From Paracoccus isoporae (GTDB lineage: Bacteria > Pseudomonadota > Alphaproteobacteria > Rhodobacterales > Rhodobacteraceae), in assembly GCF_900101865.1 (NCBI RefSeq), contig NZ_FNAH01000002.1:248001-312000 (forward strand): a stretch of 64,000 nucleotides of DNA, read 5' to 3'. Numbering within the stretch: position 1 is the first letter of the stretch; every line of letters begins with the position of its first letter. A program made the translations under genes and the position numbers. Below the pieces are notes generated by a model. The model saw only the letters and a program-made list of their open reading frames with translations. It was not told the origin of the DNA and did not search any database. Positions 1 to 64,000 of this stretch are shown in pieces.

Positions 1-19
1 GGCGCTTATTCCAAGCGCC
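1..19. other. Perfect stem-loop at the window edge
   Basis: Positions 1-7 and 13-19 are exact reverse complements (GGCGCTT / AAGCGCC) around a 5-nt loop. There is no T-run after it, so it is only a possible terminator, either for the leftward iron operon or for a gene outside the window. It lies directly against the REP-like repeat at 22-50. Confidence 0.5.
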
Positions 20-21
20 GA

Positions 22-50
22 CAGCGGCCACCCGCGGTCGTCCGCTGGCC
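22..50. repeat. REP-like palindromic repeat, copy 1
   Basis: This 29-bp element starts CAGCGGCC and ends CCGCTGGCC. It matches 21053-21081 at 28 of 29 positions; the single difference is T41, where copy 2 has G. The arms are inverted repeats able to form a hairpin. Both copies sit in gaps next to gene 3' ends. Nothing here looks coding. The rest of the leading 180 bases holds no recognised feature. Confidence 0.65.
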
Positions 51-180
51 TTCTGCCAGTTTTCCGGGTCGGTTGCTGTGAGCGTGTTTTCAGCGGTTGT
101 TCGGCAGGGGACCGGGTATCCGCCTTTAGCCCAATGCATTGCTCAGCGGGGTCGCCCAAGTTTGCGTGCCCCCGCCCGCC

Positions 181-1875
181 TCACAACGATTCCAGCCAGG
201 CGATCAGCGCGGCGCGATCCTCGGGCGGCATGGCGACCACCGCGTCGCGCGCCGCCTGCGCCTCGCCGCCATGCCACAGAATCGCCTCGGTCAGCGAGCG
301 CGCGCGGCCGTCATGGAGATAGTTCTCCACCCCCGTCACCTGACCATTCAGCGAGATCCCCCAGAGCGGCGCGGTGCGCCATTCCCGGCCGGTGGCGCGG
401 GATTCCGGGCGGTGATCGGCCAGCCCCTCGCCCATGTCATGCAGCAGCAGATCGGTATAGGGCCAGATGAGCTGGAAGCTCTGCGGGTCGCGATCCGCCA
501 GCCGGTGGGTGACGAATTTCGGGCGGTGGCAGGACGTGCAACCGGTTTCATAGGCGATCTGCTTGCCGCGCAGCACCTGCGGATCGTCCAGATTGCGGCG
601 TTCCGGCACGGCGAGATTGCGGGAATAGAAGCTGACCAGATCCATGCTCTCGCGATCGACCTCCAGCCCGTCGCGGATGCCGTCCTCCTGCCCGGCGGGC
701 GCGGACCGGCAGGCGGTCTGCGCGGCGCTGCACTCGCCGGACGGGTCCGGGAACAGCGGCGTGGACAGCCCCATATCGCCGGAAAATGCCGACGCCGATT
801 GCTCGAAGATGGTGGCATTGCCGGCCTTGTGGCCGAACCGGCCCAGCATGGGCTGATCGAACTCGCTCGACCAGACGATCTGGGCGCGGCCGGAAATCCC
901 GTCGCCATCGGCGTCATCCGGGTCGGCGGCGGCCAGGATGTCGGCGGCGGGCACCGCCTCCAGCAGACCCAGCCCGATCATCTGCGGGGCGACGCGGGGC
1001 GAGATCATCACGTCATCGCGCGGCGCGCCATAGGCGGGATCATCGATGCTGTAATCAGGGGCGCGCAGCGTGACCTCCTCGCCGCCGGAAAGCGTCACCG
1101 GGATCTCGCGCCAGCTGACCCCCATGCGCGCCTCGGCCAGATAGCCCGCCAGCGACAGATCCTGCAATTGCCCGCCATAGACCGGCTCGGGGCTGGTGGG
1201 GATGTAATCGGGGATGCCCGGCACATCCGCGCCGCCCGGCACGGACAGCCGCAGGAAGGCCGAGACGCGGCTGTCATCCGGGCCGTCGGGCATGTGGCCG
1301 CGCCCGTCCTTGATATGGCAGTTCTGGCAGGAGCGCGCGTTGTAAAGCGGCCCCAGCCCGTCGCTGCCCTTGGTCGAGGAGGGCGCGCCGATCCACAGTT
1401 TGCGGAAGATGCCGTTGCCGACCTTGAAATCCAGCTCATCCTCGAAGGCCAGGTTTTCCGAGAACTGGGAGAACGCATCTGCCGTCGGGACATAGCGCGT
1501 GGTCGCGGCGCCGCCCGGATGTTGCTCGAAAGGTTCCGGCGCGGTGAAATCGGTTGCAGGGGCGGTGACCGCGGCGACGCGATCCGCCTCTGCCGCGCTG
1601 CGGGGGATGACCGACAGATGTGGTTCACCCATCCACGCGGCGGGCGCGGTGCCGGGGGGCGGGTCGGCGGGCACGGCGCGCACCGGATCGGCGGGATCAT
1701 CGGCGTGCAGCGGCAGGGGCAGGGCCGTCAACAGAAGGATCAAACCGATCCGCCGCGCAACACCGCTGGCGGATGACAGCGAGGCGCAGGCGTGGCGGGT
1801 CATCATGGCAAAAGCCGGAATTCTGTCTGGTCGGTGGGGGCGCGGGCGGTCCGGCCGCCCGGCCCGTCTGATCAT
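181..1875 (-). CDS. Di-haem oxidoreductase of the DUF1111 (thiol oxidoreductase-like) family
   Basis: Exported c-type cytochrome-like protein, last gene of the iron operon. It carries two CxxCH haem sites, CQNCH at residues 183-187 and CTSCH at 446-450, numbered from the start at 1875. DUF1111 proteins are related to di-haem peroxidases and often sit beside imelysin genes, but their substrate is not established; a role in periplasmic iron oxidation or uptake is inferred from context. The ATG at 1873-1875 overlaps the bfr stop in an ATGA, suggesting coupling. A second ATG pair at 1801-1806 would give a more normal signal peptide (hydrophobic stretch [12 protein letters not shown] ending in HA). 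Neither start has a clear Shine-Dalgarno. The family call is secure; the start and function are not. Confidence 0.85.
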
Positions 1876-2357
1876 TCGGCGTCGTCGGCCGATTTGGCGT
1901 TCAGCAGGCCGAAATTCTGCTGGCCGATCCGGTCATGCAGCTCGATCTGGGTCTCGAGGAAGTCGATATGGCCTTCCTCGTCCTGGATCAGATCCTCGAA
2001 CAGGTTCTTGCTGACGTAATCCCCGACCGTCTCGCAATGGTCGCGCGCCTCGATATAGAGATTGCGGGCATCATGTTCCCCGGCGAGGTCGCATTCCATC
2101 GTTTCCTTGATGGACTGACCGATGCGCAGCGGGTCGAGTTTCTGCAGATTCGGATGACCTTCCAGAAAGATGATCCGCTGGATCAGCCGGTCGGCATGGT
2201 GCATTTCCTCGATCGACTCGGCGCGGGACTTGTCGGCGATCTTGCCGTAACCCCAGTCTTCCTGAAGGCGGTAATGCAGCCAGTACTGGCTGACCGCCGT
2301 CAGTTCCGATCTCAGCGCTGCGTTCAGGTATTCGATGACCTTTGCGTCGCCCTTCAT
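1872..2357 (-). CDS. bfr: Bacterioferritin
   Basis: Cytoplasmic 24-mer iron-storage ferritin that oxidises Fe(II) and stores it as a ferric mineral. The 161 residues are the usual length. The di-iron ferroxidase ligands are all present at standard positions: E18, E51, H54, E94, E127 and H130. M52, the residue that ligates haem between subunits, is also present, so this should be a true haem-binding Bfr. The start is preceded by AGGAAAGGAACGTG, a good ribosome-binding site. It lies 16 nt after bfd, whose product is the electron donor that releases stored iron, and it overlaps the di-haem protein by 4 nt. Expression is probably iron-controlled, but I recognise no operator. Confidence 0.96.
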
Positions 2358-2373
2358 TCACGTTCCTTTCCTG

Positions 2374-2625
2374 TCAGCCCGCCACCTTCAGGCGCAGACC
2401 CGTCAGCACCGCCGGCACCGGGTGATCCTGCCCGACGGCGAACCCGTCCGCCGCGCGCATTTCGGCGACGAACAACTTCATGCAGCCGCCGCAATCGGCG
2501 CGCTTGCCGAGCGCGTGATAGATCTTGCCCGGAGTCACGATCGTATCAGGATCGGCGGCGCGCATCCAGCCGACAGCGGCACGAATATCGCGGTCGGTGA
2601 TCTGCTGACAGTGACAGACAATCAT
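2374..2625 (-). CDS. bfd: Bacterioferritin-associated [2Fe-2S] ferredoxin
   Basis: Small 83-residue electron carrier. In the family it passes electrons from a ferredoxin reductase to the haem of bacterioferritin and so mobilises iron. The cluster ligands are C4, C6, C45 and C48 (CHC near the N-terminus, CGGC later), the Bfd pattern. The C6-C45 spacing is longer than in E. coli Bfd (C6-C38), and the C-terminus carries about 35 extra residues. The start at 2625 begins the MIVCHC motif; an upstream in-frame extension to 2826 overlaps the imelysin gene and is not credible. An AAAGG precedes the ATG. It is 25 nt downstream of the imelysin stop and 16 nt before bfr. Confidence 0.93.
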
Positions 2626-2650
2626 GACAAAAACCTTTGAATTTAATACC

Positions 2651-3907
2651 TTACTGAAACACTGCGTTGGGGTCGTCGAGGCTGTCGGAGCCCTCGAAGG
2701 CGATCTGGTTGAGGCCGAGCGCGGCCACGGCGCGCTCGATGTCCTGGGTCTGGGCGACGAGCGCATCGACCGCGTCCATGATGATCGCCTCGCCCTCGGC
2801 ATTGCCCGGCGCGAGCATCTGGTCATAGGCCATCCCGCCCTCGGCCGTGTCGCGCAGCGTGGTCAGCGCCGCCATGCTGGCCTCCAGCCCTTCGGTCAGC
2901 GCCGCGTCGACATCCGCATCGGCTGCGGCCACCAGCCCGGACAGGGACGGGCCGGTCACTTCGCTGCCATCGGGGCGGACATATCGGCCCAGATAGACAT
3001 TCTGAATGCCGAGCCCGTCATAGTAATGGCTCAGATGGGTCTGGTCCGAGAAGCAGTCATGTTCTTCCTCGGGGTCGTTCAGCATCAGCCCCAGCTTCAT
3101 CCGCTCGCCGGCCTGCTCGCCGTAAGACAGGCTGCCCATGCCGGTCAGCATCGCGTTCAGCCCGGCCTGCGGATCCTGGGTGACGGCCTGCCGCGCCGCG
3201 CCGCCATCGGCCCAGTTCGCCACCATCTCCTCCAGATCGGAGATGAGCAGATCGGCGGCGGCGGTCAGATACTGGCCGCGCCGGTCGCAATTCCCGCCGG
3301 AGCAGGCGTCGCCGTCCGCGTAGTCGGTCCAGGGCCGTTCGCCCGCACCCGGCCCGGTACCGTTGAGATCCTGCCCCCAGAGCAGGAATTCGATGGCGTG
3401 ATAGCCGGAGGCGACATTCGCCTCGATCCCGCCCGCCTCGTGCAACTGGCCGGAAATCAGTTCCGGCGTGATCTCGGCCGCGTCGATGGTCTCGCCCGAG
3501 AGATCCAGCGACGGGTTTGCGATCACGTTGAGCTGCGCCAGCTCATTATCCTCGGCCGAGGGCGTGTCCTCGGCCACGTAGTCGATCAGCCCCTCATCCA
3601 GCGGCCAGGCATTCACCCGGCCCTCCCAGTCATCGACGATCGGATTGCCGAAACGGTAGGCCTCGGTCTGCTGATAGGGGGCGCGGGCGGCGGTATAGGC
3701 CTCGCGCGCGGAGGTGAGCGTGGCCTCGGACGGGTTCTCGAGCAGCTCGCCGATGCGCGCGCGCAGCGTCTGCGCGGTGCTGAGGCTGTCGCCATAGGCG
3801 GCCTCGGCGATGTCGGCATAGGTCGCCACCACCTCCTCGGGCGTCGCAGCGAGCAATGGCTGGGCCAGAAGGGTCAGCGAGATGGCGGTCATGGTGGTGC
3901 GGATCAT
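2651..3907 (-). CDS. Imelysin family periplasmic iron-associated protein
   Basis: First gene of the iron operon: 418 residues with an N-terminal signal peptide ([14 protein letters not shown] then A). The imelysin signature GYHAIEF is at about residues 169-175, giving the conserved H170 and E173 of the GxHxxE motif. Imelysins (IrpA/ICMP, M75) are iron-regulated periplasmic or outer-membrane-linked proteins once thought to be peptidases; iron binding and uptake is the favoured role. The start at 3907 is chosen because GGGAG lies just upstream and the signal peptide follows directly; the longer frame to 3937 adds a charged stretch before it. Partners downstream are bfd, bfr and the DUF1111 cytochrome. 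Confidence 0.88.
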
Positions 3908-3984
3908 GGTATCTCCCGGATCGCGACGCGGTGGCATTGGCGGCGCTTTAATTCCCTAGCGTTTTCATCATCTACGCCGGCGCG

Positions 3985-3990
3985 TGTCAA
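3985..3990 (-). promoter_or_regulatory. Possible -35 element for the iron operon
   Basis: In the 249-nt divergent gap between the imelysin gene and the formaldehyde dehydrogenase gene, the minus strand reads TTGACA here, about 80 nt before the imelysin start. A convincing -10 is not seen at 17 nt (best match TGAAAA), and no Irr, RirA or Fur box was recognised. Weak call. Confidence 0.25.
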
Positions 3991-4156
3991 ACTGTTTTTG
4001 TCGGAATTGCCGCTTGGTCGGCAGATCCCGCGTCGGAGTGCAGGTTTCATCCCCGTGTTTTCCGCGGCGGACGGGCAAGTATTTCTTGGGGGAAACCGCC
4101 TTGACCCCCTGCCGCCCGGCGTCCAGACTCGGGCCCAAATAATTGGGGGAATTGCC

Positions 4157-5280
<1,124 letters not shown>

Positions 5281-5284
<4 letters not shown>

Positions 5285-5811
5285 AGGACGCTGCCACCGC
5301 CCCGCCGCTGTCCATCCGGGCGGCGGGGGTGCGGGACCACGATGCGATCTGGGCGATCCTGGAGCCGGTCTATCGCGCCGGTGAGACCTATTGCATCCCG
5401 CGCGACATCACCCGGGACGCCGCCCTGGAAGACTGGTTCGCCGCCCCCTTCACCGCCTTCGTGGCCGAGCGGGGCGGAGAGGTTCTCGGCACCAGCCATA
5501 TCGGCGCCAACCGGGCGGGCGGCGGCAGTCACGTCGCCAATGCCAGCTTTGCCACGGCACCCGCCGCGCGCGGGCAGGGGGTGGCGCGCGAGATGGTCAC
5601 CCATGCGAAGGACTGGGCGCGGGCGCAGGGATTCCGCGCGATGCAGTTCAATTTCGTGGTGGCGACCAATGCGGACGCGGTTCATTCATGGGAGAAGGCC
5701 GGGTTCAGCATCGTCGGCCGGCTGCCCGGCGCGTTCGCCCATCCCGCGCAGGGCTACGTCGATGCGCTGGTGATGTATCACGATCTGACAGGAGATTCCG
5801 ATGACGCTTGA
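5281..5811 (+). CDS. GNAT family N-acetyltransferase
   Basis: Acetyl-CoA-dependent acyltransferase of 176 residues, in the group that resembles phosphinothricin/L-amino-acid acetyltransferases. The CoA pyrophosphate-binding loop [10 protein letters not shown] is near residues 98-107, and the [16 protein letters not shown] segment near the C-terminus is typical GNAT motif B. It begins with TTG inside the adhC stop (TTGA overlap) and its end overlaps fghA by 11 nt, so it is translationally locked into the formaldehyde operon. The substrate is unknown; a role with formaldehyde adducts is possible but purely contextual. Confidence 0.85.
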
Positions 5812-6643
5812 GACGATCAGCGAAAACCGCAGCTTTGGCGGGCGGCAGGGCGTCTATCGCCACGCCTCCAAGGCCACCGGGACCGACATGACCTTTGCCG
5901 TCTACCTGCCGCCGCAGGCCGAGACGGCGGAGGTGCCGGTGCTGTGGTATCTCTCCGGTCTGACCTGCACCCATGAAAACGCCATGACCAAGGCCGGGGC
6001 GCAGGATCATGCCGCGCGCGAAGGCCTTGCACTGATCTTTCCCGACACCTCGCCGCGCGGCGAGGGCGTGGCCGATGACGAGGCCTTCGATCTGGGGCAG
6101 GGGGCGGGGTTCTATCTCAACGCGACGCAGGACCCTTGGGCGAAACATTTCCGCATGTGGGACTATATCGCGCAGGAATTGCCCGATCTGGTCTTTGACG
6201 CCTTCCCGCTGGATCGCGCCGCGCAGGGGATCACCGGCCATTCGATGGGCGGGCATGGCGCGCTGACGCTGGCGATGACCCTGCCCGACACATATCGCAG
6301 CGTCTCGGCCTTCGCGCCCATCGCCAATCCGAGTGAATCCGACTGGGGCCGCAAGCAATTCGCCGCCTATCTGGGCGAAGATCGCGACGCCTGGGCCGCC
6401 CATGACGCGACATTGCTGATGGCGGATCGCGGCTATCCGGGCGAGATCCTGATCGATCAGGGCACGGAGGATCAGTTCCTCGACCTGCTGCGCCCCGAAG
6501 CACTGGCGCAGGCGATCGTGGCGCGCCGCCAGCCGGCGATGATCCGCATGCAGCCGGGCTATGATCACAGCTATTTCTTCGTGCAGAGCTTCATGGGCGA
6601 TCACGTGGCCTGGCACGCGGAACGGCTGTGGGATCCGGTCTGA
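5801..6643 (+). CDS. fghA: S-formylglutathione hydrolase
   Basis: Cytosolic alpha/beta-hydrolase (esterase D family) of 280 residues that cleaves S-formylglutathione to formate and glutathione, completing formaldehyde detoxification. The nucleophile elbow GHSMGGHG places the catalytic Ser at about residue 148. The DQGTEDQF segment likely supplies the Asp and YDHSYFF the His. The oxyanion-side motif LSGLTCTHEN is also present. AGGAG lies nine bases before the ATG at 5801, inside the GNAT gene. A 124-nt gap without recognised features follows before the TRAP genes. Confidence 0.96.
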   Translation: MTLETISENRSFGGRQGVYRHASKATGTDMTFAVYLPPQAETAEVPVLWYLSGLTCTHENAMTKAGAQDHAAREGLALIFPDTSPRGEGVADDEAFDLGQGAGFYLNATQDPWAKHFRMWDYIAQELPDLVFDAFPLDRAAQGITGHSMGGHGALTLAMTLPDTYRSVSAFAPIANPSESDWGRKQFAAYLGEDRDAWAAHDATLLMADRGYPGEILIDQGTEDQFLDLLRPEALAQAIVARRQPAMIRMQPGYDHSYFFVQSFMGDHVAWHAERLWDPV

Positions 6644-6767
6644 GGCCGCGCGCAGCGCCGAAATACGCCTTGTATGCAGCGCCCCGATCGGGTGAACTTG
6701 CCCGCGCATCCGGCGGCGGGCCGCGACTCGCCGCCGTAACAACAGATCCTTGGGGGGAGAACCGACC

Positions 6768-7763
6768 ATGACCATGACCCGTTTCAGCTTTGCCGCACTC
6801 GTCGCCTCGGCGCTCATGTCGGTGGCGGCGCAGGCCGAGACGCTGCGCCTGTCGCATAATGTCGGGGACACGACGACATGGCAGCAGGGGGCCGAACGGT
6901 TCGGCGAGCTTTTGAGCGAAAAGACCGACGGCGCATATGACGTGCGGGTGTTCCCGAACGCGCAGCTTTCGGGCGGCGACCAGATGCGGCAGGCCGAGAT
7001 GGTCGGGCGCGGCGCGCTCGATCTGGTGGTGACATCGGCCATCAACGTCACCCCGCTGGTGCCGGAAATGGCGGTGTTCTCGCTGCCTTACATGTATGAG
7101 AATTACGAGCAGGTCGATGCCACCACCCAGGGCGAGGCGGTGGCCCCGCTGGAGGAGATCCTGCTGGAGAAGGGCATCAAGGTGCTGGCCTGGGGCGAGA
7201 ACGGGTTCCGCGAGCTGACCAACAACACCAAGCCGATCACCAGCCCCGAGGACATGGCCGGGATGAATGTCCGCGTGGCCGGGCCGATGTATATCGATGT
7301 GATGAATGCGCTCGGCGCAAACCCGCAGCAGATGCAGTGGTCAGAGACCCTGACCGCGCTTCAGCAGGGCGTGGTGGACGGGCAGGAAAACCCGATCGGC
7401 GCGGTCATCATCCCGCAGCAGGTCTATGAGATGCAGAAATACATCACGACCTGGCATTACTCCTACGACCCGCTCTTCCTCGGCATCTCCAACGAGAAAT
7501 GGGAGAGCCTCGATGCCGAGACGCAAGCCCAGTTCCAGGACGCCGCGACCGAGGCCATGGCCTATCAGCGCGAGATCAGCCGGACCGCCACGGCGGAGGG
7601 CGTCGATTTCCTGAAAGAGCAGGGGATGGAGGTCTACGAGCCGTCGGCGGACGAACTCGCCGCCTTCCGCGAAGCGACCCAGCCCGCCTTCGACAGCTGG
7701 GCGGAGAAGGTCGGGCCGGACCTGGTGCAATCCTTCCAGGACGCGGTGGCCTCGGTCCAGTAA
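6768..7763 (+). CDS. dctP: TRAP transporter substrate-binding protein (DctP family)
   Basis: Periplasmic receptor of a tripartite ATP-independent transporter, 331 residues. The N-terminus is a signal peptide (FAALVASALMSVAAQA then E). Family features include the SGGDQMRQAEMV segment and GMNVRVAGP, whose Arg normally clamps the carboxylate of the solute. The start at 6768 is preceded by GGGGGGAGA; an in-frame TTG at 6750 falls inside that ribosome-binding site. The membrane subunits follow at 7822 and 8306. The ligand is probably an organic acid; the glycerate kinase at the end of this gene run suggests glycerate or a precursor, which is inference. Confidence 0.92.
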   Translation: MTMTRFSFAALVASALMSVAAQAETLRLSHNVGDTTTWQQGAERFGELLSEKTDGAYDVRVFPNAQLSGGDQMRQAEMVGRGALDLVVTSAINVTPLVPEMAVFSLPYMYENYEQVDATTQGEAVAPLEEILLEKGIKVLAWGENGFRELTNNTKPITSPEDMAGMNVRVAGPMYIDVMNALGANPQQMQWSETLTALQQGVVDGQENPIGAVIIPQQVYEMQKYITTWHYSYDPLFLGISNEKWESLDAETQAQFQDAATEAMAYQREISRTATAEGVDFLKEQGMEVYEPSADELAAFREATQPAFDSWAEKVGPDLVQSFQDAVASVQ

Positions 7764-7821
7764 GGCGCGGCATCTTTGCGGGGCGGGCCGGTTCGGTCCG
7801 CCCGGCCATGACGGGGGCGGC

Positions 7822-8313
7822 ATGAGGTTCCTTCTGGACGAGGCGGAAAAGATCATCTGCGCGGTGATTTTTCTGGGCATGACGGCGGTGGGTTTCGCCA
7901 ATGTCTGCGTGCGCTACCTGACCAATTATTCGCTGGCCGCCTCCGAGGAGTTGTTGACCAACGGCTTTCTTCTGCTGACCGTGTTCGGCGCGGCGATTGC
8001 CGCGCGGCGCGGCGAGCATCTGGCGGTGACGCTGTTGACCGAGGCGCTGCCGCGCCCGGCGCGCAGGGCGCTGTTTTTCCTGGCAACCGGGCTGAGCGTG
8101 GTGTTGCTGGCGATGTCGGCGTGGTTTTCCTGGGCGGCGCTGACCAATCTGATCGGCAACGGGATGCGCTCCTACGCGCTGCAGATCCCGGCCTGGTATT
8201 ATCAGGCGGCGGTGCCGTTCGGTTTCGCGCTGATCCTGATCCGCTATCTGCAATATGCGTGGCGCGGGCGGCATGACCCCGGTGACGCGCCGGACGGGGT
8301 GGCCGATGTTTGA
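7822..8313 (+). CDS. dctQ: TRAP transporter small membrane subunit (DctQ family)
   Basis: Integral membrane protein of 163 residues with four predicted hydrophobic segments (about 10-30, 45-65, 85-110, 130-150). The SEELLTNGF segment and the RRGEHLAV motif are typical of DctQ. It pairs with DctM to form the sodium-coupled permease. A 58-nt gap separates it from dctP, and its last codons overlap the chosen dctM start by 8 nt. Confidence 0.9.
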   Translation: MRFLLDEAEKIICAVIFLGMTAVGFANVCVRYLTNYSLAASEELLTNGFLLLTVFGAAIAARRGEHLAVTLLTEALPRPARRALFFLATGLSVVLLAMSAWFSWAALTNLIGNGMRSYALQIPAWYYQAAVPFGFALILIRYLQYAWRGRHDPGDAPDGVADV

Positions 8314-9640
8314 GGCCCTGGCCGCCATCCCGGCCGGCACCCAGATGGTGCTGGCCTTTTTCCTGCTGATGGCGATCGGCGTCCCGGTGGCATTTTCGCT
8401 GGGACTCTCGGCGCTTTACGCGATGTGGCTGATCGGCTTCGGCTTCGATCTGGCCGGCGATCTGATCGCCACCGGCATCGCCAAATACGCGCTGCTGGCG
8501 ATCCCGTTCTTCATCCTCGCCGGGGCGCTGATGGGCTCGCTTGGCATTGCGGAACGCATGATCCGGTTCTTCCGCGTGCTGATCGGCAGCCTGCCGGGCG
8601 GGATGGGCGTCGTCGGCACGGTGGTCTGTCTGTTCTGGGGCGCGGTCTCCGGCTCCGGCCCGGCCTCGGTCGCGGCCATCGGTCCGATGCTGATCCGCGC
8701 CATGGAGGAGGACGGCTACAGCCGCGCCTTCGCCGCCGGTCTGGTCAGCACCGGGGCGGCGTTTTCCATCGTCATCCCGCCCTCGATCGGGCTGGTGATC
8801 TTTGGGGTCATCGCCGAGACCTCGATCTCGGACCTGTTCATCGCTGCGATCATCCCCGGTGCCTTCATGGGGCTGACCATGCTGGCCGTGCTGCCGCTGG
8901 CGCGGCGCGGGGCCGGGCAGGGGCGCGCCGCGCTCGACCGGCTCAGCCCCGATCCTTACGCGGGCGCGCCCTACGCCACGCGGCTCTGGCGCAGCTTTCG
9001 CGACAGTTTCTGGGGGCTGCTGACCCCGGTGGTGATCCTGGGCGGGATCTATTCGGGCATCTTCACGCCGACCGAGGCGGCGCTTGTCGCCACGGTCTAC
9101 GCGCTCGCCGTGGGTGGCATCGTCTATCGCACGCTGACTCTGCGCGGGCTCTATGCCTCGCTGGTCGATGCGGCGTCATCGTCAGCGGTGGTGATGATGG
9201 TCGTCGCTTATGCGAGCCTGTTCGGCTGGGTGGTCACGGTCGAGGATCTGGTGGGCAGCTATTCCGAGGCGCTGCTGGGCCTGTCCGAGAACGGCGCGGT
9301 CATCCTGGTCGTCATCATGCTGATCCTGCTGGTGGCGGGGATGTTCATGGATGCGGTGACGGTGATGTTCATCTCGCTGCCGATCTTCATGCCGGTGGTG
9401 CGCGAGTTGGGTTGGGATCCGGTCTGGTTCGGGGTGCTGACCATGGTGAACCTGGCCATCGGGCTCATCACCCCGCCGGTGGGGATCAATCTCTATGTCG
9501 CGGCCAATGTGACAAGGCTGCGGATCGAGCAGGTCGCCCGCGGGGCGCTGCCGTTCCTGCTGGCCAGCCTGGTCGGGCTGGTGGTGGTGGCGATGTTTCC
9601 GCAAATCTCCCTGTTCCTTGTCGCGTGGCTGGGAGGTTAG
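8306..9640 (+). CDS. dctM: TRAP transporter large membrane subunit (DctM family)
   Basis: Large permease subunit of about 444 residues with a dozen or so hydrophobic segments and the DctM landmarks AIPFFILAG, GAVSGSGPASVAAIG and IGLITPPVGINLY. It transports the solute delivered by DctP using a sodium gradient. I start it at 8306 (MFEALAAIP) because the hydrophobic N-terminus begins there and a GGGGTGG lies upstream; in-frame starts at 8255 and 8273 would lengthen it inside dctQ. The TTT receptor gene follows after 80 nt. Confidence 0.9.
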   Translation: MFEALAAIPAGTQMVLAFFLLMAIGVPVAFSLGLSALYAMWLIGFGFDLAGDLIATGIAKYALLAIPFFILAGALMGSLGIAERMIRFFRVLIGSLPGGMGVVGTVVCLFWGAVSGSGPASVAAIGPMLIRAMEEDGYSRAFAAGLVSTGAAFSIVIPPSIGLVIFGVIAETSISDLFIAAIIPGAFMGLTMLAVLPLARRGAGQGRAALDRLSPDPYAGAPYATRLWRSFRDSFWGLLTPVVILGGIYSGIFTPTEAALVATVYALAVGGIVYRTLTLRGLYASLVDAASSSAVVMMVVAYASLFGWVVTVEDLVGSYSEALLGLSENGAVILVVIMLILLVAGMFMDAVTVMFISLPIFMPVVRELGWDPVWFGVLTMVNLAIGLITPPVGINLYVAANVTRLRIEQVARGALPFLLASLVGLVVVAMFPQISLFLVAWLGG

Positions 9641-9720
9641 GCTGCACGCAGGGCAGGGCCGACGCCCCGCAATCCAATTCGGGCAACCGCCCGCAACTTA
9701 CCAACCGAGAGGACATCACC

Positions 9721-10704
9721 ATGACCCATATCCTGACCCGCCGCGCAACGCTGATCCTGACCGCCGCCGCACTCGCCGCCCCGGCCTTCGCGCAGGAGGC
9801 CGACTGGCCGAGCGCGCCGGTCCATGTCTATGTCGGTTTTCCGGCCGGATCCTCGCCTGATCTCTTGGCCCGGATCATCACCGAGCCGCTGGCCGAACGT
9901 CTGGGCCAGCCCATCGTGATCGAGAACAAGCCCGGCGCGGGCGGCGTGATCGGCATCCAGCAGATGCTGGCCAATGCCGATGACGGCCACGCCATCGGCA
10001 CATCCATCAACGGCCCGCTGACCACGGCGGCGCGGATGATGGGCGAGACCGGCTTCGATCCGCAGGCCGACATTTCGCCCATCGCGCTGATCGCCACCTC
10101 GCCGCTGGTCCTCGCGGTATCGGGCGAGTCCGAGATCGCGGATCTCGCCGGGTTCGTGGAAGCCGCGAAGGCCGAACCGGGTGCCATGTCCTTCGGCTCG
10201 GTCGGGCAGGGCTCGGGGGCGCATCTGACGGCCGAGCTGTTCAATTCCGAGGCCGGGATCGAGATGCTGCATGTGCCCTTCACGGCCTATGCCGAAGTCA
10301 CCACCTCGATCATGGGTGGCGAGATCGATTCGGGCTTCATGGCTCCCTCGGCCGCGCTGCCCCATGTCGAGGCGGGCAACATGAAGATGCTGGGCGTCAC
10401 CTCGGCCGAGCCGTTCGGCCAGATCCCGGACGTGCCGGTGATTGCGGGCAATGCCGGGCTGCCGGATGATTTCAAGGCCGAGCTGTGGAACGCCTTCATC
10501 GCGCCTGCGGACACCGACCCGGCGGTGATCGAACGGCTGAATGCCGAGATCAACGAGATCCTTCAGGATGAGACGGTGCAGCAGAAGCTGCTGGATATGG
10601 GCTGGCAGGCCGCCGGCGGCTCGGCCGGGGATCTGACGCAGCGCATTGCCGACGACACCGAGATGTGGGGTGCGGTGATCGACACGGTCGAAGCGCCGCA
10701 GTAA
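9721..10704 (+). CDS. tctC: Tripartite tricarboxylate transporter (TTT) substrate-binding protein, TctC/Bug family
   Basis: Periplasmic receptor of 327 residues with a signal peptide (ATLILTAAALAAPAFAQ). Bug/TctC hallmarks are visible: VGFPAGSSPDLLARI, the loop ENKPGAGGVIG, and GSVGQGSGAHLTAELF. TctC receptors bind carboxylates (citrate, tartrate, glycerate-like acids and others). GAGAGGA precedes the ATG. It lies directly after a complete TRAP system and before tctB and tctA, so two unrelated transporter types are encoded in tandem. Confidence 0.92.
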   Translation: MTHILTRRATLILTAAALAAPAFAQEADWPSAPVHVYVGFPAGSSPDLLARIITEPLAERLGQPIVIENKPGAGGVIGIQQMLANADDGHAIGTSINGPLTTAARMMGETGFDPQADISPIALIATSPLVLAVSGESEIADLAGFVEAAKAEPGAMSFGSVGQGSGAHLTAELFNSEAGIEMLHVPFTAYAEVTTSIMGGEIDSGFMAPSAALPHVEAGNMKMLGVTSAEPFGQIPDVPVIAGNAGLPDDFKAELWNAFIAPADTDPAVIERLNAEINEILQDETVQQKLLDMGWQAAGGSAGDLTQRIADDTEMWGAVIDTVEAPQ

Positions 10705-10713
10705 GCCCGCAGA

Positions 10714-11157
10714 ATGCAACGGGACTGGGCGGATATCTGGGGCGGTGCGGTGCTGGCCCTGACCGGGCTGGCGGTTGCGTTCTGGGCCGGGACGCGGCTG
10801 GAATTCGGCACGCTGCGCGCGATGGGGCCGGGCTTCTTCCCGTCCGTGCTGGGCGCGGGGCTGGCGCTTCTGGGCACGGCCATCGCGCTGCCGGCCTGGC
10901 GGCGCGGGGCGGCACCCGTGCCGGTTCGTCCGGGAGATCTGGCCGCGGTCATCGCCGCCATCCTGATCTTCGGCTTCGGCATGGACAGGCTGGGCGTGAT
11001 GCTGGCCTGTTTCCTGGCGGTGCTGGTCGCCTCCATCCCCGCGCCGCGTTCCGGCTGGGGCTGGCGGCTGGCGCTGTCGGGCATTGTCACCGCCCTGACC
11101 GTCGCGGTCTTCGTCTTCGGCCTGAAGATGGGCCTGCCGCTCTGGCCTGATCCATGA
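10714..11157 (+). CDS. tctB: TTT small membrane subunit, TctB family
   Basis: Protein of 147 residues with four hydrophobic segments and the typical N-terminal pattern in which a short charged start (MQRDWADIWGG) leads into the first membrane helix. The LEFGTLRAMGPGFFP motif is diagnostic for TctB. It lies 9 nt after tctC and overlaps tctA in an ATGA, so these genes are translated together. Confidence 0.9.
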   Translation: MQRDWADIWGGAVLALTGLAVAFWAGTRLEFGTLRAMGPGFFPSVLGAGLALLGTAIALPAWRRGAAPVPVRPGDLAAVIAAILIFGFGMDRLGVMLACFLAVLVASIPAPRSGWGWRLALSGIVTALTVAVFVFGLKMGLPLWPDP

Positions 11158-12662
11158 CGGCGCTGGAAGGCATCGCCTACGGCTTCGGCGTCGCCCTGCA
11201 ACCGGGGGTGCTGATCTATTGCCTGCTCGGCGTGACGCTGGGCACCTTCATCGGCGTGCTGCCCGGCATCGGGGCGATGGCGGCGATCTCGCTTCTACTG
11301 CCGATTACCTATTACATCACGCCGGAGGCGGCGCTGATCATGCTGGCCGGGGTGTATTACGGGGCGCAATATGGCGGCGCGGTGGCCTCGATCCTGCTGC
11401 GCCTGCCCGGCACGCCGCAATCGGCGGTCACGACGCTGGACGGCTATCCGCTGGCGCGCCAAGGCCGCGCCGGGGTGGCGCTGTTCGTGTCGATGATCTC
11501 GTCGTTTGTCGGCTCGATCCTGGGCATCGTCGTGCTGGTCCTGCTGGCCGGCTGGCTGAGCCGCGCCGCCACCGCCTTCGGGGCGGCGGATTACGCGGCG
11601 ATGATGATCCTGGGTCTTGTCGCCGCCGCGACCATCGGCAGCGGCAGCCCGGTGAAATCCTTTGCAATGGTCGTGCTGGGCCTGATCCTCGGCTGCGTGG
11701 GCACGGATGTGAATTCCGGCGCGCAGCGCTTCACCTTCGGCCAGACCGAGCTTCTGGACGGGATCAACCTGGTTGCCTTGGCGATGGGGCTCTTCGGCGT
11801 GGCCGAGGTGGTCGGCAATATCCGCGACGCCGAGCGGCAGGGCAGCCCGGAGAGGGTCAGCTTCCGCCAGATGATGCCCGGCCGGGACGATCTACGGCGG
11901 ATGCCCGGCCCGATCCTGCGCGGCACGGGGCTGGGGTCGTTTTTCGGGGCGCTGCCGGGGACCGGATCGACGCTGTCATCCTTTCTCAGCTATGCGCTGG
12001 AACGCCGCGTCGCGCGGCGGCCGGAGCGGTTCGGCCAAGGCGCGGTCGAAGGCGTCGCCGCGCCGGAGGCCGCGAACAACTCGGCTTCGATTACCGCCTT
12101 CGTGCCGACGCTGACGCTGGGGATTCCCGGCGATCCGATCATGGCGCTGATGCTGGGGGCGCTTGTCATTCACGGCATCCAGCCCGGCCCGATGATGCTG
12201 GAGGCGCGGCCCGAGATGTTCTGGGGGCTGGTGGTCAGTTTCGGGATCGGCAATATGCTGCTGCTGATCCTGAACCTGCCGCTGATCGGGATCTGGGTGT
12301 CGATGCTGCGCATCCCGTTCCGCTATCTCTACCCGGCGATCCTGATCTTCGTCTGCCTCGGCGTCTACTCGGTGCGCGGATCGGCCTTCGATATCGGCGT
12401 CGTCGCGGTGGTGGGCGTGGCGGGCTATCTGATGGCGCTCGCCCGGTTCAGCCCGGCGCTGCTGCTGCTGGGCTTCGTGCTCGGACCGCTGATCGAGACC
12501 AATCTGCGCCGCGCCCTGCTGATCTCGCGCGGCGATCCGCTGGTGTTTCTGGAACGCCCCATCGCCTGCGGTTTCGTGATCGCCACCGCCGCGCTGATCG
12601 CGTTGAGCATCTGGCAGGCGCGGCCGCGCCTCCGCCGCAACACAGGAGAATCCGATGTCTGA
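11154..12662 (+). CDS. tctA: TTT large membrane subunit, TctA family
   Basis: Twelve-segment permease of 502 residues (TctA is normally about 500). Recognisable motifs are GTFIGVLPGIGAMAAISLLLP, YYGAQYGGAVASILLRLPGTP and EAANNSASITAFVPTLTLGIPG, the two glycine-rich signature loops of the family. It uses ion coupling to move the TctC ligand. Start and stop overlap both neighbours (4 nt with tctB, 8 nt with the glycerate kinase gene), a strong sign of one transcript and shared function. Confidence 0.94.
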   Translation: MTALEGIAYGFGVALQPGVLIYCLLGVTLGTFIGVLPGIGAMAAISLLLPITYYITPEAALIMLAGVYYGAQYGGAVASILLRLPGTPQSAVTTLDGYPLARQGRAGVALFVSMISSFVGSILGIVVLVLLAGWLSRAATAFGAADYAAMMILGLVAAATIGSGSPVKSFAMVVLGLILGCVGTDVNSGAQRFTFGQTELLDGINLVALAMGLFGVAEVVGNIRDAERQGSPERVSFRQMMPGRDDLRRMPGPILRGTGLGSFFGALPGTGSTLSSFLSYALERRVARRPERFGQGAVEGVAAPEAANNSASITAFVPTLTLGIPGDPIMALMLGALVIHGIQPGPMMLEARPEMFWGLVVSFGIGNMLLLILNLPLIGIWVSMLRIPFRYLYPAILIFVCLGVYSVRGSAFDIGVVAVVGVAGYLMALARFSPALLLLGFVLGPLIETNLRRALLISRGDPLVFLERPIACGFVIATAALIALSIWQARPRLRRNTGESDV

Positions 12663-13908
12663 CCGCGCGCTTCTGCGAGAGTTGTTCGACCGCGCCGTGG
12701 CCGTGGCCGATCCGATGCGCTTCATCGGCCCGAACCTGCCCGAGCGCCCTCAGGGCCGGCTGCTGGTGGTGGGCGCGGGCAAGGCGTCGGCGCGGATGGC
12801 CGAGGCGGTGGAGGCTGAATGGGGCCCCTGCGACGGGCTGGTCATCACCCGCTATGGCTACGGCCGCCCGACGCGCGGCATCGAGATCGTCGAGGCCGCC
12901 CATCCGGTCCCCGATCAGGCCGGGGTCGATGCGACGGCGCGGATGCTGGACCTGCTTGGCGGGCTGAGGGCGGATGATCTGGTGGTGATGCTGATCTCGG
13001 GCGGGGCCTCGGCGCTGCTCTGCGCGCCTGCGGGCGAGATGACGCTGGCGGAGAAGCAGGCGGTGAATGCGGCACTGCTGGCCTCGGGCGCGCCGATCGG
13101 GCAGATGAACCTGCTGCGCAAGCATCTGAGCCGGGTGAAGGGCGGGCAGCTTGCCGCCGCAGCCGCGCCTGCGCGGGTCGTGGCGCTGATGATCTCGGAC
13201 GTGCCGGGCGACGATCCGGCGATGATCGGATCGGGGCCGACGGTGGGGGATGGCTCGACTGACAAGGAGGCGCGCGAGATCGTATCCCGCTGGCAGATCG
13301 CGCTGCCGGAGAGCGCGCAGGCGGTGCTGAATGCAGGCAGCGGGGTGATCCCGCCCGGCGACGCGCGGCTGGCGCGGGTGGAGAACCGCGTGGTGGCGGC
13401 ACCTGCGCAATCGCTCGACGCGGCAGCGGAATTGCTGGCCGCGCGCGGGATCGAAAGCGTGATCCTGGGCGACGATCTGAATGGCGAGGCGCGCGAGGTG
13501 GCGCAGGATCACGCGAGGCTGGCGCTGGAAAAACAGGCCGCCCTGTCCGGCGATGAGGTGCTGGTGATCCTGTCGGGCGGCGAGCTGACCGTGACGCGGC
13601 GCGGCGACGGGGTGGGCGGACCCAACGCCGAATATGCGCTGGCGCTTGCCGTGGCGCTGAATGGTGCGGAGGGGATTTTGGCGATCGCCTGCGACACGGA
13701 CGGGGTGGACGGCGCGGCCGAGGTGGCGGGCGCGATCATCACGCCCGACACGCTGGCGCGGGCGCGGGACGCGGGGCTGGACCCGGCGCGGGCGCTCGAC
13801 CGCAACGACGCGCACAGCTTTTTCGGGGCGCTTGGCGATCAGGTCGTGCCGGGGCCGACCCTGACCAATGTCAACGATTTCCGCGCCATCCTCATTCGCC
13901 CGGCATAG
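12655..13908 (+). CDS. Glycerate 2-kinase of the MOFRL/TtuD family
   Basis: Cytosolic kinase of 417 residues that in this family phosphorylates D-glycerate to 2-phosphoglycerate, although older annotations call it hydroxypyruvate reductase (TtuD). The N-terminal DUF4147 domain has VVGAGKASARMAEA with the conserved Lys, and LISGGASALLCAP; the C-terminal MOFRL domain has LSGGELTVT and GGPNAEYALALA. AGGAG lies before the start inside tctA. Its position at the end of the TRAP-TTT run suggests the imported acid enters glycolysis as 2-phosphoglycerate. Its 3' end overlaps the convergent RND gene by 17 bp. Confidence 0.92.
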   Translation: MSDRALLRELFDRAVAVADPMRFIGPNLPERPQGRLLVVGAGKASARMAEAVEAEWGPCDGLVITRYGYGRPTRGIEIVEAAHPVPDQAGVDATARMLDLLGGLRADDLVVMLISGGASALLCAPAGEMTLAEKQAVNAALLASGAPIGQMNLLRKHLSRVKGGQLAAAAAPARVVALMISDVPGDDPAMIGSGPTVGDGSTDKEAREIVSRWQIALPESAQAVLNAGSGVIPPGDARLARVENRVVAAPAQSLDAAAELLAARGIESVILGDDLNGEAREVAQDHARLALEKQAALSGDEVLVILSGGELTVTRRGDGVGGPNAEYALALAVALNGAEGILAIACDTDGVDGAAEVAGAIITPDTLARARDAGLDPARALDRNDAHSFFGALGDQVVPGPTLTNVNDFRAILIRPA

Positions 13909-16900
13909 GGGCGGGGGCATCCCCCTCGGCCCGGCCCGCCGGGCGCAGCGGGCCGGAGACGCTGCGGATCGCGACATAGAAGCTGGGCACCATGAAGATG
14001 CCAATGAAGGTCGCCGCGATCATCCCGCCCATCACCCCGATCCCGATGGAGTTCTGCGCCGCCGCCCCCGCGCCGCTGGCGGTGGCCAGCGGCACCACGC
14101 CCAGGATGAAGGCCAACGAGGTCATCAGGATCGGGCGCAGCCGCAGCCGCGCGGCCTCGATGGCGGCGTCGACGGTGCTGCGGCCCTCCAGCTCCAGCAC
14201 GCGGGCAAACTCGACGATCAGGATGGCGTTTTTGGCGGCCAGCCCGATGGTGGTCAGGATGCCGACCTTGAAATAGACATCGTTCGACTGCCCGAAGATC
14301 AGCGCCGCCGCCACCGCGCCCAGCACGCCCACCGGCACGGCCAGGATCACCGCCATCGGCACCGACCAGCTTTCATAGATCGCCGCGAGCGCCAGAAACA
14401 CCACGAGCGCCGAGAGCGCGTAGAGATAGGGCGCCTGGTTGCCCGATTGCCGTTCCTGATAGCTGAGCTCGGTCCAGGCCACGCCGAACCCGCCGGGCAG
14501 CTCGGCCACCAACTCCTCCATCGCGTCGAGCGCCTCGCCCGAGCTGACGCCCGGTGCGGGTTCGCCGGCGATGGAAATCGCGTTCGAGCCCTCGAAGCGT
14601 TGCAGGCGGGGGGCCACCGGCTCCCAGCGGTAGGAGCTGAAGGCGCTGAACGGCACCATCTCTCCGGCGCTGTTGCGCGCATACCACGCCTCCAGATCGT
14701 CGGGCTGCATCCGGTATTCGGCATCGCCCTGCACGATCACCGGGCGCAGCGTCGCGCCGAGCGCGAAATCATTGACCTCGCGGCCCGAGAAGATGACCGA
14801 CAGCATCCCGTTCACCTCGTTGAGGTTCAGCCCGAGCGCCTCGGCCCGCTGCGCGTCGATGCTGAGCCGCAAGGCCGCGTCGTCCTCATCCCCGCGGCCG
14901 CGGACATTGGCTAGGCGCGGATCGGCCTCACCCGCGGCTTCGAGCGCCGCCGAGGCCTCGCGCAGCCCGTCGATGCCCTGTCCGGTCTGGTCGATCAGGA
15001 ACATGTCGAAACCCGACTGATTGCCGAGGCCCTGGATCGCAGGGGGCTGCAGGAAGGTGATGCGCCCGGCGCGGTGGCGGCCGAAGCGTTCATTGGCGCG
15101 CCGCGCCACCTCGGCCGCGGCAAGATCGGGATCGCCGCGTTCGTCGAAGCTTTTCAGCTTCACGAACAGCATCGCCCGGCTCTGGCTGCTGCCCGAAAAC
15201 CCCCAGCCGAGCGCGCCGAACAGCGACTCGACGGCCGGTTCCTCGTTGAGCAGGTACTCCTCGATCTCTTCCACCACGGCCAGGGTCTGTTGAGAGGTCG
15301 ATCCCTCCGACAGCCGGATCTGCGCCATCAGCACGCCCTGATCTTCTGACGGCAGGAAGGTCGAACTCATCCGCGTGAACAGATAGCCCGCCCCGGCCGC
15401 AATCATGGCCAGCACCACGAGCGCCAGGAACGGCCGGCGCAGCATCCGCTTGATCGCCGACGCATAGCGATCCGCCATCCGGTCGAAATTGCGGTTGAAC
15501 CAGCGGGCGGGCGCGAAACCGATCTCGCCCTGATGGGGGCGCAGCAGGCTTGCCGTCTGGGATGGCGTCAGGATCAGGGCCGCCAGCAGAGACAGCCCCA
15601 TCGCGGTGATGATCGTGACCGAGAACTGGCGATAGACCACCCCCGTCGATCCGGCCATGAAGGCCATTGGCAGAAACACCGCCGACAGCACCGCCGCGAT
15701 CCCGATCAGCGCGCCCGAGATCTGGCGCATCGATCGCTCCGTCGCCTCGACCGGGCCAACGCCGTCCTCGGCCATGACCCGCTCGACATTCTCGACCACG
15801 ACGATGGCGTCATCCACCAGCAGACCGATGGCCAGCACCATGGCGAACATGGTCAGCGTATTGATGGAATATCCAAGCGCCGCCAGCACGGTGAACGTCC
15901 CCAGCAGGACCACCGGCACGACGATGACCGGAATGATGGTCGCGCGCCAGCGTTGCAGGAAGATCAGGATGACCCCCACGACCAGGCAGATCGCCTCGAT
16001 CAGCGTGTGATAGACCTTCTCGATGGACAGCTCGACAAAGGGCGAGGTGTCATAGGCCACGCGCAGCTCCACCCCGTCGGGCAGGGCATTGTTCAGATCG
16101 TCCAGCACCGCGCGCACGCCCTCGGCGGTATCGACCGCATTGGCGCCGGTTTCCAGGTTCACGCCGAAGCCCGCCGCGTTCAGCCCGTTGAACCGGCTGT
16201 CGGAGCCGTAGCGTTCCTTGCCGATCTCGATATCGGCGACATCGCCCAGCCAGACCGTCGCCCCGTCCTCGCCGGTTTTCAGCAGGATGCGGCGGAAATC
16301 CTCTTCCCCGGTCAACTGGCTCTGCGCGGTGATGGTGGAGGTGAATTGCTGGCCCGGCGTCACCGGCTGATCGCCGAGCGAGCCGACCGAGACGGTCGAG
16401 TTCTGCGACGCCACCGCCGCGGTGATGTCGGTCGGCAGCAGGCTGTATTGCGCCAGCCGGAACGGATCGAGCCAGATCCGCATCGCATAGCCCGAGCCGA
16501 AGACATTGACGCCGCCCACGCCCTCGACCCGCTTGACCGGGCCTTCGACGATTTCTTCGAGCATATTTCCCAGCTCGACCGTGGAATAGCGCCCGTCGGT
16601 CGAGACGAGCGCGCCGACCATCAGGATCGAGGAGGTGGAGCGCGAGACATTCACCCCGTCCGCCTGCACGGGCGAGGGCAGGCGGCCCTCGACGCTGCGG
16701 ACCTTGGATTGCACGTCATTGAGCGCATCGGTCGGATCGACGCTGTCATCGAAGGTCAGCTCCAGCGAGGACCGGCCCTGAGAGGAGCTGGATTCGAAAT
16801 AGATCATCCCGTCAATGCCGGTCAGCGTGTCCTCGATCGGCGTGGTGACGGAGTTCTGCACCGCCTCGGCGGTGGCACCCGAGTAGCTGGCCGAGATGCG

Positions 16901-17029
16901 GATCGTGGTCGGCGCGATGTCGGGATATTGCGAGACCGGCAGGCCCGTCAGGCTGTAGATCCCGGCCAGCATGGTCACGATGGCCAGCACCCAGGCAAAG
17001 ACCGGACGGTGGATGAAGAACTGACCCAT
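13892..17029 (-). CDS. RND multidrug efflux permease (HAE1/AcrB family)
   Basis: Inner-membrane proton/drug antiporter of 1045 residues, the normal AcrB length, with the N-terminal FFIHRPVFAWVLAI segment and two periplasmic halves. The proton-relay Asp pair is in LLVDDAIVVVENV, and the partner Lys is in AAKNAILIVEF. It works as a trimer with the adaptor encoded 3 nt upstream; no outer-membrane TolC gene is present here, so a distant one would be needed. The drug spectrum cannot be read from sequence. Its end overlaps the convergent glycerate kinase gene by 17 bp, leaving no room for a terminator between them. Confidence 0.95.
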   Translation of the reverse strand: MGQFFIHRPVFAWVLAIVTMLAGIYSLTGLPVSQYPDIAPTTIRISASYSGATAEAVQNSVTTPIEDTLTGIDGMIYFESSSSQGRSSLELTFDDSVDPTDALNDVQSKVRSVEGRLPSPVQADGVNVSRSTSSILMVGALVSTDGRYSTVELGNMLEEIVEGPVKRVEGVGGVNVFGSGYAMRIWLDPFRLAQYSLLPTDITAAVASQNSTVSVGSLGDQPVTPGQQFTSTITAQSQLTGEEDFRRILLKTGEDGATVWLGDVADIEIGKERYGSDSRFNGLNAAGFGVNLETGANAVDTAEGVRAVLDDLNNALPDGVELRVAYDTSPFVELSIEKVYHTLIEAICLVVGVILIFLQRWRATIIPVIVVPVVLLGTFTVLAALGYSINTLTMFAMVLAIGLLVDDAIVVVENVERVMAEDGVGPVEATERSMRQISGALIGIAAVLSAVFLPMAFMAGSTGVVYRQFSVTIITAMGLSLLAALILTPSQTASLLRPHQGEIGFAPARWFNRNFDRMADRYASAIKRMLRRPFLALVVLAMIAAGAGYLFTRMSSTFLPSEDQGVLMAQIRLSEGSTSQQTLAVVEEIEEYLLNEEPAVESLFGALGWGFSGSSQSRAMLFVKLKSFDERGDPDLAAAEVARRANERFGRHRAGRITFLQPPAIQGLGNQSGFDMFLIDQTGQGIDGLREASAALEAAGEADPRLANVRGRGDEDDAALRLSIDAQRAEALGLNLNEVNGMLSVIFSGREVNDFALGATLRPVIVQGDAEYRMQPDDLEAWYARNSAGEMVPFSAFSSYRWEPVAPRLQRFEGSNAISIAGEPAPGVSSGEALDAMEELVAELPGGFGVAWTELSYQERQSGNQAPYLYALSALVVFLALAAIYESWSVPMAVILAVPVGVLGAVAAALIFGQSNDVYFKVGILTTIGLAAKNAILIVEFARVLELEGRSTVDAAIEAARLRLRPILMTSLAFILGVVPLATASGAGAAAQNSIGIGVMGGMIAATFIGIFMVPSFYVAIRSVSGPLRPAGRAEGDAPAPMPGE

Positions 17030-17032
17030 TTC

Positions 17033-18337
17033 TCAGCCGCCGTCGCGCCGGGGCGGCGAGGCTTGCGGGGTTGTGCCGACGGCCACCGCGTCCGCCGTGG
17101 CATCATCCGCCGTGGCCGATGCGGCGCTGTCCGCATCCGCCCCGCCGTCGGCGGGCGGTGCATCGCGGACCACGCCGTTTTCGTCGATCGTCACGGGCAC
17201 GGTCGTCACCTCGGCGCCGTTGCGCAGATCGTTGAGCCCGTCGAGGATCAGCGCGTCGCCCGCATCCACCCCTTCGGTCACGATCCAGGCGTTGCGATGC
17301 ACGCCCTGTTCGATCAGCGCCACCTCCACCGCGCGCCCGTCGCGGGCGAGAAAGGCGGTCAGCTCGCCCCCGGCGGCGCGGCTGGTGGCGCGCTGCGGCA
17401 CCAGCACGGCGCTGATGCTGCCGATGGTCAGCGTCACGCGCACGAACTGGCCGGGCAGGATCAGCCGGTCGGGGTTGGGAAACTGCACCCGGATCGGGAT
17501 GGTGCCGGTGGTGGCCGAGACCTGCGCGCCGGGGCTGAGCACGCGGCCGGGCGCGTCGTAATCCATTCCGGTTTCCAGCGTCAGCCGCGCATCGCTGGGC
17601 GTGCCGGGCCGCTGCAACAGCCCGGCGGCGACATTGCGCTGATTGCGCAGGATGCGGGCGCGGGATTCAGAGACATCGACATAGATCGGGTCGATCTGGG
17701 CCACCTCGGTCAGCGCGTCGGACTGCCCGGCGCTGACGATATCGCCGACGCTGAAGGGCGAGACGGCGACGAGGCCGCGGATCGGGCTGGTGATTTCCGT
17801 TCGCCGCAGCGCCAGCCGGGCCAGATCGCGCCGGGCCTCGGCGGCACCAAGCGCGGCCTGGGCCGCGGCAAGCGCCACCTCGGCGGCTTCCAGATCGGCC
17901 TGGCTGACCCCCGATCCGCGCAGCTTGCGATAGCGTTCGACCGTGGCGGTCGCGCCTGACAGCGCCGCCTCGGCCGACGCCACGCCCACCTCCTCGGCGG
18001 TCAGTTCCGCGGCCAGGGTTTCGTCTTCGAGCTGGAACAGCACCGTGCCCGCCTCGACCTCGGCCCCCGCCTCATAGGGGATGGCGGTGATCTCTCCGCC
18101 GACTTTCGGGCGGATGGTGGCGCGCTGAAAGGCCACGGCGCGTCCCGGCAGCTCCACAGTGACCGGCACGTCTTCGCGGCTCAGCTCCATCACGCCGACC
18201 TCGCTCGGCCCCTGCGGGCCGCGGCCCGGCATCTGTGCCGCGACAGGGTCCGGCCGGAACGCCGCCATGCTCAGAACCAGCAGCGTGACGAACGCGGCGC
18301 GGCGGTGTCGGGTCTGGCGGAAATCGGTGCTGGTCAT
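17033..18337 (-). CDS. RND efflux periplasmic adaptor (membrane fusion protein)
   Basis: Adaptor of about 434 residues (AcrA/HlyD type) that links the RND pump to an outer-membrane channel. Order: signal segment (TLLVLSMAAFRPDPVAAQ), barrel-sandwich start (ELPGRAVAFQRATIRPKVGG), Ala-rich alpha-hairpin around residues 100-160, ITSPIRGLVA re-entry, and a long Ala/Asp/Pro-rich C-terminal tail. The start at 18337 (MTSTDFRQ) fits the signal peptide better than the in-frame ATG at 18400; no strong ribosome-binding site is seen for either. No repressor gene is adjacent. Confidence 0.9.
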   Translation of the reverse strand: MTSTDFRQTRHRRAAFVTLLVLSMAAFRPDPVAAQMPGRGPQGPSEVGVMELSREDVPVTVELPGRAVAFQRATIRPKVGGEITAIPYEAGAEVEAGTVLFQLEDETLAAELTAEEVGVASAEAALSGATATVERYRKLRGSGVSQADLEAAEVALAAAQAALGAAEARRDLARLALRRTEITSPIRGLVAVSPFSVGDIVSAGQSDALTEVAQIDPIYVDVSESRARILRNQRNVAAGLLQRPGTPSDARLTLETGMDYDAPGRVLSPGAQVSATTGTIPIRVQFPNPDRLILPGQFVRVTLTIGSISAVLVPQRATSRAAGGELTAFLARDGRAVEVALIEQGVHRNAWIVTEGVDAGDALILDGLNDLRNGAEVTTVPVTIDENGVVRDAPPADGGADADSAASATADDATADAVAVGTTPQASPPRRDGG

Positions 18338-18587
18338 GCTCGGACGCGGCTGAGGGGTGCGATCACTGTCGGTGAGTGCGCCCGGCAGGGCAAGTCGCAA
18401 TCGCTTGAGGACGGTATAGCGCGGGCTTTCCCAATGAATGCGAAACGGGCCGGGGCGGGAGCGGATTTCCAGTCCCCGGCTGAAACACCATCAGGCCGCC
18501 CGGAAGCAAAGCGGTGTTGCAAATCCCGGCCGGACCATGCCCAACTTCTCCCTGCGTCAAGTCACCGGGTTGCCAAGGGAGAGAGCC

Positions 18588-20861
18588 ATGTCGGACGAAG
18601 AAATCAGCAGGGACCGCCGCCAGGAGGCGCTGGATTATCACGAGTTTCCCAAGCCCGGCAAGCTGGAGATCCGGGCCACGAAGCCGATGGATACCGGGCG
18701 CGACCTGTCCAACGCCTATTCGCCGGGCGTGGCCGAGGCCTGTCTGGATATCCAGAAAAACCCGCTCGACGCGATGCGCTACACGGCGAAGAGCAATCTC
18801 GTCGCGGTGATGTCGAACGGCACGGCGGTGCTGGGTCTGGGCAATATCGGCGCGCAGGCGTCCAAGCCGGTGATGGAGGGCAAGGCGGTTCTGTTCAAGA
18901 AATTCGCCGGGGTGGATTGTTTCGATATCGAGGTCGATGAGACCGACCCCGAGAAGCTCGCCGAAATCGTTTGCAAGCTGGAGCCGACCTTCGGCGCGGT
19001 CAATCTGGAAGACATCAAGGCGCCGGATTGTTTCCTGGTCGAGCGGATCTGCCGCGAGCGGATGAATATCCCGGTCTTTCACGACGATCAGCACGGCACC
19101 GCCATCGTGGCGGCGGCGGCGGCCACGAACGCGCTGCGGATCGCGGATAAGCGCTTCGAGGATCTGCGCGTCGTCGCGCTCGGGGCCGGGGCGGCCGGGA
19201 TCGCCTGTCTCAAGATGCTGATGGTGATGGGGGTGCAGAAGCAGAACATCACCATGCTGGACAGCAAGGGCGTGGTTCATGCGGGGCGCGACGATCTCAA
19301 CCCGGAAAAGCAGGAATTCGCCCGCGACACCGAGATGCGCTCGACGCTGGACGCGATGGAGGGGGCGGATCTGTTCCTCGGCGTCTCCGGCCCCGGCCTG
19401 CTGACCGCCGAGATGGTGGCGAAGATGGCGGAGCGGCCGATCATCTTCGCGCTCGCCAACCCGACACCGGAGATCATGCCCGAAGAGGCGCGCCGCGCCG
19501 CGCCGGATGCGCTGATCGCCACCGGGCGCAGCGACTATCCCAACCAGGTCAATAACGTCCTGTGCTTTCCGTTCATCTTCCGCGGCGCACTCGATGCCGG
19601 GGCGACCTCGATCAATGACGAGATGAAGGTGGCCTGTGTCGAGGCCATCGCGGCGCTCGCCCGCGAGACCACCTCGGCCGAGGTCGGGCAGGCTTATCGC
19701 GGCGAGACGCTGAGTTTCGGGCCGGATTACCTGATCCCGAAGCCCTTCGATCCGCGGCTGCTGCCGACCATCGCCACCGCCGTCGCCCGCGCGGCCATCG
19801 ACTCCGGCGTGGCCACCCGCGAGCTGGACCTGGAGGAATATGACCGCCGCCTGCGCGGCCGGGTCTATCGCAGCTACAACATCATGCGCTCGGTCTTCGA
19901 GGCGGACCGGATCACGCAACGCCGCATCGTCTTTGCCGAGGGCGAGGATGAGCGCATCCTGCACGCCGCGCGGCAGTTGATCGAGGAAGGCCACGACACC
20001 CCGATCCTGATCGGCCGGCCCGAGGTCATCAGCCAGCGGCTGGAGCGCGACGGGATCAAGCTGGATCTCGACGCGATCGAGGTCATCAACCCCGAAAGCG
20101 ATGCGCGCTACCGCGACTACTGGACCGATTATCACCAGCTCATGCGGCGGCGCGGGGTGACGCCGGATCTGGCCCGCGCGATCCTGCGCACGAACACCAC
20201 GGTGATCGCCGCGATGATGGTCCATCGCGGCGAGGCCGACAGCATGATCTGCGGCACGTTCGGCGAATATCGCTGGCATCTGCGCTATGTGACGGAGATC
20301 CTGGCCCGCGGGGCCGCGCGCCCGGTCGGTGCGCTGTCGCTGATCATCATGGAGAAGGGGCCGCTGTTCCTGGCCGACACCCAGGTGCATCTGAACCCTG
20401 ACCCGGCTCAGATCGCCGAGACGGTGGTGGGCGCGGCCCGGCATATGCGCCGCTTCGGGGTGGAGCCGCGCATCGCGCTGTGCTCCGCCTCGCAATTCGG
20501 CAATCTCGACAGCCCGACCAGCCGGTCGATGCGCGCGGCGATGGAGATCCTCGATTCGATGAAGCTGGATTTCGAGTATGAGGGTGAGATGCCGGCCGAT
20601 GTGGCGCTCGATCCCGAGCTGCGCGAGCGGCTCTACCCGGATGGGCGGCTGACCGGCAAGGCCAACGGGCTGGTCTATGCCAATGCCGAGATCGCCAATG
20701 CGGCGCGCAACATGCTGCGCTCGGTCGCGGGCGGGCTGGAGGTCGGGCCGATCCTGATGGGGATGGAGAACCGCGCCCATATCGTCACGCCGGGCATCAC
20801 CGTGCGTGGGCTCATCAACATCGCTGCCCTCGCCGGGGCGAATGTGTCGAGTTACAGCTAG
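18588..20861 (+). CDS. maeB: NADP-dependent malic enzyme with C-terminal phosphotransacetylase-like domain
   Basis: Cytosolic enzyme of 757 residues that decarboxylates malate to pyruvate and makes NADPH. Residues 1 to about 430 are the malic enzyme part, with [21 protein letters not shown] (metal/substrate site) and the nucleotide fold [10 protein letters not shown]. Residues about 440 to 757 resemble phosphotransacetylase ([23 protein letters not shown]), which in MaeB proteins is regulatory rather than catalytic. AAGGGAGAGAG precedes the ATG at 18588; the frame is open upstream to 18438 without support. It is monocistronic and divergent from the RND operon. Confidence 0.95.
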
Positions 20862-20919
20862 GGCTGCCCGCCATACCAAAGGCGCCCGGCGGATCGGGTT
20901 TGCGCTTTGCTGCACACCC

Positions 20920-20952
20920 GGCCCGGAACAAGGGGCGCAGCCCCGCCGGGCC
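20920..20952 (+). terminator. Strong compound stem-loop, possible maeB terminator
   Basis: A 7-bp outer stem (20920-20926 with 20946-20952) encloses a 5-bp inner stem (20932-20936 with 20940-20944). It begins 59 nt after the maeB stop. There is no T-run, so intrinsic termination is uncertain. Confidence 0.4.
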
Positions 20953-20965
20953 AGCGGCCGACCGC
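20949..20965 (-). repeat. REP-like repeat, partial inverted copy
   Basis: These 17 bases are the exact reverse complement of 21065-21081, the right part of the full repeat. The two lie about 100 bp apart head to head, an arrangement seen in REP/BIME-type elements. Similarity ends abruptly at 20965, where a local hairpin takes over. Confidence 0.5.
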
Positions 20966-21052
20966 CCGGATGGGCGGCCGCTTCTTCGCCGGTCCGCGCC
21001 GGACAGATGTTCGATGTGACTGAGCCATAAAGGCGCATCGCACGACCGCAGG

Positions 21053-21081
21053 CAGCGGCCACCCGCGGTCGGCCGCTGGCC
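21053..21081. repeat. REP-like palindromic repeat, copy 2
   Basis: This is the same 29-bp element as 22-50 with one mismatch. Here the arms CAGCGGCC and GGCCGCTG are perfect inverted repeats around a 10-nt centre. It lies 124 nt before the puuD start. Confidence 0.65.
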
Positions 21082-21204
21082 CTGTACTGCGCGCGGCCTT
21101 TAGCACCACTTTCCGGGATTTCTTGAAGCTGTTCGGGGATTTTCGCGCTTACCCGGCGACCTGCCCATCGGATAGCCTGCAAAGACGACAGCGAGGAGAC
21201 CGCC

Positions 21205-22464
21205 ATGCAGGATTTTGCCATCATCTGGGACTGGATCGGATTCGCGGTGCGGTGGACCCATGTCATCACCGCCATCGCCTGGATCGGGTCGAGCTTCTAT
21301 TTCGTCGCGCTCGATCTGGGGCTGCGCAAGGTGCCGAACATGCCGGTCGGCGCGCATGGCGAGGAATGGCAGGTGCATGGCGGCGGCTTCTACCATATCC
21401 AGAAATATCTCGTCGCGCCGGAAAACATGCCCGATCACCTGATCTGGTTCAAATGGGAGAGCTATTCGACCTGGCTGTCGGGCGCGGCGCTCTTGATGAT
21501 TGTCTACTGGGTCGGGGGCGAGCTGTATCTGATCGACCGGGCCAAGGCCGACATGGCGCTGTGGCAGGGGATCGTGATCTCGGCCGCCTCGCTGACCATC
21601 GGCTGGCTGGTCTATGACCGGCTGTGCAAATCGGGCCTGGGCGAGCGCCCCACAGTGCTGATGCTGCTGCTGTTCGTGCTGCTGGTGGCGATGGGTTACG
21701 GCTATAACCAGATCTTCACGGGGCGGGCGACCATGCTGCATTTGGGCGCGTTTACCGCGACCATCATGACGGCGAATGTGTTCTTCATCATCATGCCCAA
21801 TCAGCGCATCGTGGTGAAGGATCTGCAGGAAGGCCGCAAGCCCGATCCGAAATACGGCAAGATCGCCAAGCTGCGGTCGACCCATAACAACTACCTGACC
21901 CTGCCGGTCGTGTTCCTGATGCTGTCGAACCATTACCCGCTGGCCTTTGCCACGGAATTTAACTGGCTGATCGCGGCGCTGATCTTCCTGATGGGCGTGA
22001 CCATCCGGCATTTCTTCAACACCATGCATGCCACCGGCTCCATGAAGTGGTGGACCTGGGCGGCGACGGCGGTGCTGTTCATCGGGGTGATGTGGCTGTC
22101 CACCGCGCCGCTCTGGCAGTCGAGCTACGAGGAGTCCGAGGCCCGCGCGCTGACGCCTCAGCAGCAGAAATTCGCCGCCGCCGACGGGTTCGACGAGGTG
22201 ATGACCGTCGTGCCGGGACGCTGCGCCATGTGCCATGCCCGCGATCCGGGTTATGAGGGGATCCACCGCGCGCCCAAGGATCTGCTGCTGGAAACGCCCG
22301 AGGACATCACCCGCGCGGCGCGCCAGATCTATCTGCAGGCCGGGCTGACGAATGCAATGCCTCCCGCCAATGTCAGCTTCATGGAACCGCAGGAGCGGCA
22401 GGCCATCGTGGACTGGTATCGCGCCGCCACCGGCAGCGACCCGGTGCAGCTCGCGAATAAGTAA
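21205..22464 (+). CDS. puuD: Urate hydroxylase PuuD (membrane protein with cytochrome c domain)
   Basis: Inner-membrane enzyme of 419 residues that in this family oxidises urate to 5-hydroxyisourate, passing electrons to the respiratory chain rather than making H2O2. The N-terminal part (about 1-310, DUF989) has about eight hydrophobic segments and the motifs WIGSSFYFVALD and NTMHATG. The C-terminal domain carries one haem site, CAMCH at residues 340-344, with a later Met. A GCGAGGAG lies upstream of the ATG at 21205. It would take over the product of the XdhABC set at 41861-46550, though the two loci are 19 kb apart and no later ureide genes are in the window. Confidence 0.93.
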   Translation: MQDFAIIWDWIGFAVRWTHVITAIAWIGSSFYFVALDLGLRKVPNMPVGAHGEEWQVHGGGFYHIQKYLVAPENMPDHLIWFKWESYSTWLSGAALLMIVYWVGGELYLIDRAKADMALWQGIVISAASLTIGWLVYDRLCKSGLGERPTVLMLLLFVLLVAMGYGYNQIFTGRATMLHLGAFTATIMTANVFFIIMPNQRIVVKDLQEGRKPDPKYGKIAKLRSTHNNYLTLPVVFLMLSNHYPLAFATEFNWLIAALIFLMGVTIRHFFNTMHATGSMKWWTWAATAVLFIGVMWLSTAPLWQSSYEESEARALTPQQQKFAAADGFDEVMTVVPGRCAMCHARDPGYEGIHRAPKDLLLETPEDITRAARQIYLQAGLTNAMPPANVSFMEPQERQAIVDWYRAATGSDPVQLANK

Positions 22465-22562
22465 CGGCTTTTCGTGCCGCGTGCCGCGGTATCGCGCAAG
22501 CGGCGGGGGCAACCGCTATGGCGCCTGTGCAACAGCCGTGGCAAATACCCGACTATTTTTCT

Positions 22563-22578
22563 TTGACGTTCATTGACG
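22563..22578 (+). promoter_or_regulatory. Direct repeat upstream of the siderophore receptor gene
   Basis: TTGACG occurs twice, at 22563-22568 and 22573-22578, exactly one helical turn apart, just after an AT-rich stretch (ACTATTTTTCTTTGA) and 56 nt before the receptor start. This may be a regulator site or a -35 region. I cannot match it to a known iron box. Confidence 0.3.
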
Positions 22579-22633
22579 ATCATCCGGCAGGCATGGGAAG
22601 CGGGCGCTGATTTCCTTTGTCAGAGAGTGTTTC

Positions 22634-24739
22634 ATGCCCGCCCATCCCCGCCAGATCCTTCTGCTTGCCGGTGTCAGCACCGCCGCACTTGCCGCCGCCG
22701 CCGCGGCGCAGGACCCTGCCGTCACCCCCGCCGGGCAAGGCGCGGAGAACCCGGTCTTCGTGCTGGGCACCATCTATCTCGATGCCGAGGACGTGGCCGG
22801 CTATGTCGCCAGCGGCGCGCAGGTGGCGAAATCGCTGACCCCGCTGGCCGAGTCGCAGAAATCCGTCTCGGTCGTCACCGAGGCGCAGATCGACGACCAG
22901 GGTGCCAGCAATCTGGGCGAATCGCTCGGCTATACGGCCGGGATCTATGGCCAGCCCTTCGGGGCCGATCCGCGCTTCAACGCCCCCACGCTGCGCGGTT
23001 TCGAGAGCGACAAGGCGCAATATGTGAACGGGCTGCGCCAGGGCCGGTTCTTCGGCGCGGTGGATTACGAGCTTTACGGCATGCAGCAGGTCGAGGTGCT
23101 GCGCGGCCCGTCCTCGTCGCTCTATGGCGCGGGCATGCCGGCGGGGATCATCAACCAGGTGCAGAAACGCGCCCAGACCGGCGATTTCGGCGAAGCCGGG
23201 GTCGGCATCGACAGCCATGACGGCAAGCGGGTGTTCTTCGATGTGAACCGCGAGGCCAGCGAAGCCCTGTCCTGGCGGCTGACCGGCATCGGCAAGGACA
23301 TGCAGACCCAGATCGACGAGCTGGGCAATGAACGCGGCTATCTGGCCGGGGCGGTCAGGTGGAGCCCGGATGCGCTGACCACCATCGACCTGCTGGCCTC
23401 CTATACCGCCGATGCCCCGATCTCTCCGGTGGGGATCCCGTTCGGGCTGACCGAACTGGCCGATGGCGAGGATCTGCGCGAGCTCTATGTGGGCCAGACC
23501 AACTGGGACGACAGCGACCGCAAGATGTGGAATCTGGGCGTCGAGGTCAGCCACGATCTCGACAGCGGATGGACGCTGAGCCAGGGCTTCCGCTACGAGA
23601 AGCTCGATTGGGACTATACCGGCACTTATGTCTCGACCGGCGCGGTGATCGACGCCGATGGCAGTTTCTTCCGCGGCGCCAGCCGGCAGAGCGAGGAGAG
23701 CGAGAGCGTCAGCCTCGACACCCGGCTGACCGGCGAGGCGGTGACCGGGCAGGCCACGCATCAGCTTCTGTTCGGCATGGATCTGCGCCGCTACGAGGCC
23801 GAGGAATCGAGCCTGATCGAAAGCGACCGGACCCGGTTCGACTGGAACGATCCCGACAATCAGGGCCCGCTGCCGGTGTTTGCGGGCGGGCCGAACAGCG
23901 GCGCGGTCACGCTGCGGCAGGTGGGAATCTATGCGCAGGACGAGGTGATGCTGGGCAACTGGCGCATGACCGGCGGTCTGCGCTATGACTGGGCCGAGCA
24001 GAGCGGCGTGCAGTACAACGTCCCGGCCGAGTTCGACGAGACCAAGCTGACCGGGCAGGCGAGCCTCGGCTATCAGTTCGGCAACGGGGTGCTGACCTAT
24101 CTCAGCTACGCCACCTCCTTCGATCCGCAGACCGGCATCAACGAGAACGAGGAGCCGCTGAAGCCGACCGAGGGCGAGCAGTGGGAGCTGGGGCTGAAAT
24201 ACCAGCCGACCGCGTTTGACGGGCTGTTCACCGCGGCGATCTATGATCTCACCCAGACCAATGTGAACCAGTGGGCAGGTAGCAGCGCCAGCGGCGTGAA
24301 CCTGTATCGACAGATCGGCGAGGTCCGCTCGCGCGGGCTGGAACTGGAAGCCAGTGCGGCACTCAGCGCCGCCTGGGAGATCCGCGCCAGCTATGCCTAT
24401 AACGACACCGAGCAGCGCGGCGGCACGAATACCGGCCAGCCGATGTGGAATGCCCCGAAACACAGCGCCGGGATCTGGCTGGACCATGATTTCGGCAACG
24501 GGCTGCGCAGCGGCGGCGGCATCCGCCACATCGGCAGCCGCATGGATATCAGCAACACGCGCGAGCTGGATTCGGTCACGCTGCTGGACATGGGCGCGAG
24601 CTATACGCGCGGAAATCTGGAAGGGTCGCTGAATGTCTCGAACCTGACCGATGAGGTCTATCTGTCCACCTGCGGATGGTTCGGCTGCTATTACGGCGAG
24701 GGCCGGACGCTGTCGGCCAAGATGACCTACACGTGGTAG
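22634..24739 (+). CDS. TonB-dependent siderophore receptor
   Basis: Outer-membrane gated beta-barrel of 701 residues that imports a ferric siderophore using TonB energy. A signal peptide (LLLAGVSTAALAAAAAAQ) is followed by the plug domain with LRGFESDKAQYVNGLRQG and the conserved VEVLRGPSSSLYGAGMPAG, then the barrel, ending in the terminal aromatic W (KMTYTW) needed for outer-membrane assembly. The plug sequence is that of the FhuA/FpvA-like siderophore subfamily. The importer genes fhuD-B-C follow with overlapping ends, so one operon supplies the whole route from surface to cytoplasm. Iron-repressed expression is expected but no operator is identified. Confidence 0.94.
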   Translation: MPAHPRQILLLAGVSTAALAAAAAAQDPAVTPAGQGAENPVFVLGTIYLDAEDVAGYVASGAQVAKSLTPLAESQKSVSVVTEAQIDDQGASNLGESLGYTAGIYGQPFGADPRFNAPTLRGFESDKAQYVNGLRQGRFFGAVDYELYGMQQVEVLRGPSSSLYGAGMPAGIINQVQKRAQTGDFGEAGVGIDSHDGKRVFFDVNREASEALSWRLTGIGKDMQTQIDELGNERGYLAGAVRWSPDALTTIDLLASYTADAPISPVGIPFGLTELADGEDLRELYVGQTNWDDSDRKMWNLGVEVSHDLDSGWTLSQGFRYEKLDWDYTGTYVSTGAVIDADGSFFRGASRQSEESESVSLDTRLTGEAVTGQATHQLLFGMDLRRYEAEESSLIESDRTRFDWNDPDNQGPLPVFAGGPNSGAVTLRQVGIYAQDEVMLGNWRMTGGLRYDWAEQSGVQYNVPAEFDETKLTGQASLGYQFGNGVLTYLSYATSFDPQTGINENEEPLKPTEGEQWELGLKYQPTAFDGLFTAAIYDLTQTNVNQWAGSSASGVNLYRQIGEVRSRGLELEASAALSAAWEIRASYAYNDTEQRGGTNTGQPMWNAPKHSAGIWLDHDFGNGLRSGGGIRHIGSRMDISNTRELDSVTLLDMGASYTRGNLEGSLNVSNLTDEVYLSTCGWFGCYYGEGRTLSAKMTYTW

Positions 24740-25662
24740 CAGGCGGCGAAGCGCCCGCCCGGCCCGGCCGCCGCCATGTCCTGCGTGTTGCCGGATCGGT
24801 GCTGGCGGCGGCGCTTGCCGGGTCCGGCCGGGCTGCGGCGGGGGCCGCCGGGTCGGGGATGCGGCTGGCGGCGATCGACTGGGCGATGCTGGAAACGACA
24901 TTGGCACTCGGCGCGGTGCCGGTGGCCGGGGCGGAGCTCATCCGCTTCCGGGACGACGCGCCGCCGGGGCTGACGCCGGAGGGGATCGTCGATCTGGGAC
25001 TGCGCGGCGCGCCGAACTACGAATTGCTGCAATTGTCGCGCCCCGATCTGATCCTGAGTTCGCCGTTCTACAGCCATTACGAGGACCGGCTGCGCCAGAT
25101 CGCGCCGGTCCTGTCGCTGCCCATTTACACAGACGACGCACCGCCGCTGACGCTGGCGATGGCGGCGCTCGGACATCTGGCCGAGGCGTTGGGCGATCCC
25201 GCAGCCGGCAGGGCGGCGCAGCGCCGGGCGGAGGACGCGCTGTCCGCGCAGGCCGCGTCGCTGCGGGCGCATGCGGATCAACCGCTTTGCCTGATCGAGA
25301 TCGGGGATGCGCGGCATATGCGGGTCTTCGGCCATGACAGCCTCTATGGCAGCACCGCGGCGCGGCTGGGGCTGCGCAATGGCTGGGCAGAGCGCACCGC
25401 GTTCAGCTTTCTGGCCCCGGTCCCGCTGGAGGAGTTGGCCAACATGCCTGAGGCACGGCTGGTCATCATCGGTCCGCTGCCACCGCAGGCCCGCCGGGCG
25501 CTGTCGCGCAGCGTGTTGTGGCGGGCCTTGCCGCAGGTCTCGGGCGGCCGGGTCTGGCAATTGCCGCGGATGAACGCCTTTGGCGCGGTGCCGAGCGCGC
25601 TGCGCTTTGCGCGCGAGCTGGCCGCCGCGTTTCGGGCTGGGCCGGTGGAGGCGCTCGCATGA
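24733..25662 (+). CDS. Iron-siderophore ABC transporter substrate-binding protein (FhuD-like)
   Basis: Periplasmic receptor of about 309 residues from the proposed GTG at 24733, whose codons overlap the receptor stop. The early GRRHVLRVAGSVLAAALAGS looks like a Tat signal (RRxxLxxxG), as seen in other FhuD-like proteins. The mature part has ALGAVPVAGAEL, the RPDLIL motif and GPLPPQARRAL, typical of the helical-backbone binding protein class (Peripla_BP_2). An in-frame ATG at 24676 lies wholly inside the receptor gene and is unlikely. Its stop overlaps fhuB in an ATGA. Confidence 0.85.
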   Translation: MVAGGEAPARPGRRHVLRVAGSVLAAALAGSGRAAAGAAGSGMRLAAIDWAMLETTLALGAVPVAGAELIRFRDDAPPGLTPEGIVDLGLRGAPNYELLQLSRPDLILSSPFYSHYEDRLRQIAPVLSLPIYTDDAPPLTLAMAALGHLAEALGDPAAGRAAQRRAEDALSAQAASLRAHADQPLCLIEIGDARHMRVFGHDSLYGSTAARLGLRNGWAERTAFSFLAPVPLEELANMPEARLVIIGPLPPQARRALSRSVLWRALPQVSGGRVWQLPRMNAFGAVPSALRFARELAAAFRAGPVEALA

Positions 25663-27665
25663 GCCTGGCGGGGCCGCGAAAGCCGCGCCCGGCGGTCCAT
25701 GTCTGGCTGCTGGGGCTGTGCGCCGCGCTGCTAGCGCTGATGCTGTGGCAGGATGCGGCGCTGCGATTGCTGCCATGGGGAAACTGGCCCGGCTTTCCGC
25801 TGGACCCGGCGCGGATGGGGCTCGACCAGATCCGGCTGGGCTTCGGGCTGATGCCGCGCGGGGTCATCGCGCTCGTCGCGGGCGCGGCGCTCGGGCTGTC
25901 GGGCGCGATCCTTCAGGCGGTGCTGCGCAACCCGGTGGCCGATCCCACCACGCTGGGCATCTCGGCCGGGGCGCAATTGGCGCTTGTGCTGGCCACGGTG
26001 CTGGCCCCGTCGCTGCTGGAGATCGGCCGCTGGCCGGTCGCGATGACCGGCGCGATGCTGGCGGCGGGGCTGGTGCTGGCGATCGGCGCGCGGCGCGGAT
26101 TCGCGCCGGTGACGATGGTGATCGTGGGGATGCTGGTGGGGATGACGGCCAGTGCCATAGCCACCGCGGTCACGCTGGCGCAGGGCGAATATCTGCTGTC
26201 GCTGGTGATCTGGAATGGTGGCGCCCTGGTCCAGCAGGACTGGTCCGGCGTGCGCGCGCTGTCGCTGGTGCTGATCTGCGGCGCGGCGCTGGCTTCGCTG
26301 CTGGCGCGTCCGCTCACCGTGCTGTCGCTGGGGGCGGAGGGGGCGCGCGCCCTGGGCATGAACGTGGCGCTGATCCGGCTCGCGGCGGTGGCGGTCGCGG
26401 TGGTGCTGGCGGCGGCGGTTTCGGCCGAGCTGGGGCTGATCGGCTTTGTCGGGCTGGCTGCACCGGCGCTCGCCCGGACGCTGGGCCTGCGCGGGGTGGG
26501 GGCGCTGCTGATTGCCTCGCCGCTGATCGGGGCGCTGATCCTGTCGCTTTGCGACGGGGTGGTGCTGGCCGTGGCCGGGGCGAGCGGCGAGATGTTTCCG
26601 ACCGGCGCGCTGACCGGGCTGATCGGCGGGCCGCTGCTGATCTGGCTGCTGCCGCGGCTGCGCGGCTCCACCCCGCCGGGAACCGAGGCGGCTGAGGGCC
26701 CGCCGCCGCGCCGCGCCCGGCCAGGGCGGCTGCTGGCTGGGCTGGCGGTGGCGCTGATGCTGGCCCTGCTGGTGCTGGTCTGGATCGGGCGGGTGCCCGG
26801 CGGGTGGGCGGTTCTGGACCGGCACAGCGTGGCGCAGTTCCTGCCCATGCGCCTGCCGCGGCTGATCGCGGCGGCCTCGGCGGGCGCGGCCCTGGCCCTG
26901 GCCGGGGCGATCCTGCAACGGCTGACCGCCAACCCGCTGGCCTCGCCCGAGGTGCTGGGCGTCTCTGGCGGGGCGGCGCTTGGCTATGCTGCGGTGGTGT
27001 TTGCGGTGGCGGCCCCCGGCGCATTGCTGCTCGGCGCGGGCAGCATGGCGGGCGGGACGCTGGCGCTCGCCCTCGTCGCGGCCTTCACCGGGCGGCGCGA
27101 CATGCCGCCGGAACGGGTGCTGTTGGCGGGGATCGCGGTCTCAGCGCTGGCATCGGCGGTGCTGGCGGCGATCATGGCGGCGGGGGATGCGCGAAGCTGG
27201 CAGATCCTCGGCTGGCTCAGCGGCTCCTCCTCGGCGGTGGGGATGGCGGGGGCGGGGGCCCTGGCCGTGACGGCCGCGCTGCTGCTGGCGATGTCGCTGG
27301 TGCTGCGGCGCTGGCTGGCGGTGCTGCCGCTCGGCGATGGGGTGGCGGGCAGCCTGGGCGTGCCGCTGCGACCCGCGCGGCTGGGGCTCATCGCGCTGTC
27401 CGGGCTGGCCACCGGGGCTGCGACGGTCCTGGTCGGCCCGCTGAGTTTCGTCGGGCTGATGGCGCCGCATCTGGCAAGGCGGGCCGGGCTGGCGCGGCCC
27501 GCCGACCAGATCGTTGGCGCGGCGCTGATCGGGGCGCTGCTGATGCTGGCCGCAGATTTCGGGGCGCGCATGGCCGGGTTTCCATATGAATTGCCGCTCG
27601 GGCTGTTCGCCTCGCTGATCGGGGCGCCCCGGCTGCTGGTGCTGATGATGAGGCGCGTGAGATGA
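25659..27665 (+). CDS. fhuB: Fused double permease of the siderophore ABC importer (FhuB-like)
   Basis: Inner-membrane permease of 668 residues made of two FecCD/BtuC domains in one chain, the layout known from E. coli FhuB (about 660). Repeated landmarks show the duplication: GLSGAILQAVLRNPVADPTTLGIS in the first half (residues about 80-105) and LAGAILQRLTANPLASPEVLGVS in the second (about 420-445), plus SFVGLMAPHLAR late. About 18-20 hydrophobic segments are visible. ATGA overlaps on both sides couple it to fhuD and fhuC. Base composition is extremely G-rich. Confidence 0.93.
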   Translation: MSLAGPRKPRPAVHVWLLGLCAALLALMLWQDAALRLLPWGNWPGFPLDPARMGLDQIRLGFGLMPRGVIALVAGAALGLSGAILQAVLRNPVADPTTLGISAGAQLALVLATVLAPSLLEIGRWPVAMTGAMLAAGLVLAIGARRGFAPVTMVIVGMLVGMTASAIATAVTLAQGEYLLSLVIWNGGALVQQDWSGVRALSLVLICGAALASLLARPLTVLSLGAEGARALGMNVALIRLAAVAVAVVLAAAVSAELGLIGFVGLAAPALARTLGLRGVGALLIASPLIGALILSLCDGVVLAVAGASGEMFPTGALTGLIGGPLLIWLLPRLRGSTPPGTEAAEGPPPRRARPGRLLAGLAVALMLALLVLVWIGRVPGGWAVLDRHSVAQFLPMRLPRLIAAASAGAALALAGAILQRLTANPLASPEVLGVSGGAALGYAAVVFAVAAPGALLLGAGSMAGGTLALALVAAFTGRRDMPPERVLLAGIAVSALASAVLAAIMAAGDARSWQILGWLSGSSSAVGMAGAGALAVTAALLLAMSLVLRRWLAVLPLGDGVAGSLGVPLRPARLGLIALSGLATGAATVLVGPLSFVGLMAPHLARRAGLARPADQIVGAALIGALLMLAADFGARMAGFPYELPLGLFASLIGAPRLLVLMMRRVR

Positions 27666-28435
27666 GTGATCCCCTGTTCGAGATAGATGCGCTTTGCGTC
27701 GATGTGCCGGGACGCAGGCTGCTGCACGGGGTGACGCTGCGGCTCTTGCCGGGGCGGGTGACCGGGCTGATCGGCCATAACGGGTCGGGCAAGTCCACCC
27801 TGCTCAGGTCGCTGGCCCGCCAGATCCCGTCGAGGGGCGAGGTGCGGTTCGAGGGGCGGCATCTTTCCCAATGGCCGGCGCGAGACCTGGCGCGGCGCAT
27901 GGCGTTCCTGCCCCAGTCACCGCCACCGGCAGAGGGGATGAGCGTGCGCGAACTCGCTGCGCTTGGCCGTTACCCGTGGCATGGCGCGCTTGGTCGCTTC
28001 GGGCCGCGCGATCACAGGGCGGTGGCCGACGCGATTGCCGAATGCGGGCTCGAGGCGCTGTCGGACAGGCTGGTGGACACGCTGTCGGGCGGCGAGCGGC
28101 AGCGGGCCTGGCTGGCTATGATGGTCGCGCAGCAGGCCGGGACGCTTTTGCTGGACGAGCCGATCTCGGCCCTGGACATCGCCCATGCGGTGGAGGTGCT
28201 GTCGCTGGTGCGCCGGATGTGCCACGCCCAGGGGCGCAGCGCGGTGGTGGTGCTGCACGACGTGAACATGGCGGCGCGGTTCTGCGACGAGATCGTCGCG
28301 CTGCGGCAGGGCCGTCTCATCATGCAGGGCGGCCCGGCCGATCTGATGCGGCCCGGCATGTTGCAGCAGATCTATGGGCTCGAGATGCAGGTGATCGCCC
28401 GCGACGATGCCCCGCCGGTCGCTGTTCCCGCCTGA
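27662..28435 (+). CDS. fhuC: ATP-binding protein of the siderophore ABC importer (FhuC-like)
   Basis: ABC ATPase of 257 residues that powers the FhuB permease. Walker A is GHNGSGKSTLL near residues 40-50, the signature is LSGGERQRAWLA, and Walker B is TLLLDEPISALD, with the H-loop in VVVLHDVN. The start is the ATG of an ATGA overlap with fhuB. It closes the siderophore operon; 119 nt without recognised features follow. Confidence 0.95.
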   Translation: MSDPLFEIDALCVDVPGRRLLHGVTLRLLPGRVTGLIGHNGSGKSTLLRSLARQIPSRGEVRFEGRHLSQWPARDLARRMAFLPQSPPPAEGMSVRELAALGRYPWHGALGRFGPRDHRAVADAIAECGLEALSDRLVDTLSGGERQRAWLAMMVAQQAGTLLLDEPISALDIAHAVEVLSLVRRMCHAQGRSAVVVLHDVNMAARFCDEIVALRQGRLIMQGGPADLMRPGMLQQIYGLEMQVIARDDAPPVAVPA

Positions 28436-28554
28436 GGCGGCGGATTGCGCGATTGATACCATCGCGCTTGCCGCGTATTCCTGCCTGTGGCCGGGCGCGT
28501 GATCCGTTGCGCGCCAGGCAGGCCGCCAACAGACCCGGATGACCTGGAAGACCC

Positions 28555-30012
28555 ATGCCGCGCGACACGCCCAAACTGTTCCCCGTCATCCTCTCCGGCG
28601 GCTCCGGCACGCGGCTCTGGCCGCTGTCGCGGAAATCCTATCCCAAGCAATTTGCGCCGCTGATCGGGGACCGGACCCTGTTTCAGGAGGCCGCGCTGCG
28701 CTTTGCCGGTGAGGAGGCCGGGATGGCCGCGCCGATCATCGTGACCAATGCGGATTTCCGCTTCGTCGTGACCGAGCAACTGGCGGCGGTCGGGATCGAT
28801 CCCGGCGCCGTGCTGATCGAGCCCGAGCCGCGCAACACCGCGCCCGCGGTGCTCGTCGCCGCCTTCTACCTGATGGCGCGCGACCCCGATGCGGTGATGC
28901 TGGTCGCGCCGTCCGATCATGCCATCCCGGATCGCGCCGCATTTCTCGACGCCGTCACGCGCGGCATGGAGGCCGTGTCGCGCGGACGCATCGTGACCTT
29001 CGGCATCACCCCTGACCGGCCCGAGACCGGCTATGGCTATCTGGAACTGGAGACCGCGCCTTCGCCCGACGGCGCGGCGTCGGACCTTTTGCGCTTTGTC
29101 GAGAAGCCCGGCGCGGCGGCGGCGCGCGACATGCTGGCATCGGGCAAGTTCCTGTGGAATGCGGGGATCTTCCTGGCCCGCGCGGCGGATATGGTCGAGG
29201 CGTTCCGCAAGCACGCGCCCGACGTGATGGCGCCGGTCTCGGCCGCGCTGAAGAATGCGACCGCCGATCTGGGGTTTCTGCGGCTCGCGCCCGGTGATTA
29301 CGCCAAAGCGCCCTCGATCTCGGTCGATTACGCGGTGATGGAAAAGGCCGGCAACCTCGCCGTGGTGCCGTTTTCCGCCGGCTGGTCCGATCTGGGCGGC
29401 TGGGATGCGGTCTGGCGCGAACAGGGGCCGGACGGGGACGGGGTCGCCACCTCCGGCCCGGCCGAGGCGATTGATTGCCGCGACAGCCTGCTTCGCGCCG
29501 AGACCGACGGGCAGGTGCTGGTCGGGATCGGGCTGGACAACATCATCGCCGTGGCCATGCCCGACGCGGTGCTGGTGGCGCCGAAGGACCGGGCGCAGGA
29601 CGTGAAGCTGGCGGTGGCGCGGCTGAAGGCCCATGAGAAGCCGCAGGCCGAGACGCTGCCCCGCGATTACCGCCCCTGGGGCTGGTACGAAACGCTCGTG
29701 CTCGGCCCCCGCTTCCAGGTCAAGCGCATCGTCGTCAATCCCGGCGCGGCGCTGAGCCTGCAAAGCCATCATCACCGCGCAGAACACTGGATCGTCGTCG
29801 AGGGCACGGCGAAGGTTACGGTGAATTCCGATGTCAGCTTGGTCTCCGAAAACCAGTCCGTCTATGTCCCGCTCGGCGCGGTGCACCGGCTGGAAAATCC
29901 CGGCAAGCTGCCGATGGTGCTGATCGAGGTGCAGACCGGGTCATATCTGGGCGAGGACGACATCGTGCGCCATGACGACATCTATGCGCGCGGGCAGGGG
30001 GCGCGGGGCTGA
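28555..30012 (+). CDS. cpsB: Mannose-1-phosphate guanylyltransferase / mannose-6-phosphate isomerase
   Basis: Bifunctional cytosolic enzyme of 485 residues making GDP-mannose and interconverting fructose-6-P and mannose-6-P. The N-terminal nucleotidyltransferase domain (about 1-345) has ILSGGSGTRLWPLSRKSYPK and FVEKPG. The C-terminal type II isomerase domain is a cupin (about 365-480), with RPWGWYE, the metal-binding SHHHRAEHW and GAVHRLENPG. Also named manC/xanB. Its stop shares a base with the start of the phosphomannomutase gene (TGATG), so both are made together for polysaccharide or glycan synthesis. Confidence 0.95.
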   Translation: MPRDTPKLFPVILSGGSGTRLWPLSRKSYPKQFAPLIGDRTLFQEAALRFAGEEAGMAAPIIVTNADFRFVVTEQLAAVGIDPGAVLIEPEPRNTAPAVLVAAFYLMARDPDAVMLVAPSDHAIPDRAAFLDAVTRGMEAVSRGRIVTFGITPDRPETGYGYLELETAPSPDGAASDLLRFVEKPGAAAARDMLASGKFLWNAGIFLARAADMVEAFRKHAPDVMAPVSAALKNATADLGFLRLAPGDYAKAPSISVDYAVMEKAGNLAVVPFSAGWSDLGGWDAVWREQGPDGDGVATSGPAEAIDCRDSLLRAETDGQVLVGIGLDNIIAVAMPDAVLVAPKDRAQDVKLAVARLKAHEKPQAETLPRDYRPWGWYETLVLGPRFQVKRIVVNPGAALSLQSHHHRAEHWIVVEGTAKVTVNSDVSLVSENQSVYVPLGAVHRLENPGKLPMVLIEVQTGSYLGEDDIVRHDDIYARGQGARG

Positions 30013-31403
30013 TGGGGGCGCTGCGCTGTTTCAAGGCCTACGATATTCGCGGCAGGCTGGGCGAGGATCTGGATGCCGGGATCGCATATCGCATCGGGCG
30101 CGGATTTGCGCGCGCCCTGGGGGCGCGCCGCGTCGTGCTGGGCCGGGACAACCGCCCGTCAAGCGCGGAACTGGCCGATGCGCTTGCCGCGGCGCTGATC
30201 GCCGAAGGGGCAGAGGTGCTGGATCTGGGGCTGTGCGGCACAGAGGAGATATATTTCGCCACCAGCCATTTCGACGCTGATGGCGGGATCGAGGTGACCG
30301 CCTCGCACAACCCGATCACCTATAACGGCATGAAGATGGTCGGGCGCGGCTCTGCCCCGCTGGGTGCCGAGACCGGGCTGGCCGGGATCCGCGAACTGGC
30401 AGAGGCGGATGATTTCGGCCCGCCCGCCCAATCGGCCGGGCTGCGGCGCGACGTGGCGGCCGAGGCGCGGCAGGCCTATGTCGCCAAAATCGTCAGCTTC
30501 GTCGATCCTGCCGCGCTGCGCCCGCTGAAGATCGTGGTGAATTGCGGCAACGGTGCGGCGGGTCCGACCTTCGACGCCATCGCGGAGGTGCTGCGCGGGA
30601 CCGGCGCGCCGCTGGAGTTCATCCGCCTCAACCACGCGCCGGACGGCAGTTTTCCCAACGGCATTCCGAACCCGCTTCTGCCCGAGAACCAGCCGGTCAC
30701 GGCCGATGCGGTCCGCAGTGCGGGGGCGGATCTGGGCATCGCCTTCGACGGCGATTTCGACCGCTGCTTCTTCTTCGACGAGACCGGCGGCTTCGTCGAC
30801 GGCGAATATATGGTCGGCCTGCTGGCGGCGGCGTTCCTGACCCGCGAACCCGGCGCGCGCATTGTCCATGATCCGCGGGTGATCTGGAACACCCGCGACA
30901 TCGTCGAAGCCCAGGGCGGCACCGCGATCCAGTCCCGCACCGGCCACGCCTTCCTGAAGGCGGCGCTGCGCGACCACGCGGCGGTCTATGGCGGCGAGAT
31001 GTCGGCGCATCACTATTTCCGCGACTTCGTCCATTGCGACAGCGGCATGATCCCCTGGCTTCTGGTGGCCGAGCTGATGGGACGCTCCGGCCGGAGCCTG
31101 TCCGAACTGGTGGCCGAACGCCGCACTGCCTTTCCGTCATCGGGCGAGATCAATTTCGTCGTCATCGATCCCGATGCGGCGCGGGCGCGGGTGGAGGCGG
31201 AATTTGCCGCCGAGGCGCAGGGGCGCGACGAGACCGACGGGCTGTCGCTGGACATGGGCAAATGGCGGTTCAACCTGCGCGCCTCCAACACCGAGCCGCT
31301 CTTGCGGCTGAATGTCGAAACGCGCGGGGACCGCAAGCTCCTGGCGCGCAAGGTGGGGCGTCTGCGATCGCTGATCGACGAAGGCGCGACGGCGCGGGGG
31401 TGA
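30012..31403 (+). CDS. manB: Phosphomannomutase
   Basis: Phosphohexomutase of 463 residues converting mannose-6-P to mannose-1-P, the substrate of the adjacent guanylyltransferase. The active-site Ser is S98 in EVTASHNPITYNGMK; the Mg-binding loop is AFDGDFDRC with D246 first; GEMSAHHYFRDF is the sugar-binding loop, and ASNTEPLLRLNVE the phosphate-binding C-terminal loop. Phosphoglucomutase activity is possible in this family. It overlaps cpsB by one base; 194 nt with a strong stem-loop follow. Confidence 0.94.
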   Translation: MGALRCFKAYDIRGRLGEDLDAGIAYRIGRGFARALGARRVVLGRDNRPSSAELADALAAALIAEGAEVLDLGLCGTEEIYFATSHFDADGGIEVTASHNPITYNGMKMVGRGSAPLGAETGLAGIRELAEADDFGPPAQSAGLRRDVAAEARQAYVAKIVSFVDPAALRPLKIVVNCGNGAAGPTFDAIAEVLRGTGAPLEFIRLNHAPDGSFPNGIPNPLLPENQPVTADAVRSAGADLGIAFDGDFDRCFFFDETGGFVDGEYMVGLLAAAFLTREPGARIVHDPRVIWNTRDIVEAQGGTAIQSRTGHAFLKAALRDHAAVYGGEMSAHHYFRDFVHCDSGMIPWLLVAELMGRSGRSLSELVAERRTAFPSSGEINFVVIDPDAARARVEAEFAAEAQGRDETDGLSLDMGKWRFNLRASNTEPLLRLNVETRGDRKLLARKVGRLRSLIDEGATARG

Positions 31404-31467
31404 GGCGCGGGCAAGCGCCGCGTTCGCCGCGAGCGCCCTCGACCCTTCCGTGTTCGGCAGGTGAAGG

Positions 31468-31490
31468 CCGGCGCGGCGACGCCGCGCCGG
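31468..31490 (+). terminator. Strong GC stem-loop after manB
   Basis: A perfect 10-bp stem (31468-31477 with 31481-31490) closes a 3-nt loop, starting 65 nt after the manB stop. No T-run follows, so it could be a terminator or an mRNA-stabilising hairpin. Confidence 0.5.
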
Positions 31491-31597
31491 GCCGGTCGGG
31501 GCGGGTGGCCTCGCAGGGGGCTTTACCTCGGCGGCGCGCTGCAGCAGAAGCGGTCCATGCCACATGATCCCGAATTGACAAGGCGCGGCTGACCCGG

Positions 31598-32650
31598 ATG
31601 GATGCCGCCCAGCTTCTCGCCGCGCTCCGCAGATTCGCGCCGGTCTATCTCGTCTGTGCGGCGGCGGGCTGGGGCTGCGCGGCGCTCGGCCTGCCCTTGC
31701 CCTGGATGATCGGGCCGCTCCTTGCAACGGCGGGGATGGCGCTTTCCGGGCGGCTCTCGGCGCCGATGCCGGTGCACACGCGGCCTTTCGGGCAGGCGGT
31801 CGTGGCCTCTACCGTCGGGCTGTCCTTCACCGCCGAGGCGCTCCAGATCATCCTGTCTTCGGCGCCGCTCCTGCTGGTCATGTCGGCCATGACGGCGGTG
31901 CTGGCGCTGCTGACCGCGCTTGTCCAGGCGCGGCTGTCGGGGGCGGGGCTGCCGCGCATGGTGCTGGCGACCTTTCCGGTGGCACCGGTCGAGGCCGCGA
32001 TCATCGCCGAGGAAAGCGGCATTTCGCCCGCGCCGGTGGTCATGGCCCAGACCCTGCGCATCGCGGCGGTGGTCGTCACCATCCCTTTGCTGCTTTACGC
32101 CGCGAACGGGGGCGTGCGGGGCGGCTCGGCGCTTGCGGGGCCGGTGGAGAGCAGTTGGCTGGGGCTGGGACCGATGGCGCTTGCGGTGCTGGCGGGGGCG
32201 ATGCTGTTTCGGGTGATGGGCTGGGCCAACCCGTTCTTCCTGGGACCGCTGGCCATGGTCAGCGCGCTGACCGCCGCCGGGGTCGGGCTGAGCGCCTATC
32301 CGCCGGTGATCCTCGGCGCCGGGCAGATCGTGCTGGGGGCGTGGCTCGGCTCCACCTTCCAGCCCACCCTGCTGGGGGGCGCGCGGCGCGAATTGCTGGC
32401 GACGGTGCTGGGCACGGTGGCGCTGCTGGCGCTTGTCGGTGCTGGCGCGGTGCTGATCGCGCGCGGCTTCGGCCTGCCCTGGCAGACGGTGATCCTGGGC
32501 ACGGCGCCGGGCGGGGTCACGGAGATGGCGCTGACCGCGCAATATCTGGATCAGGACGTGGCGCTTGTCACCGCCGCGCATGTGGTGCGCATCTTCCTTC
32601 TGATGCCGCTGGCGCGTCCGCTGGTCCGGCTGGCGCAGCGGATCGGCTGA
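31598..32650 (+). CDS. AbrB-family (AbrB_dup) membrane protein
   Basis: Polytopic inner-membrane protein of 350 residues with nine to ten hydrophobic segments and an internal duplication: LPLPWMIGPLLAT in the first half echoes GWANPFFLGPLAMV in the second. Databases often call this family 'AbrB family transcriptional regulator' or 'ammonia monooxygenase', but the sequence shows a membrane protein, probably a transporter of unknown substrate. The late motif TAPGGVTEMALTA is typical. It is a single gene; a stem-loop follows between it and the convergent Hint-domain gene. Confidence 0.8.
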   Translation: MDAAQLLAALRRFAPVYLVCAAAGWGCAALGLPLPWMIGPLLATAGMALSGRLSAPMPVHTRPFGQAVVASTVGLSFTAEALQIILSSAPLLLVMSAMTAVLALLTALVQARLSGAGLPRMVLATFPVAPVEAAIIAEESGISPAPVVMAQTLRIAAVVVTIPLLLYAANGGVRGGSALAGPVESSWLGLGPMALAVLAGAMLFRVMGWANPFFLGPLAMVSALTAAGVGLSAYPPVILGAGQIVLGAWLGSTFQPTLLGGARRELLATVLGTVALLALVGAGAVLIARGFGLPWQTVILGTAPGGVTEMALTAQYLDQDVALVTAAHVVRIFLLMPLARPLVRLAQRIG

Positions 32651-32661
32651 GGCGCGGGATG

Positions 32662-32693
32662 CGGCGCGGCACCGCCTGGCGGGCGCCGCGCCG
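32662..32693. terminator. Bidirectional stem-loop between convergent genes
   Basis: A 9-bp stem (32662-32670 with 32685-32693) closes a 14-nt loop in the 58-nt gap between the converging AbrB-like and Hint-domain genes. Its location suits a two-way terminator, though no T-run is seen on either strand. Confidence 0.45.
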
Positions 32694-32708
32694 GCTTGGG
32701 CGGTCGGA

Positions 32709-33860
32709 TCACGACACCAGATGCTGGCCGTTATCCAGATGCCGCTGCACCAGCTTGCGCGATTTGCGCCCCGGCGTCAGCACGCGGGCCGGTTCGGCCT
32801 CATGCCCGTCCTCGAAGATCTGCGGCATGAGCTGTTTCAGCTCGGCGAGCTCGGCCGGGCGCAGGGTGCGCAGCGCTACCGGACCGGCATAGAGCGATTC
32901 CGTGACCGCCCCGTTCGAGATGACGCATTCATGCTGGTCGCACATGAAATGGACATATTCGACCTCGTCCAGATCCCGCGCGACCTCGACCCCGTCAAGC
33001 TGAAGAAGCTGCTTGGCGGCGACCAGGATTTCCTCGGTGCCGAACATGCGCACGGCGATGCGCGAGCGGACCAGGATACGGTGCTGGGGCGAGACGACCA
33101 GATCCGCCGACGGCATGTCGGGACCGAGCGCGCCGCGGCAGATGCGGATCGGTCGCAGATGCGGTGCGAGCGCCAGTTGCGCGGCGCTGAGCGTCACCGA
33201 CCCGATCCAGCGGATCGGCTGCGGGCCGTTGTCGCAGGTCACCACCAGATCCCCGATCCGCAGCGCCTCGACGGCGACCGGCCCGTCCGGCGTGTCGATC
33301 AGCGTGCCGCTGGTGAAGCACTGCACGGCGAGATCGCCATCGGACGGGGTGGCGGTGAGGATGGCGGTGTTAAGAAGATCTGTCACGATGCCACTAAGGT
33401 TGATCTCCAGAATTCCCAGATCTATGTTGAGCAGCTCAGTTAGCGTGAGGTCTGCATCAATGCCGAGCAGGGGAATTTGGACTTTGACGGTCAGGTTTCC
33501 TTGATCGAGCGGCTGATCCGTGACGAAGTAGGTGGTTCCGTCACCGGCTTGGAGGACATGTCCTTCGATCGGATTTAGTTGAACCGTTATGAGTGCCAAC
33601 ACGGTGGCGTCCAAATTCGCTAAAGTGACCGCCCCAACATACTCCGCCTCGATGTCGCCGCTGGCGGTCGGGAAGGTCACCGTCTCGCCCGGGTCGGCGA
33701 CGTCGATCTGCCCAGCATTCGGTTTGGAGGTTAGGGGTCCGGTTGATTCCTGCGATGTCCCGAACTGGTTCAATACGCCGATATCTCCGGTGTTCACGAT
33801 GGGATCGAGCAACGGATCGAGTGTGACGAGGCTGGCCGGGGCTTCGGTAATATAAGGCAT
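32709..33860 (-). CDS. Hint-domain protein (Hint_2 family)
   Basis: Protein of 383 residues with no signal peptide. Residues 1 to about 175 are a low-complexity, beta-rich region of Thr/Asp/Leu repeats (LTLTELLNIDLGILEINLSG). From C181 runs a Hint module: CFTSGTLIDTPDGPVAVE, IGDLVVT, PIRWIG and VSPQHRILV, the Hedgehog/intein-like fold with its nucleophilic Cys and the QHR motif. Such proteins are frequent in Rhodobacteraceae, often with secreted or repeat proteins; self-cleavage is possible but unproven. The start at 33860 has GGAG upstream; the longer frame to 34007 has none. GC is lower in the N-terminal half than in neighbours. Confidence 0.8.
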   Translation of the reverse strand: MPYITEAPASLVTLDPLLDPIVNTGDIGVLNQFGTSQESTGPLTSKPNAGQIDVADPGETVTFPTASGDIEAEYVGAVTLANLDATVLALITVQLNPIEGHVLQAGDGTTYFVTDQPLDQGNLTVKVQIPLLGIDADLTLTELLNIDLGILEINLSGIVTDLLNTAILTATPSDGDLAVQCFTSGTLIDTPDGPVAVEALRIGDLVVTCDNGPQPIRWIGSVTLSAAQLALAPHLRPIRICRGALGPDMPSADLVVSPQHRILVRSRIAVRMFGTEEILVAAKQLLQLDGVEVARDLDEVEYVHFMCDQHECVISNGAVTESLYAGPVALRTLRPAELAELKQLMPQIFEDGHEAEPARVLTPGRKSRKLVQRHLDNGQHLVS

Positions 33861-34074
33861 TCTGCACTCCGCGCGTGTCTGTAGAGATCCCTGACCACGC
33901 GGTCGGGACCGGAAATGGAGAATGTCGATGTGAACATCTTTACAGGGCGGCAGCCCGCGACGGCGGTTGCCGGTGTTGCGCCCGAACAGCCGGGCGGTAT
34001 CGGTCACTCACAAGGTAACAGACGGTAAAACCATCGACGTGCGTGCAATGACCAAGGGGTCAGCATGAGTTAAG

Positions 34075-34089
34075 TTAACAAACTGTTAA
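34075..34089. promoter_or_regulatory. Inverted repeat in the AT-rich region
   Basis: TTAACA-AAC-TGTTAA is a perfect 6-bp inverted repeat, 215 nt upstream of the Hint-domain start, inside the AT-rich core. It may bind a regulator; no family could be assigned. Confidence 0.35.
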
Positions 34090-34219
34090 GTTTAGTAAAG
34101 ACTTAAAAAGTAAGAAAAATTTTTTTCGTAGATGGTTTTTATATCAAGTTCAGGCCTGACAATTGGCAGGTCGTTTGGTGCAATCATTCAACTATTGCTG
34201 GGGCGCTGCATGAGAACGC

Positions 34220-34240
34220 GCGGGGCGGAACCCGCCCCGC
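34220..34240. other. GC-rich stem-loop
   Basis: A perfect 8-bp stem (34220-34227 with 34233-34240) closes a 5-nt loop at the right edge of the AT-rich core. It could be a terminator or a transcript leader structure. Confidence 0.4.
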
Positions 34241-34720
34241 AAACGATCTCATTCCGGCGCGCGGGTCCGATCCGGCCGGTTGGCTGCTCCGGGAGCGGGA
34301 ATCACGCGGCGCGCTCCTTTCCGGCTGGAAGGGTTGAGGGCGTTCCTTGCCGGCGGGAAACCGCTCTCCGCTCCGTCGGCAAGTCCGTGGCAGTTGCACG
34401 GCAGGCCCGATGCGCCGATAGTCGATTCTGATGCTGACCAGCCCTGACGCCGCGTTCGGAACCGCCATCGTCGCGTCACGAACCGGTTCCCGCATCCCCG
34501 GGTTGATCTGCCCCGCCCGCATCAGGTCTTCAGGTTGTAAAACCACACGAATTGGCCGTTTTCTATCGCTGTGCTTGCATTCTGCCCGGTCCCTGCGGCA
34601 GTGTTGTTGTCAGGTTCCAGATTGTCGGAGCCGGTGTTTTTGGTGAGTGGCTGTGTTAGACGCGGAAATCCGCCCCGTTCGGGCGGCCTGTCGCAGAGCC
34701 CGTTTGGGATGAGGCAGGTT

Positions 34721-35998
34721 ATGGCTTCGAGACATGAACAGCAGATCCGGCCCGCTGTGGCGGAACGGCTGCACGAGACCGGGGGCGCCCCGCTGCGCCA
34801 TCTTCGCGCGGCGCTGCGCGATCCGGTCTATCTGAAGGATGCGCCGGGTCTGGTGCATCTTCCTTTCATCTTCTGGCTGGTCAGATGTCTCGCGCCGCGA
34901 CGCGTGGTGCAGTTGGGGCTGGATGACGGGCTGAGCTACATGGCGCTGTGCCAGGCGTTGCAGGACGGGGACGGGCGCGGGACCGCGCTTGGCATCGCCG
35001 ACGGGCCGCCTGCGCTGGATGGGGTGGCCAGCGAGCTGCACGCCGCGCGCTATGCGCTGATCTCGCGGGTCATTGCCCAGCCCGATCCGCCCGGCCAGGT
35101 GACGGAGCTGCGCGCCGACCCCGATCTGCTGGTGATCGGGCCGGATGCGGGTGAGGAGATGCTGGCGGACTGGCTGCCTCGTCTTGGCCGCGGCGGGGTG
35201 ATCCTGACGCATGCCGCGCAGCGCGAACGGGTCCGGGCGCAATGGCGTCGCCAGGCCAGCTTCCGCTTCACCTTCCAGCCCGACCCGGATGCGGCGCCGC
35301 TGACCCTGCTTGCGGCGGGGGACGAACTGCCCGAGGGGCTTCAGGCGCTTGCGATCCAGGGGGCAGGGCGCTCGGATGAGGAGCGGCTGCTGCGCCGGCT
35401 GGGGATGGGGCTGCGGGCGCGATACGAGAGCGGGCGGCTGCCGGCCAATCGCGCGGCGGCAGCGCCGGCCTCTGACATGGTGCCGACCCCGGCACCGTCC
35501 GGCGCCCACCCGGATCAGCTGTCGGATCCGGCGGCCGAGCGCCGCCAGGCGGAGCATCTGCGCGACATCGCCGTGCTGGCCCAGGACTACATGGCCGAGA
35601 TCGCCACGCTGCAGCAGCAGAACCAGCAGCTTGAACAGGCGCTTTCGGGCAACCAGCAGGCGCTGACAGCGGCGCGGAAGGCCGCGGCGGATGCGGCGGC
35701 CCATGCCGCGGCAGAGACCGTCGCGCATGCCGCGACGCAGTCCGCACAGCAGCGCGACGACATGGCCCAAGCTCTGGAGGCGGAGCGCGCCGAGAAGGAC
35801 TATCTCGCCGCGAGGCTCGGCCAGGTCGAGCATCACCTGTCCCTTCTGCAGGATGAACTCGCCGCAGCCTACGGGCAGCGCGACGATCTGCTGAAGAACC
35901 GCGCCTGGCGCGTCACCTTTCCGCTGCGCCTGGCCAGCAATGCATTGCGCGGCAAGGGCAGGGGCCGGTCACGCCCCGCAGCGACGGGAGGCCAGTGA
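34721..35998 (+). CDS. Methyltransferase-like protein with C-terminal coiled coil
   Basis: Protein of 425 residues. Residues about 45-190 look like a class I SAM-methyltransferase-type Rossmann fold (RRVVQLGLDDGLSYMALCQAL, then PDLLVIGPDAGEEM and LGRGGVILTH), but the glycine motif is degenerate, so activity is doubtful. Residues about 270-400 form a long Ala/Gln-rich heptad coiled coil. The basic C-terminus, NRAWRVTFPLRLASNALRGKG, resembles the tail seen in glycan-synthesis proteins of this type. The start at 34721 (MASRHEQQ) has GAGGCAGG upstream; in-frame ATGs at 34571 and 34709 are alternatives. Its stop overlaps the glycosyltransferase start, implying a joint role in surface glycan assembly. 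Confidence 0.65.
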   Translation: MASRHEQQIRPAVAERLHETGGAPLRHLRAALRDPVYLKDAPGLVHLPFIFWLVRCLAPRRVVQLGLDDGLSYMALCQALQDGDGRGTALGIADGPPALDGVASELHAARYALISRVIAQPDPPGQVTELRADPDLLVIGPDAGEEMLADWLPRLGRGGVILTHAAQRERVRAQWRRQASFRFTFQPDPDAAPLTLLAAGDELPEGLQALAIQGAGRSDEERLLRRLGMGLRARYESGRLPANRAAAAPASDMVPTPAPSGAHPDQLSDPAAERRQAEHLRDIAVLAQDYMAEIATLQQQNQQLEQALSGNQQALTAARKAAADAAAHAAAETVAHAATQSAQQRDDMAQALEAERAEKDYLAARLGQVEHHLSLLQDELAAAYGQRDDLLKNRAWRVTFPLRLASNALRGKGRGRSRPAATGGQ

Positions 35999-38283
35999 TG
36001 AACAGTCAAGCATATGCCGCCCCGGCGGCGGATCATGGCCATCTGCCGTCGCGCGACACGGCGCTGTCCGACGCAGCAAGGCGGCTGTTTGCGCATGGCC
36101 GCCGCGGCGCGGCGCAGGCGGTGCTGCACGGGATTCAGCCGGGGGCGATGGGCGACGACGCGCTGCGGCTGCTGAACCGGCTGAAGCGGCGGCCGGGCGT
36201 GTCGGTGGTGATGCCCAGCCATTCCGGCGCCAGCCGCATCGGGCGGGCGCTCGACTCCATTGCGCGGCAGACGCTTCATCCGGGGATGTTCGAGCTGATC
36301 GTGGTGCTGAACGGCCCGGATGACGGCACGCAGGCGATGCTGACGGAGTTCGCCCGCCAGCACCCGCAGATCTCGACTACCGTGCTGCGCAGCCCCCAGA
36401 TCGGCGCCAGTCATGCCCGCAATCTCGGGCTGGGACATCTGCGCTTCGACCACGCGACGTTCCTGGATGATGACGATTACATCTCCCCCGGTTTCCTCGA
36501 GGCGCTGTATCGCTGCGCCGGGGATGGCGACCGGATGGTGCTGGCGGAATTGCGCGATTTCGACGCCGACGGGGTGCGCGACAGCGCGATCAGCCAGCGG
36601 ATCCGCGCCGCGTTCGACGACCGCCGCGAGGCCGCGATCGGCGAATTGCACGGGCTGGACACGGCGCTGACCATGACCTGCATCAAGCTGTTTCCGGCCT
36701 ATTACGCCGATCTGATCCGCTTCGACCCGGATCTGGCCAGCGGCGAGGATGTCGTGTTCTGGACCGAGGCGCTGTCGCGGTTTCAGCCGCGCGTCTGCTT
36801 CACCGGCCCGAATGCGGCGGTCTATTACCGCGAGCTGCGCGACGGCAGCGTGTCGCGCCAGGCGGCGTCGTTCCAGTTCAACGTGCTGGACCGGCTGAAG
36901 GTCATCGCCCGCCTGGACCGTCTGCATCAGCGCGCGCCGGGCCAGTTCACCCTGTCGAAGATCCTGTCCGGTGTCGGCTTCATGGTCGCCTATCTGCGCC
37001 AGAACCCGCAGGATCATCAGCGCGTCGTCGATGCCGTCACAGCCTCCGGCCTGTCGGTCACGCGCGACATGCTGCGCTATCTGAACGAGAAGCTGCGCGA
37101 CAAGCTGGTCATCTCCTATTGTTTCCCCCCCTCGCTCGACACCGCCTCGATCGTGGCGGCCAAGCGGCTGGCCCTGGCCGGGGAACCCTTCGACGTGATC
37201 TCGAACGACATGTCCGCGATCCGCAAGACCGACAGCCGGCTGCTGGATCTGTGCCATGATCTCGTCGGGCGCGAGATCGTGTGCAAATCGGCGCCGCGAT
37301 GGAGCATCGATGCGGCCAGCGGGATCGGGTTTGCCGAACAGTCCCGCCGGCACGCCTTGGCGCTGAACGAGAAGAATCCCTATCGCACGCTGTATTCGCG
37401 GGCGATGTGGCCGGCCTCGCACCTTGCGGGGGCGAGCATCAAGGCGGCGCTGCCGCATCTTCGCTGGCAGGCGGAGTTCTCGGACCCGCTGGCGGTCGAC
37501 ATCATGGGCGTGGACCGCCCCGGCGAAATCGACCCGGACTGGCTGGAGCAAAACGGCATCACGGCGATGATCCGCGAGGCCGGATTTCCGATCCCGCTGA
37601 CCCGGAGCGTGATGAAATGGTGCGAATATGTTGCCTATGCGCTCGCGGATGAGCTGTGGTTCACCAATGCCAACCAGATGGACTACATGCTCTCGCGGCC
37701 CTGGATCGTGCCGCTGCGCGACCGGATCGCGCCGCGCGCGGTAATCTGCCGCCATCCGACCTTGCCGGATCGCTATTACGACATGGCCGAGGATCGCTGG
37801 ACGCCGCAGACCGGGCGCTTCAGCATCGCCTATTTCGGCAATTTCTACCAGAATCGCGGGCTTCAGGAGGTGCTGACGGCGCTGAGCCAGCTTGACCCCG
37901 CAGACCGGCGGGCGCTGAAGCTGGACATCTACTGCAGCGCGAATCCCGAGCTGAACGAGATGATCGGGCAGCTAGGCCTGACCGGCACGGTGGAGCAGTT
38001 CGAGCTGCTGCCGTTCCTGGAGTTCCTGGCCCGCAGCCGGAAATACGACATGTTGCTGGTCAACGATGCGGTGACGGCGGGGATCAAGCCGTTCAATCCC
38101 TATCTTCCGTCGAAGCTCAGTGATTATCTCGGTGCGAAACGGCCGATCTGGCGGCTGGCCGAGCCGGGCAGCCCGATGAGCGGGGTGACCCTGCCGGACG
38201 GATCGCAGACCTCCCGGCTGGGCGATGTCGCCTCCTATCGCGCGGCATTGCAGCGCATGGCCGGAAGCCTGGTCCCGGCCTGA
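35998..38283 (+). CDS. Two-domain glycosyltransferase (GT2-like N-terminus, GT-B-like C-terminus)
   Basis: Protein of 761 residues, cytoplasmic by composition. Residues about 65-200 form a GT-A (family 2) domain: VSVVMPSHSGASRIGRALDS, GASHARNLGL, and the acidic DDDD at 157-160 in place of DxD. Residues about 360-750 look like a second, GT-B-type domain (FSIAYFGNFYQNRGLQEVL and KPFNPYLPSKLSDYLGA, the GT4-like donor loop). Such fusions build polysaccharides with alternating linkages. ATG at 35998 follows GGGAGG and overlaps the upstream stop; a GTG at 35995 is possible. Donor sugars are unknown; nearby GDP-mannose genes make mannose plausible. Confidence 0.8.
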   Translation: MNSQAYAAPAADHGHLPSRDTALSDAARRLFAHGRRGAAQAVLHGIQPGAMGDDALRLLNRLKRRPGVSVVMPSHSGASRIGRALDSIARQTLHPGMFELIVVLNGPDDGTQAMLTEFARQHPQISTTVLRSPQIGASHARNLGLGHLRFDHATFLDDDDYISPGFLEALYRCAGDGDRMVLAELRDFDADGVRDSAISQRIRAAFDDRREAAIGELHGLDTALTMTCIKLFPAYYADLIRFDPDLASGEDVVFWTEALSRFQPRVCFTGPNAAVYYRELRDGSVSRQAASFQFNVLDRLKVIARLDRLHQRAPGQFTLSKILSGVGFMVAYLRQNPQDHQRVVDAVTASGLSVTRDMLRYLNEKLRDKLVISYCFPPSLDTASIVAAKRLALAGEPFDVISNDMSAIRKTDSRLLDLCHDLVGREIVCKSAPRWSIDAASGIGFAEQSRRHALALNEKNPYRTLYSRAMWPASHLAGASIKAALPHLRWQAEFSDPLAVDIMGVDRPGEIDPDWLEQNGITAMIREAGFPIPLTRSVMKWCEYVAYALADELWFTNANQMDYMLSRPWIVPLRDRIAPRAVICRHPTLPDRYYDMAEDRWTPQTGRFSIAYFGNFYQNRGLQEVLTALSQLDPADRRALKLDIYCSANPELNEMIGQLGLTGTVEQFELLPFLEFLARSRKYDMLLVNDAVTAGIKPFNPYLPSKLSDYLGAKRPIWRLAEPGSPMSGVTLPDGSQTSRLGDVASYRAALQRMAGSLVPA

Positions 38284-38291
38284 GCGCGCAA

Positions 38292-38711
38292 TCAGCCGAC
38301 GAGATTGCCTGCCGCGTCGATAATCATCTGCCCGTCCTCCTTGTGAAGCGGGCCCGGCGGCAGGCGATCCAGCAGCGGCAGCACCGCCTCGGAGGGCCGG
38401 CAGAGCCGCACGCCCTTGGGCGAGGCGACGATCGGGCGGTTCACCAGCACCGGATGCGCCAGCATGGCGTCGAGGATCACCTCCTCCGCGACGCCCGCAT
38501 CGAGCAGCCCCAGCTCGGCCGCGGGGGATTTCGTCTCGCGCAGGGCGCTGCGCGGGGTCAGCCCGGCGGCGGCGAACAGCGCCAGGAGCTGCGGCCGGGT
38601 CCAGCCTTCGCGCAGATAGTCGATCACCACCGGCTCGCTGCCGGATTTTCGGATGATCTCCAGCACGTTGCGCGAGGTGCCGCAATCGGGGTTGTGATGG
38701 ATGACGATCAT
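38292..38711 (-). CDS. arsC: Glutaredoxin-dependent arsenate reductase (ArsC)
   Basis: Cytosolic enzyme of 139 residues reducing arsenate to arsenite with glutathione and glutaredoxin. The thioredoxin-like fold carries the catalytic C10 in NPDCGTSRN, and the Arg-rich substrate region includes [16 protein letters not shown]. It is the last gene of the ars operon and overlaps acr3 by 4 nt. It is unrelated to the phosphatase-type ArsC encoded two genes upstream, so the operon has two distinct arsenate reductases. Confidence 0.94.
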
Positions 38712-39763
38712 GCAGACTCCTGTGCGAAGCGGGCGCGGGTGCGGCTGGCGAAGGCCGCCAGCGACAGCATCACCGGCACCTCGACCAGGACGCCCACCAC
38801 CGTGGCCAGTGCGGCGCCCGAGTTCAGGCCGAACAGGCTGATGGCGACGGCGACAGCCAGTTCAAAGAAATTCGACGTGCCGATCAGCGCACATGGGGCG
38901 GCGATGCGGTGCGGCACGCCCATCGCATAGGCCGCGCCGTAGGCCACGGCGAAGATGCCATAGCTCTGGATCACGATGGGCACGGCAATGAGCAGGATGA
39001 TGAAGGGGCGGTTCAGGATCACCTCACCCTGAAGGCCGAACAGGATCGCCACCGTGGCGATCAGCCCGATCATCGACCACGGCTTGATGCGGGCGGAAAA
39101 TGCGTCGATGGCCGCTTGCGAGCCCAGCATCCGGCGCGTGAGCATCCCCGCGGCCAGCGGCAGCACGACATAGAGCACGGTTGCCATGACCAGCGTCTGC
39201 CACGGCACGGCGATTTCCGTCACCCCCAACAGCAGCGCCACGATGGGCGCGAAGGCCACGACCATGACCAGATCGTTCAGCGAGACCTGAACCAGCGTAT
39301 AGGTGGCGTCTCCGCGCACGAGCTGCGACCAGACGAACACCATCGCCGTGCAGGGCGCGGCACCCAGCAGGATCAGCCCGGCGATATATTGCTGCGCATC
39401 CTCGGGCGAGATCCAGGCGGCAAAGACGTATTCGAAGAACAGCACCGCCAGCAGCGCCATGGTGAAGGGCTTGATGAGCCAGTTCACCGCCAGCGTGATC
39501 AGCAGCCCGCGCGGTTGGCGCGCAACCCCGGCCACCGCGCCGAAATCGACATTGACCATCATCGGATAGACCATGGCCCAGATCAGCACGGCGACGACCA
39601 GGTTGATCTGCGCCACCTCGGCCCCGGCAATGGCCGAGACCAGCCCCGGCGCCAGGTTGCCCACGATCAGCCCCAGCACCATCGCCAGCGCCACCCAGAG
39701 CGTCAGCCAGCGTTCAAAACTGCCAAGCGGCGTCGCGGCCGCGTTCACAGAGCTATCGGTCAT
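38708..39763 (-). CDS. acr3: Arsenite efflux permease, ACR3 family
   Basis: Inner-membrane arsenite exporter of 351 residues with ten hydrophobic segments. The ACR3 signature [15 protein letters not shown] holds the conserved Cys needed for arsenite transport, and [11 protein letters not shown] and [13 protein letters not shown] are further family motifs. It is often labelled arsB although unrelated to true ArsB. It lies 6 nt after the phosphatase-type arsC and overlaps the glutaredoxin-type arsC. Confidence 0.95.
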
Positions 39764-39769
39764 GGCGGG

Positions 39770-40285
39770 TCAGCCTTCCGTCAAGGTGGTGTCGCGCTGC
39801 CCGATCTCGTCCAGACGATGTTGCAGCGACATCCGGTCCAGCGAGGCAATGGGCAGGTTGGTGAAGATCGAGATCCGGTTGCGCAGCATCCGGTAGGTCT
39901 CCGAGAAGGCCAGACGCCGCTCGGCCTCGGTGCCCTCGACCGCGACCGGATCGGGCAGACCCCAATGCGCGGTCATCGGCTGGCCGGGCCAGAGCGGGCA
40001 GACCTCGCCCGCGGCATTGTCGCAGACGGTGAAGACGAAATCGAGCTGCGGCGCATCGGGTTTCGCGAACTCGTCCCAGCTTTTCGACCGCAGCCCGTCC
40101 GTGTCCAGCCCGACCCGATCCAGCAATTGCAGCGCGAAGGGGTGCGGCTCGGATTTCGGTTGCGACCCGGCGGAGAAGGCCTTGAACCGGCCCCCGCCCT
40201 CGGCATTCAGTATGGTTTCGGCGATGATCGACCGGGCGGAGTTGCCGGTGCACAGAAACAGGACGTGATAGGGGGATCCGGACAT
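39770..40285 (-). CDS. arsC: Phosphatase-type arsenate reductase (thioredoxin-linked ArsC)
   Basis: Enzyme of 171 residues of the low-molecular-weight tyrosine phosphatase fold. The P-loop is LFLCTGNSARS with nucleophile C12, and a second Cys pair in VCDNAAGEVCPLWPG would relay the disulphide to thioredoxin. It is longer than the usual 130-140 residues because of a C-terminal helix seen in many proteobacterial members. The start at 40285 (MSGSPYHV) lies 8 nt after arsR; the open frame continues into arsR but is out of register with that gene. Confidence 0.93.
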   Translation of the reverse strand: MSGSPYHVLFLCTGNSARSIIAETILNAEGGGRFKAFSAGSQPKSEPHPFALQLLDRVGLDTDGLRSKSWDEFAKPDAPQLDFVFTVCDNAAGEVCPLWPGQPMTAHWGLPDPVAVEGTEAERRLAFSETYRMLRNRISIFTNLPIASLDRMSLQHRLDEIGQRDTTLTEG

Positions 40286-40293
40286 GATGTTCC

Positions 40294-40626
40294 TCAGCAG
40301 TTGCAGGCGATCTGGTTCAGCACCGGCTCGCAGATCTCGGCCTGTCCGCCGCAGCAATCCTGCATCAGGAATCCCAGCAGGCTGCGCATGGCCTCCATCC
40401 CGGCGAAATACCGGATCGAGCGTCCCTCGCGCACCGACCGGACCAGGCCGGTCTGCGCGAGGATGCCCAGATTGTTGGACAGGGTGTTGGCGCGGATGTT
40501 CAGCGCATCGGCGATCTGACCGGCGGACATGCCGTCCGGGCCGGCCTGGATCAGCAGGCGGAACACATCCAGCCTGACCTCGTGCGACAGGGCGGAGAGC
40601 GAGTCGAGGGCGCGTGTCTTTTCCAT
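40294..40626 (-). CDS. arsR: Arsenic-responsive repressor, ArsR family
   Basis: Winged-helix repressor of 110 residues. The DNA-binding part is about residues 33-60 (MSAGQIADALNIRANTLSNNL). The arsenite sensor is not the classic helix-3 CxC; instead, Cys residues cluster at the C-terminus: C91, C92, C99, C108 and C110, an arrangement like the independently evolved A. ferrooxidans-type ArsR. It is the first gene of the ars operon, and a perfect inverted repeat lies directly against its start codon, so autorepression relieved by As(III) is likely. Confidence 0.93.
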   Translation of the reverse strand: MEKTRALDSLSALSHEVRLDVFRLLIQAGPDGMSAGQIADALNIRANTLSNNLGILAQTGLVRSVREGRSIRYFAGMEAMRSLLGFLMQDCCGGQAEICEPVLNQIACNC

Positions 40627-40646
40627 AATTCATGTAATAATGAATT
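40627..40646. promoter_or_regulatory. Probable ArsR operator
   Basis: AATTCAT-N6-ATGAATT is a perfect 7-bp inverted repeat abutting the arsR start codon. ArsR dimers bind AT-rich inverted repeats of this size, so this is the likely control site for the four-gene operon. Confidence 0.75.
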
Positions 40647-40709
40647 GATTCCGGGCGCGCAAGCCCCTTTGCGGCGAAAACCGAAATTCCTGAACGGCTT
40701 GCCGCCGGC

Positions 40710-41627
40710 TCAGCGCGTGCCGATCAGTCGGTTCAGCGATTGCAACCCGCGCGAGGCAACGAAATCGACCAGCAGCCGCACCTTGGGATCCTGCAATCGT
40801 TTGTGGGGATAGAGGCAGCCGAAAATCGCCGGGGCGGGGCGCGCCTGCGGCAGCACCTCGACCAGACGACCTTCGCGGATATGCTCGGCCACGTCGAAGA
40901 AGGGCTTGTTGACGATGCCCCGCCCGGCCAGGGCCCAGTCGGTCAGCACATTGCTGTCATCGGCGTCATATTTCCCCGACACATCCACACGCCGCAGCCC
41001 CTCGGCGGTGTTCAGCACCCAGTAATATTCGGGCGAGCGGGGATAGCGCAGCAGCAGGCAATGGTGATTGGCGACCAGATCCTCGGCCGATTGCGGCGCG
41101 CCGAACTGCTCCAGATAGGCGGGCGCGGCGCAGAGCACCCGCTCGCACACCGCGATCTTGCGCAGCTTCAGGCTGGAATCCTCGGGGTTGTCGACGAAGA
41201 ACGCCACGTCCAGCGAATCGGCCAGCATGTCCACCTTGCGATCCGACATGCGCATGCGGATCTCGATATCCGGGTACTCATCGACGAAATCCGGGATCAG
41301 TGGCGCGATGATCCGCCGTCCGATCCCCAAGGGCGCGCTGATGCGGATCACCCCGCGCGGCGCGGCAGAGACCTGCGCCACCACCGCCTCGGCCTGTTCA
41401 AGCTGGTCGAGGATCTTGCGCACCTCGTCATAGAAGCGGCGCCCCACCTCGGTCGGCTGAAGCGAACGGGTGGTGCGGTTGAACAGCCGCACACCCAGAT
41501 GCTGTTCCAGCTCCTTGATGCGCTTGCTGGCAACGGCCGGGGTCAGGCGCAGATCGCGCCCCCCCGCGGTGATGCTGCCCAGTTCGGAGACGCGCGCGAA
41601 GACGCGCAGGCTTTCAAGATAGGACAT
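40710..41627 (-). CDS. LysR-family transcriptional regulator
   Basis: Regulator of 305 residues. The N-terminal helix-turn-helix (about residues 15-40: LGSITAGGRDLRLTPAVASKRI) is followed by the effector-binding domain starting near residue 90 (RGVIRISAPLGIGRRIIAP), closest in feel to the CrgA/DsdC-like LysR branch. A near-perfect AGGAGGTG before the ATG at 41627 fixes the start. It is divergent from xdhABC across 233 bp holding a perfect palindrome and phased direct repeats, so it very likely controls purine catabolism in response to a purine intermediate; the effector is not known. Confidence 0.9.
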   Translation of the reverse strand: MSYLESLRVFARVSELGSITAGGRDLRLTPAVASKRIKELEQHLGVRLFNRTTRSLQPTEVGRRFYDEVRKILDQLEQAEAVVAQVSAAPRGVIRISAPLGIGRRIIAPLIPDFVDEYPDIEIRMRMSDRKVDMLADSLDVAFFVDNPEDSSLKLRKIAVCERVLCAAPAYLEQFGAPQSAEDLVANHHCLLLRYPRSPEYYWVLNTAEGLRRVDVSGKYDADDSNVLTDWALAGRGIVNKPFFDVAEHIREGRLVEVLPQARPAPAIFGCLYPHKRLQDPKVRLLVDFVASRGLQSLNRLIGTR

Positions 41628-41725
41628 CGCGGCACCTCCTCTTTCCGGTCCGTCCGGCGATTGCGCGGCCGGAGACATGGCCCAACCTTCATGCCCGCCG
41701 GAATTGCCAACGCATAGCACATTAT

Positions 41726-41744
41726 TTTCAACACAGCGTTGAAA
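41726..41744. promoter_or_regulatory. Probable LysR-type operator
   Basis: TTTCAAC-N5-GTTGAAA is a perfect inverted repeat of 7-bp arms that contains the T-N11-A pattern of LysR-type sites. It lies 99 nt before the lysR-type start and 117 nt before xdhA, the usual place for a recognition site in a divergent LysR-target pair. Confidence 0.7.
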
Positions 41745-41778
41745 GAAATTCCCTGACACGCCGATTTTTTGCAGGATG

Positions 41779-41813
41779 CGCTTCGGTTAACCTTCAAGAC
41801 GCTTCGATTAACC
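41779..41813 (+). repeat. Phased direct repeat upstream of xdhA
   Basis: CGCTTCGGTTAACC at 41779-41792 recurs as CGCTTCGATTAACC at 41800-41813, 13 of 14 identical, with a 21-bp period (two helical turns). It ends 47 nt before the xdhA start. It may be an activation site for the LysR protein or a second regulator. Confidence 0.55.
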
Positions 41814-41860
41814 CGCCGAGATGCCGACTTCGGTCGCAGACAGCCAGTCAGGGAGGCCAG

Positions 41861-43324
41861 ATGGCGCAACAGTCCGAGATCCGATTCCTGCTCAACGGCA
41901 AGGAGATCATCCTCAGCGACCTGCCAGCAACGCAGACCCTGCTGGAGTTCCTGCGCATCGAGAAGCGGCTGACCGGCACCAAGGAAGGCTGCGCCGAAGG
42001 CGATTGCGGGGCCTGCACGGTGCTTGTCGGTCGGCTCCATCAGGGCCAGCTCCGCTACGAGACGGTGAATGCCTGCATCCGCTTCACCGCCTCGCTGCAT
42101 GGCTGCCACGTCGTCACGGTCGAGTATCTGTCGGGGCCGGAGGGGCGGCTCCACCCCGTCCAGCAGGCGATGGTCGAACATCACGGCAGCCAGTGCGGCT
42201 TCTGCACGCCGGGCTTCGTCATGTCGCTCTATGCGCTGTGGATGGGCAACCCGCGCCCGGACGCCACCCAGATCGAGACCGCGCTGCAGGGCAATCTGTG
42301 CCGCTGCACCGGCTATGAACCGATCATCCGCGCCGCCCTTGCGATCAACGAATATGGCAGCCCGGCCCATGACCACCTGAACCGCGAACGCGACAGCGTC
42401 ACCGAGAAACTCTCGGCCCTGCGCCAGGCGCAGCGGATCGAGATCGGGCCGCAGGACGACCGCGCCATCCTGCCGCTGGATGCGGCCGATCTGGCGCAGG
42501 TGCTGGCCGACAACCCGAAGGCCACCATCGTCGCGGGCGCCACCGATGTCGGGCTGTGGGTCACGAAATTCCTGCGCCCGATCTCGCCCGTCGTGTTTAT
42601 CGGCCATCTGGAGGATCTGAAATCCGTCGAGATCGGGCCGGAAGCGGTGACGATCGGCGCGGGCGTGACCTATACCGAATCCGAGGCCGCGATCCGCGAG
42701 GCCTTCCCCCATCTGCGCGCCTATTGGGACCGCATCGCCGGCTGGCAGGTCCGCAACATGGGCACGATCGGCGGCAATATCGCCAATGGCTCACCCATTG
42801 GCGACACCCCGCCCGTGCTGATCTCGCTCGGCGCCGAGCTGGTGCTGCAAAACGCGGGCGGCACGCGCCGCATGCCGCTTGAGGAGTTCTTCATCGATTA
42901 CGGAGAGCAGGACCGCGCGCCGGGCGAGTTCGTGGCCTCCATTCGCATTCCCCGCCCCGCCACAGGGCAGATCGACGCAGCCTACAAGATCTCCAAGCGG
43001 CGGGACGAGGATATCTCGGCGGTGGCGGCTGGCATTTCCGTCACCGTCGAGAATGATCTGATCCGAACGGCCCGGATTGCCTTCGGTGGCATGGCCGCGA
43101 CGCCGAAACGCGCCGCGGCGGCCGAGGCCGCGCTGATCGGCAAACCGTTCTCGGCCGAGAGCTTCGACGCCGCTGCGGATGCGCTTGCAAAGGATTTCAA
43201 GCCGCTCTCCGACTGGCGCGCCTCGGCCGAATACCGGCTGATGGTGGCGGGCAACCTGCTGCGCCGCTTCCATCTCGAACATGATGCAGCAAACCCGGCG
43301 CCGGCCCGGCTGGAACTGGCCTGA
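41861..43324 (+). CDS. xdhA: Xanthine dehydrogenase small subunit (2Fe-2S and FAD)
   Basis: Cytosolic subunit of 487 residues carrying the electron-transfer centres of xanthine dehydrogenase, which oxidises hypoxanthine and xanthine to urate with NAD+. The first [2Fe-2S] site is GCAEGDCGACTV plus a later NACI Cys; the second is QCGFCTPGF with LCRCTGY. The FAD domain begins near residue 190 with ATIVAGATDVGLWVT and has NMGTIGGNIANGSPIGD. GGGAGG precedes the ATG. xdhB follows after 21 nt. Confidence 0.96.
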   Translation: MAQQSEIRFLLNGKEIILSDLPATQTLLEFLRIEKRLTGTKEGCAEGDCGACTVLVGRLHQGQLRYETVNACIRFTASLHGCHVVTVEYLSGPEGRLHPVQQAMVEHHGSQCGFCTPGFVMSLYALWMGNPRPDATQIETALQGNLCRCTGYEPIIRAALAINEYGSPAHDHLNRERDSVTEKLSALRQAQRIEIGPQDDRAILPLDAADLAQVLADNPKATIVAGATDVGLWVTKFLRPISPVVFIGHLEDLKSVEIGPEAVTIGAGVTYTESEAAIREAFPHLRAYWDRIAGWQVRNMGTIGGNIANGSPIGDTPPVLISLGAELVLQNAGGTRRMPLEEFFIDYGEQDRAPGEFVASIRIPRPATGQIDAAYKISKRRDEDISAVAAGISVTVENDLIRTARIAFGGMAATPKRAAAAEAALIGKPFSAESFDAAADALAKDFKPLSDWRASAEYRLMVAGNLLRRFHLEHDAANPAPARLELA

Positions 43325-43345
43325 GCGCGCCCGGAGGAGGATGAC

Positions 43346-45670
43346 ATGAAGGATTACCAGCCCGTCGCCGGCGCCGCGCATCAGGAACTGGCCCATGACA
43401 GCGCCATCAAGCATGTCACCGGGCGCGCCGAATATACCGACGACATCGCCGAGCCGGTCGGCACGCTGCATGCCTATCTGGGCGTGTCGGGCGAGACCCA
43501 TGCCCGCATCCTGTCGATGGACCTGTCCGAGGTGCGCCGCGCCCGCGGCGTCGTCGATGTGCTGACCGCCGACGACATTCCCGGCGTCAACGACATCAGC
43601 CCGAACGGCAATGATGACGAGCCGGTCTTTCCGAAGGAACTGGTGGAATATCACGGCCAGCCGATCTTTGCCGTCATCGCCGAGACCCGCGACGCGGCGC
43701 GCCGCGCGGCGGAACTGGCCAAGGTCGAATACGAAACCCGTCCCCACGCGCTCGACCCGGTGGCGGCCGAAGCCGCCGGAATGCCCATGGTCACGACGCC
43801 GCTGAAGCTGGAGCGGGGCGATGTGGCCGAGGGGTTCGGTGCCTCGGCACGGCGGATCTCCGGGCGCATGACGGTCGGCGGGCAGGATCACATGTATCTG
43901 GAGGGCCAGGTCTCCTTCGCCATTCCGGGCGAGGATGAGGATGTGATCGTCCATTGCTCGACCCAGCATCCCAGCGAGGCGCAGCACATGGTCGCCCATG
44001 TGCTGGGCATCCCCAGCCACTCGGTGACCGTGAATGTGCGCCGCATGGGCGGCGGCTTCGGCGGCAAGGAAAGCCAGATGACCATCTTCGCCTGCGTGGC
44101 GGCGATGGCGGCGAAGCGGCTGAACCGTCCGGTGAAGATCCGCCCCGACCGCGATCAGGACATGACCGCCACCGGCAAGCGCCATGATTTCGTGATCGAT
44201 TACGAGGTCGGCTTCGGCGATGACGGCCGCGTGCAGGCGGTGGAGGGCAAGTTCGCCGCCCGCTGCGGCTACTCGTCCGATCTGTCGGGGCCGGTCACGG
44301 ATCGGGCGCTGTTTCACGCCGACAATGCCTATTACTACCCCCATGTCCGGCTGGTTTCGCGCCCGCAAAAGACCAACACCGTCTCCAACACCGCGTTCCG
44401 CGGCTTCGGCGGTCCGCAGGGCGTCATCGTGGCCGAGCGGATGATGGAGGAGATCGCCTATGCGCTCGGCATGGACCCGCTGGATGTGCGGCTGGCCAAT
44501 CTTTACGGCGAAACGGGCGACGGGCGGAACCTGACCCCTTATCATCAGGAGGTGAAGGACAATATCAGCCGCCGCATCATCTCCGAAGTCGAGGCGGGGT
44601 CCGATTACCGCGCCCGCCGCGCGGAAATCATGGCCGAGAACGCGAAGGGCGGGGTGATCCGCCGCGGTATCGCGCTGACCCCGGTGAAATTCGGGATTTC
44701 GTTCACCAAGACCTCGTATAATCAGGCCGGGTCGCTGATCCATGTCTATGCGGATGGCTCCATCCAGCTCAATCACGGCGGCACCGAGATGGGGCAGGGG
44801 CTGAACACCAAGGTCGCCCAAGTCGTGGCCGAGGCGTTCCAGGTCGATATCGGCCGGATCAAGATCACCAGGACGACGACAGAGAAAGTGCCCAACACCT
44901 CGGCCACGGCGGCATCCAGCGGGTCCGACCTGAACGGCATGGCGGCACTGGATGCGGCCGAGCAGATCAAGTCCCGGCTGGTGCAGTTCGCGGCGGCAAA
45001 GTGGAATGTCGGGGAAACCGAGATCGAGTTCCTGCCCAATTCCGTGCGCATCGGGGCCGAGGTGATGCCGTTCGACCGGCTAATCGCCGAGGCCTATACG
45101 GCGCGGGTGCATCTGTCGGCGGCGGGCTTCTACAAGACGCCGAAGATCCACTGGGACCGGGCGGCGGGACAGGGACGGCCCTTCTACTACTACGCTTACG
45201 GCGCGGCCTGCTCGGAAGTCGCCGTCGATACGCTGACCGGCGAATACCGGATCGAGCGCAGCGATGTGCTGCATGATGTGGGCCGCTCGCTGAACCCGGC
45301 CATCGATCGCGGCCAGGTCGAGGGCGCTTTCGTGCAGGGCGTCGGCTGGCTGACCACCGAGGAGCTGTGGTGGGACGACAAGGGCCGGCTGCGCACCCAC
45401 GCGCCGTCCACCTACAAGATCCCGCTGGCCAGCGACCGGCCGCGCCAGTTCAACGTGAAGCTGGCCGACTGGTCGGAAAACCGCGAGATGACCATCAAGC
45501 GGTCGAAGGCCGTGGGCGAGCCGCCCTTCATGCTGGGAATCTCGGTGTTCGAGGCGATCTCGATGGCGGTGGCGAGCGTCGCGGATTACCGCGAATGCCC
45601 GCGCCTCGACGCGCCGGCGACGCCGGAGCGGGTGCTGATGGCCGTCCACCGGCTGAAGAGCGGGGGGTAG
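43346..45670 (+). CDS. xdhB: Xanthine dehydrogenase large subunit (molybdopterin-binding)
   Basis: Catalytic molybdenum subunit of 774 residues. Visible motifs: GQDHMYLEGQVSFA, RRMGGGFGGKESQ (cofactor contact), AFRGFGGPQG and the late RSKAVGEPPFML containing the active-site Glu of the xanthine oxidase family (GEPP). It pairs with XdhA in an alpha2beta2 enzyme making urate. GGAGGAGG lies just before the start. XdhC, required for inserting the sulfurated cofactor, follows 4 nt later. Confidence 0.96.
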   Translation: MKDYQPVAGAAHQELAHDSAIKHVTGRAEYTDDIAEPVGTLHAYLGVSGETHARILSMDLSEVRRARGVVDVLTADDIPGVNDISPNGNDDEPVFPKELVEYHGQPIFAVIAETRDAARRAAELAKVEYETRPHALDPVAAEAAGMPMVTTPLKLERGDVAEGFGASARRISGRMTVGGQDHMYLEGQVSFAIPGEDEDVIVHCSTQHPSEAQHMVAHVLGIPSHSVTVNVRRMGGGFGGKESQMTIFACVAAMAAKRLNRPVKIRPDRDQDMTATGKRHDFVIDYEVGFGDDGRVQAVEGKFAARCGYSSDLSGPVTDRALFHADNAYYYPHVRLVSRPQKTNTVSNTAFRGFGGPQGVIVAERMMEEIAYALGMDPLDVRLANLYGETGDGRNLTPYHQEVKDNISRRIISEVEAGSDYRARRAEIMAENAKGGVIRRGIALTPVKFGISFTKTSYNQAGSLIHVYADGSIQLNHGGTEMGQGLNTKVAQVVAEAFQVDIGRIKITRTTTEKVPNTSATAASSGSDLNGMAALDAAEQIKSRLVQFAAAKWNVGETEIEFLPNSVRIGAEVMPFDRLIAEAYTARVHLSAAGFYKTPKIHWDRAAGQGRPFYYYAYGAACSEVAVDTLTGEYRIERSDVLHDVGRSLNPAIDRGQVEGAFVQGVGWLTTEELWWDDKGRLRTHAPSTYKIPLASDRPRQFNVKLADWSENREMTIKRSKAVGEPPFMLGISVFEAISMAVASVADYRECPRLDAPATPERVLMAVHRLKSGG

Positions 45671-45674
45671 GGCC

Positions 45675-46550
45675 ATGCGGTTCAGCGATCAGCTTGCCGA
45701 ATTCCTCGACCCGCCGGGCGCGGTGGCGCAGATCTGCATCACCGAGGTGCGGGGATCCTCGCCGCGCGAGACTGGGGCGGAGATGTTCGTCCGGCAGGAT
45801 GCGATCTGCGGCACGATCGGCGGCGGCCAGCTGGAGCACCGCGCCATCGCGGCGGCGCGGGACATGCTGGCGGTGGGCGACGTCTCGACCCGGCTGCAAC
45901 TGCCGCTCGGCCCCGAGATCGGGCAATGCTGCGGCGGCTGGGTGGAGATCCGGGCCACGCGGATGAGCCTGCGCGACCGGCGCAAGGCGGTGGCCGACGC
46001 GCAGGCGGCGGATGCGGGCCTGCCCTGCGTCTATATCCTGGGCGCGGGCCATGTCGGCCGGGCGCTTGCCTGCCAGCTTCAGCATCTGCCGCTGCGCACG
46101 GTGCTGGTCGATCAGCGCGCCGGCGAGTTGGCGATGAACCGCGCCCATGTCGAGACGCGCCACAGCGCCATCCCGGAATTCGAGATCATGCAGGCCCCGC
46201 CGGGCAGCGCCTTCATCGTGCTGACCCATGATCACGGGCTGGATTTCCTGCTGGCCTCGGCGGCGCTTCAACGGGGGGACGCGACCTATGTGGGCATGAT
46301 CGGCTCGGCCACGAAACGGGCGAAGTTCCGAAGCTGGTGTGCTGCGCAATGCGACGGGCTGGCGGTCGAGGATCTGGTCTGCCCGATCGGCACCGGCGGC
46401 AATCGCGACAAGCGCCCCGCCGTGATCGCCGCCTATGTCGCCGCCGAAGTCATCGCCGCGCTGAGTTCTGCTACGGCGCAGGCGCACCCGTCCGAAATCC
46501 GCGCAGACCGGCCCCGGCGGGGCGTGGCGCTGCGCATCGCCGTCAACTGA
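45675..46550 (+). CDS. xdhC: Xanthine dehydrogenase accessory protein XdhC
   Basis: Chaperone of 291 residues that binds the molybdenum cofactor, promotes its sulfuration and delivers it to XdhB. The N-terminal XdhC/CoxI domain has VRGSSPRETGAEMFV and the conserved CCGGWVE; the C-terminal part is a Rossmann fold with YILGAGHVGRALA. Length and order (A-B-C) match the Rhodobacter capsulatus type. A 351-nt gap with two hairpins separates it from the purine permease gene. Confidence 0.94.
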   Translation: MRFSDQLAEFLDPPGAVAQICITEVRGSSPRETGAEMFVRQDAICGTIGGGQLEHRAIAAARDMLAVGDVSTRLQLPLGPEIGQCCGGWVEIRATRMSLRDRRKAVADAQAADAGLPCVYILGAGHVGRALACQLQHLPLRTVLVDQRAGELAMNRAHVETRHSAIPEFEIMQAPPGSAFIVLTHDHGLDFLLASAALQRGDATYVGMIGSATKRAKFRSWCAAQCDGLAVEDLVCPIGTGGNRDKRPAVIAAYVAAEVIAALSSATAQAHPSEIRADRPRRGVALRIAVN

Positions 46551-46901
46551 AACACCGGCGGCCCCTCGGCCCGCATGGCGGGCGGCGGGCGCAGCCAGGT
46601 CACAGGAACAACGAAAGGAGCCCGATCCATCCGGCAGCCCCGCGGCCGCGCGCCGAGAGGGACCGCCCGCACCGCCTTGCGGTGACGACATCCACCGGGT
46701 GCGGCACCCGTGATCTGCGGCGAGGCCGCAGGGTCCGGTCCGCAACCGATTTCACCTGTGGCACGGGTCTGGTCTCCAGGCGCGGCCGCCCGGTCGAGGA
46801 GCGACGGGCGGGATGCGCAACGCACCATGCCGGCACCGCGCCCGAACCGACACAACCGAGAGGCCACCCGCCAGGGCGGGCCGAGATCCCTGGGAGGAGC
46901 T
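46551..46901. other. Structured non-coding leader between xdhC and the purine permease gene
   Basis: No credible gene is seen in these 351 nt. Two hairpins stand 4 nt apart: one at 46696-46710 (CGGGTGC/GCACCCG arms, 1-nt apex, probably opened in practice) and one at 46715-46731 (CTGCGGC-GAG-GCCGCAG, perfect 7-bp stem). They could terminate xdhABC transcription or form a leader of the permease mRNA. No known riboswitch class was recognised. Confidence 0.5.
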
Positions 46902-48203
46902 ATGCTAGAGAAATATTTCGGGCTGACAGCCCATAACACCAGCCTGCGGACGGAGGTGATCGCCGGGATCACCACCTTCCTGACCATGGCCTATATCATC
47001 TTCGTGAACCCGGACATCCTGTCCACCACCGGCATGGACCGGGACGCGGTGTTCGTGGCCACCTGCCTGGCCGCGGCGCTCGGCTCGGCGATCATGGCGC
47101 TGTGGGCGAACTGGCCCATCGGCATGGCGCCCGGCATGGGGCTGAACGCCTTCTTCGCCTTCACCGTGGTCGGCGCGCTGGGTTTCACCTGGCAGCAGGC
47201 GCTCGGCGCGGTGTTCATCTCGGGCCTGGTGTTCCTGTTTCTCTCCGTCACCGGCATCCGCCGCTGGCTGATCGCGGGGATCCCGACCTCGATGCGCAGC
47301 GCAATCGCGGCCGGGATCGGCATGTTCCTGGGCCTGATCGCGCTGAAAAGCGCGGGCGTGGTGGTCGACAACCCCGCAACGCTGGTGGGCCTGGGCGATC
47401 TGACCCAGACCGGCACGCTGCTGGCCGTGGCCGGGTTCTTCATCATCGCCGCACTTGATGCGCTGAAGGTGCGCGGCTCGATCCTGATCGGCATCCTTGC
47501 CGTGACCGTGCTGTCCATCGCGCTTGGCGTGTCGGCCTTCGGCGGCGTCATCTCCATGCCGCCCTCGATGATGCCGACCTTCATGCAGCTTGATCTGGCG
47601 GGCGCGCTGACCGTGGGGATCTTCCATGTCATCCTGGTCATGGTGCTGGTCGAGGTGTTCGACGCCACCGGCACGCTGATCGGCGTGGCCAAGCGCGCCG
47701 GGCTGCTGACCGAGGGGCCGGCCCATACCAACAAGGGGCTCAGCCGCGCGCTGATGGCCGATTCCACCGCGATCCTGGCCGGTTCGGTCCTGGGCACCAG
47801 CTCGACCACCGCCTATGTCGAAAGCGCCTCGGGCGTGCAGGCGGGCGGGCGCACCGGGCTGACCGCGCTTGTCGTGGCCGTGCTGTTCCTGCTGGCGATG
47901 TTCTTTGCGCCGCTGGCAGGTTCTGTCCCGCCCTACGCCACCGCGCCGGCGCTGCTCTACGTCGCCTGCCTGATGGTGCGCGAATTCTCCGAGATCGCCT
48001 GGGAGGATGTGACGGAATCCGCCCCGGCCGTGCTGACCGCGCTGATGATGCCCTTCACCTATTCCATCGCCAACGGTCTGGCCTTCGGCTTTGTCAGCTA
48101 TGCGCTGATCAAGCTGGCGACGGGCCGGGCGCGCGAGGTGCATCTGGCGACCTGGATCGTCGCGGCGCTGTTCGTGATCCGCTTCGCCTTCTTCGCCGAA
48201 TAG
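46902..48203 (+). CDS. NCS2-type purine permease (AzgA-like)
   Basis: Inner-membrane proton symporter of 433 residues, the usual AzgA/GhxP length, with about 12-14 hydrophobic segments. Motifs: GITTFLTMAYIIFVNPDIL, APGMGLNAFFAFTVV, FDATGTLIGVAKRAG and SSTTAYVESASGVQAGGRTG. The subfamily imports hypoxanthine, guanine or adenine rather than xanthine or urate; the guanine deaminase gene next door favours guanine/hypoxanthine. TGGGAGGAG fixes the start at 46902; the frame is open to 46710 without support. Confidence 0.92.
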   Translation: MLEKYFGLTAHNTSLRTEVIAGITTFLTMAYIIFVNPDILSTTGMDRDAVFVATCLAAALGSAIMALWANWPIGMAPGMGLNAFFAFTVVGALGFTWQQALGAVFISGLVFLFLSVTGIRRWLIAGIPTSMRSAIAAGIGMFLGLIALKSAGVVVDNPATLVGLGDLTQTGTLLAVAGFFIIAALDALKVRGSILIGILAVTVLSIALGVSAFGGVISMPPSMMPTFMQLDLAGALTVGIFHVILVMVLVEVFDATGTLIGVAKRAGLLTEGPAHTNKGLSRALMADSTAILAGSVLGTSSTTAYVESASGVQAGGRTGLTALVVAVLFLLAMFFAPLAGSVPPYATAPALLYVACLMVREFSEIAWEDVTESAPAVLTALMMPFTYSIANGLAFGFVSYALIKLATGRAREVHLATWIVAALFVIRFAFFAE

Positions 48204-48285
48204 GCGCATGACAGGATGCGGGCCGCCGGAAACGCCACGCGGCCCGCATCGCCCGACACATCCTTTCCTGACACCGGACCGAGAC

Positions 48286-49587
48286 ATGACCCAGAAAGCG
48301 AAACGGATCCTGCTGCGCGGACGCCTGCTGGATTTCAGCGCCGAACCACAGGGCCCCGGGGATCGCGACGCCATCCGCTATGTCGAGGACGGCGCCATCC
48401 TGATCGCGGAGGGCATCATCGCGGCGTCGGGCAGCCATGCCGAGGTCGCGGCCAAGGCGCATGACGCGCGCGAGATCGACCACCGCCCGCATCTGCTGAT
48501 GCCCGGTTTCATCGACACGCATCTGCATTTTCCGCAGGTCCAGGTCATCGCCTCCTGGGGGGCGCAGCTTCTGGACTGGCTGAACAACTACACCTTCCCC
48601 GAGGAAACCCGCTTCGCCGATGCGGAACACTGCGCGGCGATGGCGGGGCAGTTCTTCGACCTCATCACCAGCCACGGCACCACCACCGCCGCGGCCTATT
48701 GCTCGGTCCACCCGGCCTCGGTCGAGGCCTATTTCACCGAAGCCGCGCGGCGCAACATGCGCATGATCGGCGGCAAGGTGATGATGGACCGCAATGCGCC
48801 CGACGGGCTGCGCGACACGCCGCAATCGAGCTATGACGACAGCAAGGCGCTGATCGCCAAATGGCACGGCACCGGGCGCGCGCAGTACGCCATCACCCCG
48901 CGCTTCGCGATCACCTCGACGCCCGAGCAGTTGGAGATGGCCGGCGCACTCGTGGCCGAGCATCCCGAGTGCTACGTCCAGACCCATCTGAGCGAAAACC
49001 ACGACGAGATCGCCTTTACCGCCGAGTTGTATCCCGACGCGCCTGACTATCTCGGCGTCTATGAGCGCTACGGGCTGCTGCATGAGAGATCGCTGCTGGG
49101 TCACGCCATCCATCTGAAACCGCGTGAGATCGACCTGCTGGCCCAGACCGGGGCGAAGCCTGTCTTCTGCCCGACCTCGAACCTGTTCCTTGGCAGCGGG
49201 CTGTTCGACGATGCGGGACTGCGCGGGCGCGGCATCACCAACGCGATTGCCACCGATATTGGCGGCGGCACCAGCTATTCCATGCTGCGCACGCTGGATG
49301 AGGGCTACAAGATCCTGCAATTGCAGAACCAGAAGCTGCACCCGCTGCGCGCCTTTCACTGGATCACCCGCGGCAATGCTGTGGCCCTGGGGCTGGAGGA
49401 CCGGATCGGGACGCTCGCCGCGGGCAGCGAGGCCGATATCGTGGTGCTGGATGCGCGCGCCACGCCCGCCATGGCGCTGCGGATGGAACGGGCGGAGACG
49501 CTGTCCGAGGAGTTGTTCGTGCTGCAGACGCTCGGGGATGACCGCGCCATCGCGCAGGTCTATGTCGCCGGGACTGCGCAAAAATGA
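48286..49587 (+). CDS. guaD: Guanine deaminase
   Basis: Zinc amidohydrolase of 433 residues converting guanine to xanthine, which XdhAB then oxidises to urate. Metal ligands appear in GFIDTHLHFPQ, the conserved QTHLSENHDE and GHAIHL segments, and the Asp in ATDIGGGTSYSM. The start at 48286 (MTQKAKR) gives the family length; the longer frame to 48208 adds a Pro-rich stretch. It lies 82 nt after the permease and ends the purine cluster. Confidence 0.94.
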   Translation: MTQKAKRILLRGRLLDFSAEPQGPGDRDAIRYVEDGAILIAEGIIAASGSHAEVAAKAHDAREIDHRPHLLMPGFIDTHLHFPQVQVIASWGAQLLDWLNNYTFPEETRFADAEHCAAMAGQFFDLITSHGTTTAAAYCSVHPASVEAYFTEAARRNMRMIGGKVMMDRNAPDGLRDTPQSSYDDSKALIAKWHGTGRAQYAITPRFAITSTPEQLEMAGALVAEHPECYVQTHLSENHDEIAFTAELYPDAPDYLGVYERYGLLHERSLLGHAIHLKPREIDLLAQTGAKPVFCPTSNLFLGSGLFDDAGLRGRGITNAIATDIGGGTSYSMLRTLDEGYKILQLQNQKLHPLRAFHWITRGNAVALGLEDRIGTLAAGSEADIVVLDARATPAMALRMERAETLSEELFVLQTLGDDRAIAQVYVAGTAQK

Positions 49588-49630
49588 TGATTGCCCCGAC
49601 GCCTGCGACATGATCGCAGGCCCGCAGCGA

Positions 49631-50266
49631 TCACCGGTTCTGAAGCCCCATCCGCGTGGCATGCCAGGCGGCCTCGGCGCGCGAGCCGATGCCCAGCTTG
49701 CGATAGATGATCTTGATGTAACCGGCCACCGTCGTCTCCGCGATGCCCATGATCTGCGCCACCTCACCATTGCGCAGCCCGCGTGCGATCAGGCTCAGCA
49801 CCTCGCTTTCACGCTCGGTCAGATGGGCGGTGGGCTCGGCGGCCGGGCCGGTATGGCGGAAATGATCCATGATCCGCCGCGCGATCGCGGGCGACAGCGC
49901 CGGCAGGCCGTGGGAAAGCTGGCCGAGCTGATGGATCAGCACCGCCTCGGCATTCTCCTTCAACAAATACCCGTCTGCCCCGGCCGAAAGCGCGGCGACA
50001 ACGCTGGCATCGTCGCCCATCACCGTCGTCACCACGCAGATCGCGGCGGAGGATTTGGCCCGCAACTGGCGCAGCACATCGAGGCCCGAGCCATCGGGCA
50101 GACCTAGATCGATCAGCGCCAGGTCGAGCGGCCGCTCGAGGAGGCGCTGTGCAGCGCGCACCGAATCCGCCCCGGAAATCGCGGCCTCGGGAAAGGCCCG
50201 CGCGGCGATGTCGCTCAGCCAGGCGCGGGTCTCGGCGATGTCCTCGACGATCAGAACATGCTTCAC
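49631..50266 (-). CDS. Two-component response regulator, NarL/LuxR family
   Basis: Regulator of 211 residues: receiver domain with phosphoacceptor D53 (ALIDLGLPDG), acidic E8/D9 and the conserved Lys in YLLKENA, then a LuxR-type helix-turn-helix (LTERESEVLSLIARGLRNGEVA) at about 147-205. The GTG at 50266 overlaps the kinase stop in a GTGA; the longer in-frame ATG at 50359 lies inside the kinase gene and would add a non-homologous basic stretch. Targets are unknown; the Slam-lipoprotein pair on the other side of the kinase gene is the nearest candidate. Confidence 0.9.
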   Translation of the reverse strand: MKHVLIVEDIAETRAWLSDIAARAFPEAAISGADSVRAAQRLLERPLDLALIDLGLPDGSGLDVLRQLRAKSSAAICVVTTVMGDDASVVAALSAGADGYLLKENAEAVLIHQLGQLSHGLPALSPAIARRIMDHFRHTGPAAEPTAHLTERESEVLSLIARGLRNGEVAQIMGIAETTVAGYIKIIYRKLGIGSRAEAAWHATRMGLQNR

Positions 50267-52449
50267 GGCTGGGCCTTTCTGTCGGCTGCGCTGAGCGGCA
50301 GGGTGGCGGAGAGCCTTGTCCCCTGCGCGTCGGTCTGAACCGAGAAGCTGCCCTGGCATTGCGCGACCCGCTCGCGCAGATTGACGAAGCCGTTGCCGGG
50401 CCGGATGTGGTCCGGGTCGAATCCCGACCCGTCATCGGCTAGCAGGAGCGACAGCGCCGCCTCGGCACCCGTCCCGCTGGCGGTGATGCGGATCATGGCC
50501 GTCCCGGCCCCGGCATGGCGCAGAAGATTGCTGACCCCTTCGCGCAGGAACGCCCGCAGCGTATGGGCGCGGCGCGGCGACAGGCTGACGCCGGGCGGGG
50601 CCTCGGCCTGCCAGTCGAGCGCCAGGCCCGCCGCGTCCAGATGGTCGGCAATCTCGGCGCGCAGATCGGCCAGGAGCCGCGCCAGATCCCAGCTTTCATG
50701 CGCCGGGTTGGAGATGATCTCGCGCAGATCGGACAGGGTCTGACGGATCAGCAGGTTCTTGCGCTCCACCCCGCTCGAATGCAGCGCGCTGAGCAGCAGC
50801 ACCCCGATATTGTCATGCATGTCGCGATTGATGCGCCCGCGCTCGGCGTTGACTGCGTCGCGATAGGTGCGGTGCTGGTCGATGGCGCCGCCGATCACCC
50901 CGGCCAGGCGGCGGCTGGCGTTCAGATCGCGCGAGGAAAACAGCCGCCGCCCCTGCATCGCCCATTGCAGGCGGATCGCCGGCAGGTCGTCCACCGCCGG
51001 AAACACCATCCCCTCGCCCTCGCGCTCCAGCACCGCGGCCGGCCGTGCCTCCTGCAGCACGGCGACGGAGAGCGGGTCGAACCGCCTGCGCAGCAGCGTG
51101 CACAGCCGCGCGATGCGGGTATCGCGGTCCTCGGCCTGGGCGATCTCGGTGATCTCGGTGAACATCGCCTCGGCCGAGGGCGGGTTCTCGCGCCGGAGCC
51201 AGCCGGACATACGGCGGCGGACCGGCAGATAGACGATCGCGACGAGCGCAAGCGACGCGGCCAGGGCGGCGGCGTGATCCAGCGACAGCACCATCACCAG
51301 CACCGCGTCCTGCCCCAGCATCATCCCCATGCCGAGCCCGTAGAAGAGCAGCCGGAACGACCAGTCGGTCAGGTCGAATAGCCGGTACCGCATCACACCG
51401 AGGCCGAGCCCGGCATAGATCACCAGGAACAGCAGGAAAGCGGTGCTCTGCGCCAGGATCGGCGGCTGGCCGATCAGCACCGGCACGATGACCGTCAGCA
51501 CGAATCCGCCCGCGCCGAGCGCGATGGACAGCCCGAACCAGCCCAGCATCGCGCGGGCGCGCGGATCGCGCCGGTTGACCCAGACCTGCACCGCTAGCGC
51601 CGCCAGCAGAACCAGCATGGCCAGCGCGACAAGACCCTGCAGCATGGGTACGAAGCGGGGCCATTGAATGAACTCCATCCAGATGATCGCGGCCGAGATC
51701 ATCAGCGCGGGCAGGGCGGTCAGGGCTCCGCGCACCAGCCGGCGCGGATAGATCAGGAACAGCGTGACCATGCCGATGCCGAAGGTCATCGTGCCGATCC
51801 CGTTGATGCGGCTGGCGGTGCCGAAGACCGGCAGCGACAGCGCCAGTTCGCGGCTGCTGTACAGCGCGGCCGCCTGGGCGGCCAGGGCCAGCCCCAGACC
51901 GGCCAGCGACAGCATCCAGGCCGCCGGGTCATGCAGGCGCAGCGCCAGCACCCAGGCCCCGAACCACAGCCCGGCCAGGGCCACCAGCAATTGTGTCCAG
52001 AAGGCGATGGGCAGATCGGATAGCGGCCGCACCGGCACGGGCGTCACCACCAGGTTCATCGGGTCGGAGCCGGTGCCAGTGGCGTAAGTGATCTCGACCT
52101 CGCCGCCCGACAGCGCGCTGTGCAGCGCGGATTGCCGGGCGAAGAACCCCGACATCGCGCCGCCCGACCCCAGCATGTCCGGCTCTTCGATCAGGTCGGC
52201 GGCACGCAGCGCGACCGGCGCCCCGCGCTGCGGCGCGATCTGCAGGATCTCGGCACCGGCGGGCAGGGCGCGGGACGGCCCGGCCGGGTCCACGGACAGC
52301 GCAACCGCACGCCCGGTGTCCGGATCGCCGTGCAGGCTGACCCCCAGCCAGGGCTGGCTCAGCGCCAGCCACAGCAGCAAGGCCGCATTCAGCAGCCCCA
52401 GAATGACCGCCGTTGTCAGCACCGTTCCCGGGGCGATCAGCTTGACCAC
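50263..52449 (-). CDS. Membrane sensor histidine kinase with PDZ-like domain (ComP/DesK-like)
   Basis: Sensor kinase of 728 residues. Order: one membrane segment (about 8-30), a periplasmic PDZ-like domain (LGVSLHGDPDTGRAVALSV then LPAGAEILQIAP), about eight further membrane segments (about 155-400), a linker, and a HisKA_3 kinase core with phospho-acceptor H545 in NRDMHDNIGVLLLS. ATP-binding motifs include DDGSGFDPDH and NGFVNLRERV. I prefer the GTG at 52449 because GGGAGG lies six bases before it; ATGs at 52482, 52506 and 52623 are longer alternatives without a good site. The layout resembles Bacillus ComP. The signal is unknown. Confidence 0.85.
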   Translation of the reverse strand: MVKLIAPGTVLTTAVILGLLNAALLLWLALSQPWLGVSLHGDPDTGRAVALSVDPAGPSRALPAGAEILQIAPQRGAPVALRAADLIEEPDMLGSGGAMSGFFARQSALHSALSGGEVEITYATGTGSDPMNLVVTPVPVRPLSDLPIAFWTQLLVALAGLWFGAWVLALRLHDPAAWMLSLAGLGLALAAQAAALYSSRELALSLPVFGTASRINGIGTMTFGIGMVTLFLIYPRRLVRGALTALPALMISAAIIWMEFIQWPRFVPMLQGLVALAMLVLLAALAVQVWVNRRDPRARAMLGWFGLSIALGAGGFVLTVIVPVLIGQPPILAQSTAFLLFLVIYAGLGLGVMRYRLFDLTDWSFRLLFYGLGMGMMLGQDAVLVMVLSLDHAAALAASLALVAIVYLPVRRRMSGWLRRENPPSAEAMFTEITEIAQAEDRDTRIARLCTLLRRRFDPLSVAVLQEARPAAVLEREGEGMVFPAVDDLPAIRLQWAMQGRRLFSSRDLNASRRLAGVIGGAIDQHRTYRDAVNAERGRINRDMHDNIGVLLLSALHSSGVERKNLLIRQTLSDLREIISNPAHESWDLARLLADLRAEIADHLDAAGLALDWQAEAPPGVSLSPRRAHTLRAFLREGVSNLLRHAGAGTAMIRITASGTGAEAALSLLLADDGSGFDPDHIRPGNGFVNLRERVAQCQGSFSVQTDAQGTRLSATLPLSAADRKAQP

Positions 52450-52508
52450 AGGCCACCTCCCGACGACCGACGCCCGCAGCATGCAGGCTAATCTTCTGAT
52501 AATCATGC

Positions 52509-52514
52509 TATAAT
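52509..52514 (+). promoter_or_regulatory. Possible -10 element (TATAAT)
   Basis: A consensus TATAAT lies in the divergent gap, 96 nt before the surface lipoprotein start. No good -35 stands 17 bp upstream, and the local AT-richness also permits a promoter for the kinase on the other strand. A CCCCCTG/CAGGGGG inverted repeat follows at about 52525-52540. Confidence 0.3.
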
Positions 52515-52610
52515 CATCTCCCCACCCCCTGAACAGGGGGGCGACGGGACGCGGCCCGTAGCGGAAGATAGCCCATGCCCCCGAGACGGGGCGATGACTG
52601 GAGTGAGGGA

Positions 52611-53333
52611 ATGCGCAAGACACAGATGGCGAAGCTTTTCGCGGCGATGCTGGCGGTGACGGCCCTGGCCGGCTGCCTGGGCAGCAACAGCAGCAATAAT
52701 GGCGGCGGTGGCGGCGGTGGTGGCGGCGGCGGCGGACCGAAGCCTGCCAAGCCGTCGGATTACCAGGCCGCGCTCGATGCGGTGCAGGCCGAGGCGCCCA
52801 CCGGCGACATGCCGACGCGGATCAAGGCCGATTACAGCGGCCAGCTCCGCGTCGAGGGGCGGCGCACGAATTCGCCCGATCTCGTCGGCACCGCGTATGG
52901 CGACGTGAATGTGAAGGTGAACTGGACAGATGGCCAGCCGGCCAGCCAGAACCCGTTCACCGGCACGATCTCCAATATCTCCGGGACGCTGGTGCCGGGG
53001 CAGAAAGGCGACATCTCGGGCGAGCTGAAGGTCGATCCGAAGATGGGTCCGGCGATCGGGCGGGTGGTGCTGGACACCTCCAAGCTGCCGAAGATACCGG
53101 GCGTGCCGGCGGTGACCGCGGCCAGCGGTTCGGCGGCAATCCCGATGTCGGGACAGCTTCAGGTGGACGGCAAGTCCTACGACACCAACCTGACGCTGGG
53201 CGGCGCCTTCTTCGGCAAGGGCGGCAAGTCCATCACCGGGCCCGCCGTGGGCGGCATAAGGGAGGTCGGCTCCAAGAACCCGGCGCTGTTCGACGGGGCC
53301 CTGACCGGGGATTACTATCTCAAGAAGAAATGA
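52611..53333 (+). CDS. Putative Slam-dependent surface lipoprotein (TbpB-like barrel)
   Basis: Lipoprotein of 240 residues. The signal ends in a lipobox, ALAGC, with lipidated C22. A linker of Ser/Asn and twelve consecutive Gly (residues 31-42) follows. The C-terminal half, with alternating strands such as SGQLQVDGKSYDTNLTLGGAFFG and a final GALTGDYYLKKK, looks like the small 8-stranded barrel of TbpB/HpuA-type Neisserial surface lipoproteins. GGAGTGAGGG precedes the start. The next gene, overlapping by 4 nt, is a Slam-type translocator, the usual partner that displays such proteins on the cell surface. Ligand unknown; iron or haem carriers are typical in the family. Confidence 0.72.
   Translation: MRKTQMAKLFAAMLAVTALAGCLGSNSSNNGGGGGGGGGGGGPKPAKPSDYQAALDAVQAEAPTGDMPTRIKADYSGQLRVEGRRTNSPDLVGTAYGDVNVKVNWTDGQPASQNPFTGTISNISGTLVPGQKGDISGELKVDPKMGPAIGRVVLDTSKLPKIPGVPAVTAASGSAAIPMSGQLQVDGKSYDTNLTLGGAFFGKGGKSITGPAVGGIREVGSKNPALFDGALTGDYYLKKK
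52701..52736 (+). repeat. Twelve-codon glycine tract
   Basis: Twelve GGN codons in a row encode the flexible linker after the lipidated Cys. Such trinucleotide tracts can change length by slippage, in steps that keep the frame. Confidence 0.7.
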
Positions 53334-54673
53334 CTCCCCGCCCGATCGGCGAGGGACATCTCCGGGCCGGACGGGGTGCGACCGGCCCGGCCCGGAGACG
53401 CAGCGGGCCGGCCGGGTTGTTCCGGCTGGCCGTTGCGTTGGTGGTGACGGGGTGGATGAGCCTTCTGCCCGCCGCGGCCACGGCCGAGCCCCTGTCGCCG
53501 CCAACCGCCAGCGGCGCGGGACAGGGGCTCGGCACAGGCACATCCGATCAGGCGCAGGCGCTGCGCGAGGAAATCGCGCGCCTGGCCGCCGCGGGTCGGC
53601 TGCGGGCGATGATCCCGCTGCTCGAACGGCTTCTGAGTCTCGACCCCTCCGACGGCCCGGCGCGGCTGCAACTGGCCACCGCCCTGGCCGAGACCGGGCA
53701 GGACGACCGCGCCCGGCACCACTACCGCATGGTGCGGGGCGCGCGCGATCTGCCGCCCGAGATCCGTGACCACGTGGACGCCAGCCTCGGCGCGCTCGAC
53801 CGGCGCCGGAACTGGGAAGGATATTTCCGCTTCGCCACCATCCGCGAGACCAACCCCGCCCAGCAGACCGAGGTGACCGGCTTCACCCTGGGCGGGCTGG
53901 ATTACGTCATCCGCGAGGCGGATCGGGCGAAACCGGCCCAGGGGGTGGATGTCGGGCTTGGCGTCGCGCTGTTGCCGCCGCTCGCGCCGGATCTGCGCGC
54001 CCGGCTGGGCCTGCGCCTTGACGCGCAGATCTTCGACGGCGACGCCCCTGACGACGTGACCGCGCGGCTGTCCGCCGGCCTGCTGCGCTTTGCCGATCGG
54101 GGCCAGCGGTTCAGCGTCGAGATCTATGGCGCCGAGCGGCGACTCGACGACGACCCCTATACGCGGACGCGCGGGGTGGAGCTGGCCTATTCGCGGATGC
54201 TGGGGCAGCGCAGCGCCGCATATCTGCGCCTTTCCGCCGAGCGCGAGGACCATGTGGGCACGCCGTTCCATGTCGGGACCCGCGCCGCGAGCCTGACCCT
54301 GTCGCGCGTCATCAGCCCGCAATTGAGCGTTTATGGCGGGCTGCGGCTGGAAGGCCGCCAAAGCGGAGATCCGGGTCTCGCCGGCGCCGGCGCCTCGGTC
54401 AGCCTCGGCGGGCAATACCAGTTCGAGGGCGGCTACCGGCTGGGCCTGACCCTGTTCCATGAGCGCAACCGCTATGACGGCCGCCACGCGCTGTTCGGCA
54501 TCCCGCGCAAGGACCGCCGCAGCATCGTGACCCTGCAGATCGGCAACAGCAACCTGTCGCTCGGAGGCTTCTCGCCCACGCTGAATCTCGGCTATGAGCG
54601 GCAGAGATCCACCATCCCGTTCAATCGCTACCGAAACCTGACCGCGTCAATCGGGCTGACGCGGGAGTTTTGA
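53330..54673 (+). CDS. Slam-type surface lipoprotein assembly modifier (DUF560)
   Basis: Outer-membrane protein of 447 residues. Order: signal segment (LFRLAVALVVTGW... ATA), a short TPR-like helical periplasmic region at about 75-160 (REEIARLAAAGRLRAMIPLL, ARLQLATALAETGQDDRARHHY), then a beta-barrel from about 165 to the end with a terminal Phe (IGLTREF). This two-part layout and the closing NRYRNLTASIGLT are those of Slam proteins, which move specific lipoproteins through the outer membrane. It starts in an ATGA overlap with its likely client gene. Slam biology is described chiefly in Neisseria and relatives, so an alphaproteobacterial pair is of interest. Family call fairly sure; client match inferred. 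Confidence 0.75.
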   Translation: MTPRPIGEGHLRAGRGATGPARRRSGPAGLFRLAVALVVTGWMSLLPAAATAEPLSPPTASGAGQGLGTGTSDQAQALREEIARLAAAGRLRAMIPLLERLLSLDPSDGPARLQLATALAETGQDDRARHHYRMVRGARDLPPEIRDHVDASLGALDRRRNWEGYFRFATIRETNPAQQTEVTGFTLGGLDYVIREADRAKPAQGVDVGLGVALLPPLAPDLRARLGLRLDAQIFDGDAPDDVTARLSAGLLRFADRGQRFSVEIYGAERRLDDDPYTRTRGVELAYSRMLGQRSAAYLRLSAEREDHVGTPFHVGTRAASLTLSRVISPQLSVYGGLRLEGRQSGDPGLAGAGASVSLGGQYQFEGGYRLGLTLFHERNRYDGRHALFGIPRKDRRSIVTLQIGNSNLSLGGFSPTLNLGYERQRSTIPFNRYRNLTASIGLTREF

Positions 54674-55000
54674 TGTCTGCGGCGTGCGATTGCGCGAAAA
54701 TACTCCTGTCGCGTTGCGGGATCGAAGTTGGGCTTCGGTCTGGGGCGTCTTTTCCGTCCAGGACTGCGAAGCGATGCGATGCGCAGCACCTTCGGCGGCT
54801 TCGACAGCCGGCTTGCCGTGACTGATCGGCTCTGAAAAACCCGCGAGCCGGTCGACGACGTCGATCGGGATGTCCTGCTTGCCCCAGTCCTTTTAACTCC
54901 ATGCGCCGGCGACGGCCAGAATTTGACGGATTGGTGCTCTGCGATCCTACAAAGTGAATTCGGAACGGCAAAGCAGTCTTGACCTACACTCAAAATAGTA
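54674..55000. other. Gap at the left edge of the accessory region
   Basis: These 327 nt hold no gene I can support. The minus strand has short open stretches without any recognisable domain, possibly the remains of a gene. GC falls toward the right end, where the DNA becomes AT-rich (about 54980-55025). No copy of the tRNA-Ser 3' end is seen here, so the left island boundary is not defined. Confidence 0.5.
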
Positions 55001-55732
55001 ATGACCAAAATAAAAATAAGTGACGCAATGCAGGAACTCAGCAAATATTCACATCCCGCTCTTGCGGTCGATATCGTTGCCTTGTGCGTCCGGGATGCGG
55101 GACTCCACTGCCTGCTCATCCGGCGCGTGGATATTGATGTCGTTGGCGGTGACTGGGCTCTGCCCGGCGCCTTTGTTCACAAGGGGCAGCCCCTTGAAGA
55201 GGCGATTGGCCGAGCGGCGCAAACCAAGGCCGGAATAGGCGACCTTCATCTCGAACAATTGGCGGTCTACGGTGATCCGGGCCGGGACCCTCGAGGTCAC
55301 GTCGTGTCGATCGCATGGCTGGCCATCGCGCCGGAAGCCGCCTTCCGAAGCCGGATGGCGGCGCGGCATGATCTGACGCTGGCGCGTGTCCAGATGGACG
55401 AGAACCATACTTTCCGTGCCATCGTGACGGATGAGGCCGGAGCCCCGATGCGACTGGCTTTTGACCATGAGGCCATTCTGGCGGATGCGGTCCGTCGGTT
55501 GCGGGCGAGAATAGAATACGGACCTGTCGGCTTTGCCTTCCTGCCGAAGCGCTTCACCCTGCGAGATGTGCAGGAGGTCCATGAGGTTGTTCTCGGACGG
55601 TCGCTGGCCAAGCCGGCTTTTCGGCGCAAGCTGCTGGATCACCATCCTCTTCGCGCGACCGGGGAGCATGAAACCGGGCACGCATTCCGACCGGCAGAAT
55701 TCTATGAGCTCGACGGGGACAGCCAGTCATGA
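55001..55732 (+). CDS. NrtR-like regulator with degenerate Nudix domain
   Basis: Protein of 243 residues. Residues about 20-160 form a Nudix fold (ALAVDIVALCV, LLIRRV, WALPGAF), but the Nudix box at 56-79 is dead: where REuxEExG is expected, the sequence has R71-A72-A73-Q74-T75-K76-A77-G78, so all three metal-binding Glu are missing. Residues about 165-240 match the winged-helix C-terminus of NrtR regulators (GFAFLPKRFTLRDVQEVHE, FRRKLLDHH). NrtR proteins bind ADP-ribose and repress NAD-related genes. Its stop overlaps the first glycohydrolase gene (ATGA), so it probably controls this operon in response to ADP-ribose. The start may instead be the ATG at 55028; neither has a strong ribosome-binding site. 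Confidence 0.82.
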   Translation: MTKIKISDAMQELSKYSHPALAVDIVALCVRDAGLHCLLIRRVDIDVVGGDWALPGAFVHKGQPLEEAIGRAAQTKAGIGDLHLEQLAVYGDPGRDPRGHVVSIAWLAIAPEAAFRSRMAARHDLTLARVQMDENHTFRAIVTDEAGAPMRLAFDHEAILADAVRRLRARIEYGPVGFAFLPKRFTLRDVQEVHEVVLGRSLAKPAFRRKLLDHHPLRATGEHETGHAFRPAEFYELDGDSQS

Positions 55733-56676
55733 CCACAGATCCCTGTCTCCACGATATCGCCGACAGGTGCAGAGGCGCCTTGATGGGACTCGCCGTGGGT
55801 GATGCGCTGGGTGCGTCGGTTGAAACCCTTGCTGAGAGCCGGTTTGCGCCGGTGACAGGCTATCTCGCGGGCGGGTCTTTCCGGCATCCGGCAGGGGCCT
55901 GGACCGATGACACAGCGATGGCCCTGTGCCTTGCAGACAGTCTGGCAGAAACGGACAGGTTTGACGCTTCGGACCTTCTGTATCGCTTCTGTCGTTGGGC
56001 AGAGCTCGGCGAAAACACTAGTACAGGAGTTTGTATCGGAGCGGGAAAGAACACATTGCGGGCTTTGGGGCAATTCCGGCGCACCGGAAGCCTCGAAGCC
56101 CCGCATTTTGGGCGCCATGGAGACGGAAACGGGGCATTGATGCGTCTTGCACCCGTTGCGATCCGTTTTCGGGATGAACCCGCGCTTGCCGTTGCCGTAG
56201 CCGCGCTTCAAAGCCGCACCAGCCATGCTTCAAAGATCTCGGAAGCCTGCTGCGCATTTGCTGCCGACCTGATGCGGCGGCTGATTCTGGGCGACCCATG
56301 GAAAGATGCCATCGATGCAGCATACGGATCCGCGAATCCGGCTGTCAGGTTGCGTCTGTCCGAAGCGTTGCTGAGTGAGAAACCGCCAAGTACCGGTTAT
56401 GTCGCCGATATGCTGCAAGCCGCGATATGGGCGACTGCCGGTTGCGGTACATTTGCGGATGCGGTTTTGCTGGCGGTCAATCTTGGCGGGGATGCCGACA
56501 CGATCGGCGCTGTCACAGGGCAGATCGCCGGCGCCCGCTGGGGTTATCTGGCGATTCCGCAGGAATGGAGATCCGAACTTGTCCTGGCCGACAATGTGCT
56601 GGCGGCAAGTGAAAGGCTGATCAGCCGAAGGCCAGGCGGCAGACATGGCGTCATCACAACAGGAGCCCGTGCATGA
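55729..56676 (+). CDS. ADP-ribosylglycohydrolase family protein (first copy)
   Basis: Protein of 315 residues of the DraG/ARH fold, which removes ADP-ribose from proteins, nucleic acids or small molecules using two Mg ions. Motifs: GALMGLAVGDALGAS near 16-30, the metal-binding T59-D60-D61-T62 (WTDDTAM), GDGNGALMRLAP at 131-142, and the second metal site GGDADTIGAVTGQ with D255, D257 and T258. All expected catalytic residues are present. The ATG overlaps the regulator stop and its own end overlaps the next gene, both by 4 nt. Codons such as CTT, AAA and GGA are commoner than in core genes, pointing to acquisition. The substrate is unknown. Confidence 0.9.
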   Translation: MTTDPCLHDIADRCRGALMGLAVGDALGASVETLAESRFAPVTGYLAGGSFRHPAGAWTDDTAMALCLADSLAETDRFDASDLLYRFCRWAELGENTSTGVCIGAGKNTLRALGQFRRTGSLEAPHFGRHGDGNGALMRLAPVAIRFRDEPALAVAVAALQSRTSHASKISEACCAFAADLMRRLILGDPWKDAIDAAYGSANPAVRLRLSEALLSEKPPSTGYVADMLQAAIWATAGCGTFADAVLLAVNLGGDADTIGAVTGQIAGARWGYLAIPQEWRSELVLADNVLAASERLISRRPGGRHGVITTGARA

Positions 56677-57374
56677 GGGATCAATTTGTCGGAGATATAG
56701 GCGACTATGCGAAGTACAGCCTGTTCAACACGCTCGCACGGGGCAGAAAAGCAGGCATCGCTTGGTATCGCACCCCGGATCAAGGCGGAACGCATGGTGG
56801 TCATGACAGCTATCTGAATGACCCGAACTGGGCGACATATGACGGAAAGATCTTTGATTGCCTGCGGAAATTGCGGGCCGATGGCGGGAGCAAAATCACC
56901 GCGATCGAGCAGGCGGGCATTCTGAACGCGCAGGCTTTTTCAGGCCGGCTACTGGAATTTGATGCGGGACCAGTTGCTGGCCGCCCGGCTTGGCGCGAGA
57001 CGTGGTTTCAGGGCACGATGTCCGACCTTGCCGATTGCGATTTCGTGTTCGCGGATCCAGACAATGGCCTGTGTCCCGCCGATCGGTTTTCTCCCTCACG
57101 CAAAGAGAACCTGCGGCATATTCCGCTCGCCGAAGCCAGATGTCTCGCGGCGGGACGAACTGCGATGATCTATCACCATCACGGGCGTGTATCCAGGCTC
57201 GGTGAGATCGAAAAATGGCGAACCGCCCTTGGGCCCGAGACGGTTGCGGTTTATTTCGGCGCTTGGGGTAGCCGCAGTTTTTTCGTCGTGAACGCCGATC
57301 AGCAGATGCGTGACGCCATGACAGAATGGGCCCGCCGCTGGCCGAAAACAGAGGTCTTCGATGCCCGCTTCTGA
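56673..57374 (+). CDS. Uncharacterised conserved protein with DPDNG motif
   Basis: Protein of 233 residues, soluble, with no signal peptide or membrane segment. I recognise it as a widespread hypothetical family defined by an N-terminal VGDIGDYAKYSLF (residues 6-18), a WYRTPDQGGTHGGH segment (31-44), FVFADPDNGL with D128-P129-D130-N131-G132 in the middle, and IYHHHGR near 166-172. The conserved acidic and His residues suggest an enzyme, perhaps with a Rossmann-like core, but no reaction is known to me. It is locked between the two ADP-ribosylglycohydrolase genes by overlaps of 4 and 14 nt, so it should act in the same process. Confidence 0.7.
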   Translation: MRDQFVGDIGDYAKYSLFNTLARGRKAGIAWYRTPDQGGTHGGHDSYLNDPNWATYDGKIFDCLRKLRADGGSKITAIEQAGILNAQAFSGRLLEFDAGPVAGRPAWRETWFQGTMSDLADCDFVFADPDNGLCPADRFSPSRKENLRHIPLAEARCLAAGRTAMIYHHHGRVSRLGEIEKWRTALGPETVAVYFGAWGSRSFFVVNADQQMRDAMTEWARRWPKTEVFDARF

Positions 57375-58368
57375 ACACGTGATTCTCAGTTGCCTGCTTG
57401 GTGGCGCCATCGGAGATGCTTTGGGGGCCGAAATCGAATTCTGGTCGCTGTCGCAGATTCGAGACCACTTTCCTGATGGCGTGCAAAATCTTCCCCCGCA
57501 TGATGGCATGGTCGGTGCCATCACCGATGATACGCAGATGACCCTTTTTACTGCAGAGGGTCTGATCCGGGCAGCCGTCCGCCATGAGATGCGCGGTATC
57601 TGTCATCCCGCAGGGGTCATCCACCACGCCCTGCTGCGCTGGCTGGTGACGCAGGGGGAGGCACCGGGTGTCGATGTTGACGATGCCGGGTTGGTCCTTG
57701 ATCGGCGCCTGCACGCCCGACGGGCTCCGGGAAATACCTGCCTCTCCGCTTTGGGCGCGGCCCGGCAGTTTGGAGTTGCCGCACGCAATGGCTCCAAAGG
57801 CTGCGGCACGATCATGCGGGTGGCGCCGACGGCATTCGCTGCTTCCGAGCAGGTTCGTGATCTGGCAATGGAGACATCGGCGCTCACGCATGGTCATCTC
57901 ACCGGACAGGAGGCCGCCGCGGCCTGGGCGTTGATCTTGGCAGATCTGGCGCAGGGCGTGGATCTCGAGGTTGCGGCACGTCGGCAGGAAGGCGCTTTCG
58001 GCCCTGAGACGACAAGAGCCCTTGTTGCGGCGCGAACGGCTCCCCGCGACGCAAGGGCGGAAACCGTGGAAACTCTGGGCGGTGGCTGGGTTGCAGAGGA
58101 GGCCCTCGCCATCGCACTTTATGCCTGCCTTTGCGCATGCGATTTCCAGAACGGGCTTCAGATTGCGGTGACGCATGGGGGCGACAGCGATTCAACAGGT
58201 GCGATTGCCGGGAATGGCCTGGGACTGCTGTTTCCCGAGCAGGTTCAGAACCACCCCTGGGCAAGTCAGGTGGAATGTCGCGATCTCATAAGCGATATCT
58301 CTCGTGATCTTGCGCTGGCGATGTCGGGCAGAGCTGCCGAATTGGCCGAAAGATACCCGGGGCACTGA
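57361..58368 (+). CDS. ADP-ribosylglycohydrolase family protein (second, divergent copy)
   Basis: Second DraG/ARH protein of the operon, 335 residues. Motifs: LLGGAIGDALGAEIE (12-26), T55-D56-D57-T58 (AITDDTQMTLF), GSKGCGTIMRVAP (144-156) and THGGDSDSTGAIAG with D275, D277 and S278. It differs from the first copy in the substrate loop (GCGTIMR against GNGALMR) and in Ser for Thr at the last metal-site position, so the two are not a recent duplication and may act on different substrates or linkages. It overlaps the DPDNG gene by 14 nt and is the last intact gene before the mobile-element remnants. Confidence 0.9.
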   Translation: MPASEHVILSCLLGGAIGDALGAEIEFWSLSQIRDHFPDGVQNLPPHDGMVGAITDDTQMTLFTAEGLIRAAVRHEMRGICHPAGVIHHALLRWLVTQGEAPGVDVDDAGLVLDRRLHARRAPGNTCLSALGAARQFGVAARNGSKGCGTIMRVAPTAFAASEQVRDLAMETSALTHGHLTGQEAAAAWALILADLAQGVDLEVAARRQEGAFGPETTRALVAARTAPRDARAETVETLGGGWVAEEALAIALYACLCACDFQNGLQIAVTHGGDSDSTGAIAGNGLGLLFPEQVQNHPWASQVECRDLISDISRDLALAMSGRAAELAERYPGH

Positions 58369-58392
58369 GCGTGGACATCTCCATCTATGGGC

Positions 58393-58485
58393 ATGGACCT
58401 GGCGAATTTAATCGCGGAATTCTTTGATCCAGCCTTGATCAGAACCCAATTGTCATATGCCCTGTTTACCGGATTTGGTCCGCTA
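58393..58485 (+). pseudogene. Truncated N-terminus of a membrane protein
   Basis: About 30 codons (from MDLANLIAEFF to SYAL) read like the start of an alphaproteobacterial membrane protein, with DPALIRTQLSYAL before the first helix, and then stop making sense where CTAGGGTCTGGACCC begins. It lies 24 nt after the second glycohydrolase gene. I read it as a gene cut by the adjacent insertion sequence. The family is a recollection, not a verified match. Confidence 0.4.
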
Positions 58486-58657
58486 GGGTCTGGACCCGTC
58501 CGTTGTCAGGGTCAGAAGAGGGAGGCCACGGCGAGAGCGATCGCCGGGAAGACAGTTTCCGGGCATCAGTCTTACCGTGTCGCCAGGCGTCTCCAGTCTT
58601 TGAGCTTCCCGCACATGATCTCGATCCGGATGCGGCGTTTTCCGCCGACGTGTCGGC
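58486..58657 (-). mobile_element. Decayed IS5-family insertion sequence remnant
   Basis: On the minus strand from 58652 down to a stop at 58512 the frame reads GKRRIRIEIMCGKLKDWRRLATR, stop, D, stop, CPETVFPAIALAVASLF, which is the C-terminal end of IS5-family (IS427-like group) transposases (…NRIE.MFGRLKDWRRIATRYDRC…). Two in-frame stops replace the expected Tyr and Arg, so it is dead. Only this 3' end remains. The left edge may be the GGGTC-TG-GACCC next to a CTAG at about 58482-58497. Confidence 0.65.
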
Positions 58658-58801
58658 TCACTTGCGTGTCGCCTCAATCACGCTGTCGGTGTGCAGCGAC
58701 AGCGAAACGAATTTTCGCGGTTCGACTGCCGCATATCGGGCCGGGACCCGCTTGTAGAGCGAGAGCTGACCACGCTTGCCGCGTTTCTCAGGGCCATGCA
58801 G
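58658..58801 (-). pseudogene. N-terminal remnant of a tyrosine-recombinase (phage-type) integrase
   Basis: The minus-strand frame reads GPEKRGKRGQLSLYKRVPAR, then YAAVEPRKFVSLSLHTDSVI and EATRK, then a stop. This matches the N-terminal SAM-like/arm-binding region common to alphaproteobacterial island integrases (an RG..G..YLvrRVPkrYa..epR.fvrlSLhTds pattern). The rest of the integrase is gone, replaced by the IS remnant. It points away from tRNA-Ser and starts about 130 nt from the tRNA 3' end, as expected for an integrase of a tRNA-targeted island. Confidence 0.65.
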
Positions 58802-58934
58802 GCCCCCTATCTCATGGGCTGACTGGGACGAAGAATGCAGTCCGAATTGCATAGCGACAGTGAGTATTTGCGATCTAACGCGAACTCACTTACCAGCGAT
58901 TTCAATGGTTTGGGTCGCGGCACAGCAGCGAGAA

Positions 58935-59024
58935 TGGCGGAGACGAAGGGATTCGAACCCTCGATACCATCTCTGGTATACTCCCTTAGCAGGGGAGCGC
59001 CTTCGACCACTCGGCCACGTCTCC
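58935..59024 (-). tRNA. tRNA-Ser(GCU)
   Basis: Class II tRNA of 90 nt including an encoded CCA. Acceptor stem GGAGACG (59024-59018) pairs with CGTCTCC (58945-58939), discriminator G at 58938 and CCA at 58937-58935. The anticodon stem CTCCC/GGGAG encloses the loop CTGCTAA, giving anticodon GCU (reads AGC/AGU). The long variable arm (TATACCAGAGATGGTATC) is typical of tRNA-Ser, and GGTTCGAATCC is the T-loop region. Its 3' end is the likely attachment site of the island that carried the ADP-ribose cluster. Confidence 0.95.
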
Positions 59025-59093
59025 GCCGACGCGTTTAGCAGTGGCGCGCGACCGATCACAAGGGGAAAATCGTCCTGGATGGCCAAACCGCGC

Positions 59094-59963
59094 TCAGGCG
59101 ACGCGGATCAGCAGGGCGACGCCGGCCATGATCAGCGCCATGCCGGCCAGTTGGCGTGCGGTCGCGCCTTCGCGGAACAGCCGGGCGGAAAGGATCTGGG
59201 CGAAGATCACCTCGATCAGGGCCAGGGTGCGGACATTGGCGGCGGCGGTGAGCGCGAAGCCGATGAACCAGAACAGCGAGGCGAAGGCGCCGAGCGCGCC
59301 GGCGGCGAGCGAGGGGCGGCAGTGCCGCGCGATGCCCGCGAGTGCGGCCCGGTCGCGCCAGCCGAGCCAGGCCAGCATGGCAAGTGATTGCAGGGCGAGG
59401 GCGATCACCAGCACGACGGCGGAGCGGATCAGGGCGGGGGCGTCGGGCAGGCTGAGGATGGCGCCGCGAAACCCGATGGCGGACAGGCCGAACAGCGCGC
59501 CCGCGATGATGCCCGTGGCGATGCTGGCGAGGCGTGCCCGCTGCCATTGCGCGCCCGACATCAGCATCACCCCCAGCGTGGTCAGCAGGATCGCGGCCAG
59601 GCGCGGCGGGCCGAGCGGTTCGGACAGGAGCAGCGCGCCGAACAGGGCCAGCGTCACCGGCTCGGTCTTGGTCAGCGCGGTGGCGACGCCGAAGCCCTGA
59701 CCGCGCATGGTGGCCAGCATGAAGGCAGTCGCGGCGATCTGGCTGAGCGCGCCGAGCGCGGACCAGGCCCAGGTCGCTGACTCCGGCGCGGGCAGGGGGG
59801 TGCGGGCCGACAGGATCACAAGGAACAGCGCGGCGAAGGGCAGGCCGAACAGGAAGCGCACGGCGGTGGCGCCGATCGTGCCGATCTCGGCGGTCAGCCC
59901 GGCCTGCGCGGCATTGCGCCCGGTCTGGGCAAGCGCCGCGATCAGCGTGGCCGCGACCCACAT
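59094..59963 (-). CDS. EamA/DMT-family membrane transporter
   Basis: Inner-membrane protein of 289 residues with ten hydrophobic segments arranged as two EamA repeats, the drug/metabolite transporter layout. Typical features are ATAFMLATMRGQGFGVATALTKTEPV in the first repeat and AFASLFWFIGFALTAAANVRTLALIE in the second. Substrate unknown; members export amino acids or other metabolites. The start lies 4 nt after the hemE stop, so it is probably co-transcribed with hemE. No clear ribosome-binding site is visible. Confidence 0.85.
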   Translation of the reverse strand: MWVAATLIAALAQTGRNAAQAGLTAEIGTIGATAVRFLFGLPFAALFLVILSARTPLPAPESATWAWSALGALSQIAATAFMLATMRGQGFGVATALTKTEPVTLALFGALLLSEPLGPPRLAAILLTTLGVMLMSGAQWQRARLASIATGIIAGALFGLSAIGFRGAILSLPDAPALIRSAVVLVIALALQSLAMLAWLGWRDRAALAGIARHCRPSLAAGALGAFASLFWFIGFALTAAANVRTLALIEVIFAQILSARLFREGATARQLAGMALIMAGVALLIRVA

Positions 59964-59967
59964 GGGG

Positions 59968-60996
59968 CTATCGCGCCCGGACGGTTTCGACCATCAGCGC
60001 GACATGTTCGGGATCTGCATCGGGGGTGATGCCATGACCAAGATTGAAGATATGCGGCCCGGCCCGGAAGGCTTCGACAATGGCGCGGGTCTCCTCGATC
60101 AGCGCCTGCCCGCCGGTGACCATGTGGCCGGGGGCGAGATTGCCCTGCACGCAGCCATCGGTCTGGACTTGGGCTGCTGCCCATCCTGCATCCACGGAGT
60201 TGTCGAGCGCGACGCAATCCGCGCCGGTCGCTCGGGCAAAGCCTGCATATCTGTCCTTCGCCTCGCGCGGGAAGGCGATGACCGGGACGCCCGGATGGCG
60301 CTGCTTGAGTGCCGCGATGATCTGCCGGGCGGGGGCAACGCAGAACGCGTCGAAATCCGCGCCTTGAAGGCTGCCGGCCCAACTGTCGAAGAGCTTGACC
60401 ACCTCGGCCCCGGCCTCGATCTGGGCCGAGAGATATTCGATCGTCGCCTCGGTGATGCGGTCGATCAGCGCAGAAAACGCAGCGCGATCCGCCTGCTTGA
60501 AGGCGTGGGCCGGGCCCTGATCCCTGGTGCCGCGCCCGGCGATCATGTAGGTGGCCACCGTCCAGGGCGCGCCGGCAAATCCGATCAAAGTGGTCTCGGA
60601 GGGCAATTCGCGCGACAGGATGCGGACCGTTTCATAGATCGGACCCAACGTCTCATGCACCGCGTCCGCGGGCTTCAGCGCCGCAACACCCCCGGCATCA
60701 GTGATGGTGGAGAGACGCGGCCCCTCGCCGGTGACGAACCACAGATCCGCGCCGAGCGCCTGCGGCACCAGCAGGATATCGGCAAACAGGATGGCGGCGT
60801 CGAAGCCGTAGCGGCGGATCGGCTGCAACGTCACCTCGGCCGCGAGATCCGGCGTGTAGCACAGCGACAGGAAATCGCCCGCCTTGGCCCGCGTGGCGCG
60901 GTATTCGGGCAAATAGCGGCCGGCCTGACGCATCATCCAGATCGGCGGGGTCGGCAGTGTCTCGCCGGCAAGTGCGCGCAGGATCGTCTTGGTCAT
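59968..60996 (-). CDS. hemE: Uroporphyrinogen decarboxylase
   Basis: Cytosolic haem-pathway enzyme of 342 residues that removes four carboxylates from uroporphyrinogen III to give coproporphyrinogen III. The N-terminal signature [16 protein letters not shown] contains the substrate-binding Arg residues; [13 protein letters not shown] holds the catalytic Asp; [13 protein letters not shown] and NLGHGITPD are further family motifs. GAGAGGCTCC precedes the start at 60996. It is divergent from hemC, a common arrangement in Rhodobacterales, with an 80-nt shared promoter region. Confidence 0.96.
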
Positions 60997-61076
60997 CGGA
61001 GCCTCTCTTTCTCAGGGCCGTTCAACGCAGCCGGCCCGGCATTGTCAAGGCGAGCCGCCGCCGTTATGGCAGGCGG

Positions 61077-62054
61077 ATGTTTGACTGGCCCAATCCCCAA
61101 GACACGCTGAAGATCGGCACGCGCGGCTCGCCCTTGGCACTGGCACAGGCCGCAGAGACGCGCGACCGGCTGATGATGGCGCACGGTCTGCCGCGCGACG
61201 CCTTCGAGATCGTGGCGATCAAGACCACCGGCGACCGCATCCAGGACCGGCCCTTGCAGGCGATCGGCGGGAAGGGGCTGTTCACCCGCGAGATCGAGGA
61301 TGCGCTGCTGGACCGGCGGATCGACATCGCAGTGCATTCGATGAAGGACATGCCGGTGCTGCAGCCCGACGGGCTGGTCATCGATTGCTACCTGCCGCGC
61401 GAGGATGTGCGCGACGCCTTCGTCAGCCTGGACCATGGTGGCATCGCCGATCTGCCGCAGGGGGCGGTGGTCGGCAGTTCCTCGATGCGGCGGCGCGCGC
61501 AACTGGCCCATCGCCGCCCGGATCTGCAGCTCGTCGAATTTCGTGGCAATGTGCAGACCCGGATGCGCAAGCTGCGCGAGGGGGTGGCGCAGGCGACGTT
61601 TCTGGCCATGGCGGGGCTGAACCGGCTGGGCCGGCCCGAACTGGCGCGCGGCCCGATTGCGCCCGAAGAGATGCTGCCCGCCATCGCGCAGGGCGCCATC
61701 GGGGTGGAGCGGCGGCGCGAGGACAGCCGCATGGCGGCGCTGCTCGACCCGGTCAGCGATGCCGACACGGTGCTGCGCGTGGCGGCGGAGCGGGCGTTTC
61801 TGGCCGCGCTCGACGGCTCCTGCGAGACGCCGATTGCCGGGCTGGCGGAGTTGAGCGGGGACCGGCTGCATCTGCGCGGAGAGATCCTGCTGCCCGACGG
61901 CTCGCAATGTTTCAGCGGCGCGCGCGAGGGGCTGGCGGTGGACGGCCCGGCCATGGGCCGCGACCTGGCGGAGGAGCTGCTGGCGCGCGCGCCCGAAGGC
62001 TTCTTCGAACTGATCGGCATCAGCCCGCATCGCGGCTCGCCACCGGGGGGCTGA
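61077..62054 (+). CDS. hemC: Porphobilinogen deaminase (hydroxymethylbilane synthase)
   Basis: Cytosolic enzyme of 325 residues that joins four porphobilinogens into hydroxymethylbilane. Visible: KIGTRGSPLALAQA near the N-terminus, HSMKDMP with the catalytic Asp, GSSSMRRRAQL, EFRGNVQTRMRKL, and DGSCETPIA with the Cys (about residue 248) that holds the dipyrromethane cofactor. The start at 61077 has AGGCGG just upstream; the frame is open to 60957 but that part overlaps hemE. A TetR gene follows with a one-base overlap (TGATG). Confidence 0.96.
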   Translation: MFDWPNPQDTLKIGTRGSPLALAQAAETRDRLMMAHGLPRDAFEIVAIKTTGDRIQDRPLQAIGGKGLFTREIEDALLDRRIDIAVHSMKDMPVLQPDGLVIDCYLPREDVRDAFVSLDHGGIADLPQGAVVGSSSMRRRAQLAHRRPDLQLVEFRGNVQTRMRKLREGVAQATFLAMAGLNRLGRPELARGPIAPEEMLPAIAQGAIGVERRREDSRMAALLDPVSDADTVLRVAAERAFLAALDGSCETPIAGLAELSGDRLHLRGEILLPDGSQCFSGAREGLAVDGPAMGRDLAEELLARAPEGFFELIGISPHRGSPPGG

Positions 62055-62638
62055 TGGGACGCACACAGGGTTCCCGCGCCGAGGTCACAGGACCGCTGAT
62101 CCGCGACGCGGCGCGGCGGCTGTTCGCGCGGCATGGCTATGCGGCCGTGTCGATGCGCCAGATCGCGGCCGAGGTCGGGGTGCAGGTCGGCACGCTCTAC
62201 GCCTATACCGCCGACAAGCAGGCCTTGCTGGCCGATCTGTTGCGCGAGCATATGCAGGATCTGCTGGCAAGCTGGCAGGATGACCCCGATCTGCCGCCGC
62301 CTGCGCGGCTCGACCGCTTCGTGCGCTTCCATATCGACACCAGCCTGGATCACGCCGACGGGGTGTTTCTGTCCTATATGGAGCTGCGCAACCTGACCCC
62401 GGACAATCATGCCGAGATCACTGGATTGCGTCGCGATTACGAGAATGCGCTCCAGCATATCCTCGATGCCGGTGTGGCGGCGGGCGCGATGCGGATCGCG
62501 GATGCGCGGCTGACGACGATGGCGCTGATCGCCATGCTGACCGGGGTGACGAACTGGTACCGGGCCGGGGGCCGGCTGGACCGAGATGCGCTGCACGCCC
62601 ATTACTGCGCCTTGGTGCGCGGCGCGGTCGGCGCCTAA
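62054..62638 (+). CDS. TetR-family transcriptional regulator
   Basis: Regulator of 194 residues. The N-terminal helix-turn-helix is at about 12-58: IRDAARRLFARHGYAAVSMR, then QIAAEVGVQVGTLYAYTADK. The C-terminal domain (about 75-190) has the all-helical TetR ligand-binding form with LSYMELRNLTPDN. Its start shares a base with the hemC stop, so it is co-transcribed with a haem gene; control of hemC or hemE is possible but the ligand and targets are unknown. Confidence 0.88.
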   Translation: MGRTQGSRAEVTGPLIRDAARRLFARHGYAAVSMRQIAAEVGVQVGTLYAYTADKQALLADLLREHMQDLLASWQDDPDLPPPARLDRFVRFHIDTSLDHADGVFLSYMELRNLTPDNHAEITGLRRDYENALQHILDAGVAAGAMRIADARLTTMALIAMLTGVTNWYRAGGRLDRDALHAHYCALVRGAVGA

Positions 62639-62679
62639 GCCTCTTGCCGGAACCGGCAGGGCGTCCGATATTAACGGCC

Positions 62680-64000
62680 ATGTCGATCTCTCCCGCCTTC
62701 CTGGATGAGCTGCGCAACCGAGTTCCGGTCAGCCGGATCGTCGGGCGCAAGGTCACCTGGGATCTGCGCCGCTCAAACCAGGCCAAGGGGGACTGGTGGG
62801 CGCCGTGCCCGTTTCACGGCGAAAAGACCGCCTCCTTCCATGTCGATGACCAGAAGGGGTTCTATTATTGCTTCGGCTGCCACGCCAAGGGCGATGCGCT
62901 GAGCTTCCTGCGCGACTCCGACGGGCTCGACTTCATCGAGGCGGTGAAGGTCATGGCGCAGGAGGCCGGGCTGCCCATGCCCGAGCGTGACCCGGCCGCG
63001 GCGAAACGCGCCGACCGCCGCAGCGTGCTGGTCGATGCGATGGAGGCGGCGACGCGGCATTACCGGATGCAGCTTGCGACCGGGCAGGGGGCGGATGCGC
63101 GCGACTACCTGGCGCGGCGCGGGCTGGATCAGGCCGGCATTGACCGGTTCGAGCTGGGCTTCGCCGCCGACGCCCGGCAGGGGTTGTTCACCGCGCTGCG
63201 CGACAAGGGCATCGCGCAGGATGTGCTTGACGAGGCCGGGCTGGTGATCGTGCCCGACGATGGCGGCGCGCCCTATGACCGGTTCCGCGGCCGCATCATC
63301 TTTCCCATCCGCGACGCGCGCGGCAGGGTGATCGCCTTTGGCGGCCGCGCGATGGATCCGAATGCGCGGGCCAAATATCTCAACAGCCCGGAGACCCCGC
63401 TCTTCGACAAGGGGCGCAATCTCTACAATATCGGCCCGGCGCGGACGGCGGTGGGCAAGGGCGTGCCGCTGATCGTGGCCGAGGGCTACATGGACGTGAT
63501 CGCGCTGGCACTTGCCGGGTTCGAGGGGGCGGTGGCGCCCCTGGGCACGGCCATCACCGAGGATCAGTTGCGCCTGATGTGGCGGATCAGCCCCGAGCCG
63601 GTCATCATGCTGGATGGCGACGCGGCCGGGCAGCGCGCGGCACGGCGGCTGATCGACCTGGCCTTGCCGATGGCCGGACCCGGTCAGGCGCTGCGCTTCG
63701 CGGTGCTGCCTGCGGGGCACGATCCCGACGATCTGCTCCGTGCGCACGGGCGCGGCGCCCTGCAATCCGTGCTGAGCGAAGCGCGCCCGCTGGTCGATCT
63801 ACTCTGGGAGCGCGAGATCGAGGGGCGGGAATTCGACAGCCCCGAGCGGCGGGCGACGCTGGACGCCAATCTGCGCAAGGCCATCGCGCAGATCCCCGAC
63901 GAGGCGACGCGCAACCACTACGCCACGGCCCTGCGCGAGCGCCGCTATGCGCTCTTCGGCGGCCGTCGCGGGGCAGGGCGGCTGATGCCCGGCCCGCGCG
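62680..64000 (+). CDS. dnaG: DNA primase (partial, runs off the window)
   Basis: Replicative primase that lays RNA primers for DNA synthesis; the first 440 codons are present and the C-terminus lies outside. The N-terminal CHC2 zinc finger has C43, H46, C64 and C67 (CPFHGEK, YYCFGC). The catalytic core follows with FRGRIIFPIRD, IAFGGRAMDPNARAKYLNSPETPLF, then the TOPRIM motifs VAEGYMDV (Glu) and MLDGDAAG (Asp pair). The helicase-binding domain is not reached. The ATG at 62680 follows a 41-nt gap containing a TGCC/GGCA hairpin. Its presence marks return to core chromosome. Confidence 0.95.
   Translation, partial: MSISPAFLDELRNRVPVSRIVGRKVTWDLRRSNQAKGDWWAPCPFHGEKTASFHVDDQKGFYYCFGCHAKGDALSFLRDSDGLDFIEAVKVMAQEAGLPMPERDPAAAKRADRRSVLVDAMEAATRHYRMQLATGQGADARDYLARRGLDQAGIDRFELGFAADARQGLFTALRDKGIAQDVLDEAGLVIVPDDGGAPYDRFRGRIIFPIRDARGRVIAFGGRAMDPNARAKYLNSPETPLFDKGRNLYNIGPARTAVGKGVPLIVAEGYMDVIALALAGFEGAVAPLGTAITEDQLRLMWRISPEPVIMLDGDAAGQRAARRLIDLALPMAGPGQALRFAVLPAGHDPDDLLRAHGRGALQSVLSEARPLVDLLWEREIEGREFDSPERRATLDANLRKAIAQIPDEATRNHYATALRERRYALFGGRRGAGRLMPGPR

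Follow-up and report, generated by a model that had tools for sequence, protein, structure and literature searches.

Why do environmental bacteria keep exporters of the Slam family, and what might tell them when to use one? A locus of Paracoccus isoporae raises both questions. Within a window of 64,000 nucleotides, the whole stretch of DNA analysed here, a lipoprotein gene overlaps the gene for a Slam-family outer-membrane protein (Table 1). An earlier note on this DNA had described the pair and had overlooked the two-component system that is encoded divergently from it (49631-52506, minus strand). We consider it likely that the four genes make up one surface-display cassette, which a sensor with a PDZ domain would switch on through an operator of its own; a conserved palindrome in the gap between the two gene pairs is the candidate for that operator.

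Table 1. Features of the four-gene locus and of the gap between its two halves, in window coordinates.
Feature	Position	Strand	Content or basis
Response regulator, NarL/LuxR type; overlaps the end of the kinase gene	49631..50359	-	Receiver (PF00072) and GerE helix-turn-helix (PF00196)
Sensor histidine kinase	50263..52506	-	TM1, PDZ, several more TM helices, HisKA_3-like and HATPase region
TM1, PDZ domain and start of TM2 in the kinase	51976..52428	-	AlphaFold (pLDDT 94.1), Foldseek
Palindrome CCCCCTG-AA-CAGGGGG (7-2-7), candidate operator of the regulator	52525..52540	.	Conservation in divergent gaps
-35-like hexamer GCGACG	52541..52546	+	Column conservation; GAGACG in 6 of 12 divergent loci compared
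-10-like hexamer GAAGAT, 17 bp past the -35-like hexamer	52564..52569	+	Column conservation; GATAGT or AATAGT in some homologues
Lipoprotein, 240 aa, predicted Slam client	52611..53333	+	ATG 52611, stop ending 53333; signal peptide, lipobox Cys22, Gly-rich linker, short helix, single barrel
Slam/SlipAM (DUF560, type 11 secretion) outer-membrane protein	53330..54673	+	ATG 53330, stop ending 54673, 447 aa; signal region, TPR, barrel ending in Phe

The downstream gene of the pair is supported, from its sequence, as encoding a SlipAM/Slam-family outer-membrane protein. The earlier note had named a Slam-profile search of the barrel beforehand as a result that could refute its reading; PF04575 (SlipAM) matched with E 2.2e-20 and 73.8 bits, exceeding the cut-off of 22, and residues 162-447 of the protein align to positions 1-288 of 288, that is, to the full profile. 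TPR_19 was also over its cut-off (28.9 bits against 25), and the proposed Slam/DUF560 architecture is supported. TPR_Slam (PF24575) gave 16.1 bits on the window protein, under the cut-off of 35.2, and reached E<=0.01 in 7 of 16 aligned members. This protein is the sole SlipAM match of the 3.52-Mb genome. A PDB sequence search with the protein and its alignment returned matches to the TPR region and no Slam barrel among the matches listed.

The lipoprotein gene ends in a 4-base overlap (ATGA) with the start of slam, and the lipobox described for its product is indeed present: read by eye, it is LAGC, with Leu at +2 and the Gly-rich linker following, and Cys22 is invariant among 15 aligned sequences. 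Profiles say little about the rest of the window protein, on which Pfam gave no match and NF041636 (NCBIfam slam_lipo) reached 18 bits, below its cut-off of 80; among the 15 aligned members of the family, slam_lipo matched 7, and TbpB_B_D matched 2 weakly (best E 0.0079). PDB sequence searches with the lipoprotein or its alignment found mostly Gly-rich linkers or unrelated chains. The TbpB-like terminal barrel attributed to this protein is nevertheless supported by its predicted structure, without a significant sequence profile. In an AlphaFold model from ten sequences (pLDDT 80.7), residues 1-42 have low confidence (<50), and a short helix and nine strands, the latter listed within residues 70-239, make up one client-like barrel, in accord with the eight-stranded TbpB type and with no separate effector or handle domain. 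Foldseek ranked the N-lobe of LbpB first for this model (E 1.2e-3) and HpuA fourth (E 0.03), with no match at E 0.001 or better. In VIA-align, which re-examined the best 1000 Foldseek chains, NHBA was the top surface lipoprotein by fold (Z 10.3, 16% identity), ahead of TbpB and fHbp (both Z 9.5), LbpB (8.7), hemophilin (8.6) and HpuA (8.5); membrane barrels (a designed one, OprF, PagL, OmpX and Ail) scored Z 10-11, at most 11.1, with 3-9% identity. The modelled fold therefore agrees with that of Slam clients, with outer-membrane barrels scoring equally, and it is the gene context that points to a client.

That context also bears on whether the lipoprotein reaches the surface at all. It could instead stay in the periplasm, with the Slam-family protein exporting something else or assembling the outer membrane, and the resemblance to NHBA lends this some weight, as NHBA is exposed in E. 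coli with or without Slam1 according to the available part of PMC5500766. Set against it are the overlap of the two genes, their conserved adjacency and the SlipAM match in all 16 aligned Slam homologues that partner the lipoprotein, and we regard a periplasmic lipoprotein as unlikely. Homologues of both proteins stand side by side in other genomes, so the pairing is more than chance.

The divergent genes encode a sensor kinase, for which we chose the ATG at 52506 as start (read mechanically, the ORF extends to 52623), and a response regulator. The kinase is laid out as TM1, PDZ, further hydrophobic segments and kinase region, with TM helices assigned by Kyte-Doolittle only. For its PDZ stretch, the top Foldseek matches were the PDZ-bearing proteases Prc, CTP and HtrA (four at E<=0.001), and a DegS chain was among the best 50; PDZ_6 matched 1 of 18 aligned kinase homologues (E 6e-6), and a PDB sequence search with the stretch gave one insignificant match. 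The PDZ domain is probably periplasmic. Kinases near some other Slam relatives (L091, L092, L098, L199 and L200) have a shortened region that lacks the WLG motif. HisKA_3 and HATPase_c were each detected in 16 of the 18 aligned members; the window kinase itself gave 16.7 bits with HATPase_c_2 (cut-off 27.4) and partial matches of UhpB/NarX type, also under cut-off. The regulator matched PF00072 with 58.1 bits and PF00196 with 59.1 bits, and the motif in its recognition helix is AGYIK.

How regularly do the two halves of the locus occur together? Among 394 genomes of the family, Slam was found in 43 (E<=1e-8) and the kinase in 28 (E<=1e-20), with both in 16 where 3.1 would be expected (Fisher p 3e-10, a guide only, as related genomes are not independent). 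They are adjacent in 15 of these 16 and on different contigs in the remaining one, G218; profile searches added two further kinase-Slam neighbours, G481 and G385. In ten named loci, a lipoprotein homologue lies directly upstream of Slam in nine, the same nine have the kinase, and eight have the regulator; the contig of L051 ends within the kinase, and L056 lacks both the lipoprotein homologue and the kinase. Szabonella, Rhodalgimonas, Roseinatronobacter, Oceaniglobus and Pseudotabrizicola, which contribute named loci, are Rhodobacterales, and one named locus is filed under an actinomycete name. Within the window genus, SlipAM exceeded its cut-off in 3 of 125 genomes, and other genomes gave at most partial matches to this Slam protein. 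A first contig scan with the single Slam protein as query found no relative. An empty-site test located guanine deaminase in all 26 genomes of the genus that were searched.

The two halves diverge in the window and in the named loci; the order is convergent in L103, kinase-regulator-lipoprotein-Slam in a row in L099, L100 and L101, and Slam-kinase-regulator in L199 and L200. Linkage that is kept through such rearrangement argues for a shared function of kinase and Slam. Plasmids carry relatives of Slam too, with matches in 23 records, of which Sulfitobacter accounts for 16. Of seven plasmid loci inspected four have all four genes, two have Slam, kinase and regulator with no family lipoprotein or site, and one lacks the kinase. 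In the four complete ones (L196, L197, L198 and L201) the genes for regulator, kinase, lipoprotein and Slam are packed closely together, and the genes around them look unrelated. A plasmid DNA search with the window locus returned only the purine-gene side of the query among the matches listed. The coupling has exceptions in both directions. Four lipoprotein-Slam loci (L105, L106, L108 and L109) have neither the kinase nor a nearby site, which indicates that this control is dispensable for the pair, and seven kinase-regulator pairs (L085-L090 and L093) have no Slam in the stretch; the kinases of L085-L090 carry the PDZ motif and adjoin no Slam, and L085 and L090 lack the site.

What might join the two halves lies in the gap. 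The pattern CCCCCTG-WW-CAGGGGG, derived from the same 10 divergent gaps in which it was counted and with up to two mismatches allowed, is exact in 8 of the 10 (the window and nine named loci), with one mismatch in L047 and two in L053, and GNGAC follows it. In an alignment of 12 divergent loci, conservation is strong over columns 1-21, column 18 excepted, and lower thereafter; column 41, within the -10-like hexamer 17 bp after GNGACG, is A in 10 of the 12. As a sigma-70 consensus scan of the region found no promoter, it is column conservation that marks the promoter-like hexamers. If they are the promoter, the palindrome would be centred near -43.5, presumably about where class II activators sit. 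NarL sites have the same 7-2-7 spacing.

The palindrome is rare in its own genome. There, in 3.5 Mb, the 14-bp core occurs once, and the 16-bp palindrome occurs once exactly, never with one mismatch and 11 times with two, against 10 for the reversed control, so that two-mismatch sites in this genome are at chance level. The four complete plasmid loci, fetched later, all have the palindrome at the same place, one exact and three as close relatives with two mismatches (L053, L197, L198 and L201 are closely related and not independent). Counting sites with at most two mismatches within 350 bp of a kinase or lipoprotein start, we found one at 22 of 24 loci with the WLG motif in their kinase (21 of 23 if L047 and L170, the same contig, are counted once; L153, L157, L159 and L163, which are repeats or fragments of genomes counted elsewhere, are excluded). 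The corresponding figures are 4 of 14 where the kinase lacks the motif, a class that takes in L101 and, owing to an over-long ORF start, L169, and 1 of 22, with two mismatches, for Slam loci without the kinase. The regulator changes in step. Its recognition helix has Tyr (xxYIK) in 22 of the 24 rows with a nearby site and His in the other two, L101 and L110 (the latter counted here on a two-mismatch site), and His occupies the same residue in 8 of 10 rows without a site; L157, L159, L163 and L170 were dropped from this comparison. In NarL this residue belongs to the part that contacts DNA. Across these rows the palindrome varies with the recognition helix.

Might the palindrome act in RNA instead? 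The locus would then hold an ordinary Slam and client, the palindrome would be an RNA hairpin of the lipoprotein leader, and the two-component system would be a neighbour with other duties. The palindrome can indeed be folded as an RNA stem; the leader, however, folds no better than its shuffles (z -0.89). Rfam found no family in 49-56 kb of the window. A scan of the 394 family genomes for the 14-bp core is partly specific: 40 were positive, against 7 with the reversed control, and 12 of the 40 have the kinase (expected 2.8, p 2e-6), leaving 28 without a detected kinase, as an RNA element would allow. The difference in site frequency between Slam loci with and without the kinase, the variation of the site with the recognition helix and the persistence of kinase linkage through changes of gene order all speak for a protein-bound site, as does genome G352: its kinase contig carries, 1.2 Mb away from the kinase gene, a copy of the site that stands ahead of two further members of the window lipoprotein's family. 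We therefore judge the hairpin and bystander explanation improbable.

Copies elsewhere in genomes cut both ways for the cassette. In its favour, a copy in G493 also precedes one lipoprotein of the same family. Against it, remote copies in G407, G456 and G448 adjoin no family lipoprotein, one of the G352 copies (L089:3615), an exact one, falls at a lipoprotein gene's 3' end, and copies in G476 precede other secreted-looking proteins. L099 and L100 have all four genes with no site and no WLG motif. The reading of the four genes as one cassette is weakened by L110, L099 and L100 and by the remote copies without a lipoprotein, and our estimate of it as likely takes them into account.

On that reading, an inner-membrane PDZ histidine kinase would read a peptide or protein C-terminus in the periplasm and phosphorylate its NarL-type regulator, which, to judge from conservation, would bind the 16-bp palindrome just upstream of the promoter-like hexamers and turn the lipoprotein-slam operon on. 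The lipoprotein would be lipidated at Cys22 and carried to the outer membrane, from where the Slam-family protein, going by its family membership and genetic coupling, would move it to the cell surface. There it would expose a barrel on a flexible Gly-rich linker, with the barrel loops as the likely working part.

The nature of the signal is a separate matter. ComA of Bacillus is a LuxR-type regulator. One version of the cassette reading names the signal: the kinase would be a peptide quorum sensor like ComP, so that the lipoprotein is displayed at high cell density or on contact. Its layout is the one modelled for ComP in the available parts of PMC9620489 and PMC3353171, with a LuxR-type partner, and in G476 the system faces several secreted-looking proteins, whereas the annotated neighbours of the four plasmid cassettes look unrelated; we hold this version only tentatively. 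Alternatively, the PDZ domain may bind the C-terminus of an untranslocated client or an unassembled Slam, making the kinase a monitor of export and the locus a closed-loop controller with one operator in the genome, which we think doubtful. We favour a PDZ sensor that reads a peptide. Of the two signals we rate a pheromone as a priori likelier than the state of export, since the system is also found where Slam is missing and where its neighbours are other secreted-looking proteins (L085, L087 and L093).

As for what the surface barrel might bind, the earlier note had expected a ligand different from that of clients that take host iron, and this is possible. A Pfam scan of 13 neighbouring proteins found no TonB receptor. 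Genes for URO-D and porphobilinogen deaminase (59971-62051) nevertheless lie 5-7 kb downstream of the pair, and hemF adjoins Slam in two Sulfitobacter plasmids (L199 and L200), so a link to iron or haem may remain.

If the cassette is real, a Slam operon would be under dedicated two-component control in a compact four-gene unit found on chromosomes and plasmids alike. The linked sensor and candidate operator would offer a way into the question of why such exporters persist in environmental bacteria, and a conserved sensor and an operator that is single-copy in this genome lend themselves to direct tests, of the inducing signal and then of the ligand.

Several known systems help to place the locus. 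Relatives of Slam with adjacent lipoproteins have been predicted across the Proteobacteria, including Alphaproteobacteria, with lipoprotein genes in 185 of 353 Slam loci and TonB receptors in 120 of those 185 (Hooda 2017, available part of PMC5449769). They have also been predicted, with adjacent barrel lipoproteins, in marine Rhodobacterales of the Rhodobacteraceae and Roseobacteraceae (Grossman 2025, PMC12282271, as far as its available text goes). Since predictions of such pairs in Rhodobacterales are in print, the window pair taken by itself adds a further member to a known kind. Among the published ones, cluster 3 T11SS of the Rhodobacteraceae likewise joins a Slam-family protein to a barrel lipoprotein; its syntenic loci hold thymidylate synthase, lactoylglutathione lyase and DUF1194 genes and its clients have 282-375 aa, whereas the 13 scanned neighbours in the window include no thyX, gloA or DUF1194 and the window client has 240 aa. 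The available main text of that paper makes no mention of a histidine kinase, two-component system, response regulator, PDZ or LuxR. A literature search for a two-component system tied to Slam found none among the matches listed (titles and abstract starts, open-licence texts), and one on the palindrome found no relevant paper in open-licence texts.

With Slam1 and Slam2 of Neisseria, the type 11 secretion proteins that serve TbpB, LbpB, fHbp and HpuA, the window locus shares a SlipAM barrel protein with an N-terminal TPR and an adjacent lipoprotein of, in the model, similar barrel fold. It differs in a client whose model is essentially a single barrel with no handle domain of its own, in having no TonB receptor among the 13 scanned neighbours, and in its linked PDZ two-component system and candidate operator. 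DegS is a PDZ sensor of unassembled OMP C-termini; the window likewise places a PDZ domain in envelope signalling, within a histidine kinase and with no protease domain. Closer in layout are ComP of Bacillus amyloliquefaciens, modelled with a PDZ between TM1 and TM2, many TMs and a kinase core (available part of PMC9620489), and a PDZ kinase of the same layout in Streptococcus mutans NCTC11060 (available part of PMC3353171). Both share with the window kinase the PDZ between TM1 and TM2 and the polytopic membrane domain, and ComP-ComA shares the LuxR-type regulator; unlike these systems, the window one is Gram-negative, lies beside an operon for surface-lipoprotein export and has its own candidate operator. 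It is this cassette, with its linked PDZ two-component system and candidate operator, that is the new part of the locus, and it is less expected than the pair.

The two-component system that faces the lipoprotein–Slam pair in Paracoccus isoporae also occurs beside other genes. On one contig of a genome of the same family (G476 C2, loci L165 and L087) there are five exact copies of the palindrome CCCCCTG-AA-CAGGGGG, the candidate operator of the regulator. The PDZ kinase and regulator adjoin these copies, Slam and the cargo-family lipoprotein are absent there, and at least three of the five copies closely precede genes whose products start with signal-peptide-like sequences. Given this arrangement, the switch appears to have other secreted proteins as targets in this genome. 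Very large open reading frames are divergent from kinase–regulator pairs at two further loci (L085 and L093), one of 1834 aa that runs on past the end of the stretch, the other encoding an RTX-like repeat protein.

The kinase itself varies. At L092 and L098, a Slam relative accompanies a kinase of the same family from which the PDZ region is largely missing. The lipobox protein encoded between the two is of a different type, longer and rich in Gly. At L088 (G160 C84), an in-frame TAG interrupts the kinase gene, which adjoins a cargo-family lipoprotein with the exact palindrome and no adjacent Slam.

Two groups of genes lie downstream of Slam in the window.

Gene groups downstream of Slam in the window
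Feature	Position	Strand
NrtR-like NUDIX regulator, then two ADP-ribosylglycohydrolase genes	55001-58368	+
URO-D and porphobilinogen deaminase (haem biosynthesis)	59971-62051	-, + respectively

The first has a GC content of ~0.59-0.62, compared with 0.65-0.72 upstream, and is possibly a separate acquired block; a 233-aa protein without a match is encoded between its ADP-ribosylglycohydrolase genes. As for the haem-biosynthesis genes, hemF adjoins Slam at two Sulfitobacter plasmid loci (L199 and L200), and the proximity of such genes to Slam, in the window and on these plasmids, is possibly due to chance.

The cassette at L053 closely resembles the ones in Ponticoccus and Sagittula. Its record is titled Enemella evansiae TN21-6, an actinomycete, its coordinates are identical to those of G126, a genome of the window's family, and the title may be wrong. 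Finally, neither the two-component system nor the palindrome is present at the locus on a plasmid of Salipiger sp. CCB-MM3 (L202), where a gene annotated as transferrin-binding-protein-like adjoins one for a Slam-like TPR protein.
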